Translations under genes and position numbers: made by a program
The notes under the pieces: model-generated
Told to the model about the DNA's origin: nothing
Seen by the model: the letters and a program-made list of their open reading frames with translations, nothing else
The model's database searches: none
NCBI RefSeq assembly: GCF_900048895.1
Contig: NZ_LT160640.1
Location: 1,256,758-1,320,757 of the forward strand
Direction: 5' to 3'
Length of the DNA: 64,000 bases
DNA from: Neglectibacter timonensis
Lineage (GTDB): Bacteria; Bacillota; Clostridia; Oscillospirales; Acutalibacteraceae
In this document: positions 1-64,000 of the stretch, piece after piece
Layout: each line of letters starts with the position of its first letter
Numbering within the stretch: the stretch's first letter is position 1

Positions 1-1194
1 AACGTTCAGATCGGTTCCATCCTGATCCCCATGAACCTGGCCGAGGCCACCCGTTCCTTTCAGGATATCGACAGCAAGGGCCAGGTGGAATTATATTTTC
101 TGGGGCCGGACAACGTGGTCATCTCCTCCAACACAGATGCCCAGCTGCCGCAATCCACGGAAGGGTACACCTATATTGAGCACCAGCTTCAAAACTCTGC
201 TTTCCGGGTGGTGTGCCGCATCAATGATGCGAAGGTGGCGGAGGATTTCACATTTTTCCAAACCAGCAGCCTGCTCACCGCAGGAGTGATGGTGCTGCTG
301 CTCATCGCCGTGGGGCTGCTGTTCAACCGCCTGATTGCAAACCCCATCGGGTCTCTGATCTCCGAAGTAAACGAAATTGGCAGGGACCCGGAGAAAAAGA
401 GTATTTCCGGCGGTTACGGCGTTCAGTTGGATCCCCTGGTGCAGCGCATCAACCGGATGTTGGAAAACGTTTCTGCCCTGACCCAGGAGGTGCTGGAAAA
501 CCAGAAGAAGGCCTACACTCACGAGCTTATGAAGCGGGAAAGCGATCTGTATGCCCTGCGCAATCAAATCAACCCGCATTTTCTCTTCAACACCCTGCAG
601 AGCATGAGCGGCATTGCCATGCTCCATGGCGAGCGGGAGGTCTGTGAGCTTGCGGCAGGCATGGCCGGTCTCTTCTATTATGCCCTGAAAGGCGGCGATA
701 CGGTGGAGGTAAAGGAGGAGCTTGGCATGCTGCGGCAGTACCTGGAGATTATGGGAACCCGGCTGCAGGGGAAATTCACCTGGAGCGTCGACGTGCCAGA
801 CTCCATGCTGGACATTGTGATCCCCAAAATGCTGCTGCAGCCTCTGGTGGAAAACGCCATGTCACACGGCATAGAAAAACGGGTGGATCAAACCGGAGGC
901 CTGCTCTCCTTTGTTGGAAGGGAACAGGAAGAATATCTGTTCTTCACTGTTGAGGACAACGGCTGCCTATCGGAGCAGGCGCTCCGGCAGCTGCAGAACA
1001 TACTGGAGGACGAAGAGAACCTTTACCGGGAGAGCAGAGCCAAAAACGGTATCGGCCTGGCAAATATCCAGTACCGGGTGAAAATTCTCTACGGCAGCGA
1101 CTGCGGGCTCACGGTCTCCAAGGATCAAGGCCTCACCCGTTTCACCCTGAAGCTCCGCAGCGCATTGCCCCCACTCCCACAGCTTTCCAGCTAA
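1..1194 (+). CDS. LytS/YesM-type sensor histidine kinase, 5' truncated
   Basis: The frame is open from the first base, so the start and most of the sensor part lie outside the window. Counting from the ATG at 31, there is the end of an extracellular domain, one membrane segment (about residues 82-99), a HAMP-like linker, then a His_kinase domain with H-box NQINPHFLFNTLQSM, N-box LVENAMSHG and G-box NGIGLANIQYR. Kinases of this family autophosphorylate on the PHF histidine and usually pair with an AraC- or LytTR-type response regulator, often to sense sugars or peptides outside the cell. No partner regulator follows it here, so it would be expected upstream. Family assignment is firm; the signal is unknown. 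Confidence 0.88.
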   Translation, partial: NVQIGSILIPMNLAEATRSFQDIDSKGQVELYFLGPDNVVISSNTDAQLPQSTEGYTYIEHQLQNSAFRVVCRINDAKVAEDFTFFQTSSLLTAGVMVLLLIAVGLLFNRLIANPIGSLISEVNEIGRDPEKKSISGGYGVQLDPLVQRINRMLENVSALTQEVLENQKKAYTHELMKRESDLYALRNQINPHFLFNTLQSMSGIAMLHGEREVCELAAGMAGLFYYALKGGDTVEVKEELGMLRQYLEIMGTRLQGKFTWSVDVPDSMLDIVIPKMLLQPLVENAMSHGIEKRVDQTGGLLSFVGREQEEYLFFTVEDNGCLSEQALRQLQNILEDEENLYRESRAKNGIGLANIQYRVKILYGSDCGLTVSKDQGLTRFTLKLRSALPPLPQLSS

Positions 1195-1241
1195 AAGAGA
1201 GGGCAGCGCGGCCTAAAGTGTTTTCCGGGGCCCCTCCAGAG

Positions 1242-1291
1242 AAAAAGCAAGTGCCGCTGTGAAAGTAATTCTTTCACAGCGGCACTTGCTT
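1242..1291 (-). terminator. Terminator of the hydrogenase-like gene
   Basis: A perfect 21-bp stem (1245-1265 with 1271-1291, loop TAATT) is followed on the minus strand by a T run (A's at 1242-1246). It lies 48 nt past the minus-strand stop at 1339. The plus-strand kinase could also stop here, but there is no plus-strand T run. Confidence 0.85.
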
Positions 1292-1338
1292 GCGGCAGTC
1301 CTACACCATATTTATTTTTCGGGCTTGCCCAGGACAGG

Positions 1339-2586
1339 CTAAAATTTCCGGGTGAAGATATCGCTCTTTTCCAGCAGCGCTTCCACTGTATCAAACCCAA
1401 GGCGGTGCAGAAGCTCGACGACATAGGGATTCTCCAGCGGCGTCGGATAGGCTGCCTCTTCCCCGTAGCGGTTCACATGCTCCCTGCCGGTATCGTGGCC
1501 GATCAGCGCCTTGGGACCGCCTACACAGCCGCCTATGCAGCCCATGCCCTCAAAAAAGTTGGCGTCGGTCTCATTGTCCAGCAGCTGCCGGATCATCTCC
1601 TTGCAGGCAGGCACGCCGTCAGCCTGCTGCGCCCGCACGGCAATTTTCCTGTGCGGATGCAGGCGTTCCACCGTGCCTGTGACGGCTTCGCTGACCCCGC
1701 CGGACCGCGCATAAATGCGCCCTGCCCTGGAGGAATGATCCCGGTCGTCCTCAGGCAGCTCCGCAGGATCAATCCGGGCAAAGCTGAAAATCTTTTCAAC
1801 CTCTTGGAACGTCAGGACAAAATCCACTGCGCCCGCCAAATCCGGCTCTTTGGCTTCCGATTTTTTGGCAAGGCAAGGCCCGATAAAAATGGTCTTTGCC
1901 TCCGGATGCAGCGTCTTGATGGTGCGGGCGCAGGCGATCATCGGGGAGACGGAACCCGGCACATGAGGCATCAGCTGATGATATATTTTCCGTATCATGG
2001 CGATCCACATGGGGCAGCAGCAGCTTGTCAGCTGAAAATCCTTTTCCTCCTTGATGTTCCGGTCGAATTCCAGCGCCTCCTTCAGCGTCAGGATATCGGC
2101 AAAGACAGCTACCTCCACCATACCCGCAAACCCCAGCAGCTTAAAGGCGCTTCTCAGTTTCCCGGGCGTTACCTGGGAATCAAATTGGCTGACAAACGCG
2201 GGGGCGATCATGGCATAGACAGGCGCGGTTCCCCGGCGTACCGCCTCCAGGGCGGGCAGAATATCCTTGCTGGCAGTCAGGTTATGCTCCTCGCAGCGAC
2301 GGATGCATTCCTCACAGCCCACGCATTTTCCGGCGTCAATTGTGACATTTCCTTTCTCATCCCGGGTAATGGCATCAAAAATACAGCTGTCGATACAGGC
2401 CGCGGTGTGCCCCGGCAAGCACCTGCAATTTTTCAGTTTCCAAACCGGCGCATGACCGTCCGGGTTCAGCAGGCAGTTCAGCTGATAGGGATCCGCCCCC
2501 TGGGACAACAGCTTTTCCCTCTCCTGCTCTGCCTTGCCCTCCCAGGCAGCCCGGGCCATTTTGTCATATAATTCGGTAAATTTCAT
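1339..2586 (-). CDS. [FeFe]-hydrogenase family protein with ferredoxin domain
   Basis: 415 residues. The N-terminal part carries two Fe-S motifs (Cys 54/56/64/68 region, then C-x2-C-x2-C-x3-C at 88-98), followed by an iron-hydrogenase large-subunit C-terminal domain. The three H-cluster loops are recognisable: L1 TSCCCPMW (about 187-194), L2 IGPCLAKKSE (235-244) and L3 EGMGCIGGCVGG (346-357). All Cys ligands are present, but L2 has Gly where catalytic enzymes have Met (MPC) and L1 has an extra Cys. This fits a non-bifurcating, possibly sensory or low-turnover branch rather than a classic HydA. The start at 2586 is preceded by AAAGG and a good promoter. It is monocistronic. No maturases (HydEFG) lie in the window. 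Confidence 0.83.
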   Translation of the reverse strand: MKFTELYDKMARAAWEGKAEQEREKLLSQGADPYQLNCLLNPDGHAPVWKLKNCRCLPGHTAACIDSCIFDAITRDEKGNVTIDAGKCVGCEECIRRCEEHNLTASKDILPALEAVRRGTAPVYAMIAPAFVSQFDSQVTPGKLRSAFKLLGFAGMVEVAVFADILTLKEALEFDRNIKEEKDFQLTSCCCPMWIAMIRKIYHQLMPHVPGSVSPMIACARTIKTLHPEAKTIFIGPCLAKKSEAKEPDLAGAVDFVLTFQEVEKIFSFARIDPAELPEDDRDHSSRAGRIYARSGGVSEAVTGTVERLHPHRKIAVRAQQADGVPACKEMIRQLLDNETDANFFEGMGCIGGCVGGPKALIGHDTGREHVNRYGEEAAYPTPLENPYVVELLHRLGFDTVEALLEKSDIFTRKF

Positions 2587-2608
2587 ACCACCACAACCTT
2601 TCTCTCTT

Positions 2609-2638
2609 ACTATACCATAGCTTATACCTATACGGCAA
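2609..2638 (-). promoter_or_regulatory. Sigma-A-like promoter for the hydrogenase-like gene
   Basis: On the minus strand, TTGCCG (2633-2638), an 18-bp spacer and TATAGT (2609-2614), about 23 nt before the ATG. Confidence 0.55.
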
Positions 2639-2677
2639 AACCATACAGAAAATATTTGGCTGCGGCTTCGCTTCATC

Positions 2678-2718
2678 AAAAAACCTCTGCCGCGGCTTGT
2701 CCTGCGGCAGAGGTTTTT
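2678..2718 (-). terminator. Terminator of the spoIIA operon
   Basis: Stem of 2678-2693 with 2704-2718 (core ACCTCTGCCGC), with six T's on the minus strand, starting directly after the sigF stop codon. Confidence 0.9.
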
Positions 2719-3366
2719 CTATTGATTGAACATAGCCCTCATCATAAGCAGCAGCTTTTTTTCCCTGCGGCTGACCTGAACCTGGGTCATATCCAGCTGC
2801 TCCGCTGTCTCCGTCTGCGTTTTCCCCTGGAAATAACGAAGGGTGATCAGCCTTTTGTCCCGTTCCTCCAAGGTTTCAATGATTTCGTACAGCGTCATCC
2901 GTTCCGTCATCTGTTCCTCCGGCGCGTCTACGGGAATGTCGATAGGCTCCCCGTCCTCCGAACCTGTCAGGGAGAGGGGCGCCCGGGAAACGCCCAGGGC
3001 CAGGGCGGCCTTTTCCACACTCACCCCCAGACGCTCCGCAATCTGGGAGACCCCGGGGCTCTCCCCATTTTCCTCCCGCAGCTGGTCCGCCTCCTGCTGG
3101 GCCCGTTTTCCCAGCTCCCGCATGCCCCGGGAAATTTTTACCGCTCCACCGTCCCGGAAAAGTCTTCGCACCTCGCCCAGGATCACCGGCACCGCATAGG
3201 TGGAAAACTTCACGCCGCGTTCCGTGTCGAAATTTTCCGCCGCCTTGACCAGGCCCACACATCCGGCCTGGAACAAATCGTCATATTCGATGCCCTTTCC
3301 GGAAAAACGGCGGGCGCACAGGTGCACCAGACCGATGTTTTCTTCGACCGCCCGTTTTGCCGCCAT
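2719..3366 (-). CDS. sigF: RNA polymerase sporulation sigma factor SigF
   Basis: 215 residues from the ATG at 3366. Region 2 (DDLFQAGCVGLVKAAENFD, then FSTYAVPVILGEVRR) and region 4 with its C-terminal helix-turn-helix (TQTETAEQLDMTQVQVSRRE) match the sigma-F/sigma-G group, and the gene order spoIIAA-spoIIAB-sigF settles it as sigma-F. It directs early forespore transcription and is held inactive by SpoIIAB. The ATG starts one base after the spoIIAB stop with no strong Shine-Dalgarno, which suggests translational coupling. An in-frame TTG at 3384 would add six residues and overlap spoIIAB. Confidence 0.95.
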   Translation of the reverse strand: MAAKRAVEENIGLVHLCARRFSGKGIEYDDLFQAGCVGLVKAAENFDTERGVKFSTYAVPVILGEVRRLFRDGGAVKISRGMRELGKRAQQEADQLREENGESPGVSQIAERLGVSVEKAALALGVSRAPLSLTGSEDGEPIDIPVDAPEEQMTERMTLYEIIETLEERDKRLITLRYFQGKTQTETAEQLDMTQVQVSRREKKLLLMMRAMFNQ

Positions 3367-3367
3367 A

Positions 3368-3802
3368 TCAGCGTTTGGTTTCAAAGTATTTTGTCAGGGT
3401 GACGCTTGTCCCCTTCCCCACGCTTGAAGTAACACGCACACTGTCGCAGAAGCTCTGCATCACCGCAAAACCCAGGCCCGCACGCTCTTCGCCGCCGGTG
3501 GTGTAAAGAGGTTCCATCGCCTGCTCGATGTCCGGAATGCCGCATCCCTTATCCCGTACCCGTACTACGGTTTTGCCGTTCTCGAACAGTTTGACGGATA
3601 TGTATACCGTACCGATGGCGTCCCGGTAGCCGTGGACGATGGAATTGGTCACGGCTTCGGATACGGCTGTTTTCAGGTCAGTGAGATCTGCCACCGTGGG
3701 ATCCAGCTGCGCCAGAAACGCGGAGACGGCGGCTCTGGCAAAGCCTTCGTTCACTGAATTGGAGGGGAAGCTGATTTCCGCTTTGTTGACAGGTTTCATC
3801 AT
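3368..3802 (-). CDS. spoIIAB: Anti-sigma-F factor and serine kinase SpoIIAB
   Basis: 144 residues, the usual length. GHKL ATPase fold with N-box EAVTNSIVHGY, G1 box DKGCGIPDI and G2 segment GGEERAGLGFAVM. It binds and inhibits sigma-F and phosphorylates SpoIIAA. The start codon overlaps the spoIIAA stop by ATGA (3799-3802), so the two are translationally coupled and made in near-equal amounts, as the partner-switching mechanism needs. Confidence 0.96.
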   Translation of the reverse strand: MMKPVNKAEISFPSNSVNEGFARAAVSAFLAQLDPTVADLTDLKTAVSEAVTNSIVHGYRDAIGTVYISVKLFENGKTVVRVRDKGCGIPDIEQAMEPLYTTGGEERAGLGFAVMQSFCDSVRVTSSVGKGTSVTLTKYFETKR

Positions 3803-4116
3803 CCGGCCCTCCTCTCGATGGACGCCACCGAACCGATACCGGAGAGTTCCACCATTTTATTCAGGTTGGGAGAGAGGCCGCAAAGCACCACGTGTCCCTT
3901 CCAAAAATTGTATAGCCTGACTCTCCCCAGAATCAGCCCGATCCCAGAACTGTCCATGAAGGGCACGCCGGAGAAATCCATCCTCAGGCAGTAGGGCTTG
4001 ACCTTCTGCGAGGTGTCGTCGATGGCTTCCCGGATTTCCTGCGCACTGTGATGATCGATTTCACCGCTCATCTTCGCGGTGAGGACACCGTCCTTATAGA
4101 GAAGCTGTACATTCAT
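3799..4116 (-). CDS. spoIIAA: Anti-sigma-F factor antagonist SpoIIAA
   Basis: 105 residues. STAS domain with the phospho-acceptor motif MDSSGIGLILGR. Unphosphorylated SpoIIAA binds SpoIIAB and frees sigma-F; dephosphorylation by SpoIIE is known for the family (spoIIE is not in the window). I start it at the ATG at 4116 (MNVQLLYKDG), which aligns with known SpoIIAA N-termini. A longer in-frame start at 4164 would run through a terminator hairpin. The first gene of the operon sits only 30 nt after that hairpin. Confidence 0.94.
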   Translation of the reverse strand: MNVQLLYKDGVLTAKMSGEIDHHSAQEIREAIDDTSQKVKPYCLRMDFSGVPFMDSSGIGLILGRVRLYNFWKGHVVLCGLSPNLNKMVELSGIGSVASIERRAG

Positions 4117-4145
4117 TCCTGGTACCAACCCTTTCCTTCCTTTGG

Positions 4146-4188
4146 GCAAAAAGACCGCCTGCAAAAACTGCGCAGGCGGTCTTTTTGC
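4146..4188 (-). terminator. Hairpin with T tract between folC and spoIIAA
   Basis: Perfect 17-bp stem (4146-4162 with 4172-4188) with T5 inside the 3' arm on the minus strand. It lies between the folC stop (4244) and the spoIIAA ATG (4116). It ends folC but also leaves almost no room for a spoIIA promoter downstream of it. Confidence 0.8.
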
Positions 4189-4243
4189 GCCCCTTTACAA
4201 GCTAATTTTACGAAAGGGCGCCTGCATATTATGGGGAAGCGTG

Positions 4244-5539
4244 TCAACGCCTCCTGATATTTTCCATTTTTCCTGTAAGGGACTCCCTGATTTCACTGCA
4301 CAGGTAGAAGGAACCGCACACGACAAGTGCATCTTCCGGTTTCAAGTCCCGAAACGACAGGGCCAGGGCTTCCCCGCAGGTTTGGGCCGCCGCTACGTCG
4401 GGGCAGAATTCCCGGGCTGTCTCTGCCAGCTCCTCCGCAGGCAGCGCCCGGGAATTGTCCGGAGCAATCGTGATGATTTTGGAGAACAGGGGACCCAGAA
4501 TCCGCAGCGCTTCACGGCTGTCCTTGTCGGAGAGCATGCCGATTACGGCTGTCCTTCGCTGAGGCACAAAACGCTCCAACACGTCCTTCAGGGCCAGGGC
4601 GCAGCCCGGATTGTGCCCGCCGTCCAGCAGGCACAGGGGTTCCCGGGAAAGCAGCTCCATCCGGGCGGGGATAAAGGCTTTTTCAAACCCTCTTTCCACC
4701 GTTTCCACGGTCAGCGGATATCCCCGTTTTTCCAGGATTTCCAAGGCGGCAAGAACGGTGACTGCATTTTTCAGCTGGTGCTCCCCTAAAAAGGGAGTGT
4801 GAAAAACGCGTCCCTTCCATTGAAAATCGGTTCCCTCCAAGGAAACCTCCAGCTCCCTCGCGTCCTTCATGCAGGGAACGGTCAATTCCGCTCCGCGTTC
4901 CCTGCAGATTTTCCGGATTTCTTCCGTCACACCCGCGCCCTGTTCCGGATAGAGCGCCACCCTGCCGCCCGGCTTGATGATCCCCGCCTTTTCAAAGGCA
5001 ATCTGCTCCAGGGTATCCCCCAAAACCGCGGTATGGTCCAGTGAGATGGACATGATCACTGCGGCCTCCGGCACGTCAATCACGTTGGTGGCGTCAAACC
5101 GGCCGCCCAGGCCCACTTCCAGCACCACCATATCACAAGCCTTGGCGCAAAACCAGTGAAAGGCCAGCGCGGTGATAAATTCGAACTCCGTCACCGTCTC
5201 CCCCCGGGCTTCAAATTCCTCCGCGATGGGAGAAAGCAGCTCCACCTCCCGAATCAGCTCCTCCTGAGAAATCATCTCCCCATCCACCTGAAAGCGTTCC
5301 CGGAAATCCACCACATAGGGCGAGGTGTAAAGGCCGGTTTTCAGCCCGCTCTCCCGCAGAACAGAGGACAGCAGCGTACAGGCCGTCCCCTTGCCGTTTG
5401 TTCCCGCCACGTGGACAAATTTCAGCCGCTTCTGCGGATTCCCCAGCCGTTCCAACAGGGACGAAATACGCTCCAATCCCGGCTTGACGCCAAAACGCAG
5501 CCTTCCATTCACTTTTTCCATTGCTTCCTCATAGGTCAC
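4244..5539 (-). CDS. folC: Folylpolyglutamate synthase / dihydrofolate synthase
   Basis: 431 residues, normal for FolC. Mur-ligase fold with P-loop VAGTNGKGTACTLLSSVL near the N-terminus, the segment LEVGLGGRFDATNV and DHTAVLGDT in the central domain, and a C-terminal glutamate-ligase domain (LLDGGHNPG). It adds glutamates to folates in the cytosol. I choose the GTG at 5539 (VTYEEAMEKV), which has AGGGGGA six bases upstream. An ATG at 5599 would translate through a perfect 32-bp palindrome with no homology in the added 20 residues. It lies downstream of valS. Confidence 0.93.
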   Translation of the reverse strand: MTYEEAMEKVNGRLRFGVKPGLERISSLLERLGNPQKRLKFVHVAGTNGKGTACTLLSSVLRESGLKTGLYTSPYVVDFRERFQVDGEMISQEELIREVELLSPIAEEFEARGETVTEFEFITALAFHWFCAKACDMVVLEVGLGGRFDATNVIDVPEAAVIMSISLDHTAVLGDTLEQIAFEKAGIIKPGGRVALYPEQGAGVTEEIRKICRERGAELTVPCMKDARELEVSLEGTDFQWKGRVFHTPFLGEHQLKNAVTVLAALEILEKRGYPLTVETVERGFEKAFIPARMELLSREPLCLLDGGHNPGCALALKDVLERFVPQRRTAVIGMLSDKDSREALRILGPLFSKIITIAPDNSRALPAEELAETAREFCPDVAAAQTCGEALALSFRDLKPEDALVVCGSFYLCSEIRESLTGKMENIRRR

Positions 5540-5560
5540 GACAGTTCCCCCTTTTCCAGA

Positions 5561-5592
5561 AAAGGAGATTTTCCCCGGGGAAAATCTCCTTT
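5561..5592. repeat. Perfect 32-bp palindrome between valS and folC
   Basis: The two 16-base halves, AAAGGAGATTTTCCCC and its exact complement, abut with no loop. In RNA it would form a strong hairpin followed on the minus strand by TTTTC. It ends 9 nt downstream of the valS stop and lies 21 nt before the folC GTG. It could act as a leaky terminator, an mRNA 3'-end stabiliser for valS, or a control element for folC. Confidence 0.75.
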
Positions 5593-5600
5593 CTTCCATA

Positions 5601-8228
5601 TTATTGCAGAGCCTTCAGCGACTCCTCAATCATCCTGACCTTTTCCTTCAGCTTTTCACCGTTTGCTTTCACGCCGTCCACCACATTTTGGGGCGCTTTG
5701 CTCATGAAGGTTTCATTCCCCAGCTTTGCTTCCACGTTCTGCAGCTGTTTCTTCGCATTTTCCAGCTCTTTGGTGAGGCGGGCAAGCTCCGCTTTTTTGT
5801 CAACCAGGTCGTCCATAGGCAGATAACCCCTGCAGGCGGCGGTGACCACGGTGACCGCGCCTTCTCCCACCTGGAAGCTATCGCCGATCTCCACGCCGCT
5901 GCAATAGGCCAGCCGGGCAATGGCGTCCCGCTCCGCAGCAAAGGCTTCTGCATCCGCCGTCTCCACATAGAGATGGGCCTTCTTTGACGGCGGCACGTTC
6001 ATCTCGCTGCGGCGGGTGCGCACAGCTGTGATAAGCTCCATCACCTTCGTCATCTCCGCTTCCGCCTCCGGAAAATACATCTTTTCGTCGTATTCCGGCC
6101 AGCCGGCCACGATCAGGGCCTCGCCCTCATGGGGCAGGCTCTGCCAAATCTCCTCTGTGATGAAGGGCATGAACGGATGAAGCAGTTTCAGCGTATTGCT
6201 CATGGTCCAGGTGAGCACTTGGCGGGCTGCCTGGGCGGAGCTTTCGTCTTCTCCGTTCATCCTTATCTTGGCAAGCTCAATATACCAGTCGCAGAAATCA
6301 TCCCAAATGAAATCGTACAGCTTCGCCACCGCAATGCCAAGCTCAAATTTATCCAAATTTTCCGTCATTTCCCTGGCAACGGCATGGAACCGGCTGACAA
6401 TCCATTGATCCTCCAGCGACAAGGCTTCCGGCAGGCTGCAGGGAACTTCCTTCCCGTCAATATTCATATGGATAAAGCGGGCGGCGTTCCAAATTTTATT
6501 GGCAAAATTCCGGCTGGCCGCCACCTTCTCGTCGGAGAAGCGCATGTCGTTGCCGGGGCTGTTGCCTGTAACCAGGGTAAAGCGCAGGGCATCCGCGCCG
6601 TACTGGTCGATGACCTCCACGGGGTCGATACCGTTGCCCAGGGATTTGCTCATCTTCCTGCCCTGGGAATCCCGAACCAGGCCGTGGAAAAACACGGTTT
6701 TGAAGGGAATCTCTCCCATATGCTCCAAACCGGAAAAGACCATGCGGGCCACCCAGAAGAAAATGATGTCATAGCCTGTAACCAGGGTGTCTGTGGGATA
6801 GAAGTATTTCAACTCTTCGGTATTTTCCGGCCAGCCCAGGGTGGAGAAGGGCCAAAGCGCCGATGAGAACCAGGTGTCCAGGGTGTCCTCATCCTGGCGG
6901 AGATGTCTGCTCCCGCATTTAGGACAGATGTCGGCATCCGTTTCGGAAACGATGGTTTCGCCGCAGTCCGCACAGTACCAGGCAGGAATACGGTGGCCCC
7001 ACCACAGCTGGCGGGAGATGCACCAGTCTTTGATGTTCTCCATCCAGTTATAATAGATCTTGTCCATCCTCTCCGGGATAAACTTGATTTTCCCTTCCTT
7101 CACCACATTTACGGCTGGTTCCGCCAAAGGTTCCATCTTCACAAACCACTGGGTGGATACCCGGGGTTCCACCACGGTATGGCAGCGGCAGCAGGTGCCC
7201 ACATTGTGCTTGATGGGCTCGATCTTGATCAGGAAGCCGCCTGCGTCCAAGTCTTTGACGATCTGCTTTCTGGCCTCCAGTGCGGGCATCCCCGCATATT
7301 TTCCGCCGTTTTCGTTGATGATGCCGCCGTCGTCCATCACATTGAGGACGGGCAGATTGTGCCGGCGGCCCACCTCGAAATCGTTGGGGTCATGGGCGGG
7401 GGTGATCTTCACCACGCCTGTGCCGAAATCCATCTCCACATACTCGTCAGCGATGATGGGGATTTCCTTGCCCACCAGGGGCAGCACCACCTTTTTGCCA
7501 ACCAGGCCCCGGTAGCGCTCATCCTCCGGATGAACGGCCACGGCGGTGTCGCCCAGCATGGTCTCGGGACGGGTGGTGGCCAGCTCGATAAAGCCGGAGC
7601 CATCCGCCAGAGGATAGCGCAGGTGCCAGAAGGAGCCTTCCTTCTCTTCAAAGTCCACCTCTGCGTCGGAAATGGCGGTACGGCAGTTGGGACACCAGTT
7701 GATGATGCGCTCGCCCCGGTAGATGAGCCCCTTCTCATACAGCTTCACGAACACGTGGCGCACAGCCTGGCTGCACCCCTCGTCCATGGTGAAACGCAGG
7801 CGGTCCCAATCGCAGGAGGAGCCCAAAAGCTTCAGCTGCTCGATAATGCGGCCGCCGAACTTTTCCTTCCATTCCCAGGCGCGCTTCAGGAAGCCCTCCC
7901 GGCCGATATCGTCCTTTGTGATGCCCTCCTTGCGCATGGCTTCCACAATCTTTGCCTCGGTGGCGATAGAGGCGTGATCCGTGCCGGGCAGCCACAGGGC
8001 GGAATAACCCTGCATCCGCTTCCAGCGAATCAGGATATCCTGCATGGTCTCATCCAGGGCATGTCCCATATGGAGCTGTCCCGTGATGTTGGGCGGGGGA
8101 ATTACAATGGTATAGGGTTTTTTCTCCGGGTCAGGCTCGGCATGAAAATAGCCGCCCTGCATCCAGAAATCATAAATTCTGCGTTCTACCTCTTTCGGCT
8201 CATAGGCTTTTAAAAGCTCTGTGCTCAC
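5601..8228 (-). CDS. valS: Valyl-tRNA synthetase
   Basis: 875 residues, class I synthetase. HIGH motif as HMGH in [23 protein letters not shown] motif in [14 protein letters not shown], a CP1 editing domain between them, two zinc-finger-like CxxC pairs (CPNC; CADC with CPKC) and a C-terminal coiled coil typical of ValS. It charges tRNA-Val. The start is GTG at 8228 with GGAGGG nine bases upstream. No T-box antiterminator signature (GGGTGG-type core) is visible in the 130-nt leader, which is unusual for a clostridial valS. Confidence 0.97.
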
Positions 8229-8338
8229 AGCTTAGTTCCCTCCAATATTGTTTCCCGGGTCTTCCCGGCTGTCGTTCAGAAAAACGCCTGTTTTCGCAGG
8301 CTGAGGAAAGCGGATGTTTTCCGGTTCCCCGAAAATTT

Positions 8339-8367
8339 ATTATTTCATTTTACGTCCCGTTTGTCAA
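8339..8367 (-). promoter_or_regulatory. Promoter of valS
   Basis: Minus strand: consensus TTGACA (8362-8367), 17-bp spacer, AATAAT (8339-8344), giving a leader of about 100 nt. Confidence 0.8.
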
Positions 8368-8370
8368 CAG

Positions 8371-8404
8371 AAAAAGCCCTGCTGCGACTGCTTTTTTCGC
8401 AGCA
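8371..8404 (-). terminator. Terminator of the YcaQ-like gene
   Basis: Stem TGCTGCGA (8380-8387) with TCGCAGCA (8397-8404), followed by T5 on the minus strand (8371-8375). It abuts the valS -35 box. Confidence 0.75.
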
Positions 8405-8435
8405 AGCCGGCAGCTGGGAAACAGGCGCGGCCGCT

Positions 8436-9605
8436 TTACAGCAGCTCCGGCGGCAGGAGGCAGTCTCCGCACCCATGAAATTTTGCAAACCTGCCCGCGC
8501 AGGCGGCCACGGCCTGCCTCAGGGCCCTGGTGTTTCCCACGCCCGACTCCGGCCAGAAACGGCGCACCTCCAGCTCCCCTCTGGCAGTATGCCGCACCGC
8601 TTCAATCCTGCCGGCCAGAATGTCTCCAGAAAGCACGGGTAACACGTAGTATCCGAATTTCCTCTCCTCGGCAGGGGTATAAATTTCCCATTTGTAGTCA
8701 AACCCAAACAGCTCCCGGATGAGATTCCGGTCCCATAGCATGCAGTCCAGCGGAGCCAGAAATTCTGTGCGGGTTCTGCCCTGCGGCGCTTCGTCCAACA
8801 GCGCCAGGTCCTCCTGCAGGCAGTACACAGGCTTTGACAATCCCTCTACCTCCAAAGGCGCAATTTCTCCCTGGGCTGCCAAGCGGGAAAAACAGGAGGT
8901 ACGGCGGGCGCTGTTGAGGCCGTCGATCCCCAAAAAGGCATCGGACGGGCGGTCCCACAGAAAGCCCACCGCGCCGATGCGCCGCTTGACCCGCCAGCAA
9001 AAATAGTCTTCCTCCCGCGCAAAGGGTTCCGGCGCATTCCAAATTTCTTCCGGAAAGCACTCCCGGAAGTCCGCGTAATATTTGACGGTGCCCTCCTTAT
9101 GGTGGATGACAAGCACCCCGCGGAAATAAAGGCTCTCCAGGGCTGCGCGGGAAAGGCGCGTAGATGCCCAGGCCCAGTCCACCTTCCGGTCAAAGGAGAG
9201 CTCCCGGGAACAAACAGCCCCCTTTTCCCGCACAAGGCGCAGCACCTCTTCCTCCACTTCCGCAATCTCCTCCCCGCTGCGCAGACGGCGGCGGAAGGCA
9301 TCCCGGGTACGCCCGAAGCATTTCCAATCCTCTGCGGGAAAGATGGAAAGGTTCTTGTCAAAATAATCCAGCAGCAGCCTGTCCTTGTAAAGCAGGCTGG
9401 AAAGCATTTCCTTCCGGAATCCCGCTACCCTGGACTGCAGCGCCAGCTCGGGGTTTTTTCCGCACACGTCGATGGGGTCGAACTGGATGCAGCCCGCCTG
9501 CCTGATATAGGCAAGCGCCCCCTGCTTTCCCCGGAATCTGTAGGGGCCCCAAAGCCCCTGCTTCTTTAACAGAAACCGGCGTGCCTGTAAATTTGTCACC
9601 TGCAT
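8436..9605 (-). CDS. YcaQ/AlkZ-type winged-helix DNA glycosylase-like protein
   Basis: 389 residues of the HTH_42 superfamily (three winged-helix domains). The N-terminal segment GCIQFDPIDV contains Q-x-D, the catalytic pattern of the YcaQ branch, whose members excise alkylated bases or unhook interstrand crosslinks; AlkZ has QxQ. Further family features are PVYCLQEDLALLDE and LAPLDCMLWDR towards the C-terminus. The start at 9605 (MQVTNLQARR) has AAGGGAG six bases upstream. It stands alone between two terminators. Crosslink repair is inferred from the family; the natural lesion is unknown. Confidence 0.8.
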   Translation of the reverse strand: MQVTNLQARRFLLKKQGLWGPYRFRGKQGALAYIRQAGCIQFDPIDVCGKNPELALQSRVAGFRKEMLSSLLYKDRLLLDYFDKNLSIFPAEDWKCFGRTRDAFRRRLRSGEEIAEVEEEVLRLVREKGAVCSRELSFDRKVDWAWASTRLSRAALESLYFRGVLVIHHKEGTVKYYADFRECFPEEIWNAPEPFAREEDYFCWRVKRRIGAVGFLWDRPSDAFLGIDGLNSARRTSCFSRLAAQGEIAPLEVEGLSKPVYCLQEDLALLDEAPQGRTRTEFLAPLDCMLWDRNLIRELFGFDYKWEIYTPAEERKFGYYVLPVLSGDILAGRIEAVRHTARGELEVRRFWPESGVGNTRALRQAVAACAGRFAKFHGCGDCLLPPELL

Positions 9606-9740
9606 GGTTTTGCTCCCTTTTCTCCTGTTTACCGCAGCCTGAAGCGCAGCGGAGGCCGGAAATCCTCTCCCGGGATTTTCTTTTCTAATCATACAGGAAA
9701 ACCTGAAAAAAGGGAAGAAAAAGAAGATCTTACCCACAGA

Positions 9741-9778
9741 AAAATACCCCTGAAGCCATAACAGCGGCTTCAGGAGTA
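9741..9778 (-). terminator. Terminator of the NlpC/P60-SLH gene
   Basis: Stem 9745-9757 with 9766-9778 (core CCTGAAGCC), T run on the minus strand (9741-9744). The 206-nt gap up to 9811 otherwise shows nothing. Confidence 0.8.
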
Positions 9779-9811
9779 TCCTTTCCTGTCAATTTTCTGA
9801 TTGCTCAGCGG

Positions 9812-11641
9812 TCAGCCTGCCAAATGGAGAAACCGCTGCATCATCACCGCCACTTCAGCGCGGGTGGCCTCTGCCTTGGGTTCCACACGGTTTCCCTCAT
9901 TGCCCTGGATAATCTTGTTCTCTGTGGCCCAGCGCATGGCGTCTAGCGCATAACCGCTCACCCTGCCTGCATCCGCAAATTCATTCAGCGTCTCGGGAGA
10001 ACCCGGCTGCGCTCCGGCATAACGGTACAGCATGGTCACCAGCTGCTCCCTGGTGATCTGCCCGTGGGGGGTTGAGCCGTCGGAAACGCCGTTGCTCACG
10101 GCCCATTCCAGGCCCTTCGAATACCAGGGTTCTCCCGTGGTATCCACGCCGTCAAGCCGCGCCAGAACCGTCATCAGCATGGCCCTGGTCATCAGGCCGT
10201 TGGGACCGAACTCGTTGGTACCGGAGCCGTTAAAAATCTCACGCCTGACGGTTTCATCCACTGCGCTGAAAAACCAGTCCTTGTCAGTAACGTCGGTGAA
10301 CAGCATCCCATTGCCGGTTACGGTGACGGTGGTCACCTCGCTGAGCTTCCCATCCTTTTCCGTAACAGCCCGGTAGGTACAGCCCATTGTCAGTTCAGGC
10401 CCGGTATAGATCATCCCATTGGCCTCCGAAGGCTGGGTGCCGTCCGTGGTAAAATAGATATTGCCGCCAACGGTAGACGTGGAGAGGAGCACCGTGCTGC
10501 CGCTCACCATGACGGAAGGCGCTTTCAGCTCCGTGGTGGCGCCGCCGTTCCCGTTGGAAACATATTCCGCAAACCAGGCGCTCACATAGCCCTCTTTTCC
10601 GGAGGACGTGACGACTTGATACCATTTGGCGGAAGCCTGTCCACCGTTGGAGATGGACTCGCCCTCCACCTCTGTCAGGATTTTCACCTTTGTCCCTTTG
10701 GACATATGGGTGACAACAGAGGAATTGGTGTTGGGTTCTGAACACAGGCGCACCTCGTTCCCAGTGATTTTGCCGTTGTATTCCGGATCCGGGTCTTCGG
10801 AGCCGCCTCCGTAAATCAGCTCATAGGTGCTGTCCTTTCCGCTGTAACCCAAGCTGGAAAGGTAAGAGGCCACCTGGGAAGCGCTGGCATATCCCTCATT
10901 CTCCATGCTGTTGTCCACCGGGATGGGAGCGCCGTCCTCGCCGTATGCAACGCCGTCGCTGCCAATCTGATAGCCGTCCACCTGGGTATCCACGTCATAC
11001 TGATAGTCCGTGTAGTGGTACATGGCCCCGTTCATGGAATACCAGCCGTTGGTGGGATAGCGCAGGCCGTTGTCGAACAGGTGCCAGGCGTTCCAGCTGC
11101 TGTTTTCAGAGATCGCCTGGCGGCGCATGTTGACGCCGTAAGTGCTGTTGTCCACTGCCTCGCCGTTTCCTATGTAGATGCCGATATGCCCATAGATACC
11201 AGTTTCGGGATCTCTGTAGTCCGGCGCGGTGACCGCCAGGCCGTGAATCCGGGGAATCCCGTAGAGCTCATCCAGGTCGCCGTTGAACGCGCAGTTATAC
11301 GTCACCTGAGAAGTGGCTCCGCCGGCGGGGGCCGACATCTTGTTATCGGTGAAGTAGGCATAGAGCAGCCCGGCGCAATCCGACTGCCGGGTCAAATTGC
11401 CGTTTTCATCCTTGACCTGTTCGCCTTTTCCGGCCCCGGCATATAGCCAGCCCTCCACATAGGCTTTGATGCCGTGCTCCGCAAAATGCAGAACAGACCC
11501 TATCTCCGCAGCCTGGGCGTTCAGCGTCAGCCCGGGCAGAGCGTACCCTGTCACACAGAGTACCAGGGCCGCAGCCAACAGCCGCACCCAGCCGCTCCTG
11601 TTTCGGTTTTTCATGCTATGTTTCATTTCTCTCATTCTCAT
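9812..11641 (-). CDS. Secreted NlpC/P60-like protein with SH3 and three SLH repeats
   Basis: 609 residues from the ATG at 11641 (GAAAGGA upstream). A signal peptide with a long hydrophobic stretch ends at about NAQA|AEIG (43-44). The N-terminal domain has the NlpC/P60-type pair SDCAGLLYAYF (Cys89) and GHIGIYIGNG (His152), expected to cut or amidate cell-wall peptides. Then follow a bacterial SH3 domain (about 285-355), a chitobiase/FN3-like repeat with FTTDGTQPS (about 360-430), and three SLH repeats (about 435-609) that should dock it to the secondary cell-wall polymer. It is divergent from a second SLH exoprotein. Substrate unknown. Confidence 0.85.
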   Translation of the reverse strand: MRMREMKHSMKNRNRSGWVRLLAAALVLCVTGYALPGLTLNAQAAEIGSVLHFAEHGIKAYVEGWLYAGAGKGEQVKDENGNLTRQSDCAGLLYAYFTDNKMSAPAGGATSQVTYNCAFNGDLDELYGIPRIHGLAVTAPDYRDPETGIYGHIGIYIGNGEAVDNSTYGVNMRRQAISENSSWNAWHLFDNGLRYPTNGWYSMNGAMYHYTDYQYDVDTQVDGYQIGSDGVAYGEDGAPIPVDNSMENEGYASASQVASYLSSLGYSGKDSTYELIYGGGSEDPDPEYNGKITGNEVRLCSEPNTNSSVVTHMSKGTKVKILTEVEGESISNGGQASAKWYQVVTSSGKEGYVSAWFAEYVSNGNGGATTELKAPSVMVSGSTVLLSTSTVGGNIYFTTDGTQPSEANGMIYTGPELTMGCTYRAVTEKDGKLSEVTTVTVTGNGMLFTDVTDKDWFFSAVDETVRREIFNGSGTNEFGPNGLMTRAMLMTVLARLDGVDTTGEPWYSKGLEWAVSNGVSDGSTPHGQITREQLVTMLYRYAGAQPGSPETLNEFADAGRVSGYALDAMRWATENKIIQGNEGNRVEPKAEATRAEVAVMMQRFLHLAG

Positions 11642-11724
11642 ACGCAGGGAATCCTTTCTCCGATGGAACATGGATGCAGAAGCCTGTTCCGCTTATTTCC
11701 TCTCAAAAGTTACAAATTGGTTAC

Positions 11725-11753
11725 ATTTTACCATAAAGTATCCGGAATTGCAA
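11725..11753 (-). promoter_or_regulatory. Promoter of the NlpC/P60-SLH gene
   Basis: Minus strand TTGCAA (11748-11753), 17-bp spacer, TAAAAT (11725-11730). Confidence 0.65.
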
Positions 11754-11878
11754 GCGCAATCCCTTTATTTGACATAACTTGTTCAGGAAAAGGCGATTTT
11801 CCTGAATCTTTTTAGAATAAAACTCATTCCATGTTTACAAAATTTCAAAACGGAGCTTATCTCTTCCCCGGAAAAGGA

Positions 11879-11907
11879 TTGACAACCGTTTCCCATTCAG
11901 GGATAAT
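11879..11907 (+). promoter_or_regulatory. Promoter of the transglutaminase-SLH gene
   Basis: Plus strand TTGACA (11879-11884), 17-bp spacer, GATAAT (11902-11907); about 110 nt of leader before the ATG at 12017. Confidence 0.75.
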
Positions 11908-12016
11908 GGAACCAAATTGGAACAGCCTGGAGAGCAGAGGAATCTCCATATGGCCTTTTGTTCCGCCGTACCTTCCGCAGAGGGTCTCGGTTCGGAGAAA
12001 GGATGGAATAAAAACG

Positions 12017-13708
12017 ATGAAAATTTGGAAAAAAGCGCTGAGCCTCCTGCTGGCTTTGGCTTTGCTGGCAGCCGCACTGCCTTTTACAGCCCTGGCGGCA
12101 GAAGGAGGTTATGTCCCGGAGGAAGCTGTGGCAGCAGAATATCCCGAGGAAACTGACGGTGGATTTTCCCTGCGGTCCGCCGAAGAAGACCTGGAGAATG
12201 CGGCGGAGCTTTTCACTGCTCCGGCTCCGGGAACAGGCTCGTTTTACGAACAGCTGAACACTCGCGCCAAAGCCTGCTATGAAGCGCTCAGCGGGATGAC
12301 CTTGGAACGCATCACAGACGGTCAGGATGCCGACGGCTATTTAACTCTCTCAGCCCATGTTGAGGGCGCTTACGGCCTGCGCCTTGCCGGCAGCTTTGAC
12401 GCCCAGCGGAAATTTACCCTTTCTTCCACATCGGAGCCCGTGCTCTATTCTCTATATACCGATTTGCTGTCCGCCTTGGTGGCATACCGCTTTGATCACC
12501 CCGAAGTTTTCTGGGCTTCCCGCATGAGATACGGCTACCAGTGGAGCAAGGTCAATTCCACCAGCGTGAAGGTCACCGGCATCACCTACGGCTTTGAGAT
12601 GGTCTACGGCGGCCGGGAAACGGAAATGGCGGCAGAGATGGAAGAAGCTGTGCAGCAGCTGCTTCTGGAAATCGACCAGACCGCGGACCGGTACACCCAG
12701 GTCAAGGCGGCGCACGACCTTTTGGCAGCGCGCAACATCTATGCCGAGGGCGAACTGGACGACAATTCCAAAAGCCTGTCCCACACCGCCTACAGCGCCC
12801 TGGTGGAGAACAGCGGAGCCTCCCCTGTCTGCGACGGCTACTCCAAGGCCTTCAAAGTACTCTGCGACCGGCTGGAGATTCCCTGCGTACTTGCCGTCAG
12901 CGAAAATCACATGTGGAATAACGTGAAAATGGACGACGGGGAATGGTACAATCTGGATCTCACCTGGGACGACGCGGGGGATGAGGTTTCCCACACCTAT
13001 TTTCTGATCGGTTCCCAAACAAAGGCGGGGCTCGTCCCCTTCTGTGAGGAACCCGAGCATAGGGAACAGAATCCCTATACTGCTCCGGCAAAGCACAGCG
13101 ACGTTTCTCTCTCCTATCCGGAGAAAAACCGGAAAGCCTACGAATATCAAGGCGGCAACTATCCGCCCCTCACCTTCCCGGATGTAAAGCGCAGCGCCTG
13201 GTATTATGAGACCGTAGAGACAGCTTACCGGCTGAATCTCTTCGGCGGAAACAACGAGGGCCTCTTCGAACCGGACCGGAAAATTACCCGCGCAGAATTC
13301 GCCAAGGTGATGGCCGCTTTGCTGGGGGCAGACCTCAGCGGCTACGGCGGCGCTTCTTATACCGATGTGGCGGAAACAGCATGGTATGCGCCGGCTGTCG
13401 CCTGGGCCAAAGAAAACGGCGTGATGAACGGCTATGGCGACACTTTCCGTCCCGACGCCCCCATCACCCGCGAGGAGATGTGCAAGGTCTTTTTCAACAT
13501 CCTGTCACCCAACCTGGAAAGCCCTGCTTCCGGAACCTTTCAGGATGACCGGGCAATTTCCGGCTGGGCCCGGGAGGCTGTTTATTACTGCTCCGGCCTG
13601 GGTCTCATCCAGGGGGATGAACACAGCCGCTGCAACCCCGGCAGCAGCACGCTGCGCAGCGAGGCAGCCACCGTATTTGTGCGCTGCTCAAAGCTGACGG
13701 CAGCCTGA
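12017..13708 (+). CDS. Secreted transglutaminase-like protein with three SLH repeats
   Basis: 563 residues. Start at 12017 (MKIWKKALSL) with GAAAGGATGG upstream; signal peptide ends near TALA|AEGG (28-29). The central transglutaminase-like domain keeps a Cys-His-Asp triad: SPVCDGYSKAF (Cys272), ENHMWN (His298) and LDLTWDD (Asp314). Such domains act as peptidases or crosslinkers of surface proteins. Three SLH repeats follow (about 395-563: FPDVKRSAWYYETVETA, YTDVAETAWYAPAVAWA, FQDDRAISGWAREAVYYC). Its divergent neighbour carries the same anchor, so both should sit on the same wall polymer. Substrate unknown. Confidence 0.86.
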   Translation: MKIWKKALSLLLALALLAAALPFTALAAEGGYVPEEAVAAEYPEETDGGFSLRSAEEDLENAAELFTAPAPGTGSFYEQLNTRAKACYEALSGMTLERITDGQDADGYLTLSAHVEGAYGLRLAGSFDAQRKFTLSSTSEPVLYSLYTDLLSALVAYRFDHPEVFWASRMRYGYQWSKVNSTSVKVTGITYGFEMVYGGRETEMAAEMEEAVQQLLLEIDQTADRYTQVKAAHDLLAARNIYAEGELDDNSKSLSHTAYSALVENSGASPVCDGYSKAFKVLCDRLEIPCVLAVSENHMWNNVKMDDGEWYNLDLTWDDAGDEVSHTYFLIGSQTKAGLVPFCEEPEHREQNPYTAPAKHSDVSLSYPEKNRKAYEYQGGNYPPLTFPDVKRSAWYYETVETAYRLNLFGGNNEGLFEPDRKITRAEFAKVMAALLGADLSGYGGASYTDVAETAWYAPAVAWAKENGVMNGYGDTFRPDAPITREEMCKVFFNILSPNLESPASGTFQDDRAISGWAREAVYYCSGLGLIQGDEHSRCNPGSSTLRSEAATVFVRCSKLTAA

Positions 13709-13836
13709 AAAGCCCCGCATCCGGCAATTTGGGAAGGCGAGACAAGCCCAGGCAGCCGCTGAACAAATCGTACCCGACGGTTTGACACTTCTCTTATTTT
13801 GCATTGAACAAAAAAGCCCCTATTCTAACGGGAAAG

Positions 13837-13884
13837 AAAACACCTTTGAAAATGGCTGTTACCAGCCAAATTCAAAGGTGTTTT
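13837..13884. terminator. Bidirectional terminator
   Basis: Arms AAAACACCTTTGAA (13837-13850) and its complement (13871-13884), with an inner TGGCT/AGCCA stem and T/A tails on both sides. It separates the convergent SLH and DUF3795-like genes. Confidence 0.85.
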
Positions 13885-13970
13885 TGTATCATTTTCTCTG
13901 AGGCGCTATTTGCAGCAGAACCTTCCCATCGGCCAACCATTCTGACCGTGCCGCACTTGGCCGGCAGAGC

Positions 13971-14396
13971 TCAGCACTCCGGAAGCTTCCACCCCAACCC
14001 GCATTCACTGCATTGGGCGTCATGCAGGGAAACCACGCCGCCGCAAGCCGGACAGGCGTACCTTTTCCGCTCCCTATCCAGGAAAGCTGCCTCCCCACAG
14101 GCCCTCACAAACCGCCCCTGTTCCATCAGGCTAATCCCGTAACGACGGGTATAAAGTTTTTCCAGATTTTCCAGCTTCCTGCAGGGATACCCAGGGCATT
14201 CCGCGCAATAGACGAGTCCTTTTTCAGCTGCGCAGTTTTTGATTTCGCATTTGCGGCAATGGCCTGGTTTGTTTTGCCCGCTGCTCCTGCATCCCTCGCA
14301 AGGCTTTTTGCAGGCACAGTGCCGGTAACAAACCATGCAGTCCATCCCGCAGGGAGCAATCAGCAGCGGATCCCGTTCCTGCTCCGCCATCTTCAT
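13971..14396 (-). CDS. DUF3795-like Cys-rich protein
   Basis: 141 residues. The N-terminal part matches the DUF3795 pattern: APCGMDCMVCYRH, then CEGC, CRKCEIKNC and YCAECPGYPCRKL, which probably bind zinc or an Fe-S cluster. A C-terminal zinc ribbon (CPACGG...CSECG) is added. GAGGGAG lies nine bases before the ATG. It follows a small zinc-ribbon protein by 26 nt on the same strand and is likely co-transcribed with it. Function unknown. Confidence 0.75.
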   Translation of the reverse strand: MKMAEQERDPLLIAPCGMDCMVCYRHCACKKPCEGCRSSGQNKPGHCRKCEIKNCAAEKGLVYCAECPGYPCRKLENLEKLYTRRYGISLMEQGRFVRACGEAAFLDRERKRYACPACGGVVSLHDAQCSECGLGWKLPEC

Positions 14397-14422
14397 TTAC
14401 CCGTTCTCCCTCTCTTGCCTGC

Positions 14423-14683
14423 TCAGCGCCAGCGCTTGAGCTGGGGAAAAAATTGACGCATCTGCTTTTTCGCTTCTTCCTCTTCCATACCGGGATTGGA
14501 CGCAACCATAGGCGCCGCGCAGAAGTCGATCATCTCCTCCATGGTGCAATCGGCGGTGAAGGCGCCGTCCTTATAGCAATAGACACAGTAATCTTCAGAA
14601 AGCTTTCCATCCTTTTCCGTGCCGAAGTCCTCAGTTTTCGTCAGGGGCATACCACAGCTTTGACAGAATTTCATGTCTTCCAT
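14423..14683 (-). CDS. Small zinc-ribbon protein
   Basis: 86 residues starting at 14683 (MEDMKFCQSCG), with GAAAGGAAG seven bases upstream. CQSCGMPL and YCVYCYKDG form one four-Cys zinc site, matching the 'putative zinc ribbon' family seen in many Firmicutes. The C-terminal half is helical and charged. Upstream of the DUF3795-like gene in the same apparent operon. Function unknown. Confidence 0.72.
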   Translation of the reverse strand: MEDMKFCQSCGMPLTKTEDFGTEKDGKLSEDYCVYCYKDGAFTADCTMEEMIDFCAAPMVASNPGMEEEEAKKQMRQFFPQLKRWR

Positions 14684-14865
14684 TTTTATCTTCCTTTCTT
14701 TCCTCTGTTTTTTCATAACACAGCGCAGGGCGAGCTTCCTCCCCATCCGCTTTGTCTGCTTTCAGTTTACAGGGCAAAATATGACAGCAGTGTGTCATAT
14801 TCAAAAAGAGGGAGAAAAATACACTTTCCCCCTCCTTTCCGTTCTACAGTCCTGTCATTTCGAAG

Positions 14866-15342
14866 TCATCCTGGAAGCTCATATCTCAGCTTCTCTCGTT
14901 CTATGGGCTGAAAGCCCACGGACAGGAACATCTGCCGGCTCTGGCGGTTGAACTCATACACCTCTGCATCCACATAACGCCAGCCCACCTCTTTTGCCCG
15001 TCCCAGCAGACAGGCAACCGCTTTGCGCCCGATGTGCCTGTTCTGACATTCCTTGCATAGTACTACCGAAATCATACCGTTCCACAGGGAGATATCGCCC
15101 GCCAGACGCCACCTTCCCTTTTCTTTCACTTTGATATAGTAGCATTCGCCTTTTGAAGAAAGGAACCGGTACATTCTGCCAAGGCGTTCCCGGTCATACG
15201 GCACGGCGGCGCCGTCCACCTGTTTGCACAGCCCTGGATCCTGATACCATTTTAGGGTACAGCGATAGTAGGGATAGTACTTCACCAGAGAAATCCCTTC
15301 CTCAACCGCTATTTCCTTTGGCTGACAATAACCCTCTATCAT
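14866..15342 (-). CDS. GNAT-family acetyltransferase
   Basis: 158 residues. GNAT fold with the acetyl-CoA-binding segment NRHIGRKAVACLLGRA (variant of Q/RxxGxG/A) and the C-terminal NRQSRQMFLSVGFQPIER. Start at 15342 (MIEGYCQ), with GGAGG seven bases upstream. It probably acetylates an amine; substrate unknown. Stands alone. Confidence 0.75.
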   Translation of the reverse strand: MIEGYCQPKEIAVEEGISLVKYYPYYRCTLKWYQDPGLCKQVDGAAVPYDRERLGRMYRFLSSKGECYYIKVKEKGRWRLAGDISLWNGMISVVLCKECQNRHIGRKAVACLLGRAKEVGWRYVDAEVYEFNRQSRQMFLSVGFQPIEREKLRYELPG

Positions 15343-15391
15343 CGCCCTTCCTCCCATCTCATACCCGGACGCCTTTCTACCTGAGCCGCAG

Positions 15392-17659
<2,268 letters not shown>

Positions 17660-17661
17660 TT

Positions 17662-20220
17662 ATGAAGGTAACCGATCTGCGTGCCAGCCACTTTACAGAG
17701 CCCCTGGGTATGGGCCTTTCTCCCCTCTCCCTCTCCTGGGTCACAGAGGATACGAAAAGCAAAAAACAGGAAGCAGCCCAGATTAAAATTTGGACGGAGG
17801 AAGGTCCTGTCTATGACAGCGGCAGGCAGAAAACCATCAGCTCCCTGGGATTTGAGCCGGCGCTGGTCCTGCTGCCCCGCACCCGCTATTTCTGGAACGT
17901 CACAGTCTGGGGCGACGCAGGCGACAGCGGCAGCGCTCAGTCCTGGTTTGAAACCGCCAAAGAGGGAGAAGCCTGGGCCGCCAAGTGGATCACCTCCACT
18001 TTCCCTAAGGACGAGCATTTCCTTCTCACCCGTAATTTCACAGCAGGCAGCGCCCTGGAATCTGCCCGAATCTATGCCTGTGGCCTGGGTATCTATGAAC
18101 TGGAGGTCAATGGAAAGAAGGCCGGAGACGAATACCTGCTGCCCGGCTTCCATTGCTATGACATGATGCTGCAGTACCAAACCTTTGATGTAACCGCCCT
18201 GCTGCAGGATGGTGAAAACACTTTGGGAGCTTCTCTGGCCCCTGGTTGGTATAAAGGCAGTATGACCTTTGACCGGCAGGAGAACATTTACGGGGATACC
18301 ATGAAATTCCTCTGCGAGCTCCATCTCCGTTACCAGGACGGTCATGAAGAAGTCTTGGCTTCTGACGGAAGCTGGCGCTGCCTGCCCTCCCCAGTTTTGG
18401 AAAGCAATATTTACGACGGCGAAATCTTCGACGCAGCCAGGCGGATTCCCGACTGGTCTGTTCCCGGCTGCCAGGCTGAAAGCTTCCCTGTACAGGTGCT
18501 GGAGGACGGCGCCGAGCTGCTTACCGCCCGTATCGATCCCAAAATCGTCTGCAAGTATACCTTCGCTCCCAAAGAAATCCTCCACACCAAAAGGGGCGAA
18601 ACCGTGCTGGATTTCGGCCAGAACATGACGGGCTGGGTAGAATTTGAAGCGCACGAGCCTGCGGGGACAAAGATTAAGCTGTCTTACGGGGAAATTCTTC
18701 AGGAGGAGTGCTTCTACCGGGACAACCTGCGCACCGCCAAGTGCGAATACCTTTACATTTCAGATGGAAGCCCTGCCCATGTGCGCCCCCATTTCACCTT
18801 CTACGGCTTCCGCTATGTAAAGGTGGAGGGCGTCACAGATGTAAAGGCAGAAGACTTCACTGCCTGCCATATCCGTTCCGATATCGATCCTATCGGTTCC
18901 ATTGAAACCGGGAACACAGAGGTAAACCAGCTGTTCCAAAACGCTATGTGGGGCCAGTTTGACAATTTTCTGGATATCCCCACCGACTGCCCCCAACGTG
19001 ACGAACGTCTGGGCTGGACGGGCGATGCCGCCCTAATCTGCGGTACTGCCTGCAAAAACCTGTATATGCCCGCATTCTTCCATCATTACCTGAAAAATGT
19101 AGCGCTGGAAGAAGCCTATCATGACGGCGCGGTTCCCGTATTTGTTCCCATGACAAAGCTCAAGAACGCCCAGGACGGCGCCCTCTGGTTTGAAAACGCC
19201 TTTCAGGGTACCGCCATCTGGAGCGATGTGGCCACTCTTCTTCCCTGGGCCCTCTACGAAAATTACGGGGACAAGAACCTGCTGCGCGCCCATTACCCCA
19301 TTATGAAAACTTGGGTGGAACGAATCCGTAGGGACGATGAAGCGGATGGAGGACGCGGCCTCTGGCTGCGTGGCATGCAGCTTGGCGATTGGCTGGCATT
19401 GGATACCGACGACCAGCAGAACCCCTTGGGCGCCACCAGTCTGCCCTATACTGCTACCGCCTTCTACTACTATTCCGCCTCTCTCACTGCGAAAGCCGCC
19501 AAGGCTTTGGGCTTAACAGCAGACGCTGAGGAATACTCTGCACTTTGCAGGAAAATCAAGGCTGCCATTCTCTCCGAGTATTTCCAGCCGGACGGTTCCT
19601 TTAAAATTGAGGGCACCCAGACTGCCTGTGTGCTCAGCCTATTCTTGGGGCTCTATCCCGACGGAGCCAAGGAAAGGGTGACCGCTCAGCTGAAGAAAAG
19701 GCTGGAAGCCAAAAACATGCATCTGGATACCGGTTTCTGCGGCACCCCCTTCCTGTGCCGGGTCCTCTCGGAAAATGGTCACAATGAGATTGCCTACACC
19801 CTGCTTCTCAACGACGATTTTCCAAGCTGGCTGTATGAAGTAAAAATGGGAGCCACCACTGTCTGGGAACGCTGGAACTCCGTACTGCCGGACGGCAGCA
19901 TCAGCGGCACCGGTATGAACAGCCTGAACCACTATGCCTACGGCTCCATTGTAGATTGGATGTACCGCAACGTATGCGGCCTGAATCCCTGTGAGGAGGC
20001 CCCCGGTTACAAAAAAGCTGTTATCCGGCCCCAGCCGGACCCGCGTATCGGAAAAGCGGAAATGAAAATGCATACTGCTTCCGGACTGTATGAATCAGCC
20101 TGGTATTATGAGGACGGAGGTATCCGCTTTGAGATCACCGTGCCCTTTGACTGTGAAGCAGTTCTGATTTTGCCCGACGGCAGAGAATACCAGCTCACTG
20201 CAGGGAACTATCGTTTCTGA
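17662..20220 (+). CDS. GH78 alpha-L-rhamnosidase
   Basis: 852 residues, no signal peptide. An N-terminal beta domain (about 1-110), rhamnosidase N and B beta domains (130-400), an (alpha/alpha)6 catalytic barrel (420-765) with the hallmark DCPQRDERLGWTGDA carrying conserved acidic residues, and a C-terminal beta-sandwich (about 770-852). It releases terminal rhamnose from flavonoid glycosides or pectin fragments; a cytosolic site implies uptake first. AGAAAGGACG precedes the ATG. Near abfA, it points to use of rhamnogalacturonan or plant glycosides. Confidence 0.93.
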   Translation: MKVTDLRASHFTEPLGMGLSPLSLSWVTEDTKSKKQEAAQIKIWTEEGPVYDSGRQKTISSLGFEPALVLLPRTRYFWNVTVWGDAGDSGSAQSWFETAKEGEAWAAKWITSTFPKDEHFLLTRNFTAGSALESARIYACGLGIYELEVNGKKAGDEYLLPGFHCYDMMLQYQTFDVTALLQDGENTLGASLAPGWYKGSMTFDRQENIYGDTMKFLCELHLRYQDGHEEVLASDGSWRCLPSPVLESNIYDGEIFDAARRIPDWSVPGCQAESFPVQVLEDGAELLTARIDPKIVCKYTFAPKEILHTKRGETVLDFGQNMTGWVEFEAHEPAGTKIKLSYGEILQEECFYRDNLRTAKCEYLYISDGSPAHVRPHFTFYGFRYVKVEGVTDVKAEDFTACHIRSDIDPIGSIETGNTEVNQLFQNAMWGQFDNFLDIPTDCPQRDERLGWTGDAALICGTACKNLYMPAFFHHYLKNVALEEAYHDGAVPVFVPMTKLKNAQDGALWFENAFQGTAIWSDVATLLPWALYENYGDKNLLRAHYPIMKTWVERIRRDDEADGGRGLWLRGMQLGDWLALDTDDQQNPLGATSLPYTATAFYYYSASLTAKAAKALGLTADAEEYSALCRKIKAAILSEYFQPDGSFKIEGTQTACVLSLFLGLYPDGAKERVTAQLKKRLEAKNMHLDTGFCGTPFLCRVLSENGHNEIAYTLLLNDDFPSWLYEVKMGATTVWERWNSVLPDGSISGTGMNSLNHYAYGSIVDWMYRNVCGLNPCEEAPGYKKAVIRPQPDPRIGKAEMKMHTASGLYESAWYYEDGGIRFEITVPFDCEAVLILPDGREYQLTAGNYRF

Positions 20221-20733
20221 CAGATCCCGGAAAATTGGAAGGAGTCCTGGAAATCGACTATCCAGTAATCGTCTTAAAAATGAAGTTTTTACCGGCCTTT
20301 TTCAAAAATTTTTAAGGCGCGAGGGTTCTGCGTACCAGTGGTACGCAGAACCCCTCTCAACTGCCGTTTTGGACTTTTGGCTTGTTTCCCATGTCACTAC
20401 CAGCTCCCGTCGTTCGCACAGTCCAAGGCTTTCCCTAAAGGGGAAGCTGTCGCCGTAGATGACTGATGAGGTGTCACTAACTTGTACTCTGCCGCCGCGG
20501 GGAAAGGACGAGATGAAACGCCCCGGCTCGCCCGCTGCAGCGGGCGAAATACTCTATACGTAAGAAAGCGTAGGAGGGGAGGAAAAATGATCCTGTGAAT
20601 CATTTTCCCTTGGGAGTCTCACCTCCGGTTCGGGTCCTGCATCCCAACGGGATGCTTCCAGAACCGACCGGAGCGGAGCGTAGACCAGTTCGCACCAAAG
20701 CGCCCTCGGCGCTTGCTCACCCTTCTCCATACC
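20221..20733. repeat. Gene-free stretch with palindrome and interspersed repeat copy
   Basis: It holds a 31-bp palindrome (GGGTTCTGCGTACCA at 20323-20337 and its complement at 20339-20353), a copy of an interspersed repeat (20423-20499, reading CCAAGGCTTTCCCTAAAGGG onward), and a hairpin with GCATCCC/GGGATGC arms near 20640. The repeat recurs at 23991-24067 and, diverged, near 24119-24170. No gene is supported here. Confidence 0.65.
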
Positions 20734-20761
20734 AAAAAACCGCCCCGTTTTCACGGAGCGG
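20734..20761 (-). terminator. Terminator of the zinc-ribbon membrane protein gene
   Basis: Minus strand: arms CCGCTCCGT/ACGGGGCGG (20753-20761, 20740-20748; one mismatch), then T6. Confidence 0.7.
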
Positions 20762-20782
20762 CACGGAAATGTGGAATTTTAA

Positions 20783-21700
20783 TTATTTCACAGCAAAATT
20801 GCTATCATAGGTGACTTTGACTGCAGAGAAAGTCTTTGCTCGGGAATCCATGATTTGAACGTAAAACTCGGAGATAGAGTCTGTCACATTCAAATACCTC
20901 ATTGCAAAATTGGTATCTGCAACCAGCGACATATCTTTTTGTGGGCTTATTCCAAACATCGCAAAGATATCTTCTTTTTTTTCATAAGGGATATCGTTGT
21001 CGCTTATGTATTGATACTTAACGCATTTCCCCTCATAGAAAATAAACTGCGTTGCACTTCCCTGCGGGGAATAAGTTTCCCCCTCTACTGTTTCACCACT
21101 GACAGTAGTTAAAGAGATACCCCCGTTATCCAGCAAGGGCCCTGCCAAAGTTTCAATCTCTTCTAAAGGCTTCCCGGCAAACTTGGTCGCATCCGCAATG
21201 ACGCTGCTGGACGTTTCGCCGGATGCTGTAGTCTTTGCCTTGGGAGCCTGTTCAGCTACCGAATTAACAATACCCGCCATCACAAACAAAATACCGAGTA
21301 TCACGCAAAGAGTGGAGCCCCCGTTCGCCTGCTTTTGCGGCACAATACCGGGTAAAGGCTTTTTTCGGAAAGATATGCCGATTAGTATAACCCCAATCCC
21401 CCAGCAAAAAAGTACAGCCGGAAGATTTTCTCGGAACTCAGAAGCTTGTTGTCCCGTAAGATAAATGAGTGCGACTATAATACCTGTCAGAAAAAAGAAA
21501 ATGCCGAATACCCGTAAAACAATTTTACCAGGGCTTCTCTTCTTTTTTTGCGACTTGAACGGCGGAGGAGAAGAAACCTTTTTCATTTCCTCCGGCGGCG
21601 CAGTGGTAGCGTAAGACATCTGTGCTGCTTGCTTTGTGCCGCACGCCTTGCAAAATTTTGAGTCGCCTGGTATTTGAGCGCCGCAATTTTTACAATGCAT
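20783..21700 (-). CDS. Zinc-ribbon membrane protein of unknown function
   Basis: 305 residues from the ATG at 21700, AAGGGG upstream. N-terminal zinc ribbon CKNCG...CKACG (Cys 3, 6, 17, 20), a Pro/Lys-rich linker, two adjacent membrane hairpins (about 70-115 and 130-155), then an extracytoplasmic C-terminal domain rich in Thr/Ser/Glu with no family I recognise. It is expressed from a promoter that is nearly identical to that of the lipoprotein at 22544-23200 and lies directly after a fragment of a phage chaperone extension, so it looks like cargo of the accessory island. Confidence 0.7.
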   Translation of the reverse strand: MHCKNCGAQIPGDSKFCKACGTKQAAQMSYATTAPPEEMKKVSSPPPFKSQKKKRSPGKIVLRVFGIFFFLTGIIVALIYLTGQQASEFRENLPAVLFCWGIGVILIGISFRKKPLPGIVPQKQANGGSTLCVILGILFVMAGIVNSVAEQAPKAKTTASGETSSSVIADATKFAGKPLEEIETLAGPLLDNGGISLTTVSGETVEGETYSPQGSATQFIFYEGKCVKYQYISDNDIPYEKKEDIFAMFGISPQKDMSLVADTNFAMRYLNVTDSISEFYVQIMDSRAKTFSAVKVTYDSNFAVK

Positions 21701-21729
21701 AGACAAATCGCCCCTTCCCTTTGTGAGAA

Positions 21730-21759
21730 AGTATATCACAGGAAGGAAACCTTTGTCCA
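21730..21759 (-). promoter_or_regulatory. Promoter copy 1 of the duplicated block
   Basis: Minus strand TGGACA (21754-21759), 18-bp spacer, TATACT (21730-21735). The 28 bases 21730-21757 are identical to 23224-23251. Confidence 0.7.
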
Positions 21760-21780
21760 TATCTAGACCGGCGCTCTTGC

Positions 21781-21864
21781 TCATTTCCTTTTCAACTTAT
21801 CCGTCTGCCTCTTTTCCGCCTGAATCTGCTCGTCAATAGAGGCCATAATGAAAGCGTATCTTTG
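21781..21864 (-). pseudogene. Orphan C-terminal fragment of a phage chaperone extension
   Basis: Minus-strand codons give QRYAFIMASIDEQIQAEKRQ and then TDKLKRK before a stop at 21781. This matches the end of the frameshift extension at 23271-23444 (KAFVMASVDEQVKAEKKQAA...). It starts in frame directly after the TAG of the gene at 21865-22500, so the fragment marks a recombination junction and has no start of its own apart from an internal ATG. Confidence 0.65.
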
Positions 21865-22500
21865 CTACAGTGTCACCTGCTGTGGCGTGCTGGATTTTTG
21901 ATTGTGAAAAGCCTTTGTAAACTTTTCACCCTTCCATCCGGCTTTCTGGCAGTCGAAAGCGACATAGGCGGTTTCCCCATCCTTTTCATAAGCAACCATG
22001 AAGAATTTTTCGGTCTTCACGTTCGTTATCTTTTTTGTCCGTCCGCCAATCATGGCGCCGATCGGGCCGAACAGATACGCCCCGCCAATGGCGCCGCCTA
22101 TGCTGCTCACATAGTTGTTCTGAATCTCTTTTTTCGTTTTACACGCAACGTCCTGCACCTTTGCAAAGGGAAGATGCACCAGCGTGCCTGTGCGCTCGAA
22201 AATGTATTCCTCGTTGTCCAGCAGCACGTTGCATTCCGCCCCGTCCGCAAAAGGAAGCCCCGCAATATGGGTGAATGTAGCCGAATCAATTGCGCCCAGC
22301 TTCTTTTGCAAAGCCTTCCGCTTTTTCTTTTTGTAGACCTGCTTGGCACCTAGGACGATCAGGTAAATGGAACAAAACAGCAGCAAACTCAGAAGCACAA
22401 TTCCTATCACCAGGATGTCTCCTGCTCCAGGCATAAACAAGGCAGCTATCCCTATCAAACAAAAGAGAAAAAAAACACTTCCAATAATGAGCCAGCCCAT
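21865..22500 (-). CDS. Membrane protein with glycine-zipper segment, function unknown
   Basis: 211 residues, GGGAGGGG upstream of the ATG at 22500. Two N-terminal membrane helices (about 3-23 and 29-50), a basic KKKKRK loop, a soluble domain, and a Gly-zipper-like helix SSIGGAIGGAYLFGPIGAMIGG split around residues 132-153. No family recognised. It follows the lipoprotein gene by 43 nt and is probably its operon partner. Confidence 0.65.
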   Translation of the reverse strand: MGWLIIGSVFFLFCLIGIAALFMPGAGDILVIGIVLLSLLLFCSIYLIVLGAKQVYKKKKRKALQKKLGAIDSATFTHIAGLPFADGAECNVLLDNEEYIFERTGTLVHLPFAKVQDVACKTKKEIQNNYVSSIGGAIGGAYLFGPIGAMIGGRTKKITNVKTEKFFMVAYEKDGETAYVAFDCQKAGWKGEKFTKAFHNQKSSTPQQVTL

Positions 22501-22543
22501 AAAATCCCCTCCCGGAAAAATTTAAGAAGTAACCGTACCGCAA

Positions 22544-23200
22544 TCATCTCAAACGATAGGAAAGCGTTTCTTTGCCGGAAGTCAACCGTAACACCAGCGG
22601 CTCAGAGGACTCCGCCACTTCTATGGGCAGCGCAAAGGTGATCTCACTGTCCGTGGAGGACAGCGGATTCAGCGACACGTTGTGAAGCTCTTTTGAATAT
22701 CCCAGCAAATTTGTGGAGCTGTACTCGTACCCGTCCCCGTATAAGACCTTTGCAGAGATATCATCTCCAAATCCGTAGGAAGGAAGGAAAATGTCCGCCT
22801 GTTTGCCGGTATTCTTTACCGAGATGGCAATGGACAGATAAAGATTTCCCTCTTGGGGCTTAAAGGCCGTATATTCATTGTCGGAAATGCTGTCGGTGAA
22901 ATCCATGCTCGATACGGTCACGTTCCAGGTTTTCAGCGTCCCTTCCGTGCCCATCTCCAAAATGCTTTCCTCGGGCTCCGAAACACTTTCCTCCGGTTCC
23001 GTTTTCGCGGCCTGGCTGTCCTCTTTTGCAATCTGGCTGTCCTCCCCGGACGAAGCGCCGCCCGGTTCAGAAGCAGCGCTGGAAACCGCCGGCTGCTTTC
23101 CCGACGCCGTACCGGCGGTCCCACTGCCGCTCTGGCATCCAGCCGCCGTCAGAAAGACTGCCGCACACAGAATAGACAAAATGACTGGTTTACATTTCAT
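22544..23200 (-). CDS. Lipoprotein with DUF4352-like domain
   Basis: 218 residues from the ATG at 23200 (AAGGAGGGG upstream). Lipobox LTAAGC with Cys22, a long low-complexity Ser/Glu/Pro linker (about 25-85), then an immunoglobulin-like DUF4352-type domain (NLYLSIAISVKNTGKQ and a C-terminal strand PLVLRLTSGKE). Such proteins sit on the outer face of the membrane, often without known ligand. It is the first gene after the relic phage chaperone. Confidence 0.75.
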   Translation of the reverse strand: MKCKPVILSILCAAVFLTAAGCQSGSGTAGTASGKQPAVSSAASEPGGASSGEDSQIAKEDSQAAKTEPEESVSEPEESILEMGTEGTLKTWNVTVSSMDFTDSISDNEYTAFKPQEGNLYLSIAISVKNTGKQADIFLPSYGFGDDISAKVLYGDGYEYSSTNLLGYSKELHNVSLNPLSSTDSEITFALPIEVAESSEPLVLRLTSGKETLSYRLR

Positions 23201-23223
23201 AAGGTACCCCTCCTTTTGGTAAG

Positions 23224-23253
23224 AGTATATCACAGGAAGGAAACCTTTGTCTA
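23224..23253 (-). promoter_or_regulatory. Promoter copy 2 of the duplicated block
   Basis: Minus strand TAGACA (23248-23253), 18-bp spacer, TATACT (23224-23229). It begins about 18 nt after the stop of the chaperone extension. Confidence 0.7.
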
Positions 23254-23270
23254 GATTGTATTTTCTTTCC

Positions 23271-23446
23271 TCATCTCTTTATCCTGGCGGCCTGTTTTTT
23301 CTCAGCCTTCACCTGCTCGTCCACAGAAGCCATGACAAAGGCCTTCTCGTTTCTGGACAAGGCCAGAAACGCAGAGGGCAGAATGTGAAACTTGTGGAGG
23401 ACGTAATGGGCGTAAGCCGCCTCCGGGTCGCCCTCCACAATCAGTT
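23271..23446 (-). CDS. -1 frameshift extension of the XkdN-like chaperone
   Basis: The minus-strand heptamer A AAA AAC (23444-23450) stands in the zero frame right before the TGA of the XkdN-like gene. A -1 slip continues into 57 codons (LIVEGDPEAAYAHYVLHKFH..., ending ...QAARIKR at 23271). The extension has the look of the second tail-assembly chaperone (gpT-type) product: PEAAYAHYVLHKFHILPSAF, then a Lys-rich end. There is no separate start with a ribosome binding site, which supports frameshifting as its route of expression. Confidence 0.72.
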
Positions 23447-23863
23447 TTTTGCCTCTTCCACCGTGTCTTCCATAGGCTTGTCAAACCCGTTTGCCTCCTG
23501 CACCTTGAGCTCATAGGCGCTCAGCTCTCCAGGGGTGAGCATGGCGGTCAGCAGGCTTTCCGCGTCCACAGCGCCATAGCTTTTCTGCAGCTCCCCGTTG
23601 TTCAGGTCGGGGAAAAGCGTGCTGGCCGCGGCCAGCTTCACCAGGTAAGCGTTGGCGTCAAAGGTCTCCCTGTACTGGTGCTTTCTCACCAGCACCTGCT
23701 TGGTGCACTGGTTGCGCAAGGCCGCGTCCTGGGCCCCGGTAATGCAGCCGATCTCCCATTCCACAGGCTTCCCGTCCTCCTGAATCCTCTCCGTGGCCGC
23801 ATACCTTACAGCCTGAACCTTCTCCACATTCTGCGCCAAAAAAGCGCTCAAACTCCTGCCCAT
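23441..23863 (-). CDS. Phage XkdN-like tail assembly chaperone (prophage relic)
   Basis: 140 residues, strong AAGGAGATG ribosome binding site. The sequence follows the XkdN (PBSX) family: SAFLAQNVEKVQ, PVEWEIGCITGAQDAALRNQ, a Lys-Asn-rich DANAYLVKLAAASTLFPDLN, TAMLTPGELSAYELKVQEAN and ending MEDTVEEAKN. In phages it assists tape-measure folding during tail assembly. No other tail gene remains on either side, so this is a relic, yet the frame and ribosome binding site are intact. Confidence 0.85.
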   Translation of the reverse strand: MGRSLSAFLAQNVEKVQAVRYAATERIQEDGKPVEWEIGCITGAQDAALRNQCTKQVLVRKHQYRETFDANAYLVKLAAASTLFPDLNNGELQKSYGAVDAESLLTAMLTPGELSAYELKVQEANGFDKPMEDTVEEAKN

Positions 23864-24253
23864 AAAAAAACATCTCCTTTTTTTAAGTCGCCCCGTCTTT
23901 CTGAAGAAAGACGGCCAAAGACTTTTAAGTCGCGTTGATCGCTCGCTCCGCTACGCTCGTCTCTTTAGTTTTTGGCCTTGCTCCCGCGGCCCAAGGCTTC
24001 CCCTTGAGGGGAAGCTGTCACCAAAGGTGACTGATGAGGTGGTTCTACCCCGTACTCTGCCGCTGCAGAGAGAGCAGTGGGCTCCACCTCATCCAGCAGA
24101 TTCCGCAGGAATCTGTTCCACCTCTCCCCTCGAGGGGAAGGCTAAGTTCAAAGGCGGCTGATAAGGTGGCAAGAAGATGGCCGAACAGCGTGAGGCCATC
24201 TTCTTTGTTCGCCGCAGCTTTCCTCCCACTGATTTTATCATAAAGGCTCGTTG
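23864..24253. repeat. Repeat-rich gene-free stretch
   Basis: Contains a perfect hairpin CCGTCTTTCT-GA-AGAAAGACGG (23893-23914), a copy of the interspersed repeat (23991-24067, CCAAGGCTTCCCCTTGAGGG onward), a diverged copy (about 24119-24170), and a 12-bp hairpin (24171-24182 with 24194-24205, GGCCATCTTCTT arm). No coding sequence is supported. Confidence 0.7.
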
Positions 24254-24295
24254 ACAGGTTAAGGGCCGCAGCAAATGCTGCGGCCCTTAACCTGT
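24254..24295 (-). terminator. Strong hairpin after the tiny lipoprotein gene
   Basis: Perfect 20-bp stem (24254-24273 with 24276-24295) and a 2-nt loop. No clear T run follows, so it may stabilise the 3' end rather than terminate. Confidence 0.6.
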
Positions 24296-24312
24296 TGTTA
24301 TGTTAGTTTTAC

Positions 24313-24483
24313 TCAGCCTGCAGCAGAACTGCTGCCAGCGGCGGAAGAAGCAGGAGTTGAAACTGTAGAGGAGGTTCCTGCTGCAGAGGAAGTTCCGGAT
24401 GTGGAGCTGCTGTTATCGTTGCTGCAGGCCGCCATCGTCACTGCCATTGCGAGAACCATAATTGCTGCAAGTACTTTTTTCAT
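24313..24483 (-). CDS. Tiny Ser/Ala-rich lipoprotein
   Basis: 56 residues read on the minus strand from the ATG at 24483: MKKVLAAIMVLAMAVTMAAC with a lipobox ending at Cys20, then a Ser/Ala/Thr/Gly tail (SNDNSSSTSG..., ending SSSAAG). AGAAAGGACG lies upstream of the ATG. There is no folded domain after the lipobox, only a flexible tail, so it looks like a lipoprotein anchor without cargo. Reading on the other strand gives an unconvincing protein. Function unknown. Confidence 0.7.
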   Translation of the reverse strand: MKKVLAAIMVLAMAVTMAACSNDNSSSTSGTSSAAGTSSTVSTPASSAAGSSSAAG

Positions 24484-24940
24484 CTTCAAATTCGTCCTTT
24501 CTTTGTGGGCTAAAATACCGGTTTTCTGATTTTTTCTCGAAATTCCAGCTGTTTCACTGGAATTTCCACCGGTTCACCCAATCAATATAGAATGGAATAC
24601 TGTCAGCCGTTCAGAGAAGCCCTGAACACTTAACAGTATTTAATTTAAAGCAAAATTATTACAAATAAGCTTTATAAATTTTTACGTTTTTCTTACAAAG
24701 CATAAACATTTTATAAATTATGTTTCCATAATATTTAAGAGAACTTATAAATATTATGCAAAATTTCTGATTTTTATTATAAATCAGTATACATAAAATC
24801 GTAAAAACCAAAGAAAGACAATCCCTTCCTCCATTCTGCAGAATTTCCTTTTTTCCTCAAACTATCGTCAAAAAGAGATGATTGTGCTAAAATGCAGGAA
24901 AGGCCGTCTCTTGCATCTTTCCGCCTCTGGGAGGAATCCA
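24484..24940. other. AT-rich intergenic stretch
   Basis: About 450 nt, much richer in A+T than the surroundings. Holds a hairpin AAATTCCAG/CTGGAATTT (24540-24548, 24557-24565), a short dyad GTTCAG/CTGAAC near 24610-24628, and TAAAAT (24888-24893), a likely -10 for the following plus-strand gene. No gene seen. Confidence 0.5.
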
Positions 24941-25696
24941 ATGAAACAATCCCTGGACCGTATGACACATTCCATATCCGGTATTCTCGGCAACAGCCTT
25001 CTGGCCCTCTATCTCTATGGTTCAGTGGCGCTGAATGATTTTCAGCAGGGATGGAGCGACATCGACATTCTCTGCTTTACCAGGCTTCCGCTTACTGATA
25101 AACAGGTGGAATCCCTGCTTTTCCTGCGCCAAGAACTGCTACTGGACGAGCCCGCCAATCCCTATTTCAGAAGTTTTGAAGGCGCGTTTCTCCCCTTGAA
25201 ACAGTTTCTCCACGGTTCTTCCGGCAGGGCTGTTTATTGGGGAACCAGCGGTCAGCGCGTCACAGAGAACTATACCCTTGACGTTTTCAGTATGACTTCC
25301 CTGCTCACCCAGGGACTCCTTCTGTCCGGAGATGAGGTACGGAGCTGCTTTTCTCCCCCATGCCTCAAGGAACTGCAGTGCGGGGTGCTTTCTCATTTTC
25401 ATACCATTCGAAGGTATGGAGCTGCTCCAGATTCCAGCCTCTATGCCTGCGGCTGGCTTCTTGATATCTCCCGCTGCCTCTACACCCTCCAGACCGGAAG
25501 AGTGGCTGCTAAGACTGCCGCCGGAGAATGGGCTCTTCAAAACGGGCTCTGTCCCGTAGAACAATCCCTGCGAAAAGCGCTTGAAGTCCGTAAACATCCT
25601 CTGTTGTACCGGGACACCCTCGCCTACCAGAAGTGGGCCGCCTCCCTTGGTCCGGATATTCAATCCTACGCGGATGTGCTGGAAGCTGAGTTGTAG
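24941..25696 (+). CDS. Nucleotidyltransferase (aminoglycoside adenylyltransferase-like)
   Basis: 251 residues from the ATG at 24941, with GGGAGGA six bases upstream. The N-terminal pol-beta nucleotidyltransferase motif GSVALNDFQQGWSDIDIL (GS...DxD) is intact, and a helical C-terminal domain (about 150-251, CGWLLDISRCLYTLQTG) resembles DUF4111 of AadA/ANT(9)-type enzymes. It would transfer AMP to a small hydroxyl substrate; resistance to an aminoglycoside is possible but not shown. Single gene, closed by a terminator. Confidence 0.75.
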   Translation: MKQSLDRMTHSISGILGNSLLALYLYGSVALNDFQQGWSDIDILCFTRLPLTDKQVESLLFLRQELLLDEPANPYFRSFEGAFLPLKQFLHGSSGRAVYWGTSGQRVTENYTLDVFSMTSLLTQGLLLSGDEVRSCFSPPCLKELQCGVLSHFHTIRRYGAAPDSSLYACGWLLDISRCLYTLQTGRVAAKTAAGEWALQNGLCPVEQSLRKALEVRKHPLLYRDTLAYQKWAASLGPDIQSYADVLEAEL

Positions 25697-25773
25697 AAGT
25701 TAGGACTGTTCCCTCCGTCCTAACCGTCAAAATACGACCCGGGCTTCTGTAAGCGATTCTGTTTCAATCAATG

Positions 25774-25806
25774 AAAAAAACCTGCCGGAATACCGGCAGG
25801 TTTTTT
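25774..25806. terminator. Bidirectional terminator
   Basis: CCTGCCGG (25781-25788), AATA loop, CCGGCAGG (25793-25800), flanked by A7 and T6. Serves the nucleotidyltransferase gene and nifJ. Confidence 0.92.
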
Positions 25807-25825
25807 CCTATTCACAGCAGACAGC

Positions 25826-29491
<3,666 letters not shown>

Positions 29492-29587
29492 TGAAGTAGT
29501 TCCTCCTTTTAGGATGATCTATAAAAACTGTGACGGGTGTGCCGTGGGCGCTCCGCCAGAGAAAGACCCGTAGACCCGTACTGATTT

Positions 29588-29616
29588 ATTTTAGCATTTT
29601 TTCCGGGATGTGTAAA
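29588..29616 (-). promoter_or_regulatory. Promoter of nifJ
   Basis: Minus strand TTTACA (29611-29616), 17-bp spacer, TAAAAT (29588-29593); leader of about 90 nt containing a tandem ACGGGTCT repeat. Confidence 0.75.
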
Positions 29617-29681
29617 GGCAAAAGCAGAAGAATTTGAGGATTTTTTAACAACTTCCGCCTCTTTCCATCCCAACCCCTGAT

Positions 29682-29710
29682 TTGACATCTCAGCCCCTTT
29701 TTAGTAGAAT
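29682..29710 (+). promoter_or_regulatory. Promoter of the CBS/CorC gene
   Basis: Plus strand TTGACA (29682-29687), 17-bp spacer, TAGAAT (29705-29710). Confidence 0.8.
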
Positions 29711-29811
29711 AAAAATAATACAGAAGTGTTTTCCACTCAGAAAACACCGCTGTCAAATGCAAATAAATTAACAAGGGAATTCAAACCCTCTGAAAGGAAG
29801 TTATCCGCTCC

Positions 29812-31158
29812 ATGCCTCCCGAACCTGACGGCACTTTTATCCTGTGTTTTTGCCTCACTCTTTTCTCGCTTCTGCTCTGCGCCCTCTACGCAGCTGGCGA
29901 ATCCGCTCTGGAAAACCTGAGCCTTTCCCAGCTGAAAAAGGAGGCAGAAAGCGGCAATGCAAAATCGAAAACCCTGCTGAAAACCGTGGAAGCGCAGACT
30001 GAGCCTGTCTCTCCCATGCAGACAGGCCTGCTGCTCTGGGGATTTCTGGGGCTTGCCTTTGCCCAGGCCGCTTTCTGGAGGCCGTTAACCGGCTGGCTTC
30101 CCGCCCGCTGGTCCGAAGGGCTGCGTTCTCTGCTCTCGTTCCTGCTGGTGGCCCTGCTTTATGCGCTCCTGTTCTTTATCCTGTGCGACCTGCTGCCCAA
30201 AAAAGGGGCCCGGCATAATGCGAAGGGGTTCTCCCGGCAGTTCACCGGAGTGATTTCCGGCCTTTCCCTTCTTGCCAAGCCCTTTCTCTCCCTGTGCAGC
30301 TTGATTGTGGGCGGACTGCTGCGGTTGGCGCGCATCGATCCCCACAGTCTGGACGATGCCGTCACAGAGGAGGAAATCCTTCAGATGGTGGGCGAAGGGG
30401 AAGAGAAGGGCGTCATAGAAGAGACGGAAAAGGATATGATCCGCAATATTCTGGACTTTAACGACACCACTGCCGGGGAAACCATGACCCACCGCACCGA
30501 CATCGTGGCTGTGGAAGACAGCGCTTCAATCGAAGAAGTGGTGGAGGCATCCGTGGAAAACGGCTGCTCCCGGGTACCGGTCTTCCATGAGGATATCGAC
30601 ACGGTGGTGGGCATCTGTTATGTGAAGGATCTGCTGCCTTATGTGGGCAGGGAGGTTCCCCAGTTCATCACGCTCACAGATCTGATGCGCCCCGCCTACT
30701 TTATTCCGGAATCCAAAAAGTGCAGCCAGCTTTTTACCGAGATGACCGAGCGCAAGGTGCAAATCGCCATTGTGGTGGACGAATACGGAGGTACGGCCGG
30801 CCTAATCACTCTGGAAGACTTGATGGAATCCATTGTCGGCAACATCCAGGATGAATACGACCACGAAGAGGAGGAAATCCACCGGGTAAGTGAAACGGAA
30901 TTTACGGTAGACGGCGCTACCTCAATTGACGAAATATCAGACCTGACAGGCATTTCACTGCCCGAGGGCGACTATGATACCATTGCAGGGCTTGTAACGG
31001 AACAGTTGGGACGGATTCCAAAAGAAGGGGAGCATCCTCAGGTTCAGATAGGCAGGCTTTCCATCACCGTCCTGGAAATTGAAGACCAGCGCCTTTCCCG
31101 CCTTCTTCTGGTCAAGGAGCCCGCGAAAGAGGAGCAGGAGGACCGCGAAGAGAAATAA
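29812..31158 (+). CDS. CNNM/CBS/CorC-domain membrane protein (hemolysin C family)
   Basis: 448 residues. N-terminal CNNM (DUF21) membrane domain with four hydrophobic segments (about 5-160), a pair of CBS domains (about 215-330, MTHRTDIVAVEDSASIEEVV and VDEYGGTAGLITLEDLMESI), and a C-terminal CorC/HlyC domain (about 350-435, FTVDGATSIDEISDLTG). Relatives take part in magnesium or cobalt export; the 'hemolysin' name is historical. GAAAGGAAG precedes the ATG. The MATE gene follows by 60 nt and may be co-transcribed. Confidence 0.9.
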   Translation: MPPEPDGTFILCFCLTLFSLLLCALYAAGESALENLSLSQLKKEAESGNAKSKTLLKTVEAQTEPVSPMQTGLLLWGFLGLAFAQAAFWRPLTGWLPARWSEGLRSLLSFLLVALLYALLFFILCDLLPKKGARHNAKGFSRQFTGVISGLSLLAKPFLSLCSLIVGGLLRLARIDPHSLDDAVTEEEILQMVGEGEEKGVIEETEKDMIRNILDFNDTTAGETMTHRTDIVAVEDSASIEEVVEASVENGCSRVPVFHEDIDTVVGICYVKDLLPYVGREVPQFITLTDLMRPAYFIPESKKCSQLFTEMTERKVQIAIVVDEYGGTAGLITLEDLMESIVGNIQDEYDHEEEEIHRVSETEFTVDGATSIDEISDLTGISLPEGDYDTIAGLVTEQLGRIPKEGEHPQVQIGRLSITVLEIEDQRLSRLLLVKEPAKEEQEDREEK

Positions 31159-31218
31159 CAGAAGAATCCCACCGCTTCCCGCGGAATATAAGACAGGGAT
31201 GAAAGGAAGAAAGTCAAT

Positions 31219-32643
31219 ATGAGTGAATCTCAAACCGAACCTCAGCCAAAATTGGGGAACGACCTGGGTACCGGCAGCATCGGCAAACTGCTTTTTTCCC
31301 TGGCGGTGCCTGCCATTACCGCCCAGTTCGTCAATATGCTCTATAACATCGTAGACCGCATCTACATCGGCCATATCCCTAAGACCGGCACCTCCGCCCT
31401 TACCGGCGTGGGGATCACCTTCCCCATCATCGTGCTCATTATGGCGTTCAGCTCTCTGGTTGCTATGGGCGGCGCTCCCCGGGCCGCCATTGCCCTGGGG
31501 GAGAAAAACCACGAAAAGGCGGAGAAAATCCTGGGTACCTGCTTTTCTGCGCTGCTGGTCATTTCTGTGGTGCTCACCGCAGTGTTCCTGATTTTTGACG
31601 AACCGATTCTCTGGGCTTTCGGCGCCAGTGAAAATACAATTCCCTATGCCTTGTCCTATATGCAGATTTACGTCTGCGGCACCATCTTTGTACAGATTTC
31701 CCTGGGCATGAACATGTTCATCACCACCCAGGGCTTTGCAAAAACCAGCATGCTCACCGTAGTGATCGGTGCAGTGCTCAATATTGTGCTGGACCCCCTG
31801 TTCATCTTTGTATTCGACATGGGCGTTCAGGGAGCGGCCATCGCCACTGTTTTCTCTCAGGCAGTTTCCGCAGTATGGGTGCTCTGTTTCCTGTGCGGTA
31901 AGAAAACCTCTCTCCGCATCCGCCGTAAAAATTTGAAAATCCGCTGGGACATCCTGCTTCCCGTGCTGGCTTTAGGCGTTTCCCCCTTTATCATGCAGAG
32001 CACGGAGAGCCTGCTGAGTATCGTGCTCAACACCTCCCTGCTCAAATACGGCGGCGATATCGCCGTAGGCGCCTATACTGTGCTGGCAAGCATCCTGCAG
32101 ATTGTCAATCTGCCGCTTCAGGGCCTTACCCAGGGCGCACAGCCCATCACCAGCTTCAATTACGGCGCGAAAAATTATGTCCGGGTGCGAAAATCCGTCA
32201 AGCTGCTGCTCTGCTGCACCATGGCCTACTGCGTGCTGTTCTGGCTGCTGCTGATGCTGGCGCCGCAGCTGCTGGTAAGCGTGTTCACCAGCGATCCGGA
32301 ACTGATCGGCACCGCCGTATGGGCTACCCGCATTTTTCTTTTCGGCTGTTTTGCCTTTGGCGCTCAGTGCGGACTGCAGCAGTCCTTCCTGGCTTTGGGA
32401 CAGGCCAAGGTCTCCCTTCTTCTGGCCCTGCTGCGGAAGATCGTCCTGCTCATCCCCCTGATCTACATTCTGCCTTTGTTCTGTACCAATAAATTGTTCG
32501 GCGTCTTTGTAGCGGAGCCCATTGCAGATATTTTGGCCGCTACCGTCACCACAATCGCCTTCCTGGTCTGGGCCAAAAAGAACCTCAGCGATGAGGCTTT
32601 GCAAAGACGCCTGGAAGCGGAGGCTGCGTTGAAATCCACTTGA
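31219..32643 (+). CDS. MATE-family efflux transporter
   Basis: 474 residues with twelve predicted membrane helices in two pseudo-repeats, starting GSIGKLLFSLAVPAITAQFV, with LYNIVDRIYIGHI and the second-half NYGAKNYVRVRKSVK and FGAQCGLQQSFLALGQAK typical of the DinF/NorM-like MATE clade common in Clostridia. It probably exports drugs or metabolites by Na+ or H+ antiport. GAAAGGAAG lies upstream. Substrate unknown. Confidence 0.93.
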   Translation: MSESQTEPQPKLGNDLGTGSIGKLLFSLAVPAITAQFVNMLYNIVDRIYIGHIPKTGTSALTGVGITFPIIVLIMAFSSLVAMGGAPRAAIALGEKNHEKAEKILGTCFSALLVISVVLTAVFLIFDEPILWAFGASENTIPYALSYMQIYVCGTIFVQISLGMNMFITTQGFAKTSMLTVVIGAVLNIVLDPLFIFVFDMGVQGAAIATVFSQAVSAVWVLCFLCGKKTSLRIRRKNLKIRWDILLPVLALGVSPFIMQSTESLLSIVLNTSLLKYGGDIAVGAYTVLASILQIVNLPLQGLTQGAQPITSFNYGAKNYVRVRKSVKLLLCCTMAYCVLFWLLLMLAPQLLVSVFTSDPELIGTAVWATRIFLFGCFAFGAQCGLQQSFLALGQAKVSLLLALLRKIVLLIPLIYILPLFCTNKLFGVFVAEPIADILAATVTTIAFLVWAKKNLSDEALQRRLEAEAALKST

Positions 32644-32660
32644 CCTGCCTGAAATTGGAA

Positions 32661-32709
32661 AACCCCAAAGCTGAAAACGGCCGCAAAGGCCGCTCCAAGC
32701 TTTGGGGTT
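32661..32709. terminator. Bidirectional terminator
   Basis: Arms AACCCCAAAGCT (32661-32672) and complement (32698-32709) with an inner CGGCC/GGCCG stem and a T run on the plus strand. Separates the MATE and aldo/keto reductase genes. Confidence 0.88.
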
Positions 32710-32751
32710 TTTACTTTGCATTGGAAAAGACACACGCCTATTCCCGTCGGT

Positions 32752-33900
32752 TCAGATGCCGAAGAGCTCTTCCGCCTGCTGCATACGCACCCGGACCGGC
32801 ACGCCAAAGGGACAGCGTTCCTCACAGGCGCCGCACTGAATGCAGTCGGAGCCATGAACCTTCAGCGCACGGTAATGCTCTGCAGCTGTAGCAGGGCCGC
32901 TCTCATTCTGCACCAGGTCCAGGTATTTGTTCACCTGCGCCACGTCAATCTCCACCGGACAGGGCAGACAGTGGTTGCAGTACATGCATTTCCCCCGTAG
33001 GGAGTATTTGGGTGTGGACGCCAGAATGGCAGAATAATCCCGCTCCTCCGGCGAAGCCTGTTCATAGGCCGCAGCCTTTGCCACCTCTTCGGGTGTTCTG
33101 CACCCCACCAGCACACTGGCAACAGCAGGCCGGGTCAGCGCATAGTGAATGCACTGCACCGGACTAAGTGCCACCCCAAAGGGGGAGGATTCTTCCTTCA
33201 GCAGCGCGCCGGCGCCAAAGCCTTTCATAACGGTAATCCCTACCTGCTGCGCTTCGCAGGCACGGTAAAGGGCGGCCCTTGCGGGATCAGTTCCGGAAAG
33301 CGAATCGTCCAGATAGGTTTCCCCGCGGAAAAGCCCGTCGATATCCACTGTTTCCGGCAGCAGGTCATAGGCCGGATTCACGCTGAACAGCAGGGCGTCC
33401 AGCAGCCCGGTCTCCACGGCCCTGCGGGCAATGTAGGGATTGTGAGAACTCATCCCAAGCGCCCTGATTTTCCCAGAGGCTTTCAGCTCCAGTGCGTAAT
33501 CAATTACGGCGCTGTCGAACACACTGGCGTAGTCCTCCTCCGTATCCACAAAATGGAGCATCCCCAAATCGACGGTATCCGTTTCAAGCCGGGTGAGAAA
33601 ATCCTCAAAGAACAACCGGCACTGTTCCAAATCCCGGGTGCGGCAGTACTGGCCGTTCAGCCAGGCTGCGCCGATGTGGCCCTGAAGCAAGACCTCGTCT
33701 CTTCTGCCCCTCAGGGCTTTCCCCAAATCCGAGCGCACCTGGGGTTCCGACATAAATATGTCGAAAATATTGATTCCCGCATCCAGGGCAGCGTCAACTA
33801 CCGCCTTAATCTGCCCGTACTCCATTCCCTGCAGGTGCTCGCAGCCCAGGCCTACCTCGCTGACCAGCAGGCCGCTTTTTCCTAAAGGACGTCTGTTCAT
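32752..33900 (-). CDS. Aldo/keto reductase-fold protein with C-terminal [4Fe-4S] domain
   Basis: 382 residues. AKR barrel (1-285) followed by a dicluster-like tail: CMYCNHCLPCPVEID and CIQCGACEERCPFGV. The catalytic tetrad is degenerate: Asp is kept (NIFDIF), but the usual Tyr of the YG motif is absent (DIFMSEPQVR), the Lys strand reads VLLQGHIG, and the His strand MLHFV is kept. This suggests chemistry other than standard NADPH carbonyl reduction, or a redox partner role. Strong GGGGAG ribosome binding site. Single gene. Substrate unknown. Confidence 0.85.
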   Translation of the reverse strand: MNRRPLGKSGLLVSEVGLGCEHLQGMEYGQIKAVVDAALDAGINIFDIFMSEPQVRSDLGKALRGRRDEVLLQGHIGAAWLNGQYCRTRDLEQCRLFFEDFLTRLETDTVDLGMLHFVDTEEDYASVFDSAVIDYALELKASGKIRALGMSSHNPYIARRAVETGLLDALLFSVNPAYDLLPETVDIDGLFRGETYLDDSLSGTDPARAALYRACEAQQVGITVMKGFGAGALLKEESSPFGVALSPVQCIHYALTRPAVASVLVGCRTPEEVAKAAAYEQASPEERDYSAILASTPKYSLRGKCMYCNHCLPCPVEIDVAQVNKYLDLVQNESGPATAAEHYRALKVHGSDCIQCGACEERCPFGVPVRVRMQQAEELFGI

Positions 33901-33925
33901 ACCACATCTCCCCTTTCTTATCGAC

Positions 33926-33955
33926 AGTATACCCGCTTTTCCGCAATGCTGTCAA
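33926..33955 (-). promoter_or_regulatory. Promoter of the Fe-S aldo/keto reductase gene
   Basis: Minus strand TTGACA (33950-33955), 18-bp spacer, TATACT (33926-33931), 25 nt before the ATG. Confidence 0.78.
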
Positions 33956-34019
33956 GTACAGGCATGGTTTCCGGTGCTTCTCTTCGATTTCCCCTGACGG
34001 GCCCAACGGCCTTCCGTGC

Positions 34020-34970
34020 CTACAGCCGCAAGCCCTCGTAGTTTTCCTCCAGGACAGCACAGGATTCCGTAAACTTCTGCTGTTCCTCCTCCGTCAGCGT
34101 CAGTTCCAACACTCTGTCCACTCCGTTTCGGTTGACGATGCAGGGCACGCCGATATACACGTCCTTCTGACCATATTCCCCCCGCAGCCTGGCCGACACG
34201 GTGAGAACACTGTTTTCATTGGATAGCACCGCCCGCACAATTCGCACCAGCGACATGCCGATTCCATAATAGGTGGCCTTTTTTGCCTCGATGATTTTCT
34301 GAGCTGCATCCCGCACCTCAATGCTGATTTTCTGCATCTCTTCCAGACAGAATTTCCCGTCCGACTGTTCGCAGATATCGATGACGGATTTGGTGGCCAG
34401 CATAGCCTGGCTCCACGGGACAAATTCACTGTCGCCGTGCTCGCCGATCACATAGGCGTGCATGTTGCGGGGGTCTACGGAAAAATAGTCTCCCAGCAGG
34501 TAACGCAGCCTTGCAGTGTCCAGGGTGGTGCCCGTGCCAAACACCCGGCTGGCATTGAAGCCGGAGAGCTCGTAGGTCACGCGGGTCATAATGTCCACAG
34601 GGTTGGTGGCCACCAGAAAAATACCGCTGAAGCCGGAACGGGTGATGGGAGAGATGATGGACTGAAACACTGCCGTATTTCTCTGCAGCAGCTCCAGCCG
34701 GGATTCTCCGGGTTTCTGGCTCACTCCGGCGCAGATCACCACCAAGTCTGCATCGGAGCAGTCACTGTAGTCGCCGGCATAAATCCTCATGCTGGAACTG
34801 GCAAAAGCGACGCCGTGGTTCAGATCCATCGCCTCTCCCTCCGCACGCTTTTTGTCGATGTCCACCAGCACCAGTTCATCACAGACCGCCTGATTGAGCG
34901 CTGAGTAGGCAAAGCTCATGCCGACCATCCCCGTGCCCACAAGTACGATCTTCCTTTTGTTCAAAAACAT
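34020..34970 (-). CDS. ldh: L-lactate dehydrogenase
   Basis: 316 residues. Rossmann motif GTGMVGMS, NAD-selecting Asp in LVLVDID, substrate-specificity Gln85 in AGVSQKPGESRL (Gln marks lactate rather than malate dehydrogenase), Asp151/Arg154 in LDTARLR and catalytic His178 in IGEHGDSEF. It regenerates NAD+ by reducing pyruvate, competing with PFOR for the same substrate. AGGAAGG precedes the ATG. The mRNA has a long leader of about 170 nt. Divergent from spoIIGA. Confidence 0.96.
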   Translation of the reverse strand: MFLNKRKIVLVGTGMVGMSFAYSALNQAVCDELVLVDIDKKRAEGEAMDLNHGVAFASSSMRIYAGDYSDCSDADLVVICAGVSQKPGESRLELLQRNTAVFQSIISPITRSGFSGIFLVATNPVDIMTRVTYELSGFNASRVFGTGTTLDTARLRYLLGDYFSVDPRNMHAYVIGEHGDSEFVPWSQAMLATKSVIDICEQSDGKFCLEEMQKISIEVRDAAQKIIEAKKATYYGIGMSLVRIVRAVLSNENSVLTVSARLRGEYGQKDVYIGVPCIVNRNGVDRVLELTLTEEEQQKFTESCAVLEENYEGLRL

Positions 34971-35146
34971 CGTTTTCCTTCCTTTCTTTCTGGTCCCGCC
35001 GGTCCCATGGCCCGGCAGCCTTTTTTCTATTGTGCGTCGTTTGACCGCCGCTATGAAAAACAGCGGTCTGCTCTTTGCAGATTCTCTGAACAGGCAACGA
35101 GTCTTGTTTGTAAATCAATAAAATAATAAGAATATTTACTGTTTTT

Positions 35147-35175
35147 ATCATACCAGAATCCGTTGGAAAAATCAA
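35147..35175 (-). promoter_or_regulatory. Promoter of ldh
   Basis: Minus strand TTGATT (35170-35175), 17-bp spacer, TATGAT (35147-35152). Confidence 0.75.
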
Positions 35176-35214
35176 GAAAAAGACTTCTGAAAACTTGGGA
35201 GACAGGCCCACAAA

Positions 35215-35247
35215 CCGACAAGTTCGTCCGCCGCACGCCTCTATAAT
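35215..35247 (+). promoter_or_regulatory. Candidate spoIIG promoter with long spacer
   Basis: Plus strand CCGACA (35215-35220), 21-bp spacer, perfect TATAAT (35242-35247). The Bacillus subtilis spoIIG promoter also has an over-long spacer and needs Spo0A; here TTGTCGG on the minus strand at the -35 is a weak 0A-box-like sequence. Confidence 0.45.
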
Positions 35248-35292
35248 TTGATTCAGGACGCAAAAGATAAAATGGAAACCGGAGGGATGCCC

Positions 35293-36153
35293 TTGACCAT
35301 TTATGCGGATATCCTTGTGCTCAATAATCTCTACATAGATTTTTTCCTGCTGTGGTGCGTCAAAAAGTTTCTGCACCTGCATCCGGGTAAAGGAAGACTT
35401 GTACTGGGCGCCCTGGCCGGGGCCCTTTCCGCTCTGCTGGTTCTGCTGCCCGTCTCCAGGTTGATTCTGCTTTTGTTTGGCGCATTGTCCGCGCTGGCAG
35501 CCACCGCAGCTGCCTTTGCTCCCCTGAAGCCCTTTCTCTTCTGGAAGGCCGCGCTTGCCTTCTGGGTCTTCTCCTTCCTGCTTGCAGGCTTTCTGCTTTT
35601 CCTGCTCACCTATCTCCCCACAAGCGGTCTTGCCGTGCTGGGCAACGCCGTCTATTTCGACTTTTCCCCTCTCTTTCTTCTCTGCGCCACTTGTGCTGCT
35701 TACCTGGTCTTTTCCCTGCTGCAAAAACTGTTCCCAAAATCAGCTCCCGCCCGTTACTGCCGCATTTGTGTGGAGAATCAGGGGCGTACAGCCGTGGTTC
35801 TCTGTAAAGCCGACACCGGCTGCTCTCTGCATGAACCCTTTTCCGGACTGCCGGTACTGGTGGCCGAAGCAGGACTTCTGAAGCCTGTTGCACCCCTCTC
35901 CGTCCTTTCCTACCTGGAAAGCAGCTCTGCAGATGGAAAGCTGAGGCTGGTGCCCTTTGAGTCTATGGGCGGCAGCGGACTTCTCCCGGCCTTCCGGCCG
36001 GACCGCGTCTATCTGCAGCGCAGCGGAGAATCCCTGGAATGCTATGTGGCCCTGTGTCCCAGAAAGCTTTCTGCAGGTCAGTTCAATGGCTTGTATAATC
36101 CCGACCTATTCCCCGAAACTATTTCCTTTGAACCGAATGGAGGCATCTTATGA
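35293..36153 (+). CDS. spoIIGA: Sigma-E processing peptidase SpoIIGA
   Basis: 286 residues from a TTG at 35293. The N-terminus then reads [18 protein letters not shown], aligning with SpoIIGA of Bacillus, and GGAGGG sits six bases upstream; the ATG at 35287 directly abuts GGAGGG and is too close. Five membrane helices (about 5-145) are followed by an aspartic protease domain with CKADTGCSL (Asp174). It cleaves pro-sigma-E at the septum on signal from the forespore. The stop overlaps sigE by ATGA. Confidence 0.9.
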
Positions 36154-36878
36154 TTACGGAATTTCTCTCGGTGCTCGCCTTTTGGGGCCAGACTCTGGTC
36201 CGGCGTTTCTTTCCGCTGACAGGTGCGGAGGAATGCCACTACATCAACGGTCCGGAAACCCTTCCTCCCCCCCTCACCAAAGAGGAGGAAGCCAGAGTGA
36301 TGGACAATATCCGCAGCGGGGCGCCCGGCGCCCGGGAGCCCCTCATCACCCACAACCTGCGGCTTGTGGTCTATATTGCCAAAAAATTCGAAAGTCCCGG
36401 CGCAGGTGTGGAGGACCTGATCTCCATCGGCACCATCGGGTTGATCAAGGCAGTGAACACCTTCAGCCTGGAACGCAACATCAAACTGGCCACATACGCC
36501 TCCCGGTGCATTGAAAACGAGATTCTCATGTACCTGCGTAAAAGTTCCCAGCTGCGCAACGAGATTTCCATCGACGATCCCCTGAATGTAGACTGGGACG
36601 GCAACGAGCTGCTGCTCTCCGACTTATTGGGAAGCGACCCCGACGCCGTCAACCGGGATATTGAGCAGGAAGCGGAAAAGGATATGCTCTTAAATGCCGT
36701 GGGAAAGCTGTCTCCGCGGGAAAAAAAGATCATGAAGCTGCGCTTCGGCCTGGAATCCACCAAAGAGCACACCCAAAAGGAAGTGGCAGACGAGCTGGGT
36801 ATCTCCCAATCCTACATTTCCCGCCTGGAAAAACGCATTATCCACCGCCTGAAAAAAGATCTGGAAAAAGCCGGTTAA
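36150..36878 (+). CDS. sigE: RNA polymerase sporulation sigma factor SigE (pro-sigma-E)
   Basis: 242 residues. It begins with a hydrophobic-basic pro-sequence ([20 protein letters not shown]), then [18 protein letters not shown], which matches the pro-sigma-E cleavage region; by alignment with Bacillus the cut would be near His30-Tyr31. Region 2 ([33 protein letters not shown]) and region 4 ([20 protein letters not shown]) are complete. It drives early mother-cell transcription after processing by SpoIIGA. No sigG follows; a terminator closes the operon. Confidence 0.96.
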
Positions 36879-36910
36879 AAGACGGCTCCCTGAAAACCGC
36901 AGATACAAAA

Positions 36911-36949
36911 GAAAGCCTTGGAACCCTACTGTCAGGTTCCAAGGCTTTC
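36911..36949. terminator. Bidirectional terminator
   Basis: Arms GAAAGCCTTGGAACC (36911-36925) and complement (36935-36949), with T-rich tails on both strands. Ends sigE and the small gene at 37008. Confidence 0.85.
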
Positions 36950-37007
36950 TTCAATTCAGGGCGCCGCCGCATCAGACTGCGCGGCTTCTTCCCTGTGGGG
37001 GCAAAAT

Positions 37008-37199
37008 TCAGGCTTTTCTCTTTCTTCTTTTGAAGTAAGCCTTAAAGATAGGCTGAGGTCTTTCTTCCGCCTCCACATCGCTCCGCAGGAAGAACGTGGG
37101 CTGCAGGCCATACTGCATAAACACGTGAGACGGTTCCTTGCGGAGCATCGGGAACTCACTGTTCCTGATTGTGACAGGCTGCTCTACAAAGTCATACAT
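37008..37199 (-). CDS. Small hypothetical protein, basic C-terminus
   Basis: 63 residues: MYDFVEQPVTIRNSEFPMLR at the start and ...FKAYFKRRKRKA at the end. The ATG at 37199 has GGAAGGA five bases upstream, and a textbook promoter lies about 90 nt away, so expression is well supported even though no family is recognised. The strongly basic tail could bind nucleic acid or acidic lipids; that is speculation. Single gene. Confidence 0.65.
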   Translation of the reverse strand: MYDFVEQPVTIRNSEFPMLRKEPSHVFMQYGLQPTFFLRSDVEAEERPQPIFKAYFKRRKRKA

Positions 37200-37289
37200 C
37201 AAAATCCTTCCTTTCCTCGCAAAGCAAATGCTTTGGGTTAAAACATTTTATGTGTTTTGAGGAACAACCGTTCCCCTTTCTCCAGAATT

Positions 37290-37318
37290 ATTCTACCACA
37301 TACCCAGTATTTTTTCAA
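37290..37318 (-). promoter_or_regulatory. Promoter of the small gene at 37008
   Basis: Minus strand TTGAAA (37313-37318), 17-bp spacer, TAGAAT (37290-37295). Confidence 0.72.
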
Positions 37319-37397
37319 CATATATATACACTTTTAATAAAATATTTTTCTTTCCATGCATTATTCATTTTAAGGTGCATTCCTGCAAAATTCTCAG

Positions 37398-37425
37398 GGA
37401 ATTCTGCGGCTTCCTGCAGAATTCC
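37398..37425 (-). terminator. Hairpin downstream of the SLOG-family gene
   Basis: Perfect 10-bp arms GGAATTCTGC (37398-37407) and GCAGAATTCC (37416-37425), 38 nt past the stop at 37463. No T run follows, so termination is uncertain. Confidence 0.45.
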
Positions 37426-37462
37426 CCATTGAAAATTGCAGATACTGCATTCCGTAAAAGCT

Positions 37463-37978
37463 TTAAATAAATAAAGTCTTTTCCTGAGCAGCTGAATTGG
37501 GCCGGGGAACTGCCAGATTGACAATTGACAAACCCAGCTTTTCTGCATATTTCACCGTGTAAGCAGTGCCGCCCCTTTCTCTGTTGAGATAGCAAATGCA
37601 GCTGCCGCTTTCCTCTACAAGTTTTCTGTTCCGCCGGAACATACAGTCCGGCGTATAGACTTCCGACACATAGATCACCTCATCGGCTTCCTGCACCATT
37701 TCCCTGTAAGCCTGCCTTTCTCTGGCGTTCCACCGGTCAGCCTGCTCGGGGCATGGAAGAACAAGAACCAGTTCCAATGCATAACGCTCTTCCCGAAGCC
37801 AAAGCACCTCCTGTGCAGCCAGCATGTCAAAGCCCCTTGCCCCTCCTGCCAGGAAACGTCCTACCCCTGCTTCTGCCAGGTTTGATATCTCCCTGCGCAG
37901 AGCAGCACGCAGCGCCGGCAGCTCTCCGGCGGGAAGTATGCGGTGCCCTGTAAAACAGCAGCTTTCTTTTGAACCCAT
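37463..37978 (-). CDS. SLOG-family protein (DUF1273/YpsA-like)
   Basis: 171 residues from the ATG at 37978 (AGGGG seven bases upstream). SLOG Rossmann-like fold: CCFTGHRILP at the N-terminus, FLAGGARGFDMLAAQEVL (nucleotide-binding Gly-rich loop), LVLPCPEQADRWN, and CYLNRERGGTAYTVKYA near the end. Relatives bind nucleotides or NAD-related ligands; YpsA is linked to cell division in Firmicutes. Exact role unknown. Confidence 0.82.
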   Translation of the reverse strand: MGSKESCCFTGHRILPAGELPALRAALRREISNLAEAGVGRFLAGGARGFDMLAAQEVLWLREERYALELVLVLPCPEQADRWNARERQAYREMVQEADEVIYVSEVYTPDCMFRRNRKLVEESGSCICYLNRERGGTAYTVKYAEKLGLSIVNLAVPRPNSAAQEKTLFI

Positions 37979-38042
37979 CCCAATTCCCCTCTCTATCCGC
38001 TCAGACCGGTTAGGCAAGCTTCGCTCACAGGCCCTTACGCCC

Positions 38043-38071
38043 AGCATAGCACCAGAACGAATCTCTGTCAA
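38043..38071 (-). promoter_or_regulatory. Promoter of the SLOG-family gene
   Basis: Minus strand TTGACA (38066-38071), 17-bp spacer, TATGCT (38043-38048). Confidence 0.7.
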
Positions 38072-38159
38072 ATTCAATTCCGGCAGACGACTTCATTTCT
38101 TATGAAATGCCATGACATACTAAAATTTGGAAAAAAATACCTCTAGTATAGGAAGACCG

Positions 38160-38188
38160 TTGAGTTTTGTCCGTTTATCAGTTAAAAT
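38160..38188 (+). promoter_or_regulatory. Promoter of the hybrid histidine kinase gene
   Basis: Plus strand TTGAGT (38160-38165), 17-bp spacer, TAAAAT (38183-38188). Confidence 0.7.
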
Positions 38189-38274
38189 AAATGGGCAATA
38201 AAACAAAATAGAGTATTGCTGCCCAAGATGCCCTGTATGGAAACGGCAGGGTTCTGGCGGAGGGAGATGGTTCA

Positions 38275-40878
38275 ATGGATTATCGGAAGAAAAGAAGCAA
38301 GTCTATAGAGATCGGCATGGCTTTGGTCTGCCTTGTGGCAGTCCTCCTGTCAATTTTTAGCATTTACTCCACCTACCAAGTGAAAACTATCACTCTGATG
38401 ATCTACGATCATCCCTATACCGTCTCTAATGAGGCTCGCGCCATGTACACACGGCTGCTGGACATGCGGAGCTTTCTGTTAGGCCTCATCGCCGAGCCCA
38501 CCCATGAGGTGGAAAAGATCCAGCAGATGCTCGACGAGCGGTATTCCTTGCATTTTGACTCCATCAACACCATCGCCCAACGATACCTGGGGCCGGAAGA
38601 GGACACACAGGAGCTGCTAGCCGCCATGGAGGATCTGAAAAAAACGCAGGATGAGGCGCTTCCTGTCATCCTTCCCATGGAAAGCAGCGGAACGGCCGCT
38701 TATGTGGAAAAATATCTGTACCCAAAATATGACGCCGTGAACAGCATCCTACTCAGGATTCTTGACTTTGCCGACAACAAGATTCAGGGACTGGAGCAGC
38801 GCTCCTCTGCTGCCTCCACCAACGCTATCGTTTCTGCCGTTTTGCTTACCGTCTTCCTGCCTGCCTACTTCCTGTTCGTCTTTTGGCAGGAACGGAAGAG
38901 CATTCGGGAAATCCGTTACCGGGAGCGGCTGTTCGATGTCCTCTCCACCAACGTAGACGAGGTCTTTCTGATTTACAATCAGGAAATGGGGGCGATGGAA
39001 TATGTCAGCGCCAACAGCAAACGGGTGTTGGAGGTGGAAGAGGATGGGTTTATCTATGACACGGAGCTTCTGCTGGACCGGGTGGACCCGGAGGACCGGG
39101 CAGCCTTCGCGGAATTTCTTAAGCCTGCAGGTACAGATGCACGTAAGAGTGAAAAGCTGAGACTGCGCTTTCCCTCAGGCGAAACCCGCTGGATCCTGGT
39201 GCAGAGCTTTCCTGAAATTGTCAATCACAAAGTTGTCCGCTATATCATCTCCATCTCCGACCAGACCGAGGACATCCGCAGGGAGCAGGTGCTCAAGGAC
39301 GCGCTTCTCAACGCCGAGAACGCCAACGCTGCCAAACAGAACTTTCTCTCCCGCATGAGTCATGAAATCCGAACCCCCATGAATGCCATCATTGGCATGA
39401 CCACCATTGCGGCCGCCTACATAGAGGACCGGAAACGGGTGGAAAGCTGCCTGGAAAAGATCGGCTATTCCTCCAAGCATCTGATGACCCTGATCAACGA
39501 TGTGCTGGACATGTCGAAAATCGACGAGGGCAAGATGAGCATTTCCCATGAAGCCTTTGATCTGTCAAGCGTTGCGGAATCCATTACCTCCATCATCTAT
39601 CCACAGGCATTGGAAAAAGGCCTTTCTTTTTCCATGCCCCTGATAGACCTTACAGATACCGTTCTTTCCGGCGACTCTCTGCGGTTGAATCAGATACTGC
39701 TCAACCTGCTTTCCAACGCCCTCAAATTTACTCCAGCCGGCGGCTCTGTGAAACTGGAAATCAGGCAGATCCAAAAGAGAAACGGCCGTGTCCGGCTTCG
39801 TTTTACCGTCAGTGATACCGGCATTGGAATGGGCAGAGAATTCCTAGAAAAACTGTTTCAGCCATTTGAACAGGAAGCCCCTTCTGTAGGACAAAAGCTG
39901 GGCGGCACAGGGCTCGGCATGTCGATCACCAAAAATTTGGTAACCCTGATGGGCGGAACCATCTCAGTTAAGAGCGAGCCTCATAAGGGCAGCGTGTTCA
40001 CCGTAGAACTGGACTTTGACATCGCAGAAACGGCGGAGCAAGGCTCCACGCATGACCGGCAGGCATTGGAGGCGCTGAAGGTTTTGGTGGCCGACGATGA
40101 CCGGGACTGCTGCATTCACACGTCTCTGCTTCTGGAAAACCTGGGCATCCTGTCCCACTGGGTGCTGACTGGCACGGAATGTGTGGAGAAGGTTCTGGCT
40201 GCCCATAAGACAGGCGAAGAGTACGATGTATGCCTCATCGATTGGAAGATGCCTGATATCGACGGCATCGAGGTGACCCGCAGGGTCCGGGAATTTGTCG
40301 GGCCGGATACCACCATTATCATCATCACGGCATATGATTGGAGCTCCATCGAAGAGGATGCGCGGAAGGCCGGAGCCAACGCTTTCCTCTCTAAGCCCAT
40401 CTTTGCCTCCACCCTTTATAACACCCTTCTTTCCATCACCGGCATTGAAAAGGCGGTTCGGGCGTGCGATCCTGGTTTGGCTCGTCCCGTCCTGGCTGGA
40501 CGCAGGGCTCTGCTGGCAGAGGATAATGAGCTCAACCGGGAAATCGCCGTGGAGCTTTTAAGCATGACAGGCATGGAGGTGGACTGCGCGGGCGACGGGC
40601 GGGAAGCGGTACAGATGTTTGCCGAAAAAGGAGACTGCTACGACCTGATTCTGATGGACGTGCAGATGCCGGTGATGGACGGCTATGAAGCCACCCGCGT
40701 GATCCGTGCCTCCGGGCATCCTCGAGCCGGCTCGATTCCCATTTTGGCCATGACCGCCGACGCCTTCCATGAGGACGTGGTCAAAGCAAGAGAGGCGGGA
40801 ATGAACGGGCACCTGGCAAAGCCCATTGACCCGGACCGGCTGTACCAGGCCATTGAAAGCTTCCTCAGGAAAATGTAG
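38275..40878 (+). CDS. Hybrid sensor histidine kinase with two receiver domains
   Basis: 867 residues. Two membrane helices (about 12-33 and 183-203) bracket a helical extracellular sensor; then a PAS-like domain (about 220-335), HisKA with His363 in SRMSHEIRTPMNAI, HATPase (N-box LLNLLSNALKF, G1 DTGIGM, G2 GGTGLGMS), and two receivers with Asp656 (LIDWKMPDIDG) and Asp795 (LMDVQMPVMDG). No output domain and no Hpt are present, so a separate phosphotransfer or response protein must exist elsewhere. Single gene with its own promoter and terminator. Signal unknown. Confidence 0.93.
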   Translation: MDYRKKRSKSIEIGMALVCLVAVLLSIFSIYSTYQVKTITLMIYDHPYTVSNEARAMYTRLLDMRSFLLGLIAEPTHEVEKIQQMLDERYSLHFDSINTIAQRYLGPEEDTQELLAAMEDLKKTQDEALPVILPMESSGTAAYVEKYLYPKYDAVNSILLRILDFADNKIQGLEQRSSAASTNAIVSAVLLTVFLPAYFLFVFWQERKSIREIRYRERLFDVLSTNVDEVFLIYNQEMGAMEYVSANSKRVLEVEEDGFIYDTELLLDRVDPEDRAAFAEFLKPAGTDARKSEKLRLRFPSGETRWILVQSFPEIVNHKVVRYIISISDQTEDIRREQVLKDALLNAENANAAKQNFLSRMSHEIRTPMNAIIGMTTIAAAYIEDRKRVESCLEKIGYSSKHLMTLINDVLDMSKIDEGKMSISHEAFDLSSVAESITSIIYPQALEKGLSFSMPLIDLTDTVLSGDSLRLNQILLNLLSNALKFTPAGGSVKLEIRQIQKRNGRVRLRFTVSDTGIGMGREFLEKLFQPFEQEAPSVGQKLGGTGLGMSITKNLVTLMGGTISVKSEPHKGSVFTVELDFDIAETAEQGSTHDRQALEALKVLVADDDRDCCIHTSLLLENLGILSHWVLTGTECVEKVLAAHKTGEEYDVCLIDWKMPDIDGIEVTRRVREFVGPDTTIIIITAYDWSSIEEDARKAGANAFLSKPIFASTLYNTLLSITGIEKAVRACDPGLARPVLAGRRALLAEDNELNREIAVELLSMTGMEVDCAGDGREAVQMFAEKGDCYDLILMDVQMPVMDGYEATRVIRASGHPRAGSIPILAMTADAFHEDVVKAREAGMNGHLAKPIDPDRLYQAIESFLRKM

Positions 40879-40912
40879 CGCCGTCCCTCGAATCCCTGGT
40901 TTCCACCGTCCT

Positions 40913-40947
40913 CCCGGGGCAGCAGCCTTGCTGTCCCGGGGATTTTT
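40913..40947 (+). terminator. Terminator of the hybrid kinase gene
   Basis: CCCGGGGCAGCA (40913-40924) pairs with TGCTGTCCCGGG (40929-40940), then T5. Confidence 0.82.
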
Positions 40948-41010
40948 CTTTTATCCGTATGTGGAAGCCGGACTATACAACTTACCTTTCGGCATGAGCC
41001 TGAAAGGCAC

Positions 41011-41042
41011 AAAAAAAGGGGCTGCCTGCAGGCAGCCCCTTT
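41011..41042 (-). terminator. Terminator of the NifU-like/GGGtGRT operon
   Basis: Perfect 28-bp palindrome (41015-41042, half-site AAAGGGGCTGCCTG), T run on the minus strand. Confidence 0.88.
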
Positions 41043-41071
41043 CACAAAAACTGTATTTCAACCTTCCGTTC

Positions 41072-42079
41072 TTACTTCGTTCCCTCATAAACCGCCACAG
41101 CGCAGGCTACAGTGGCGCCAACCATGGGGTTGTTGCCCATGCCGATAAGGCCCATCATCTCTACGTGGGCAGGCACGGAGGAGGAGCCAGCGAACTGGGC
41201 GTCGCCGTGCATACGGCCCATGGAGTCGGTCAGCCCGTAGGAAGCGGGGCCCGCCGCCATGTTGTCGGGGTGCAGGGTACGGCCCGTGCCGCCACCGGAA
41301 GCCACGGAGAAATATTTCTTGCCGTTCTCGTTGGCCCACTTTTTATAGGTGCCGGCAACCAGATGCTGGAAACGGGTGGGATTGGTGGAGTTTCCGGTGA
41401 TGGAAACATCCACGCCTTCAGCCTTCATGATGGCCACGCCCTCGAGCACGTCGTTAGCGCCGTAGCACTTGACTGCAGCGCGCTCTCCCTCGGAGAAGGG
41501 CTTCGTCTCGAGCACATTCAGCTCGCCGGTATAGAAATCATAGTCTGTCTTCACATAGGTGAAACCGTTAATTCTGGAAATGATGTAAGCTGCGTCCTTG
41601 CCCAAACCGTTGAGAATGATGCGCAGGGGCTCTTTGCGGGCGCGGTTGGCTGTTTTGGCAATGCCGATAGCGCCTTCTGCGGCGGCAAAGGATTCGTGGC
41701 CTGCCAGGAAGGCAAAGCACTTGGTCTCATCCCTGAGCAGCATAGCGCCCAGGTTGCCGTGGCCCAGACCGACGTTTCTCTGCTCGGCTACGGAGCCGGG
41801 GATGCAGAACGCTTCCAAACCGATACCGATGGCCTCGGCGGCGTCGGCAGCTGTTTTGGTGCCTTTCTTGATCGCGACAGCGCAGCCCAGAGTGTAGGCC
41901 CAGCCGGCGTTTTCAAAAGCGATGGGCTGTACGCCCTTGACGATTTCATAGGGATCAAAGCCCTTGCTCTTGCAGAGCTCTCTTGCTTCCTCGAGGCTGC
42001 CCAGGCCATACTCGGCGAGGCACTTCTCGATTTTGGGCATTCTTCTTTCCTTGCCTTCAAACATGACGTCATTAGCCAT
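41072..42079 (-). CDS. GGGtGRT-family protein
   Basis: 335 residues. Contains the family-defining SVASGGGTGRTLHPDNMA near residue 270-290 and the conserved LGHGNLGAMLLRDETKCFAF. The family is conserved in anaerobes but has no assigned biochemical function that I know of. Strong TTAGGAGG ribosome binding site. It follows a NifU-like scaffold gene by 34 nt, and the pair shares one promoter and terminator, which suggests a joint role in Fe-S handling or in maturing a metalloenzyme. Confidence 0.88.
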   Translation of the reverse strand: MANDVMFEGKERRMPKIEKCLAEYGLGSLEEARELCKSKGFDPYEIVKGVQPIAFENAGWAYTLGCAVAIKKGTKTAADAAEAIGIGLEAFCIPGSVAEQRNVGLGHGNLGAMLLRDETKCFAFLAGHESFAAAEGAIGIAKTANRARKEPLRIILNGLGKDAAYIISRINGFTYVKTDYDFYTGELNVLETKPFSEGERAAVKCYGANDVLEGVAIMKAEGVDVSITGNSTNPTRFQHLVAGTYKKWANENGKKYFSVASGGGTGRTLHPDNMAAGPASYGLTDSMGRMHGDAQFAGSSSVPAHVEMMGLIGMGNNPMVGATVACAVAVYEGTK

Positions 42080-42113
42080 TTAGTTGTCCTCCTAATCTAT
42101 GGTTGGTCAGCAA

Positions 42114-42806
42114 TTATTCTTCTCTGGGGTCGATGTACTTGGCAGCACCGTCGAAGCGGCCATACTGGCCTATGTTGTTCTTGAAGGCCTCGTCCGGAGA
42201 AACGCCGTGACGGATGTCTTCCAGCATCTTGCCCACCTTGACGAACTGGTAGCCAATGACCTCGCCCTCTTCGTCCAGAGCCATTTTCAGCACATAACCC
42301 TCTGCCATCTCCATATAGCGGACGCCCTTGGCGCCTGTGGAGAACATGGTGCCCACCTGAGAACGCAGGCCCTTGCCCAGATCTTCCAGACCGGCGCCGA
42401 TAGGCAGGCCGTCCTCGGAGAAAGCGGTCTGGCTGCGGCCATAGGCCAGCTGCTTGAAGATCTCACGCATGGCAACGTTGATGGCGTCGCACACCAGGTC
42501 GGTATTCAGGCACTCAAGCAGAGTCTTGCCGGGAAGGATTTCTGCAGCCATAGCCGCGGAGTGTGTCATACCGGAGCAGCCGATGGTTTCTACCAGAGCC
42601 TCCTGCACGATGCCCTCTTTTACGTTCAGCGTCAATTTGCAGGTGCCCTGCTGGGGAGCGCACCAACCAATGCCGTGGGAAAGGCCGGAAATGTCCTTAA
42701 TCTCATAAGCCTTCACCCACTTGCCCTCTTCAGGGATGGGGGCCGGGCCGTGATGGGGACCCTTTTTCACCGTGCACATATTTTCCACTTCATGGGAATA
42801 GTTCAT
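42114..42806 (-). CDS. NifU/IscU-like iron-sulfur scaffold protein
   Basis: 230 residues, longer than IscU (about 130). The IscU-like part has candidate cluster ligands GWCAPQQGTC, TIGCSGMTHSAAM and ECLNTDLVCDA, preceded by an N-terminal extension (about 45 residues with Cys11) and followed by an extra C-terminal domain with RYMEMAEGYVLKMALDEEGE. It would hold a transient Fe-S cluster. AAAGGAGT lies before the ATG. No cysteine desulfurase is adjacent, so the sulfur source must lie elsewhere. Confidence 0.85.
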   Translation of the reverse strand: MNYSHEVENMCTVKKGPHHGPAPIPEEGKWVKAYEIKDISGLSHGIGWCAPQQGTCKLTLNVKEGIVQEALVETIGCSGMTHSAAMAAEILPGKTLLECLNTDLVCDAINVAMREIFKQLAYGRSQTAFSEDGLPIGAGLEDLGKGLRSQVGTMFSTGAKGVRYMEMAEGYVLKMALDEEGEVIGYQFVKVGKMLEDIRHGVSPDEAFKNNIGQYGRFDGAAKYIDPREE

Positions 42807-42874
42807 ATTGGTACTCCTTTCGGTTTTATAATTCTTTCGGCGCGGCTGCCCGGCCGAAATACCAATCTTTTTTT

Positions 42875-42903
42875 ATTATAATCGCAATCTCCATTTGATT
42901 CAA
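42875..42903 (-). promoter_or_regulatory. Promoter of the NifU-like/GGGtGRT operon
   Basis: Minus strand TTGAAT (42898-42903), 17-bp spacer, perfect TATAAT (42875-42880). Expected to be strong. Confidence 0.82.
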
Positions 42904-42940
42904 GTGGTTTGTCGAAAAATTAACATCCCTACGCAGGAAG

Positions 42941-42997
42941 AAAAGGGCTGCCGCGGGGATGTCCCTCTGTGAAAGGGCACTCTCCCCGCCGCAGCCC
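42941..42997 (-). terminator. Terminator of helD
   Basis: Long near-perfect stem (42945-42960 with 42982-42997, core GGCTGCCGCGGGG) followed by TTTTC on the minus strand. Confidence 0.78.
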
Positions 42998-43006
42998 CCG
43001 TTTCCT

Positions 43007-45097
43007 TTACAGCAGGCCCTGAAGCAGCCGGGACGGACGGCCCGTGCAGGTGAGCGTCAGCCTGTGCATGGCCCTGGTGCAGGCTACATAGAGCAGGTTT
43101 CGGTCAAACTCCGTGCAATAGGTCCGGTCGTCTGCAAACGGGAGAATCACCTCGTCAAATTCCAGGCCCTTGGACATTTGAATCGACAATACCGTAGCGC
43201 CGTTCTGAAAGGATTTGCTTTCCGGCGTTATCAGGTTCACCTCAGCCTGCCGTTCCTTCAGCCGGTCAAAAAGCTCTTTGGCCTCCGTATTCGTCCTGGT
43301 GATGATCCCCAGCGCGTTGTAGCCACCCCTGTGAAAAGCGCTGATCCGGTCCGCCAGCAGGCCGATTTCCTCCTCCGCAGTTTCCGCTGCCAACAATTCA
43401 GGAGCGTCCCCGTGGCGCTCCACCGCCTCAAAATCCTGCATCTCCACAATGCTTTTGGCAAAATGGATGATCTCATAGGTGGAACGGTAGCTCTTTTCCA
43501 GCCTGACCAGCTCCGAGCCCTCGTACAGCTGGTGCAGTTCCTCCAGCGTGTACTGGCAGTTGGGGTTGATGGACTGCCCGAAATCCCCCAGGATGGTCTT
43601 GGGGCATTTGAACAGCCGGTTGATCACCGCGTATTGGATGGGGCTGTAATCCTGCATTTCATCCACCACCAGATGCTTGATCAGCCGGCTTTCCTGCAGG
43701 CCGGTAAAGGCAGCCTGCAGATACAGGTAGGGAAACACATCGTTCCATTCCAAGACGCCCTTTTTGACCGGCGTATACATCTTCGGTTTGCCCAGCTGCC
43801 GGTAGAAATCCTTGTAAAGGGCCAGCGTGGTTTTAAACGGAAGCATCTTTTTCAGCGCGATAAAAATCCGGTTCCGATGGGGCGGCTTTTCCTCCCGCAG
43901 GAACTCATTTTCAAGCCTGCTGTGAATATCGTCGGCAACCGCCTCCAGACGCTGCATCAGGGGAAACCTGGTGTAGACGTTCACCCTGGCCTGAATCCAG
44001 TCCGCCGGAACAAGGAAGGATTCAAATACAAAATCCTGGGCCTGAAAGGCGGTTTCCGGCAGCTTTTCTATATAGGCGTCCATCTCCCTGACAAACTCCG
44101 CAGTAGCTTTGAATTTCACCCGTTCCTCCCAGGCCTTGTCCTCAGTCTCCAGCGGGTTCCTGTCCCCTACAAAATCCACGCCCTCTTCCATTTGCACCAA
44201 CGCCAGATCCTCAAGGCTGGCTTCAAAGATGGGCTCCTCGCCCAGTTCCGGCAGGACGTTTGAAATGTAGTCCCCAAATACCTTGTTTGGGGAGAGAATC
44301 GTCACATTTTGGGCTTTAATGGTGTTCCGGAACCGGTACAGCAGAAAGGCCACTCGGTGCAGAGCTATACTGGTTTTTCCAGAACCCGCTACTCCCTGGA
44401 TGATCAGGGTATGGGCCTTTTCGTTCCGAATGATCTTGTTCTGCTCCTTCTGAATGGTGGAGATGATGGATTTCATCTTTTCATCCGAAGTATGGGCCAG
44501 CTCCTGCTGCAGGATATCATCCTGGATATTCTGGGAGCTGTCGAAAGCGAATTCGATTTCCCCATTTTTGATTTTGAACTGCCGCTTCAGGACAAGCTCC
44601 CCCTCCACATGGTCCCGGGGCGCGTCATAGCTGGCATGGCCCAGTTCAAAATCATAAAACATACTGGCCACCGGGGAACGCCAGTCTATGATGAGCAGCT
44701 GCCTCTCATGGCGGAAAGCATAGAGCCCTATGTAGTAGGCGAGAGCCCCTTCGTCCCCGGTTTCGGGCAGAAAGTCAATGCGGGCAAAGTAAGGGGACGC
44801 TTTCGTCTTCCGCAGCTTATCGCGGAAAACCACTGCCGAAGCCCCCAGAGAGTCGATCTGGCGCAGGGCCATCTCGCTCTGGAACATCTCCTTTGCGTCG
44901 CCCTCATTCCGGTGTTCCGCCATGTAGAGCTGCGTTTCCCGGTACTCCTCGTCCATCTGCTCCACGGATCTTTCCGCCTCCGCCAGTTCCAGGCAGATTT
45001 TCTCCGTTATGTTCTCCAGATGGACGATTTCCTCCGGAAAAGCCGCGGCAATTTCCGATAAATTCTCCTGCTGTGTTTTTACGTCTTCCCTCGCCAT
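43007..45097 (-). CDS. helD: HelD-type SF1 helicase (RNA polymerase recycling factor)
   Basis: 696 residues from the ATG at 45097 (AAGGAGG seven bases upstream). An N-terminal coiled-coil arm (about 1-110), UvrD-like motor with Walker A GVAGSGKTSIALHR, motif II VVDEMQDYSPIQ, and late motifs ATVLSIQMSKGLEFDEVIL and LLYVACTRAMHRL. HelD releases stalled RNA polymerase and in some bacteria protects it from rifamycins. A possible leader peptide and hairpin precede it. Single gene. Confidence 0.9.
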   Translation of the reverse strand: MAREDVKTQQENLSEIAAAFPEEIVHLENITEKICLELAEAERSVEQMDEEYRETQLYMAEHRNEGDAKEMFQSEMALRQIDSLGASAVVFRDKLRKTKASPYFARIDFLPETGDEGALAYYIGLYAFRHERQLLIIDWRSPVASMFYDFELGHASYDAPRDHVEGELVLKRQFKIKNGEIEFAFDSSQNIQDDILQQELAHTSDEKMKSIISTIQKEQNKIIRNEKAHTLIIQGVAGSGKTSIALHRVAFLLYRFRNTIKAQNVTILSPNKVFGDYISNVLPELGEEPIFEASLEDLALVQMEEGVDFVGDRNPLETEDKAWEERVKFKATAEFVREMDAYIEKLPETAFQAQDFVFESFLVPADWIQARVNVYTRFPLMQRLEAVADDIHSRLENEFLREEKPPHRNRIFIALKKMLPFKTTLALYKDFYRQLGKPKMYTPVKKGVLEWNDVFPYLYLQAAFTGLQESRLIKHLVVDEMQDYSPIQYAVINRLFKCPKTILGDFGQSINPNCQYTLEELHQLYEGSELVRLEKSYRSTYEIIHFAKSIVEMQDFEAVERHGDAPELLAAETAEEEIGLLADRISAFHRGGYNALGIITRTNTEAKELFDRLKERQAEVNLITPESKSFQNGATVLSIQMSKGLEFDEVILPFADDRTYCTEFDRNLLYVACTRAMHRLTLTCTGRPSRLLQGLL

Positions 45098-45143
45098 GAC
45101 AAACCTCCTTACATGTTTCAAACTGTTCTTTTGGTAAGCGCTG

Positions 45144-45234
45144 AATCAATCCGGCTCCCATCCTGCGGATGGACACCGAGCCAACTGATTTATTCAGTGG
45201 TTACCAGATTACCCCGGGCACGGCGCCGTCTCAT
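45144..45234 (-). promoter_or_regulatory. Possible leader peptide plus hairpin before helD
   Basis: A 14-codon minus-strand frame (45190-45234) encodes MRRRRARGNLVTTE behind GGGGGTGG. Its stop codon begins a stem (45144-45190) with GGCTC/GAGCC and CCATCC/GGATGG arms. The 5' arm of that stem can instead pair with the last codons of the small frame (CCACTGA with TCAGTTGG), giving two exclusive folds as in attenuators. Not proven: the promoter is unclear and the helD ribosome binding site is not obviously sequestered. Confidence 0.35.
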
Positions 45235-45351
45235 GCGTCCCACCCCCAAAAGTATAACAAAAAAAGAAAAAAAGACTAGACTTATAATTCCGGATATGGT
45301 ATGTTATATACTAGATGTGCCTAAAAATGGGTTTTTGCCCGAAATGAAAGA

Positions 45352-45388
45352 AAAAATAAAACTTATCGCTCCTGGGGCGATAAGTTTT
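45352..45388 (-). terminator. Terminator of the glutaredoxin-like gene
   Basis: Arms AAAACTTATCGC (45358-45369) and complement (45377-45388), T-rich on the minus strand. The stretch 45235-45350 is AT-rich and should hold the helD promoter (TATACT complement at 45251-45256), but I cannot fix a -35. Confidence 0.8.
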
Positions 45389-45423
45389 TTCTTTTTGCAT
45401 CTACCCGTTTCTCCCAGAGAACC

Positions 45424-45687
45424 TCAGGAGGCCGGCAGGGCTAAAACCGCTTCCGCCTCCAGCAGCATCTCGCCGTTTTCCAGCAGAAAACAGGGAATGC
45501 CGATACGCCCTTCCCGCTTTGCTTCCTGAAGCTCCGGGCGGGTATCCCGCAGCTTCAAAAACTCCCGCAGGTTATTGGTGTTCTCTGTGATTTCCACAAA
45601 TGTAAAATCAGTAAACCCTTTTTCACGGAACAGCTCCAGCGCTTCCCGGCAGCCGCTGCAGATATGGGAACCATAAAACTTCAGCAT
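45424..45687 (-). CDS. Glutaredoxin/thioredoxin-fold protein
   Basis: 87 residues from the ATG at 45687 (AAGGA seven bases upstream). Redox motif CSGC in FYGSHICSGCREALELF, a cis-Pro loop IGIPCFLLENGE, and an acidic helix between. It matches the short glutaredoxin-related proteins of Clostridia. An extra Cys follows the cis-Pro (IPC), which could serve as a resolving or metal-binding residue. Downstream of the phosphatase gene by 87 nt on the same strand. Confidence 0.8.
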   Translation of the reverse strand: MLKFYGSHICSGCREALELFREKGFTDFTFVEITENTNNLREFLKLRDTRPELQEAKREGRIGIPCFLLENGEMLLEAEAVLALPAS

Positions 45688-45774
45688 GTCCACATCCTTC
45701 TTTCTATTAAACTACTCTGTCATTTGTTTTCTGCCGATCCTCTTCTTTATCCAGCTGCGGCGGAGTTGAGGAAT

Positions 45775-46305
45775 TCACCCCTCATATTCCCTTACTTCAC
45801 AGTTTTTCATGGAGAAACAAAAAAATTCCTCATTGGTCATATCGTGAAAATAACTTTCGATAATCCGGCAGATTCCCCCATGGCACACCAGCAGAAGGCT
45901 TTCTCCCGCATATCGCTCCCGCGCCTCCTCCAGCAGAGAGTAAACCCGGCCGGCCGTAAGCATGTGGGATTCCCCACCGGGATACCTTGTGGCAAACATC
46001 CTTTTGTGGGAGAGAAAACCGGAATCATCCCTTGGCGCACCCTCAAATATCCCGTAATCCTGTTCACGAAGACGAACGTCGGTGAGAAGGGGCAGGCCCC
46101 TGCCCGCGTTGATGATTCCCGCCGTCTCCTGCGCCCGTCTCATGGGCGAACAGAGAATCCGGGAAATTTCCTTTTCCCGCAGCAGTTCCGCCGTCTTTTC
46201 CGCCTGTTTCCGGCCTGTCTCGTTAAGTTCCAGGTCCGTCACGCCGCAAACCTTATTTTCTCTATTCCACGCCGTTTCTCCATGACGGGTGACATAGAAT
46301 TTCAT
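45775..46305 (-). CDS. Histidine phosphatase family protein
   Basis: 176 residues. Branch-1 histidine phosphatase: catalytic RHGETAWN at the N-terminus, Arg in CSPMRRAQETA, Glu in LREQDYGIFEG, and the second His in LLVCHGGICR. It is close to phosphoglycerate-mutase-like phosphatases (CobC/PhoE type); the substrate cannot be told. Start at 46305 with AGAAGGCGG upstream. Confidence 0.88.
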   Translation of the reverse strand: MKFYVTRHGETAWNRENKVCGVTDLELNETGRKQAEKTAELLREKEISRILCSPMRRAQETAGIINAGRGLPLLTDVRLREQDYGIFEGAPRDDSGFLSHKRMFATRYPGGESHMLTAGRVYSLLEEARERYAGESLLLVCHGGICRIIESYFHDMTNEEFFCFSMKNCEVREYEG

Positions 46306-46604
46306 TGCACCGCCTTCTTTCTCTTTCCTATGATAAATAAGCACAGCCCAACAGCTGTATCTTCAGCTTTTTAATATTGTGCCCAATACCGATATCCTGC
46401 TTCCGTTTTTGACCGCTCATAGCGCCGCCTCAAACGTTCTGGTGTCCGAACATTTACTGCCTGATTTTATCATAAGAGAGGCGCATCATGCTGCCTAAAC
46501 AAGAATGTTCGTCATTTTAGAACGCTCTTGTTTGAGTAACATTTATCTTAACAGAGAGTGAGTAAAAAAACAATAGCGGCATTCACTTGGTAAAGCCCGC
46601 CGTG
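46306..46604. other. Gene-free stretch with imperfect dyad
   Basis: Contains an imperfect 14-bp dyad (AAACAAGAATGTTC at 46497-46510, GAACGCTCTTGTTT at 46520-46533; 12/14 match) and a second GTTC-N8-GAAC near 46434-46449. Either could bind a regulator. No gene and no clear promoter seen. Confidence 0.4.
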
Positions 46605-46644
46605 CAGAACGCCCTTCCCGTTTAAGAGCGGGAAGGGCGTTCTG
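46605..46644 (-). terminator. Hairpin after the GNAT gene
   Basis: Perfect 16-bp stem (46605-46620 with 46629-46644) two bases past the stop at 46647; no T run. Confidence 0.6.
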
Positions 46645-46646
46645 AT

Positions 46647-47072
46647 TTACAAGGGCTTCAGCCTGAGGTTTCGGTAGGAAAGATCCTCCCGCAGGGTAAA
46701 GCCCTGGTGCTCCCAAAAGGCATTTCCATTTTCATTCTCCGAAAAGGCCACCAGAGCCACTTTAGTGATCCCCTGGGCTTTCAGCGCCTCTACCGCCAGC
46801 TCCACCAGCCTGCTTCCGACGCCCTGCCCCTGCTTTTCCCGGGCCACAGCGGTATGGTAAAAATATCCCCGTCTCCCGTCGTGGCCGCTAAGAACCGTGC
46901 CGCATATCCGATCTGCCTCTTCCGCCACAAAACAGGTTTGGGGATTGCGTTCCAAATATCGGACAATCCCTTCCCGGGAGTCGTCCAGGCTGTTCAGGCC
47001 CATTCCCGGGGTGCTCTGCCACAAGGCGAACGCTCCGTCATAATCCTCTGCCCGCATGATCCGGTAAGTCAA
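46647..47072 (-). CDS. GNAT-family N-acetyltransferase
   Basis: 141 residues. Acetyl-CoA loop in VAREKQGQGVGSRLVELAVE (Q-x-x-G-x-G), and the usual NENGNAFWEHQGF near the end. Start is TTG at 47072, with GGGGAG six bases upstream; the ATG at 47057 is less well placed. It lies 70 nt after argF, past a weak hairpin, and could be a read-through tail of the arg cluster. Substrate unknown. Confidence 0.82.
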   Translation of the reverse strand: MTYRIMRAEDYDGAFALWQSTPGMGLNSLDDSREGIVRYLERNPQTCFVAEEADRICGTVLSGHDGRRGYFYHTAVAREKQGQGVGSRLVELAVEALKAQGITKVALVAFSENENGNAFWEHQGFTLREDLSYRNLRLKPL

Positions 47073-47103
47073 GCTTGTCTCCCCTTTCTCTGGTAGGAAA
47101 ACA

Positions 47104-47128
47104 GGGGAAGCCTGGCTCCGGCTGCCCC
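47104..47128 (-). terminator. Weak terminator after argF
   Basis: Minus strand GGGGCAGCC/GGCTTCCCC (one mismatch), then TGTTTTCC. Confidence 0.4.
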
Positions 47129-47142
47129 TGTCTGTTATCCGC

Positions 47143-48054
47143 TCAGGCCTGCGCCCCCATAGTTTTCACCAGCACGGCCTTCTGCGCATGGAGACGGTTT
47201 TCCGCCTCCTCAAAAATGCACCCGGCATTTTGTTCAAATACCTCTGCCGTGATCTCTTCGCCGCGGTGGGCGGGCAGGCAGTGCTGGACCATGGCGTCCG
47301 GCTTGGCCTGGGCCATCAGCTTTTCATCCACGCAGTAGCCCTTGAATGCAGCTTCCCGCTTCGCCCGTTCCTCCTCCTGACCCATGGAAGTCCATACGTC
47401 GGTGATCACCACGTCGGCGTCCTTTGCCGCCTGCAGGGGGGAATCCGTCAGCTCAAAGCAGTTGTACTGCGAGGCGAATTCCAGGATCTCCCGGGGGGGA
47501 CGATATCCTTCGGGACAGGCCACAGACACGCTCATTCCCACCTTGAGGCAACCCACAATTAAGGAGTTCATCATGTTGTTACCGTCGCCGATAAAGCACA
47601 TTTTCAGCCCTTCCAGAGAGCCCTTATACTCCCGGATGGTCATCAGGTCCGCCAAAATTTGGCAGGGATGGCAAAAATCGGTGAGCCCATTGATTACAGG
47701 TACGCTGCCGTACTCCGCCAAAGCCTCCACTTCATCCTGATCGAAGGTGCGGATCATAATGCCGTCCACATAGCGGGAAAGCACCCGGGCCGTATCCTGC
47801 ACCGGTTCGCCCCGGCCGATCTGAGAACCGTCGGAGGAAAGCACCACCGCATATCCGCCCAGCTGGTTGATGCCCACCTCAAAGGACACCCTGGTGCGGG
47901 TGGAGGACTTTTCAAAGATCATACCCAGGCATTTTCCCTTCAGGTAGGGGTGCTCGATCCCATGTTTGGTTTCATATTTCAATTGATCGGCCAGGTTGAG
48001 AATTTCAATAATCTCCTCCCCGGTCAGATCCAGCAGCTTCAGCAGATGTTTCAT
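47143..48054 (-). CDS. argF: Ornithine carbamoyltransferase
   Basis: 303 residues from the ATG at 48054 (AAAGGG eight bases upstream). Carbamoyl-phosphate site SSTRTRVSFE, DGRGEP-like segment GRGEPVQDTARVLSRY, ornithine-binding FCHPCQILAD and HCLPAHRGEE near the C-terminus. It makes citrulline from ornithine; it closes the arg cluster, with the biosynthetic role supported by context (no arcA or arcC nearby). Confidence 0.96.
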   Translation of the reverse strand: MKHLLKLLDLTGEEIIEILNLADQLKYETKHGIEHPYLKGKCLGMIFEKSSTRTRVSFEVGINQLGGYAVVLSSDGSQIGRGEPVQDTARVLSRYVDGIMIRTFDQDEVEALAEYGSVPVINGLTDFCHPCQILADLMTIREYKGSLEGLKMCFIGDGNNMMNSLIVGCLKVGMSVSVACPEGYRPPREILEFASQYNCFELTDSPLQAAKDADVVITDVWTSMGQEEERAKREAAFKGYCVDEKLMAQAKPDAMVQHCLPAHRGEEITAEVFEQNAGCIFEEAENRLHAQKAVLVKTMGAQA

Positions 48055-48155
48055 CTTGATGACCCTTCCTTTCCCGCGCCTGTCCTCGTTCTTTTCGGGC
48101 CGGCGCACTTAAATATTCTGATTTCGTCTACATTCCAAGGACAAATAGCTTTCCG

Positions 48156-48683
48156 TTATACTTCCGGAGCCGGAATGCTGTACACGTTGAGCTGCAGCAG
48201 CATTCCCCGCATATTTTCATATTCGTCCGTCCCCTTAAGGACGCCGCCCAGCGATTCCGCCAGATGTATGCTGGCCGGATTCCGGCGGTCCGCCTCCCAG
48301 CGGAAAGAGGCATAGCCCTTTTGCCCGTAATAGCCGAGCATCGCGCCGACAGCCTCACGGGCGTAACCCTGCCGCCAGAATTCTTTCCTGATCCACACTC
48401 CCACCTCCGGCTCCCTGTCGGAGAGGCCGTGGATATCCGCGACGCCGAGAAATTGGTTTTTCCTATCCCGCAGGGTGAAGAGAACGGAACCCACGCTGTC
48501 CCCTTCCGCAAACTGCAGAATTTCCCGTACCGCCTCCTCCGGAGAGCCGTAGGGCTTCGGGTATTGGTAGTGCGCAATCTCCTCCGTATAATAGGCAAAA
48601 AGGTCCGCTCCATCCTCTTCCTGCATGGGGACAAGGGTCAGGCGGGGCGTCTCAATCGGCAGCTGGCCTCCCCACTTTATCAT
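48156..48683 (-). CDS. GNAT acetyltransferase (RimJ/RimL-like) within the arg cluster
   Basis: 175 residues. RimJ/L-type GNAT: ETPRLTLVPMQEEDGADLF at the N-terminus, EVGVWIRKEFWRQGYAREA for acetyl-CoA binding, and NPASIHLAESLGG. The start overlaps the argD stop by ATGA (48680-48683), so it is translationally coupled to argD and almost surely co-transcribed. It has no known part in arginine synthesis; a role in acetylating an intermediate or a protein is open. Confidence 0.85.
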   Translation of the reverse strand: MIKWGGQLPIETPRLTLVPMQEEDGADLFAYYTEEIAHYQYPKPYGSPEEAVREILQFAEGDSVGSVLFTLRDRKNQFLGVADIHGLSDREPEVGVWIRKEFWRQGYAREAVGAMLGYYGQKGYASFRWEADRRNPASIHLAESLGGVLKGTDEYENMRGMLLQLNVYSIPAPEV

Positions 48684-49849
48684 AGCTCACCTAAAACCTT
48701 TTCAAAGACAGCAAGCCCCTTGTCAATCTCTTCCTTTGTGATGGTCAGCGGCGGCAAAAAGCGGACCAATTCTTTGGCTGTGAGAACCAAAAGACCCTCC
48801 TCCGCACAGCGCACCAGCACATCGTGAGCGTCGCCTGTTTTGAGCTTCACGCCCAGCATCAATCCCTTGCCCCGCACGTATTCCACCTGGGGCAGCTCTT
48901 CCAGCCTCTCTTTCAGATAGGCCCCTTTTTCCTGCACCTCCCGGAGGAAAGCAGGATCCTTTACCCGCTTAACCACCTCTCTGGCCCCCGCGCACACCAC
49001 GGGATTTCCGCCGAAGGTGGACCCCTGCATGCCGGGCTGCAAAATATCCTTCAGCTTCTCGTTCACCAGGCAGGCTCCGATAGGCAGGCCTCCTGCCAGG
49101 CCCTTGGCGGTGGTCGCCACATCCGGTTCCACGCCGTAGCCCTGGTAGCTGTAAAAGCTGCCGGTACGGCCCACGCCTGTCTGCACTTCGTCGATCATCA
49201 GCAGCACGTCCTGCTCCGTGCACAGCTTCCGCAGGCCCTGCACAAAAGCCTCCTCCATGGGAACCACGCCGCCCTCGCCCTGCACGGTTTCGATGAGCAC
49301 GGCGCAGACAGTGCCGTCCAGCAGTGCTTCCACGCTGGAAAGGTCGTTGCCCTCCGCATAGACAAACCCTTCTGTCAGCGGCAGAAAGTCCTGATGGAAT
49401 GCAGCCTGCCCTGTAGCGGCCAGCGTGGTCAGCGTTCTGCCGTGAAAGGAATTGTTCAGAGTGACAATCTGATACGCGCCCCGCTTCTCCCCATACTTCC
49501 GAGCGACCTTGACGGCGCATTCATTGGCTTCTGCCCCTGAATTGCAGAAAAACGCCTTCGCCATGCCGGAAGCCTTGCACAGTTCCTCTGCGAGCGATGT
49601 ATTCTGGGGGCTGTAATAATAGTTGCACAGATGCTGAATCTCCGCTGCCTGCGCGGCTACCGCCGACGCCCATGCAGGGTCGCTGTACCCCAGGGCGTTG
49701 ACCCCGATGCCGGAGGTAAAATCGATATACTCTTTGCCTTCCGTGTCCCAGGCCCGGGCATTCCTTCCCTTCACCAGAGATGCGTCCACCCTGCCGTATG
49801 TGTGCAGGATATAGCTTTGATCCTGATCCTTGATCTCCTGAAATGTCAT
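48680..49849 (-). CDS. argD: Acetylornithine aminotransferase
   Basis: 389 residues. Class III aminotransferase: FFCNSGAEANECAVKVARK, FHGRTLTTLAATGQ, DEVQTGVGRTG and the PLP lysine in TTAKGLAGGLPIGA. It converts N-acetylglutamate semialdehyde to N-acetylornithine. GAAAGGAA precedes the ATG. It follows the TfoX-C gene by 13 nt. Confidence 0.95.
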   Translation of the reverse strand: MTFQEIKDQDQSYILHTYGRVDASLVKGRNARAWDTEGKEYIDFTSGIGVNALGYSDPAWASAVAAQAAEIQHLCNYYYSPQNTSLAEELCKASGMAKAFFCNSGAEANECAVKVARKYGEKRGAYQIVTLNNSFHGRTLTTLAATGQAAFHQDFLPLTEGFVYAEGNDLSSVEALLDGTVCAVLIETVQGEGGVVPMEEAFVQGLRKLCTEQDVLLMIDEVQTGVGRTGSFYSYQGYGVEPDVATTAKGLAGGLPIGACLVNEKLKDILQPGMQGSTFGGNPVVCAGAREVVKRVKDPAFLREVQEKGAYLKERLEELPQVEYVRGKGLMLGVKLKTGDAHDVLVRCAEEGLLVLTAKELVRFLPPLTITKEEIDKGLAVFEKVLGEL

Positions 49850-49862
49850 ACGCCAATTCCTT

Positions 49863-50120
49863 TCACAATTTATGCTGCCTGTAAAACTCTTTCAGTTCGG
49901 CCTTGACCTCTTCGGGCAGTTCCTTTTTGGGAATTCCACGGACCGCACCCTCCAAGCCCTGCAGCCGTTGGATACAGGCGGAAGGATCAATGGCCTGAAT
50001 TTTCAGCCAAGCCTCTTGCGCGCCGGTTTCCTCCAGCTGCTTCAGGGTGGTGATCCCCACTTGCCGGAGCTGTTCCTCTACAACGCTCCCGATATTCGGC
50101 AGCTTTGCCAATTCTCCCAT
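49863..50120 (-). CDS. TfoX C-terminal-domain (helix-hairpin-helix) protein
   Basis: 85 residues; AGGAGG six bases before the ATG. LPNIGSVVEEQLRQVGITTL is a helix-hairpin-helix signature of the TfoX/Sxy C-terminal domain, here as a stand-alone protein with a Lys/Glu-rich end. It may bind DNA or a protein. Its placement 13 nt before argD, inside an arginine cluster, is unexplained. Confidence 0.82.
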   Translation of the reverse strand: MGELAKLPNIGSVVEEQLRQVGITTLKQLEETGAQEAWLKIQAIDPSACIQRLQGLEGAVRGIPKKELPEEVKAELKEFYRQHKL

Positions 50121-50380
50121 CTCTTCCTCCTGCAGCTTTTTAAAAGCTGCGCAAGACTTTTTTCCTTCGCAGCGTTAGCTTTCGCTTGTTTTCAGCTTTC
50201 TGGACCAACCGAAAGTACAAGCCAAAGCTTACTCGTGTGTCCCCGTACGCCGCGCCGTCATATTTCATCCGACCTGCGGAACAGCTTCGGCAGTGTCCTC
50301 CTAAACCGCGGTATCTCGCTTGCGGTCGCCGTCCAGCAAAGTACTGAAAACTACACGACACGAATGAAGGAATACGTTTC
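50121..50380. repeat. Probable inserted repeat element between argB and the TfoX-C gene
   Basis: 260 nt without a credible gene in an otherwise tightly packed operon. It starts with a palindrome GCAGCTTTT/AAAAGCTGC (50132-50150), and shows dispersed short dyads (e.g. AACCGCGGT near 50305). Codon use in any frame is poor; the open frame that runs through it from argB looks like the spurious proteins often annotated on dispersed clostridial repeats. No second copy is in this window. Confidence 0.45.
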
Positions 50381-51232
50381 TCAATAGAACATGGTGCCGA
50401 TACCCTCGTCGGTAAAGAGCTCCACCAGGATGGAATGAGGGATGCGGCCGTCGATGATGTGGGCGCGCCCCACGCCGCGGCGCACCGCATCCACACAGCA
50501 GTCGATTTTCGGAATCATACCGCCGCTGATGATGCCTTCCTTTTTCAAGCGGCTTACATCGCTGACGTTTACCACGGGAATGATGGTGGATTCATCTTCC
50601 TTATCCCGCAGAAGGCCGCGCACGTCGGTCATCAGGATGAGCTTCATGGCTCCAAGCTCCGCCGCAATGCGGGCCGCCGCCACATCGGCATTGATGTTGT
50701 AGGCCTCCCCGTGGTACCCGGAAGCCACGGTGGAAACAACCGGGATGTATCCGTTTTTGGCCGCATTCTCAATGATTTCAGAATTGACCTCCCGGATCTC
50801 TCCCACAAATCCTAAATCGTCTTCCAGCTTGTCGGCCTTGAGCATGGAACCGTCCATACCGCAAAGCCCCACCGCCTTGCCGCCCTGGGCCTCCAACAGC
50901 TGTACCAGATCCTTGTTTACCTTTCCGGCCAACACCTGCTGGACAATGTCCATGGTCTCCTGATCCGTATACCGCATACCGCCCACAAATTTGCTCTCTT
51001 TGCCGATCTTCTTCAGCATGGCGCTGATTTCCGGACCGCCGCCGTGCACCAGCACCACATTGATGCCCACCAGCTGCATCAGTACAATGTCGCTCATCAC
51101 GGCGTCCTTGAGCTCTTCATTGATCATAGCGTTTCCGCCGTATTTGACCACGACGGTGGCGCCTGCATATTTCTTGATGTATGGCAGGGCCTGCACCAGC
51201 ACGGCGGCCCGTTCCGAATTCGAGATATCCAT
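50381..51232 (-). CDS. argB: Acetylglutamate kinase
   Basis: 283 residues from the ATG at 51232 (AAGGGG upstream). Amino-acid kinase fold: VVVKYGGNAM, VLVHGGGPEISAML, substrate loop VGGMRYTD, YNINADVAAARIA and GGMIPKIDCCVDAVRRG. It phosphorylates N-acetylglutamate, and in cyclic pathways it is the arginine-inhibited step. The N-terminal helix needed for arginine inhibition (about 1-25, SERAAVLVQALPYIKKYAG) is present. Confidence 0.96.
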   Translation of the reverse strand: MDISNSERAAVLVQALPYIKKYAGATVVVKYGGNAMINEELKDAVMSDIVLMQLVGINVVLVHGGGPEISAMLKKIGKESKFVGGMRYTDQETMDIVQQVLAGKVNKDLVQLLEAQGGKAVGLCGMDGSMLKADKLEDDLGFVGEIREVNSEIIENAAKNGYIPVVSTVASGYHGEAYNINADVAAARIAAELGAMKLILMTDVRGLLRDKEDESTIIPVVNVSDVSRLKKEGIISGGMIPKIDCCVDAVRRGVGRAHIIDGRIPHSILVELFTDEGIGTMFY

Positions 51233-51262
51233 CAGCAATCTACCCCTTCGCTATAAGTTCAT

Positions 51263-51568
51263 TCAGACCAGCAGCAGCAATACAAACACCACGAACACAC
51301 ATAAGACCACCAGAATTCCCAAAACCAGGGAGACCAGCAGGAACCGCCGGATCCATCTGGAGATTCCCAGCCTCTTCGAAAGCAGCAGGAAAAAGAACAC
51401 GGCAAGCTCCAGGGCTGCGAACACCAGGCTGGCAGCCGGATGGAAAAGCAGCATACTGCCGGTAAACAGCAGCACTGCGAAAAGCAGAGAGAACCCTGCC
51501 ACCGCGCAGCCAAAGCAGAAAGCAGCCATATCCCAGGGAGAGTTCCGGAGAGCCTTCTGTTTTTTCAT
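51263..51568 (-). CDS. Small three-helix membrane protein in the arg cluster
   Basis: 101 residues with three hydrophobic segments (about 14-45, 47-64, 75-101) and a basic loop SKRLGISRWIRR. GGAGAT lies upstream of the ATG, which overlaps the argJ stop (ATGA at 51565-51568). No family recognised. Coupling to argJ suggests co-expression with arginine synthesis, perhaps for export or sensing, but nothing in the sequence shows it. Confidence 0.7.
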   Translation of the reverse strand: MKKQKALRNSPWDMAAFCFGCAVAGFSLLFAVLLFTGSMLLFHPAASLVFAALELAVFFFLLLSKRLGISRWIRRFLLVSLVLGILVVLCVFVVFVLLLLV

Positions 51569-52779
51569 GTGCGGTAATCTCCATTGATTTTCACATAATC
51601 GTAGGTCAGGTCGCAGCCGTATGCCTCAGCGCTCTCACCGCCCATATGCAGGGAAACCAATATGGTGATCTCCTTTTCCCCCAGCACTTCGCTGGCCTTC
51701 TCTTCCGAGAATTCGATGCCCGCGCCGTTCCTGCAGACATCCACCTGCCCCTTTACGGACCGGAAGGAAACGTCGATTTTTTCCACATCCACTGCCGCTC
51801 CAGAATAGCCGATGGCGCACAGCACACGGCCCCAGTTGGCATCCGCGCCGAACATGGCGGCCTTGAACAGGGTGGAGCAGATTACTGATTTGGCCACCGT
51901 CTTGGCCGTTTCCTCGTCCTCCGCTCCATCCACGCTGCAGACCAGGAGCTTTGTAGCGCCCTCTCCATCTCCCGCCATCAGCTTGGAGAGCTCTCTGCAC
52001 ACAGCCTCCAAAGCCTCTGTAAAGGCTGCGTAATCCTCATTTTCCTCCACAATTTCAGGATTTCCCGCCACGCCGTTTGCCAGCACCGCGAAGGTGTCGT
52101 TGGTGGAGGTGTCCCCGTCTATGCTGATCATGTTGAAGGTATTTCCAGTCACTTTGTGAATCGCCCGGTCCAGCATGGCGGTGGAGATGGCGCAGTCCGT
52201 GGTGAGGAAGCACAGCATGGTGGCCATGTTGGGGTGAATCATCCCGCTGCCCTTTGAAATGCCGCCCAGCTTCACTGTTTTGCCGCCGATTACGGTCTGA
52301 ACCGCCACCTCCTTCGGGATGGTATCAGTGGTCATAATGGCAGCGGCAGCGGCTGAGGAACCGTCCGGGCTGAGGGAATCCTTCAGCGCCTGGGCCGCAT
52401 TCTCGATGGGTTCGATGGGAAGCACTTGGCCGATCACGCCGGTGGAAGCCACAATCACGTCCTGGGGTTCAATCCCCAAAACCTCTGCGGCGATTCTGCA
52501 CATCTTTTCCGCCTTTTCCGCCCCGTCGGCGTTGCAGGTGTTGGCGTTGCCCGAATTGCAGATGACGGCTTTGGCCTTACCATCCGCAAGATTTTTCTTC
52601 GTCACCAGGATGGGCGCGCCTTTGACCAGGTTGGTGGTATAGACCGCCGCCGCATTGCAGGGCGTTTCGCTGTAAATCATAGCCAGGTCTGGCTTTGCCT
52701 TATTCTTACGGATGCCGCAGTGGATGCCGCCCGCCACAAAGCCCTGAGCCGCGGTAACACCGCTGGATATGTATTCCAT
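51565..52779 (-). CDS. argJ: Bifunctional ornithine acetyltransferase / N-acetylglutamate synthase
   Basis: 404 residues. The self-processing site is in KGSGMIHPNMATMLCFLTTD, where the chain is cut before the Thr of the ATML segment to give alpha and beta subunits. Other features are VICNSGNANTC and DGDTSTNDT. It recycles the acetyl group from N-acetylornithine to glutamate, so the cell runs the cyclic pathway; no separate argA or argE is in the cluster. AAAGGTAG lies upstream, and an ARG-box-like site precedes it. Confidence 0.96.
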   Translation of the reverse strand: MEYISSGVTAAQGFVAGGIHCGIRKNKAKPDLAMIYSETPCNAAAVYTTNLVKGAPILVTKKNLADGKAKAVICNSGNANTCNADGAEKAEKMCRIAAEVLGIEPQDVIVASTGVIGQVLPIEPIENAAQALKDSLSPDGSSAAAAAIMTTDTIPKEVAVQTVIGGKTVKLGGISKGSGMIHPNMATMLCFLTTDCAISTAMLDRAIHKVTGNTFNMISIDGDTSTNDTFAVLANGVAGNPEIVEENEDYAAFTEALEAVCRELSKLMAGDGEGATKLLVCSVDGAEDEETAKTVAKSVICSTLFKAAMFGADANWGRVLCAIGYSGAAVDVEKIDVSFRSVKGQVDVCRNGAGIEFSEEKASEVLGEKEITILVSLHMGGESAEAYGCDLTYDYVKINGDYRT

Positions 52780-52798
52780 AAATTTTCACTCTACCTTT

Positions 52799-52816
52799 TC
52801 TGAATTTTAATCAATG
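52799..52816 (-). promoter_or_regulatory. ARG-box-like site before argJ
   Basis: Minus strand CATTGATTAAAATTCAGA matches the TNTGAATWWWWATTCANW consensus at 15 of 18 positions. It overlaps a possible -10 (TATCAT) of an internal promoter whose -35 would be TTGCCA. Confidence 0.45.
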
Positions 52817-52907
52817 ATAACACCGCCGCTGGGATGGCAAGGACCGCAAAAATTCTTTCCACAAAAACGCGGGAATCTTCTTGCACGCTCCGATTTTCAA
52901 GCCGCAC

Positions 52908-53948
52908 TCAAAAAGCGGGCGGCACCAGCTTCAAGCCCATGGTTTCCTCCAGCCCAAAGGACAGGTTCATGTTCTGAACCGCCTGGCCCGCAGCGCCCTT
53001 CCCCATATTGTCGATGGCGGAAATCGCCACAAAGGTGCCGGTGCGGGGATCAGTAAACAATGACACATCACAGAAATTGGTGTAATGCACATTTTTCACA
53101 TTGGCCGCCTGGCCCTTCGGCAGCAGGCGAACAAAAAACTCTTCTTCATACTGGGTTCGGTAGGCGTCCCAGATCTGTTCCTCCGTCACACCGGGCTTCA
53201 GCCTTGCATAGCAGGTTGCCAGAATTCCCCGGTTAATGGGCAGCAGATGAGGCACGAATGTGATCTTCATCGCTTCTCCGGAGATCCGGGAAAGGGTCTG
53301 TTCGATTTCCGGCGTGTGGCGGTGGTTTGCCACCTTGTAAGCGGTAAAGCTCTCGTTGAGCTCCGGATAATGGTTCGATTGTACAGGTTTCCGGCCTGCT
53401 CCCGTTACGCCGGACTTGCAGTCCGCAATGATGCCGGCGGTTTCGATCAAACCGTTTTTCAGCGCTGGCACCAGGGCCATAGGCACTGCCGTGGTATAGC
53501 AGCCCGGATTTGCAATCAGCTTTTTCCCCCTGATCTCTTCCCGGAAAAATTCCGGTAGGCCATACACCGCCTTTTCATGCAGGGCCTTATCCGTGTACTC
53601 CCCGCCGTACCACTCTTTATAAATATCCTCGCTCTGCAGGCGGAAATCCGCCCCCATGTCGATAAAGGTTTTCCCCTCACGGTCGCACCGGGCGGCAAGC
53701 TCCTGGGAAAGGCCGTGGGGCAGGGCGGCAAAAATCACATCGCTCTTCTCTACCGCTTCATCTTCCGTACCGCAGACCATATCGCAGAGTTGGTAATAGG
53801 CAGGATATACCTTAGAAAGCTCCATCCCCTCAAAGCTCACAGAGCTGATTGCCTTAAGCTCTGCCTGAGGATGGCCTAAAATCAGCCGGCAGATCTCACT
53901 GCCCGCATAACCCGTAGCGCCTACGACACCCACTTTTATCTTTTCCAT
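52908..53948 (-). CDS. argC: N-acetyl-gamma-glutamyl-phosphate reductase
   Basis: 346 residues. NADP fold VGVVGATGYAGSEICRL, catalytic Cys in IANPGCYTTAVPMAL, and HRHTPEIEQTL with the conserved His. It reduces N-acetylglutamyl phosphate to the semialdehyde. GGAAAGGAATG precedes the ATG. Followed by a 128-nt gap that carries the second ARG-box-like site. Confidence 0.96.
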   Translation of the reverse strand: MEKIKVGVVGATGYAGSEICRLILGHPQAELKAISSVSFEGMELSKVYPAYYQLCDMVCGTEDEAVEKSDVIFAALPHGLSQELAARCDREGKTFIDMGADFRLQSEDIYKEWYGGEYTDKALHEKAVYGLPEFFREEIRGKKLIANPGCYTTAVPMALVPALKNGLIETAGIIADCKSGVTGAGRKPVQSNHYPELNESFTAYKVANHRHTPEIEQTLSRISGEAMKITFVPHLLPINRGILATCYARLKPGVTEEQIWDAYRTQYEEEFFVRLLPKGQAANVKNVHYTNFCDVSLFTDPRTGTFVAISAIDNMGKGAAGQAVQNMNLSFGLEETMGLKLVPPAF

Positions 53949-53954
53949 ACAGGC

Positions 53955-55334
53955 TCATTCCTTTCCCACCAGTTCCAGCACCCTGCGGGCCTGGAACCTG
54001 ACATTTTCCGGAGCCGGGCCGCCCAGAACCCTGCGGCCGCCCACACATTTTTCCAGAGAGATCGCCTGATACACGCCCTCGTCAAAGCTATCGCATATCT
54101 TCTGGTACTCCTCCAGCGGAAGCGTCTCCAGGGTCAGGCCTTTCGCAATGCACAGCGCGACCAGCTCCCCGGTGATTTTATAGGCATCCCGGAAGGGCAG
54201 CCCTTTTTCCGCCACCAGATAGTCCGCGCAGTCCGTGGCGTTGATAAAGCCCCGTGCTGCGGCGTTTCGCATAGTATCCTCCAGCACCGTCATGGTCTGA
54301 AGCATGGGAATCAGGGGTGTGAGGCAGAGCTTCAGGGTATCCACCGCGTCGAACACCGCCTCCTTATCCTCCTGCATATCCTTGTTGTATGCCAGTGGCA
54401 GTCCCTTCATCATGGTGAGCAGGCCCATCAGATCACCGAATACCCTGCCGCTCTTGCCGCGGATTAACTCCGCAATGTCAGGGTTCTTTTTCTGCGGCAT
54501 GATGCTGGAGCCGGTAGAGAAAGCGTCGTCCAGCTCGATAAATTTGTATTCCCAGGAGCACCACAGCACCAGCTCCTCACAGAGCCGGGAGAGATGCACC
54601 ATAGCCATGGACACGGCAAAGGCGATTTCTGCGCAGAAGTCCCGGTCGGACACGCCGTCCAGGCTGTTCTGGCTCACCTTGGAAAAGCCCAGCAGCTTTG
54701 CCGTCAGTTCCCGGTCCAGCGGGTAAGTTGTTCCTGCCAGGGCCCCGCTGCCCAGCGGCATCACATCCATGCGGGCGAGGGCGTCGTCAAACCGGGACAA
54801 ATCCCGCAGCAGCATTTCCGCATAGGCCATCATGTGGTGCCCAAAGGTGGTGGGCTGGGCCCGCTGCAGATGGGTGTACCCCGGCATCACTGCTTCGCTG
54901 TACTGCTCGGCCTTTCCGCACAGGACCCGGATCAGGGACTTCAGCTGTTCCTTCAGCCCGGCACATTCGCCGCGCAGGGTAAGGCGTACGTCCAGCGCCA
55001 CCTGATCGTTCCGGCTGCGCGCCGTATGCAGGCGTTTGCCCGCATCCCCGATTCTGGCGGTCAGTTCCCCCTCGATAAAGGTGTGGATATCCTCGGCGTC
55101 CGGATCGATGGTGAGCGCGCCGCTTTCCAGCTCTTCCCGGATCTGCCGGAGTCCGGCACAAATTTTCTCACTCTCACTCTGCTCGATGATCCCACACTCC
55201 CCCAGCATGGAGGCATGAGCGATGCTGCCCTCGATATCCTCTCGGTACATGCGGCTGTCAATCGAAATGCTGGAATTGAAATCATTTGTTTTGGGATCGG
55301 CTTCCTTCTGGAAGCGGCCTTTCCAAAGCTTCAT
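53955..55334 (-). CDS. argH: Argininosuccinate lyase
   Basis: 459 residues. Fumarase/aspartase superfamily: ARSRNDQVALDVRL, MPGYTHLQRAQPTTFGHH and the signature GSSIMPQKKNPD. It splits argininosuccinate into arginine and fumarate. GAAAGGAAG precedes the ATG; the argC start follows six bases after its stop. Confidence 0.97.
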   Translation of the reverse strand: MKLWKGRFQKEADPKTNDFNSSISIDSRMYREDIEGSIAHASMLGECGIIEQSESEKICAGLRQIREELESGALTIDPDAEDIHTFIEGELTARIGDAGKRLHTARSRNDQVALDVRLTLRGECAGLKEQLKSLIRVLCGKAEQYSEAVMPGYTHLQRAQPTTFGHHMMAYAEMLLRDLSRFDDALARMDVMPLGSGALAGTTYPLDRELTAKLLGFSKVSQNSLDGVSDRDFCAEIAFAVSMAMVHLSRLCEELVLWCSWEYKFIELDDAFSTGSSIMPQKKNPDIAELIRGKSGRVFGDLMGLLTMMKGLPLAYNKDMQEDKEAVFDAVDTLKLCLTPLIPMLQTMTVLEDTMRNAAARGFINATDCADYLVAEKGLPFRDAYKITGELVALCIAKGLTLETLPLEEYQKICDSFDEGVYQAISLEKCVGGRRVLGGPAPENVRFQARRVLELVGKE

Positions 55335-55349
55335 TGCCGTATCTTCCTT

Positions 55350-55877
55350 TCAAAGCAGGGCGCTGTCCGGCTGCCCGATAAATTTTAAAAAATTTTCCCT
55401 GTAGCCCGGCAGATGGGACAGCAGGGACGGGGAGAGTTCCCCCGCTTTGGCCATCCGTACAAATTCCGGGAAATCCACCCACTTGGCCTCACAGGTTTCC
55501 CCTTCCTGGAATTTCACATCCTCCAATGCCACGTTCAGATGCACGCCGTAGTTCCTGCCCAAATAGGGGGCGGAACAGGCGCTGCCCAACAGGGTGAGCT
55601 GGCCTTCTCCGGCTTCAATGCCTGTCTCCTCCCAAAGTTCCCGCAGAATGGCATGCACACAGTCTTCTCCTGCTTGTACATGGCCGGAAGTATTCTCCCA
55701 TTTTCCGGGGGCAAAGCTTTTTTCCATGCTTCGCTTGGTGAGAAAAATCCGGTCGTCCCTGTCCACAATCCAGATACCCACCGTCAAAAGGTATTCGCCT
55801 TCCTGCAAAGCCTCGCCTCTGGCAATCACTTTGCCGGTGCGGTTGCCGTCCTGATCGTAAATATCCACCCGTTCCAC
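55350..55877 (-). CDS. Nudix hydrolase within the arg cluster
   Basis: 175 residues. Complete Nudix box GHVQAGEDCVHAILRELWEE (G-x5-E-x7-REUxEE) then TGI. The N-terminal VDIYDQDGNRTGKVIARGEA is like YfcD/IPP-isomerase-type Nudix proteins. It lies between argG and argH with 15 nt to argH and 68 nt to argG, so it is probably co-transcribed. It may clear a damaged nucleotide; a link to arginine is not evident. Confidence 0.88.
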   Translation of the reverse strand: MERVDIYDQDGNRTGKVIARGEALQEGEYLLTVGIWIVDRDDRIFLTKRSMEKSFAPGKWENTSGHVQAGEDCVHAILRELWEETGIEAGEGQLTLLGSACSAPYLGRNYGVHLNVALEDVKFQEGETCEAKWVDFPEFVRMAKAGELSPSLLSHLPGYRENFLKFIGQPDSALL

Positions 55878-55945
55878 GTTCCGCCCTCCAACAGGGAAAG
55901 GGCAGACAGCCTGCCGTCCACCCCATCCAACTTGATCGCCCTCAA

Positions 55946-57172
55946 TTATTTATCGTAGGTCAGCCCCTTCTTCGCCTGTACCTTGATAGGCAGGCCAAAG
56001 AGGTTGATAAAACCGGCGGAATCGTTCTGGTCGTATACCTCGTCCTCGTCAAAGGTGGCGATTTCTTCGTCATACAGGGAATAGGGAGAAGTGACGCCGG
56101 CGTCGATAATATTTCCCTTGTAGAGCTTAAGCTTTACATCGCCGGTCACGGTTTCCTGTGTGGAATCCACAAAAGCTGAGAGAGCCTGCCGCAGGGGAGT
56201 ATACCACTGGCCGAAATAGACCAGCTCTGCAAACTTCAAAGCTACCTGCTGCTTGTAGTGGAAGGTGTCCCTGTCAAGGCAGATTTCCTCCAGCTTATTG
56301 TGGGCATGATACAGGATGGCGCCGCCGGGAGTTTCGTACACACCGCGGGACTTCATGCCCACCAGCCTGTTCTCCACAATATCGGCCAAACCAATGCCGT
56401 TTTTGCCGCCCAGCTCGTTGAGCGCAGTCACCATTTCCGTGCCTGAAAGGGTTTTGCCATCGAGCTGTGTAGGCACACCCTTTTCAAAATGCAGGGTGAT
56501 ATAGGTGGGCTCATCGGGAGCCTGTTCCGGAGAAACGCCCATCTCCAGGAATCCAGGCTTATTATACTGAGGCTCATTGGCGGGGTTCTCCAGGTCCAGG
56601 CCCTCATGAGAAAGATGCCACAGGTTCTTATCCTTGGAATAGTTGGTCTCCCGGTTGATTTTCAGCGGGATGTTGTGGGCCTCCGCATATTCAATTTCCT
56701 CTTCTCTGGATTTCAGATCCCAGATTCGCCAGGGGGCGATAATTTTCAAGTCGGGCGCGTAGGCCTTGATGGCAAGCTCGAACCGCACCTGGTCGTTGCC
56801 CTTTCCGGTGCAGCCGTGGCAGATGGCGTCCGCCCCTTCTTTCTTGGCGATTTCCACAATTCCCTTGGCAATGATGGGCCGGGCGAAGGAGGTGCCCAGC
56901 AAATATTTATTTTCATATACGGCGCCCGCCTTGACGGTGGGATACACATAATCGGTTATGAACTCTTCCTTCAGATCCAGCACATAGAGCTTGGAAGCTC
57001 CGGTTTTCTTCGCCTTCTCCTCCAGCCCGTCCAGCTCGGTGCCCTGGCCGACGTCGCCCGAAACGGCGATCACCTCGCAGTTGTTGTAATTTTCCTTCAG
57101 CCAGGGGATAATGATCGAGGTATCCAGACCGCCGGAATATGCCAATACTACCTTTTTGATTTCGTTTGCCAT
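55946..57172 (-). CDS. argG: Argininosuccinate synthase
   Basis: 408 residues. PP-loop [17 protein letters not shown] at the N-terminus, [13 protein letters not shown] for ATP/citrulline binding, and [17 protein letters not shown]. It joins citrulline and aspartate at the cost of ATP. First gene of the cluster, behind a sigma-A promoter and a strong ARG box, so repression by ArgR/AhrC with arginine is expected. Confidence 0.97.
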
Positions 57173-57297
57173 AAGTAACGCCCTCTCTTTGCAGATTATT
57201 TTCAGTGGATGCTTTCCTTCAATTCTGATTGTTCCTCAGTAAAATAACCGCTGAACAAATCGCGCCGGATTCATTCAGCGCTTCCCAAACAATTGCT

Positions 57298-57325
57298 ATT
57301 ATACACCCGTTTCTGGAAAAATCAA
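57298..57325 (-). promoter_or_regulatory. Promoter of the arg cluster
   Basis: Minus strand TTGATT (57320-57325), 16-bp spacer, perfect TATAAT (57298-57303); leader of about 120 nt before argG. Confidence 0.75.
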
Positions 57326-57331
57326 GAGTAA

Positions 57332-57349
57332 ATTGTATAATTATTCATA
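57332..57349 (-). promoter_or_regulatory. ARG box (ArgR/AhrC operator) upstream of argG
   Basis: Minus strand TATGAATAATTATACAAT matches TNTGAATWWWWATTCANW at 17 of 18 positions. It lies just upstream of the -35 box. Confidence 0.75.
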
Positions 57350-57368
57350 TCAATTCAAAAAACGGAAA

Positions 57369-57392
57369 ACGGCGCGGAATTTTCCGCGCCGT
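57369..57392 (-). terminator. Terminator of the TVP38-family gene
   Basis: ACGGCGCGGA (57369-57378) with TCCGCGCCGT (57383-57392), followed on the minus strand by TTTTCCG and T6. Confidence 0.8.
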
Positions 57393-57486
57393 GCCACTGT
57401 TTTTTGTTGTATATCACCCTTTTTCGCTTTGTAAGCATGCATATTCACAGGAAGAAAAAGCCGTTTTATGCACCTTATGCATATGA

Positions 57487-58248
57487 TTATGCAACCGGGT
57501 TCTCTGTCTGCCTGCAGAGGGATATTCTTTTCGCCTGAGGGATTTTTTCCGCTTTTTCCCGCCTGTCCCTTTCTTCCCGCTTTTTCATATAGCAGCGGTA
57601 CAGCAGAATTCCCAGACCGCTCAGAACGGCGGTAGCGGCAAACACGATAACGGCAAAGAGGTAATTCTGGGTGCCCAAGGCGTCCCCGCCGATAGTGGAG
57701 GTGATTACCGAAGGAATTCTCGCCGTGAGGGTGATAAAAATCCAGAAGGAAAGCTTCATCGGTGTAAGCCCCACAATATAGGTCATTACATCCTTGGGCG
57801 TTCCTGGAATCAGAAACAGGATATAGGCAATCAGATTCAGCCGTTTTTCATTTTGCAGGAATTTCAGGGAACGTATCTTTTCCTCGGACACGAACAGGGC
57901 GACAAAGCGCATGCCGAATTTTTTGACGAACAGAAACACGGTGACGCTACCCAGCAGCGCCCCCAGAAGGCAGAGGCCCGTACCCTCCACCGCGCCAAAG
58001 GCATAGCCCGCGCCGATTTCCAGAGGCTCTCCGGGAATGAACGCCACCACGATTTGAAACGCCATCATGCCTATGAACGCCAGCCTGCCCCAGGCCCCGC
58101 TGGCGTCTACCCAGGCGCGGAATTTCTCCGGCTCGGATACAAATTCCACCATCGGTTTTCCCACAAACCAGCATATGGCGCCGGTAAAAATCAAAAACAC
58201 CGCCAGACTGGCTACCGCCGCGATCCTTTTCTTTTTGTCTCTTTTCAT
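57487..58248 (-). CDS. TVP38/TMEM64-family (VTT domain) membrane protein
   Basis: 253 residues from the ATG at 58248 (GGGAGAG eight bases upstream). VTT/DedA-like core: FIPGEPLEIGAGYAFG, GALLGSVTVFLFVKKFG and the re-entrant PGTPKDVMTYIVGLTPM. About five to six membrane segments and a basic C-terminal tail. Relatives act in lipid scrambling or membrane homeostasis. Single gene; I see no clean promoter. Confidence 0.87.
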   Translation of the reverse strand: MKRDKKKRIAAVASLAVFLIFTGAICWFVGKPMVEFVSEPEKFRAWVDASGAWGRLAFIGMMAFQIVVAFIPGEPLEIGAGYAFGAVEGTGLCLLGALLGSVTVFLFVKKFGMRFVALFVSEEKIRSLKFLQNEKRLNLIAYILFLIPGTPKDVMTYIVGLTPMKLSFWIFITLTARIPSVITSTIGGDALGTQNYLFAVIVFAATAVLSGLGILLYRCYMKKREERDRREKAEKIPQAKRISLCRQTENPVA

Positions 58249-58745
58249 GCCGTATTCTCTCCCTTTTCCTGTTTTCCAAAATTCCCTGGCAGTGGGAAGC
58301 CTCCCGTGGGCCGTCAAGTACAACTGCACCCCTGACTTCCTGTATTGTCAGTAACCGCCGAGCGAATCATGCCGGATGGCCCGGCGCGGGTTTTTACAAC
58401 GTTTCCTATAATATAGGGGAAGAATATCAAATTTTCCTCAAAAGTTCCTTACGAAAAGCTTGCGATATCTTACAGAACTGAAAAAGAAGCTTGTATCAAA
58501 GCTCCTACTCCCGGAGCATTCGCTGCCCGCAGGCTGCCTCTGTGTTTTTTATGATGGTTGCGCCTCAGCCGAAGTATTTTTCAGCGCCGTTATTCCGCCA
58601 AAGGAGCCGCCGCATTCATCCGGAGTTGAGCTGTCTCGCCTGCACAGAAAGAAAGGGGCGCCGCAAAATCCCCCTTTTGCGGCGTCCCTCCTGAACATCT
58701 ACTTGCATGCTTCCCGGAACAGTTCTCTTGTATTGGCTTCCCACT
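58249..58745. other. 500-nt gene-free stretch upstream of the TVP38-family gene
   Basis: Holds a strong hairpin (about 58656-58668 with 58775-type arms inside 58655-58688: GGGCGCCGCAAAA and TTTTGCGGCGTCCC) and an AT-rich tract near 58405-58440 that may carry a promoter. A 95-codon plus-strand frame at 58460-58747 lacks a ribosome binding site and looks random. I see no gene. Confidence 0.4.
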
Positions 58746-58781
58746 AAAAAACCGTTGAGGCTTCAGGAGAAACGGTTTTTT
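58746..58781 (-). terminator. Terminator of bilR
   Basis: AAAAAACCGTT (58746-58756) with AACGGTTTTTT (58771-58781), T run on the minus strand, 25 nt past the stop. Confidence 0.82.
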
Positions 58782-58806
58782 ATCCAATTGGCTTAGCCGC
58801 TCCCCC

Positions 58807-60750
58807 TTATATGACGCTTGCCGCGTCGTAGGCGCTGTGAACGGCCTGGCAGAGATCGGCCGGGCTTCCTGCGCAGTCTCCCACCCGGATCACGGAAATT
58901 CCGGACGCTTCCAGCTGCTCTGAAGCAAAGGCTTCCGGACTGGCGCCCGCCGCCATGACAACAAAACTGCAGGGAAGCTCCTTTTCTGTTCCATCCTCCA
59001 CCGTGCAGATCACTGAACGGGAGGTGATCCGGCTGAGCTTATGGCCTGTCAGCAGCCTGACGCCTGCCAGCTCCAGCTCCCTTAGCAGGATGGGGCGTAC
59101 CGTATCCGATTCCTCCTTTGCAATGGCGTCCAGCATCTCCACGATTGTGATGTTGCATCCACGGGACGCCAGCAGTTCCGCCGTCTCCACGCCTACCAAG
59201 CCGCCTCCTATTACGATGACCTCACCGCCGCACATCTGCCGGCCGGAAAGCACCTTCCAAGCGTCCAACACATGAGGAAGCTGCGCTCCCTCCACAGGGA
59301 TCAAACGGTTATGCGCTCCCACCGCCACAATCACACAATCCGGTTCGAGTTCAATCAACTCCTCCTGAGTGGGAACCCTGCCCAGGAAGAATTCCACCCC
59401 CAGCCTCTGCGCCTCCTGCATAAGGAAATCTCCGGCCCGCATCACTTCATGCTTCCGGGGAGGTTCGCTGGCAATGCCCAGCTGCCCACCCAGACACAAT
59501 TCCCTTTCAAAGAGCGTGACACGATGCCCCCGCAGGGCTGCCACCCTGGCAGCTTCCAGTCCTGCCGGACCTCCGCCCACCACCGCCACGCGTTTCCTGG
59601 CCGCGGCAGGCTCCAGCCTTTTTTTCGCCTCATATCCATTTTCTGCATTGAGCACACAGCTGATAAACCTGCGCTGCTGAACGGCGTCAGTACAGCCCTT
59701 GTTGCACATGATACACTGGCGGATGCGTTCCGGTACGCCCTCCTGCAGCTTTTCCCCCCAATCCGGATCGCACAGCAGCGGACGGCCCAACCCCACCATA
59801 TCGCAGCAGCCGTTTTCCAGCATAGCTTCCGCATATTCCGGCGAGACGATGCGTCCCACCGTGGAGACCGGTACGCTCACCGCCTCTTTGACCGCCCTGG
59901 AGTAGGGTTCAAAAAAGCCGTAGGGTTCGGCGCCCATCGGCGGGATGGTATCGCCCATATTCCCCGTGTGGTTTGCCTGGGCCACATGGAAAAAGTCTAC
60001 GCCCGCCTGTTCCAGACGCCTGGCAAGCTCCACCGCCTCCTCCGGTTCCAATCCCCCCTTGCCTACCCGTTCCGCCGTCAGCGGATTCACAGAGATCACG
60101 GGCAGCTTGTACTCCAGCAGCAGCCCCGGGACTGCTTCCCGCAGGGTTTCCACCACCTGCAGGGCAAAACGGATGCGGTTCCCGAAGGAGCCTCCGTAGG
60201 CGTCCGCACGGTGATTGAGCACTTTGGAGCACAGCGCCCCCACCAGCCGGTCCCCGTGGATTTCAATGACGTCCACGCCTGCTTTTTCCGCCCTTTTGGC
60301 ACAGGCGGCATAGCTTTTCAGCACCTCTCCAAGCTGGCTCTCCGACACCTCGTCGATAAAGTGAGTCATGTCATAGTGCAGCTTCTTTCTGGCTTCCTCC
60401 ATATTCCCCTTCTGAAAAAGCTTCGTCAAACCCGGAACGTCATATTCAGGATAAAAAAGCTGGATAGCCAGACGGGCGCCAAAGCTGTGCACCGCCTCTG
60501 CGAGCCTTTGGAAACCTGGAATCTGCCGGTCGTCAAACAGGCGGGGCGTTGGGGAGAAGGTGCTGATGGGCGCCACATCCCCCAAGACAATATAACCGGT
60601 CCCGCCCTCCGCCAGGCGCTTATAAAAGTGAAAGCTCTGCTCCCCGATAGAACCGTCCCTCTCCTCATAGCCGGTAGTCAGAGGCGGGAACATAATACGG
60701 TTTGGAAACGTGACATTTTTAATTTTGATCGGTTCCAGCAATTTCATCAT
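58807..60750 (-). CDS. bilR: Bilirubin reductase BilR (old-yellow-enzyme family, FMN/[4Fe-4S]/FAD)
   Basis: 647 residues. An FMN TIM barrel (1-340), a [4Fe-4S] motif (Cys346, 349, 353, 365 in CIMCNKGC...C), and FAD/NAD(P) domains (VAVVGGGPAGLEAARVA; VIVIGGGLVGVETAELL), the layout of 2,4-dienoyl-CoA reductase. Where those enzymes have the HAHGYL active-site segment, this one reads EIHGDRLVG. The Asp-Arg pair is residues 166-167 if counted from the second ATG (60747), which agrees with the D166/R167 pair reported as diagnostic for the gut bilirubin reductase BilR. The divergent MarR and flavodoxin genes match bilQ and bilS. It reduces bilirubin towards urobilinogen. Start at 60750 or 60747 (GGAAGG upstream). 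Confidence 0.85.
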   Translation of the reverse strand: MMKLLEPIKIKNVTFPNRIMFPPLTTGYEERDGSIGEQSFHFYKRLAEGGTGYIVLGDVAPISTFSPTPRLFDDRQIPGFQRLAEAVHSFGARLAIQLFYPEYDVPGLTKLFQKGNMEEARKKLHYDMTHFIDEVSESQLGEVLKSYAACAKRAEKAGVDVIEIHGDRLVGALCSKVLNHRADAYGGSFGNRIRFALQVVETLREAVPGLLLEYKLPVISVNPLTAERVGKGGLEPEEAVELARRLEQAGVDFFHVAQANHTGNMGDTIPPMGAEPYGFFEPYSRAVKEAVSVPVSTVGRIVSPEYAEAMLENGCCDMVGLGRPLLCDPDWGEKLQEGVPERIRQCIMCNKGCTDAVQQRRFISCVLNAENGYEAKKRLEPAAARKRVAVVGGGPAGLEAARVAALRGHRVTLFERELCLGGQLGIASEPPRKHEVMRAGDFLMQEAQRLGVEFFLGRVPTQEELIELEPDCVIVAVGAHNRLIPVEGAQLPHVLDAWKVLSGRQMCGGEVIVIGGGLVGVETAELLASRGCNITIVEMLDAIAKEESDTVRPILLRELELAGVRLLTGHKLSRITSRSVICTVEDGTEKELPCSFVVMAAGASPEAFASEQLEASGISVIRVGDCAGSPADLCQAVHSAYDAASVI

Positions 60751-60827
60751 AGCAGCTGCCCTTCCTTTCTGAACATTCAAACCGCGGCGGCTCCAAACAC
60801 GACGCTAGAGCCTTTTTTCTTATGTCC

Positions 60828-60856
60828 ACTATAGTTCGATTATTTGACAAAGTCAA
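60828..60856 (-). promoter_or_regulatory. Promoter of bilR
   Basis: Minus strand TTGACT (60851-60856), 17-bp spacer, TATAGT (60828-60833). Confidence 0.78.
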
Positions 60857-60872
60857 GAAATCATTGTAGAAT
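60844..60872 (+). promoter_or_regulatory. Promoter of bilQ-bilS, sharing a palindrome with the bilR promoter
   Basis: Plus strand TTGACA (60844-60849), 17-bp spacer, TAGAAT (60867-60872). The two -35 boxes form the palindrome TTGACAAAGTCAA (60844-60856), a likely operator for BilQ, so one bound dimer could block both directions. Confidence 0.78.
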
Positions 60873-60906
60873 AAGTATAGAAAAATAGGGAGATTGAGAA
60901 AAACAA

Positions 60907-61350
60907 ATGAAAAAAACGCTATCTCTTGCCGTAACCGTACTATACAGGGATTTTTCCGACTTCTGTGAAAGCATCCTGCAGGAATCCGGGCTGTCCAAGG
61001 GTCTGCTCTTTTTTCTGCTTTATATTGGAAAACATCCGGGCTGTACACACGGGGAGGTTTCCGCCTACCTGGGAAGCGATAATGGACATACGACACGATG
61101 TGTCAACAGGATGATTGAGGGAGGATTTGTGCGCCGGGACGCTTCTGCCCTGGACCGGCGCGTACGCCGGCTGTGGCTGACGCCCCAGGGAGAAAAAACC
61201 TTTCACCGCTGCTATAATCTTTTTCTGCAGTGGGACCGGGAACGGTTTGGCAATGTACCGGAAAAAACAAAAACACAGGCGCGTCTGGCCCTAGCGGCTC
61301 TTCTGGAGGAAAGCGGGTGCTTCCCGCAGTTGAGTAGTGAAAGCCCATAA
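60907..61350 (+). CDS. bilQ: MarR-family regulator BilQ
   Basis: 147 residues. Winged helix with HTH segment CTHGEVSAYLGSDNGHTTRC VNRMIEGGF (about 48-76) and wing VRRDASALDRRVRRLWLTPQG (the DxR wing motif DRRVRR). MarR dimers usually repress and release DNA on binding a small phenolic or hydrophobic ligand; a tetrapyrrole or a toxic product is a natural guess here. GGGAGA precedes the ATG. It is divergent from bilR and 15 nt upstream of bilS. Confidence 0.85.
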   Translation: MKKTLSLAVTVLYRDFSDFCESILQESGLSKGLLFFLLYIGKHPGCTHGEVSAYLGSDNGHTTRCVNRMIEGGFVRRDASALDRRVRRLWLTPQGEKTFHRCYNLFLQWDRERFGNVPEKTKTQARLALAALLEESGCFPQLSSESP

Positions 61351-61365
61351 CCGGAGGTGTGTTAG

Positions 61366-61884
61366 ATGAAAGCCTACAAGTATTCCATTGTCTACAGCAG
61401 CCGTACTGGAAACACTGAATTTCTGGCCCGGGCAATCCGGGAAGCGCTGCCTCAGGAAAGCTGTGAATATTTCGGTCCTGCAGAACGCAGGGCTTTGAAA
61501 TCCTCCCTGCTCTTTATCGGCTTCTGGACTGATAAGGGCGCCTGCGACAGCGACACTTCTCTTTTTCTTAACGCCGTGCACAACAAGCGGATTTTTCTGT
61601 TCGGCACTGCGGGCTTCAGCGGCAATGATTCCTATTATGAGGCCATCCTGACTCAGGTGAAAGAGCTAATAGACCCTTCCAACCGGATTCTGGGTGCTTT
61701 TCTGTGCCAGGGTAAAATGCCGGCTCCGGTACGCAGGCGTTACGAGGAACTGCTGCGTCAAAATCCTGGCGACAGCAAGGTGCGCCAGCTGCTGGAAAAC
61801 TTTGACCGCGCAGCAGATCATCCCAACGCCGCGGACTGTGAAGCGCTGCTGCGATGTGTAGAGCAGGCGCTGAAAAAATTTTAA
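61366..61884 (+). CDS. bilS: Flavodoxin-like protein BilS
   Basis: 172 residues. Flavodoxin fold with the FMN-phosphate loop SSRTGNTEFLARAI at the N-terminus, a second loop IGFWTDKGACDSDT, and FGTAGFSGNDSYY. The C-terminal half is helical. In the bilirubin reductase system it is thought to deliver electrons to BilR. GGAGG lies ten bases before the ATG. Linked to bilQ as a two-gene unit and closed by a terminator. Confidence 0.83.
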   Translation: MKAYKYSIVYSSRTGNTEFLARAIREALPQESCEYFGPAERRALKSSLLFIGFWTDKGACDSDTSLFLNAVHNKRIFLFGTAGFSGNDSYYEAILTQVKELIDPSNRILGAFLCQGKMPAPVRRRYEELLRQNPGDSKVRQLLENFDRAADHPNAADCEALLRCVEQALKKF

Positions 61885-61935
61885 CCTTTCCGCAGAAGCA
61901 GAGAATCTGTGGCTGGCGCCTGAAGCAGCCGTATA

Positions 61936-61983
61936 AAAATGCCCCTGAATTTGGCCGAAGCAGGCCGCATTCAAGGGCATTTT
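61936..61983. terminator. Bidirectional terminator after bilS
   Basis: AAAATGCCCCTGAAT (61936-61950) with ATTCAAGGGCATTTT (61969-61983; one G-T pair) and an inner GGCC/GGCC stem. Confidence 0.82.
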
Positions 61984-62058
61984 CTGTTGGAACGCTTTTC
62001 TTGTCACCAGGTTCTGCCGTAACCTTCTGATACGGCAGCCCAGTTTTCTTCTCTTTTC

Positions 62059-62436
62059 TCAGGAAACCCTGGTAATGTACTGACAATACACATAGATATT
62101 CTGAATTTTTTTTGCCGCAACCCCATCCTCAGTCTCTACTTCGGGTTGGGTTTCCGACTTTGTGACATACAGCTTAATGGCAATGGCATCCTGACCGACA
62201 CGCATCTTCCTTACCGGCTTATAGGCGAAATCCCGCCGCTCTATCCCCACGTATTCATGCAGAACATCCTCAATGGACCGATCTGTAAAGCAGCGGAGAA
62301 TATCCTCGGTTTCATACATATCGATGATAGCCTTGGCCTCTTCAAAGCTGAGATTGGTGGAATGATAGTCTCCGGCCCCCACCACATACATGGTGCTGTT
62401 ATCGAGCAACAGCAAAGGTTCCTTCTTTTCTGGCAT
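62059..62436 (-). CDS. DUF1874-like protein (B116/ring-nuclease fold candidate)
   Basis: 125 residues from the ATG at 62436 (AAGGAGG upstream). The run LLLLDNSTMYVVGAG, then LSFEEAKAIIDMYE, SIEDVLHEYVGIE, and VGQDAIAIKL follows the order of conserved elements in the DUF1874 (STIV B116/YddF) family, some of which are viral ring nucleases that defeat type III CRISPR. The usual IGH catalytic segment is replaced by RCFT, so nuclease activity is doubtful. A weak match; it may be a distant relative or unrelated. Confidence 0.5.
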   Translation of the reverse strand: MPEKKEPLLLLDNSTMYVVGAGDYHSTNLSFEEAKAIIDMYETEDILRCFTDRSIEDVLHEYVGIERRDFAYKPVRKMRVGQDAIAIKLYVTKSETQPEVETEDGVAAKKIQNIYVYCQYITRVS

Positions 62437-62521
62437 AAGACAGACCTCCTTCTTGAAATGTTCTGAAAAGATTGACAAAGCATTGACAGATTGCACATGT
62501 CATATATTTATCATCAAATTC

Positions 62522-62550
62522 ATTATAGCAATTCTGCATAGGTAATTCAA
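62522..62550 (-). promoter_or_regulatory. Promoter of the DUF1874-like gene
   Basis: Minus strand TTGAAT (62545-62550), 17-bp spacer, perfect TATAAT (62522-62527). Confidence 0.8.
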
Positions 62551-62589
62551 GCAAAAAAGGCCTGTTAAAAAATTAATTAAGCAGAGCGA

Positions 62590-64000
62590 TCACAGCTCTT
62601 TCAAAATACCCGGTCCCTTTTTCAAAACCCAATGCCAGAGTACCGCGGCCAGCACCAAAAAGAGGCCGCTGCAGCAGAGAAGAAAGCTCTCCGCAGCCAA
62701 AAACGTTCCCAATTTCCAATAAACCAGCGCGGCTGCAGCAGGAATGAGCATACTGGCGAAGACGCCAATCATAGTAGAGGCGGACTGCTTGACAACCAGC
62801 GTATCGTTTACAGCGTCCATTTTGGGAAACCGGAGGTTGACCGCGAGACCGAAGCAGGGCACAAAGCACCCCAGCGAGGCGCAGAGGCAGAAAAGAGCCA
62901 GCAAAGCCTGGGGTGTGAGGGAAAAACCGTACCAAAGCAGGGGCAGGCACAAAAGTGCCGGTCCCCAGATCAGCAATGCGTTGAGAAGAGCTTTCACAAG
63001 AAACAGCGTACTGCTGCGGATCGGCGCCTCCTTCAGAATCCAGAGATATTTCCCTTCCAGGCTGATGGATGCACAGGCGGGCACCGTCATGAGAAACAGG
63101 AAAGAAAGTGCCGCCGCTACCAGCAAAACTGCCGGAACTCCCGGAATCTGCGCCAGCATCAGCTGCAGCGCATCCCTCTGAAACGCGGCAAAAATACTGC
63201 CCGCCAGAGCCATCATGGCGCCGATCCCCAAATTAAACAAATAGATGGGCGTTCCGAAAAAACGGCCGGCTTCCTTTTTCAGCAGCGCTGAAAACTGGCT
63301 GCCTGCGGCAAGAGAACCCAAACGGTAGTCGGAACGGGAGGAATGTGTTAGAAGCCTCGTCAGGATTCCCGTATAAAAACGGCTGAACAGCCACACCGCC
63401 AAAAGAAAAGGGACCAGCGTGATGGCCGCGAAACCCAGATAAGCCGGCAGGCTTCCGGCAAGGCCCAGACGCAGCAGGCCAAAAGGCAGCAGCCAGCTTC
63501 CCAGCGCTCCCTCGATTGCTCCCTGATGGGCCGCAATGTCCCCCACCGCCTGATTGATCTGAAAGGCTGCAACAAACACCAACGCCAGGAACACCAGATA
63601 TACCAGATTTGTCACCAGCGCCTTTCCCTGGGAACGGCTTTGGATCAACGCCAGGAAGAAGCCCACCACTGCGGAGAGCAGGGTGGAAAGCAGAGACAGG
63701 AACAGGGTGGAGATCATCAGGGCCATACAGAACAGAACCCCGCCTCCCCCTCCGTATACCAGGTAGATCACTCCTGCCGGGATCAACAGAAACACGTTGA
63801 AAATCAGGTTTTCCAAATAGAGAGCCAACAACTTGGAGAGCATGACGGAAAAAGCAGATACCGGCAGGGAAAACAACAAGTCCATATCCCTGCCGCCAAA
63901 CACGATGCCGCTGGCTCCCATAGAAGCAAACATCAAAGAAGCGGCGCAGGCCACCACCGCCATGAGTATGGGCAGCAGCTCCAAAAGGCCCACAGGCTGC
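62590..64000 (-). CDS. ABC-2-type exporter permease, 5' truncated
   Basis: At least 467 residues; the frame runs off the window end (GTG at 63993 is internal). About twelve hydrophobic segments in two halves, a soluble loop with SDYRLGSLAAGSQFSALLKKEAGRFFGT, and ISLEGKYLWILKEAPI, which matches the 'putative ABC exporter' permeases of Clostridia that pair with a separate ATPase. The ATPase should lie just upstream (beyond 64000). It would export a peptide, lipid or drug; cargo unknown. Confidence 0.8.
   Translation of the reverse strand, partial: QPVGLLELLPILMAVVACAASLMFASMGASGIVFGGRDMDLLFSLPVSAFSVMLSKLLALYLENLIFNVFLLIPAGVIYLVYGGGGGVLFCMALMISTLFLSLLSTLLSAVVGFFLALIQSRSQGKALVTNLVYLVFLALVFVAAFQINQAVGDIAAHQGAIEGALGSWLLPFGLLRLGLAGSLPAYLGFAAITLVPFLLAVWLFSRFYTGILTRLLTHSSRSDYRLGSLAAGSQFSALLKKEAGRFFGTPIYLFNLGIGAMMALAGSIFAAFQRDALQLMLAQIPGVPAVLLVAAALSFLFLMTVPACASISLEGKYLWILKEAPIRSSTLFLVKALLNALLIWGPALLCLPLLWYGFSLTPQALLALFCLCASLGCFVPCFGLAVNLRFPKMDAVNDTLVVKQSASTMIGVFASMLIPAAAALVYWKLGTFLAAESFLLCCSGLFLVLAAVLWHWVLKKGPGILKEL

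Follow-up and report, generated by a model that had tools for sequence, protein, structure and literature searches.

Does the divergent gene set at this locus form a bilirubin-reductase system, and could one operator control it in both directions? The reduction of bilirubin by gut bacteria is relevant to human health, and our literature search, within the partial texts it covered, found nothing on how the reductase gene bilR is switched on. The retrieved parts of Hall et al. (2024, PMC10769871) describe three operon versions: bilQ-bilR-bilS or bilR-bilS with a short BilR, and a long bilR alone, with bilQ named there only as a MarR family gene. We analysed a 64,000-nucleotide stretch of Neglectibacter timonensis DNA (the window), in which a bilR gene points away from bilQ and bilS (Table 1).

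Table 1. Features of the bil locus; positions are counted from the first letter of the window.
Feature	Position	Strand	Basis or detail
Terminator-like hairpin after bilR	58659..58684	-	10-pair stem, T-rich tail
bilR, long-form bilirubin reductase, 647 aa	58807..60750	-	NF045599, NF045592, PF00724 + PF07992, motifs, tree
bilR promoter	60828..60856	-	-35 TTGACT (60856-60851), 17 bp, -10 TATAGT (60833-60828)
Proposed BilQ operator TTGACAAAGTCAA, TTGAC-AAA-GTCAA	60844..60856		comparative motif
bilQ-bilS promoter	60844..60872	+	-35 TTGACA (60844-60849), 17 bp, -10 TAGAAT (60867-60872)
bilQ, MarR-family regulator, 147 aa	60907..61350	+	NF045593, MarR Pfam
bilS, flavodoxin-like protein, 172 aa	61366..61884	+	NF045594, PF12641 (Flavodoxin_3)
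Inverted repeat after bilS, 21 nt, possible terminator	61936..61983	+	second arm ends TTTT

The BilR protein scored 993 bits against the long-form bilirubin reductase model NF045599 and 502 bits against the BilR N-domain model NF045592, above the NCBIfam cut-offs of 750 and 425, respectively, and its Pfam domains were Oxidored_FMN (PF00724) and Pyr_redox_2 (PF07992). It combines an FMN TIM-barrel carrying HGDR with its own Fe-S/FAD/NAD(P) half; a 4Fe-4S cysteine pattern (C-x2-C-x3-C-x11-C) begins at C346, and two dinucleotide-binding motifs lie at 392 and 515. The gene starts at 60750 from the first ATG (647 aa) or at 60747 from the second (646 aa), and HGDR begins at residue 165 or spans H164-R167, respectively; the Asp-Arg pair that the sequence-only reading had placed at 166-167 from the second ATG is D166/R167. 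That reading also held that EIHGDR-LVG replaces the HAHGYL segment of dienoyl-CoA reductases, and the alignment agreed, showing E(I/V)HGAHGYL at this place in five related reductases (L010, L012, L014, L019 and L025). HGDR was present in 24 of the 26 BilR-clade rows (the window and 25 others). Among the MAG proteins of the clade, HGGR replaces HGDR in L075 (6001-8022), and YGDR replaces it in L076 (6001-7698), where the match covers residues 2-571 only.

In a 37-row tree, the 26 BilR rows grouped together with support of 100/100, outside 11 rows that are sampled OYE-family loci rather than named dienoyl-CoA reductases; the five confirmed BilR proteins given in the retrieved parts of Hall et al. 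(PMC10769871) are not among the rows. Short BilR formed one group (100/99), and the window protein fell inside the long group (99/99), nearest to that of Clostridium sp. CS001 (L071; 67% over 361 N-domain columns). Clustering outside the BilR clade had been named beforehand as the outcome that would speak against the assignment, and the protein was found within it. These results indicate that, by its sequence, the window BilR is a member of the BilR family and of its long form. The curated models, the tree and the active-site alignment all speak against an ordinary enoate or dienoyl-CoA reductase, and this reading was rejected. The best match among solved structures was 1ps9, a 2,4-dienoyl-CoA reductase, with which BilR is also compared in the retrieved text of Hall et al. 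(PMC10769871).

The natural substrate of such an HGDR ene-reductase might instead be another linear tetrapyrrole or related compound, e.g., biliverdin, with bilirubin secondary. According to partial texts, biliverdin too is converted by C. difficile BilR-S expressed in E. coli (PMC13252198), and some bilR genes occur in Flavobacteriales from water and soil (PMC10769871). The window protein, however, exceeds both cut-offs for bilirubin reductase and groups with the long BilR in the tree, neither of which speaks to substrate, and we regard this alternative as quite unlikely.

According to the retrieved part of a preprint (PMC13252198), methine bridges are the target of BilR and vinyl groups that of BilV. 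The bilR-bilV operon in the same partial source shares the BilR family with the window, but a BilV-like second full-length OYE protein had no match in the window's own genome; the second-best BilR match there was a 405-residue frame (L002) that aligned along the first half at 31% and has AHGYL in its active site. Since no full-length BilV-like protein was matched, the expected product of BilR would be divinyl-urobilinogen. BilV-like paralogues with an AHAH motif were seen near BilR in L071 (2838-4718), L072 (7966-9891) and L069 (10666-12555), and in L071 the BilR and BilV-like genes are divergent.

The MarR and flavodoxin-like neighbours had been taken for bilQ and bilS, and both names were supported, with scores of 139 bits for BilQ (NF045593; cut-off 125) and 212 bits for BilS (NF045594; cut-off 155) against the NCBIfam models. 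The two genes are separated by 15 bp, bilR and bilQ by 156 bp of intergenic DNA, and the divergent bilR / bilQ-bilS set was recovered with the coordinates and strands first given for it. In a tree of bilR-linked and stand-alone BilS, the window BilS sat on an end branch of 0.87, within no supported group. The bil block has an inverted repeat on either side; the one around the hairpin after bilR spans 58654-58689 and was listed by the terminator scan, which found 8 such sites versus 4.8 in shuffles and is weak by itself, and the repeat after bilS was not among the sites of that scan.

The motif TTGACNNNGTCAA had one match in the window, at 60844-60856, with 0.06 expected. The promoters on either side agreed with the consensus at 11/12 positions (plus strand) and 10/12 positions (minus strand), and a promoter scan of 58200-62200 returned 6 sites versus 2.0 in shuffles, with the plus promoter ranked first and the minus promoter joint second. 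The two arms of the operator palindrome are the two opposite -35 boxes. The sequence-only reading had described these boxes as facing each other and overlapping; the results showed that they do face each other but do not overlap, one base (60850) separating them.

We compared this layout with 25 other BilR loci, comprising six named loci, one plasmid-labelled record, one locus of the same family and 17 from an order sample of 394 genomes (14 above the model cut-off and 3 below). Twelve of these loci are long and 13 short, the incomplete L076 being classed as long by its place in the tree. Within the stretches examined, some of them cut by contig ends (L074, L154 and L159 among them), the short loci carried bilQ-bilR-bilS on one strand in 7/13, bilR-bilS in 1/13 and neither bilQ nor bilS in 5/13, while the other long loci carried bilS in 0/12 and bilQ in 1/12 (L157, same strand). 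The weak hit of the BilS model in L127 (16.9 bits, E 6.6e-4), which lies on the opposite strand some 3.4 kb away from bilR, was left out of these counts. The divergent arrangement occurred in none of the nine other linked sets. By these counts, bilQ and bilS accompany short BilR, and the window alone in the sample has a long bilR beside bilS and alone has the divergent order. No further long BilR above the cut-off was found in a phylum sample (1/299, the window's own), and no further BilQ at E <= 1e-32 in another (1/388, again the window's own).

Against the systems in the retrieved parts of PMC10769871, the window resembles the bilQRS operon of Clostridium symbiosum and Clostridioides difficile in having bilQ, bilR and bilS together and HGDR, but BilR is short there, whereas the long BilR of the window points away from bilQ-bilS; the published definition of bilQRS, a short BilR with bilQ and bilS, thus does not describe it. 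The same-strand order of the three genes is taken here from the seven retrieved loci rather than from published operon sequences. The long bilR of Ruminococcus gnavus likewise encodes TIM-barrel, flavodoxin-like and NADP(H)-binding domains but is reported as bilR only (PMC10769871, in part), whereas in the window bilQ and bilS adjoin the long bilR with a proposed shared operator. The window layout is a fourth version besides the three in the retrieved parts of PMC10769871. Neither a BilQ operator nor a divergent bil layout was found in the partial texts of our literature search, and the layout may be in Dufault-Thompson et al. 2024 (PMC11669818).

The palindrome was first seen upstream of the bilQ of genome G375, as CTTGACAAAGTCAAGAAA with a second copy of the motif, and then upstream of bilQ-bilR-bilS sets; the last 17 letters of CTTGACAAAGTCAAGAAA also occur in the window. 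Fourteen bilQ genes scored above the cut-off (one from the window, one from G375, and 12 spread over 11 of the 17 BilR genomes). TTGAC-N3-GTCAA was found upstream of 10 of them exactly and of 12 with at most one mismatch, the window included, compared with 0.01 and 0.11 expected by first-order Markov controls; two pairs of the compared loci share one genus, and the loci are therefore not fully independent. Among MarR homologues below the cut-off, none of the 10 that were available as loci, from many matches, had the box at up to one mismatch. Two bilQ genes lacked it at this level: that of G999 has a site with two mismatches, for which the expected number is 1.6 of 14, and that of L157 (G894), the only other one beside a long bilR, has no site at up to two mismatches. 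In 317,304 bases of 26 loci, with the window excluded, each of the 13 exact sites immediately preceded bilQ, or bilR-bilS in the case of L147. A further set of other loci, 600,795 bases that partly repeat the 26, held only two exact sites away from bil loci (L038 and L064).

Thirteen sites with at most one mismatch (12 bilQ promoters including the window's, and the bilR promoter of L147) were compared for geometry. The box covered the -35 at all 13, and a -10 lay 16-17 bp away with 5/6 matches at 12 sites and 4/6 at one. A second box followed 27 or 28 bp further on at 7/13 sites; the window operator is a single copy, as at 6/13 sites, and is without the outer C of all 12 other sites (TTTGAC versus CTTGAC). 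Half of the motif could be promoter alone, since TTGAC also represents the -35 consensus. Taken together, the comparative evidence makes binding of BilQ to the palindrome likely, and TTGACAAAGTCAA is probably the BilQ operator; one shared operator for both directions, at first a guess from one sequence, has gained strong comparative support. An operator motif common to bilQ genes is put forward here as a feature of BilQ and does not belong to its published definition.

The partnership of BilQ-BilS with bilR is not obligatory. Among 398 genomes of the family, BilS was above its cut-off in 18 and BilR in 2, both together in the window genome only; the 17 other BilS genomes (NF045594; loci L077-L082 and L084-L094) had no BilR above the cut-off, which means that BilS need not concern bilirubin. 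G375 (93% complete) is the only one of these 17 with BilQ beside BilS, and in G999 and G894 a BilQ-BilS pair stands apart from the long bilR, so that the pairs in these three genomes mark BilQ-BilS as a recurrent unit. These observations are what would be expected if BilQ-BilS were a general redox module unrelated to pigment that came to lie beside a long bilR by chance. However, bilQ, bilR and bilS stand together in the same 7/13 short loci, where the box is exact in 6/7 and has one mismatch in 1/7, and in the order sample BilS was above the cut-off in 14 of the 17 other genomes with BilR; we therefore consider a chance association very unlikely. A match to the BilS model alone points only weakly to bilirubin metabolism, and the name of NF045594 may be too specific.

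Within the genus, BilR (E <= 1e-100) was found in 1/29 genomes, the window's own, and is thus restricted to one species of this sample, in which 20/29 genomes reach a completeness of 90% or more and do not exceed 5% contamination. The block's neighbour on the left, a VTT-domain protein, was found in 13 other genomes. In 5/13 of these congener loci the right neighbour (62059-62496 in the window) lay 155-267 bp from the left one with no bil gene matched between them, compared with a flank-to-flank distance of about 3.8 kb in the window. The right neighbour was absent from the examined stretch in the remaining 8/13, even within 15-19 kb in G632, G708, G515 and G702. The simplest reading is that the block was probably gained by transfer, and loss elsewhere in the genus may be another origin of this distribution. 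No clear insertion-element ends were seen in the repeats around the block, and viral contigs gave no match to BilR or BilQ in scans whose reach is limited to close relatives. Plasmid records yielded one long BilR at E <= 1e-80 (OY725841.1, L127; Subdoligranulum variabile plasmid 7), no short BilR at E <= 1e-60, and one BilS-like gene (OY725877.1, L190; Subdoligranulum variabile plasmid 43) with no bilQ or exact operator beside it in 12.5 kb. Both plasmids come from one strain, and for this reason we do not claim mobility; the plasmid labels of these two records may belong to assembly pieces.

Overall, we consider it likely that the window holds a compact bilirubin-reduction island, probably horizontally acquired, in which a BilQ dimer on one box represses both bilR and bilQ-bilS and a ligand releases it. 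BilQ, as a MarR-type dimer, would bind TTGAC-AAA-GTCAA between the two promoters; lying across both -35 boxes, it would shut off bilR and its own operon together, a position that implies simultaneous control of both directions. A pigment-derived ligand, presumably bilirubin or a related tetrapyrrole, would then release BilQ from the operator. BilS would serve as an accessory flavodoxin of the type seen with short BilR, perhaps acting as a second electron donor; according to partial texts of PMC10769871 and PMC13252198, the long BilR of R. gnavus on its own, without BilS, was active in E. coli.

BilQ might alternatively control bilQ-bilS only; the bilR promoter would then share the palindrome's other half by coincidence and would be effectively constitutive or otherwise controlled. 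Besides the separate BilQ-BilS pairs of G375, G999 and G894, this agrees with the other long bilR loci, 11/12 of which have no adjacent bilQ and 0/12 an exact site. But the bilR promoter is near consensus and its -35 is an operator half, so a bound dimer would be expected to block it. Moreover, the window is the only site where a good promoter on the opposite strand, here the bilR promoter, takes the other half of the box as its -35: the opposite-strand -10 matches at 5/6 positions there, and at 2 to 4 positions, never equally well, at the 12 other sites. Control of bilQ-bilS only thus appears unlikely.

Returning to repression of both directions by BilQ, a more specific history is conceivable, which we offer tentatively and with rather less confidence: TTGAC-N3-GTCAA would be the BilQ box in general, and the long BilR would have been captured into the regulon by making the second arm its -35, so that one element represses enzyme and regulator and the captured gene replaces a short bilR lost between bilQ and bilS. 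Divergent MarR-regulated gene pairs in general have one operator between the divergent genes. The window shares this single operator but differs in that each arm of the palindrome doubles as a -35 box. A full-text literature search found no paper that has MarR together with both half-sites and a palindrome.

A conserved BilQ box provides a site that can be tested directly and allows members of the BilQ regulon to be sought in any genome; being small, the element could also serve as a reporter of the ligand that BilQ senses. In G984, BilQ probably acts in trans, judging from its box positions: the bilR-bilS pair has two BilQ boxes (L147 4968-5008, G984:C22), and bilQ lies on a different contig (G984:C34:112137-112523), with an exact box of its own and a near one.
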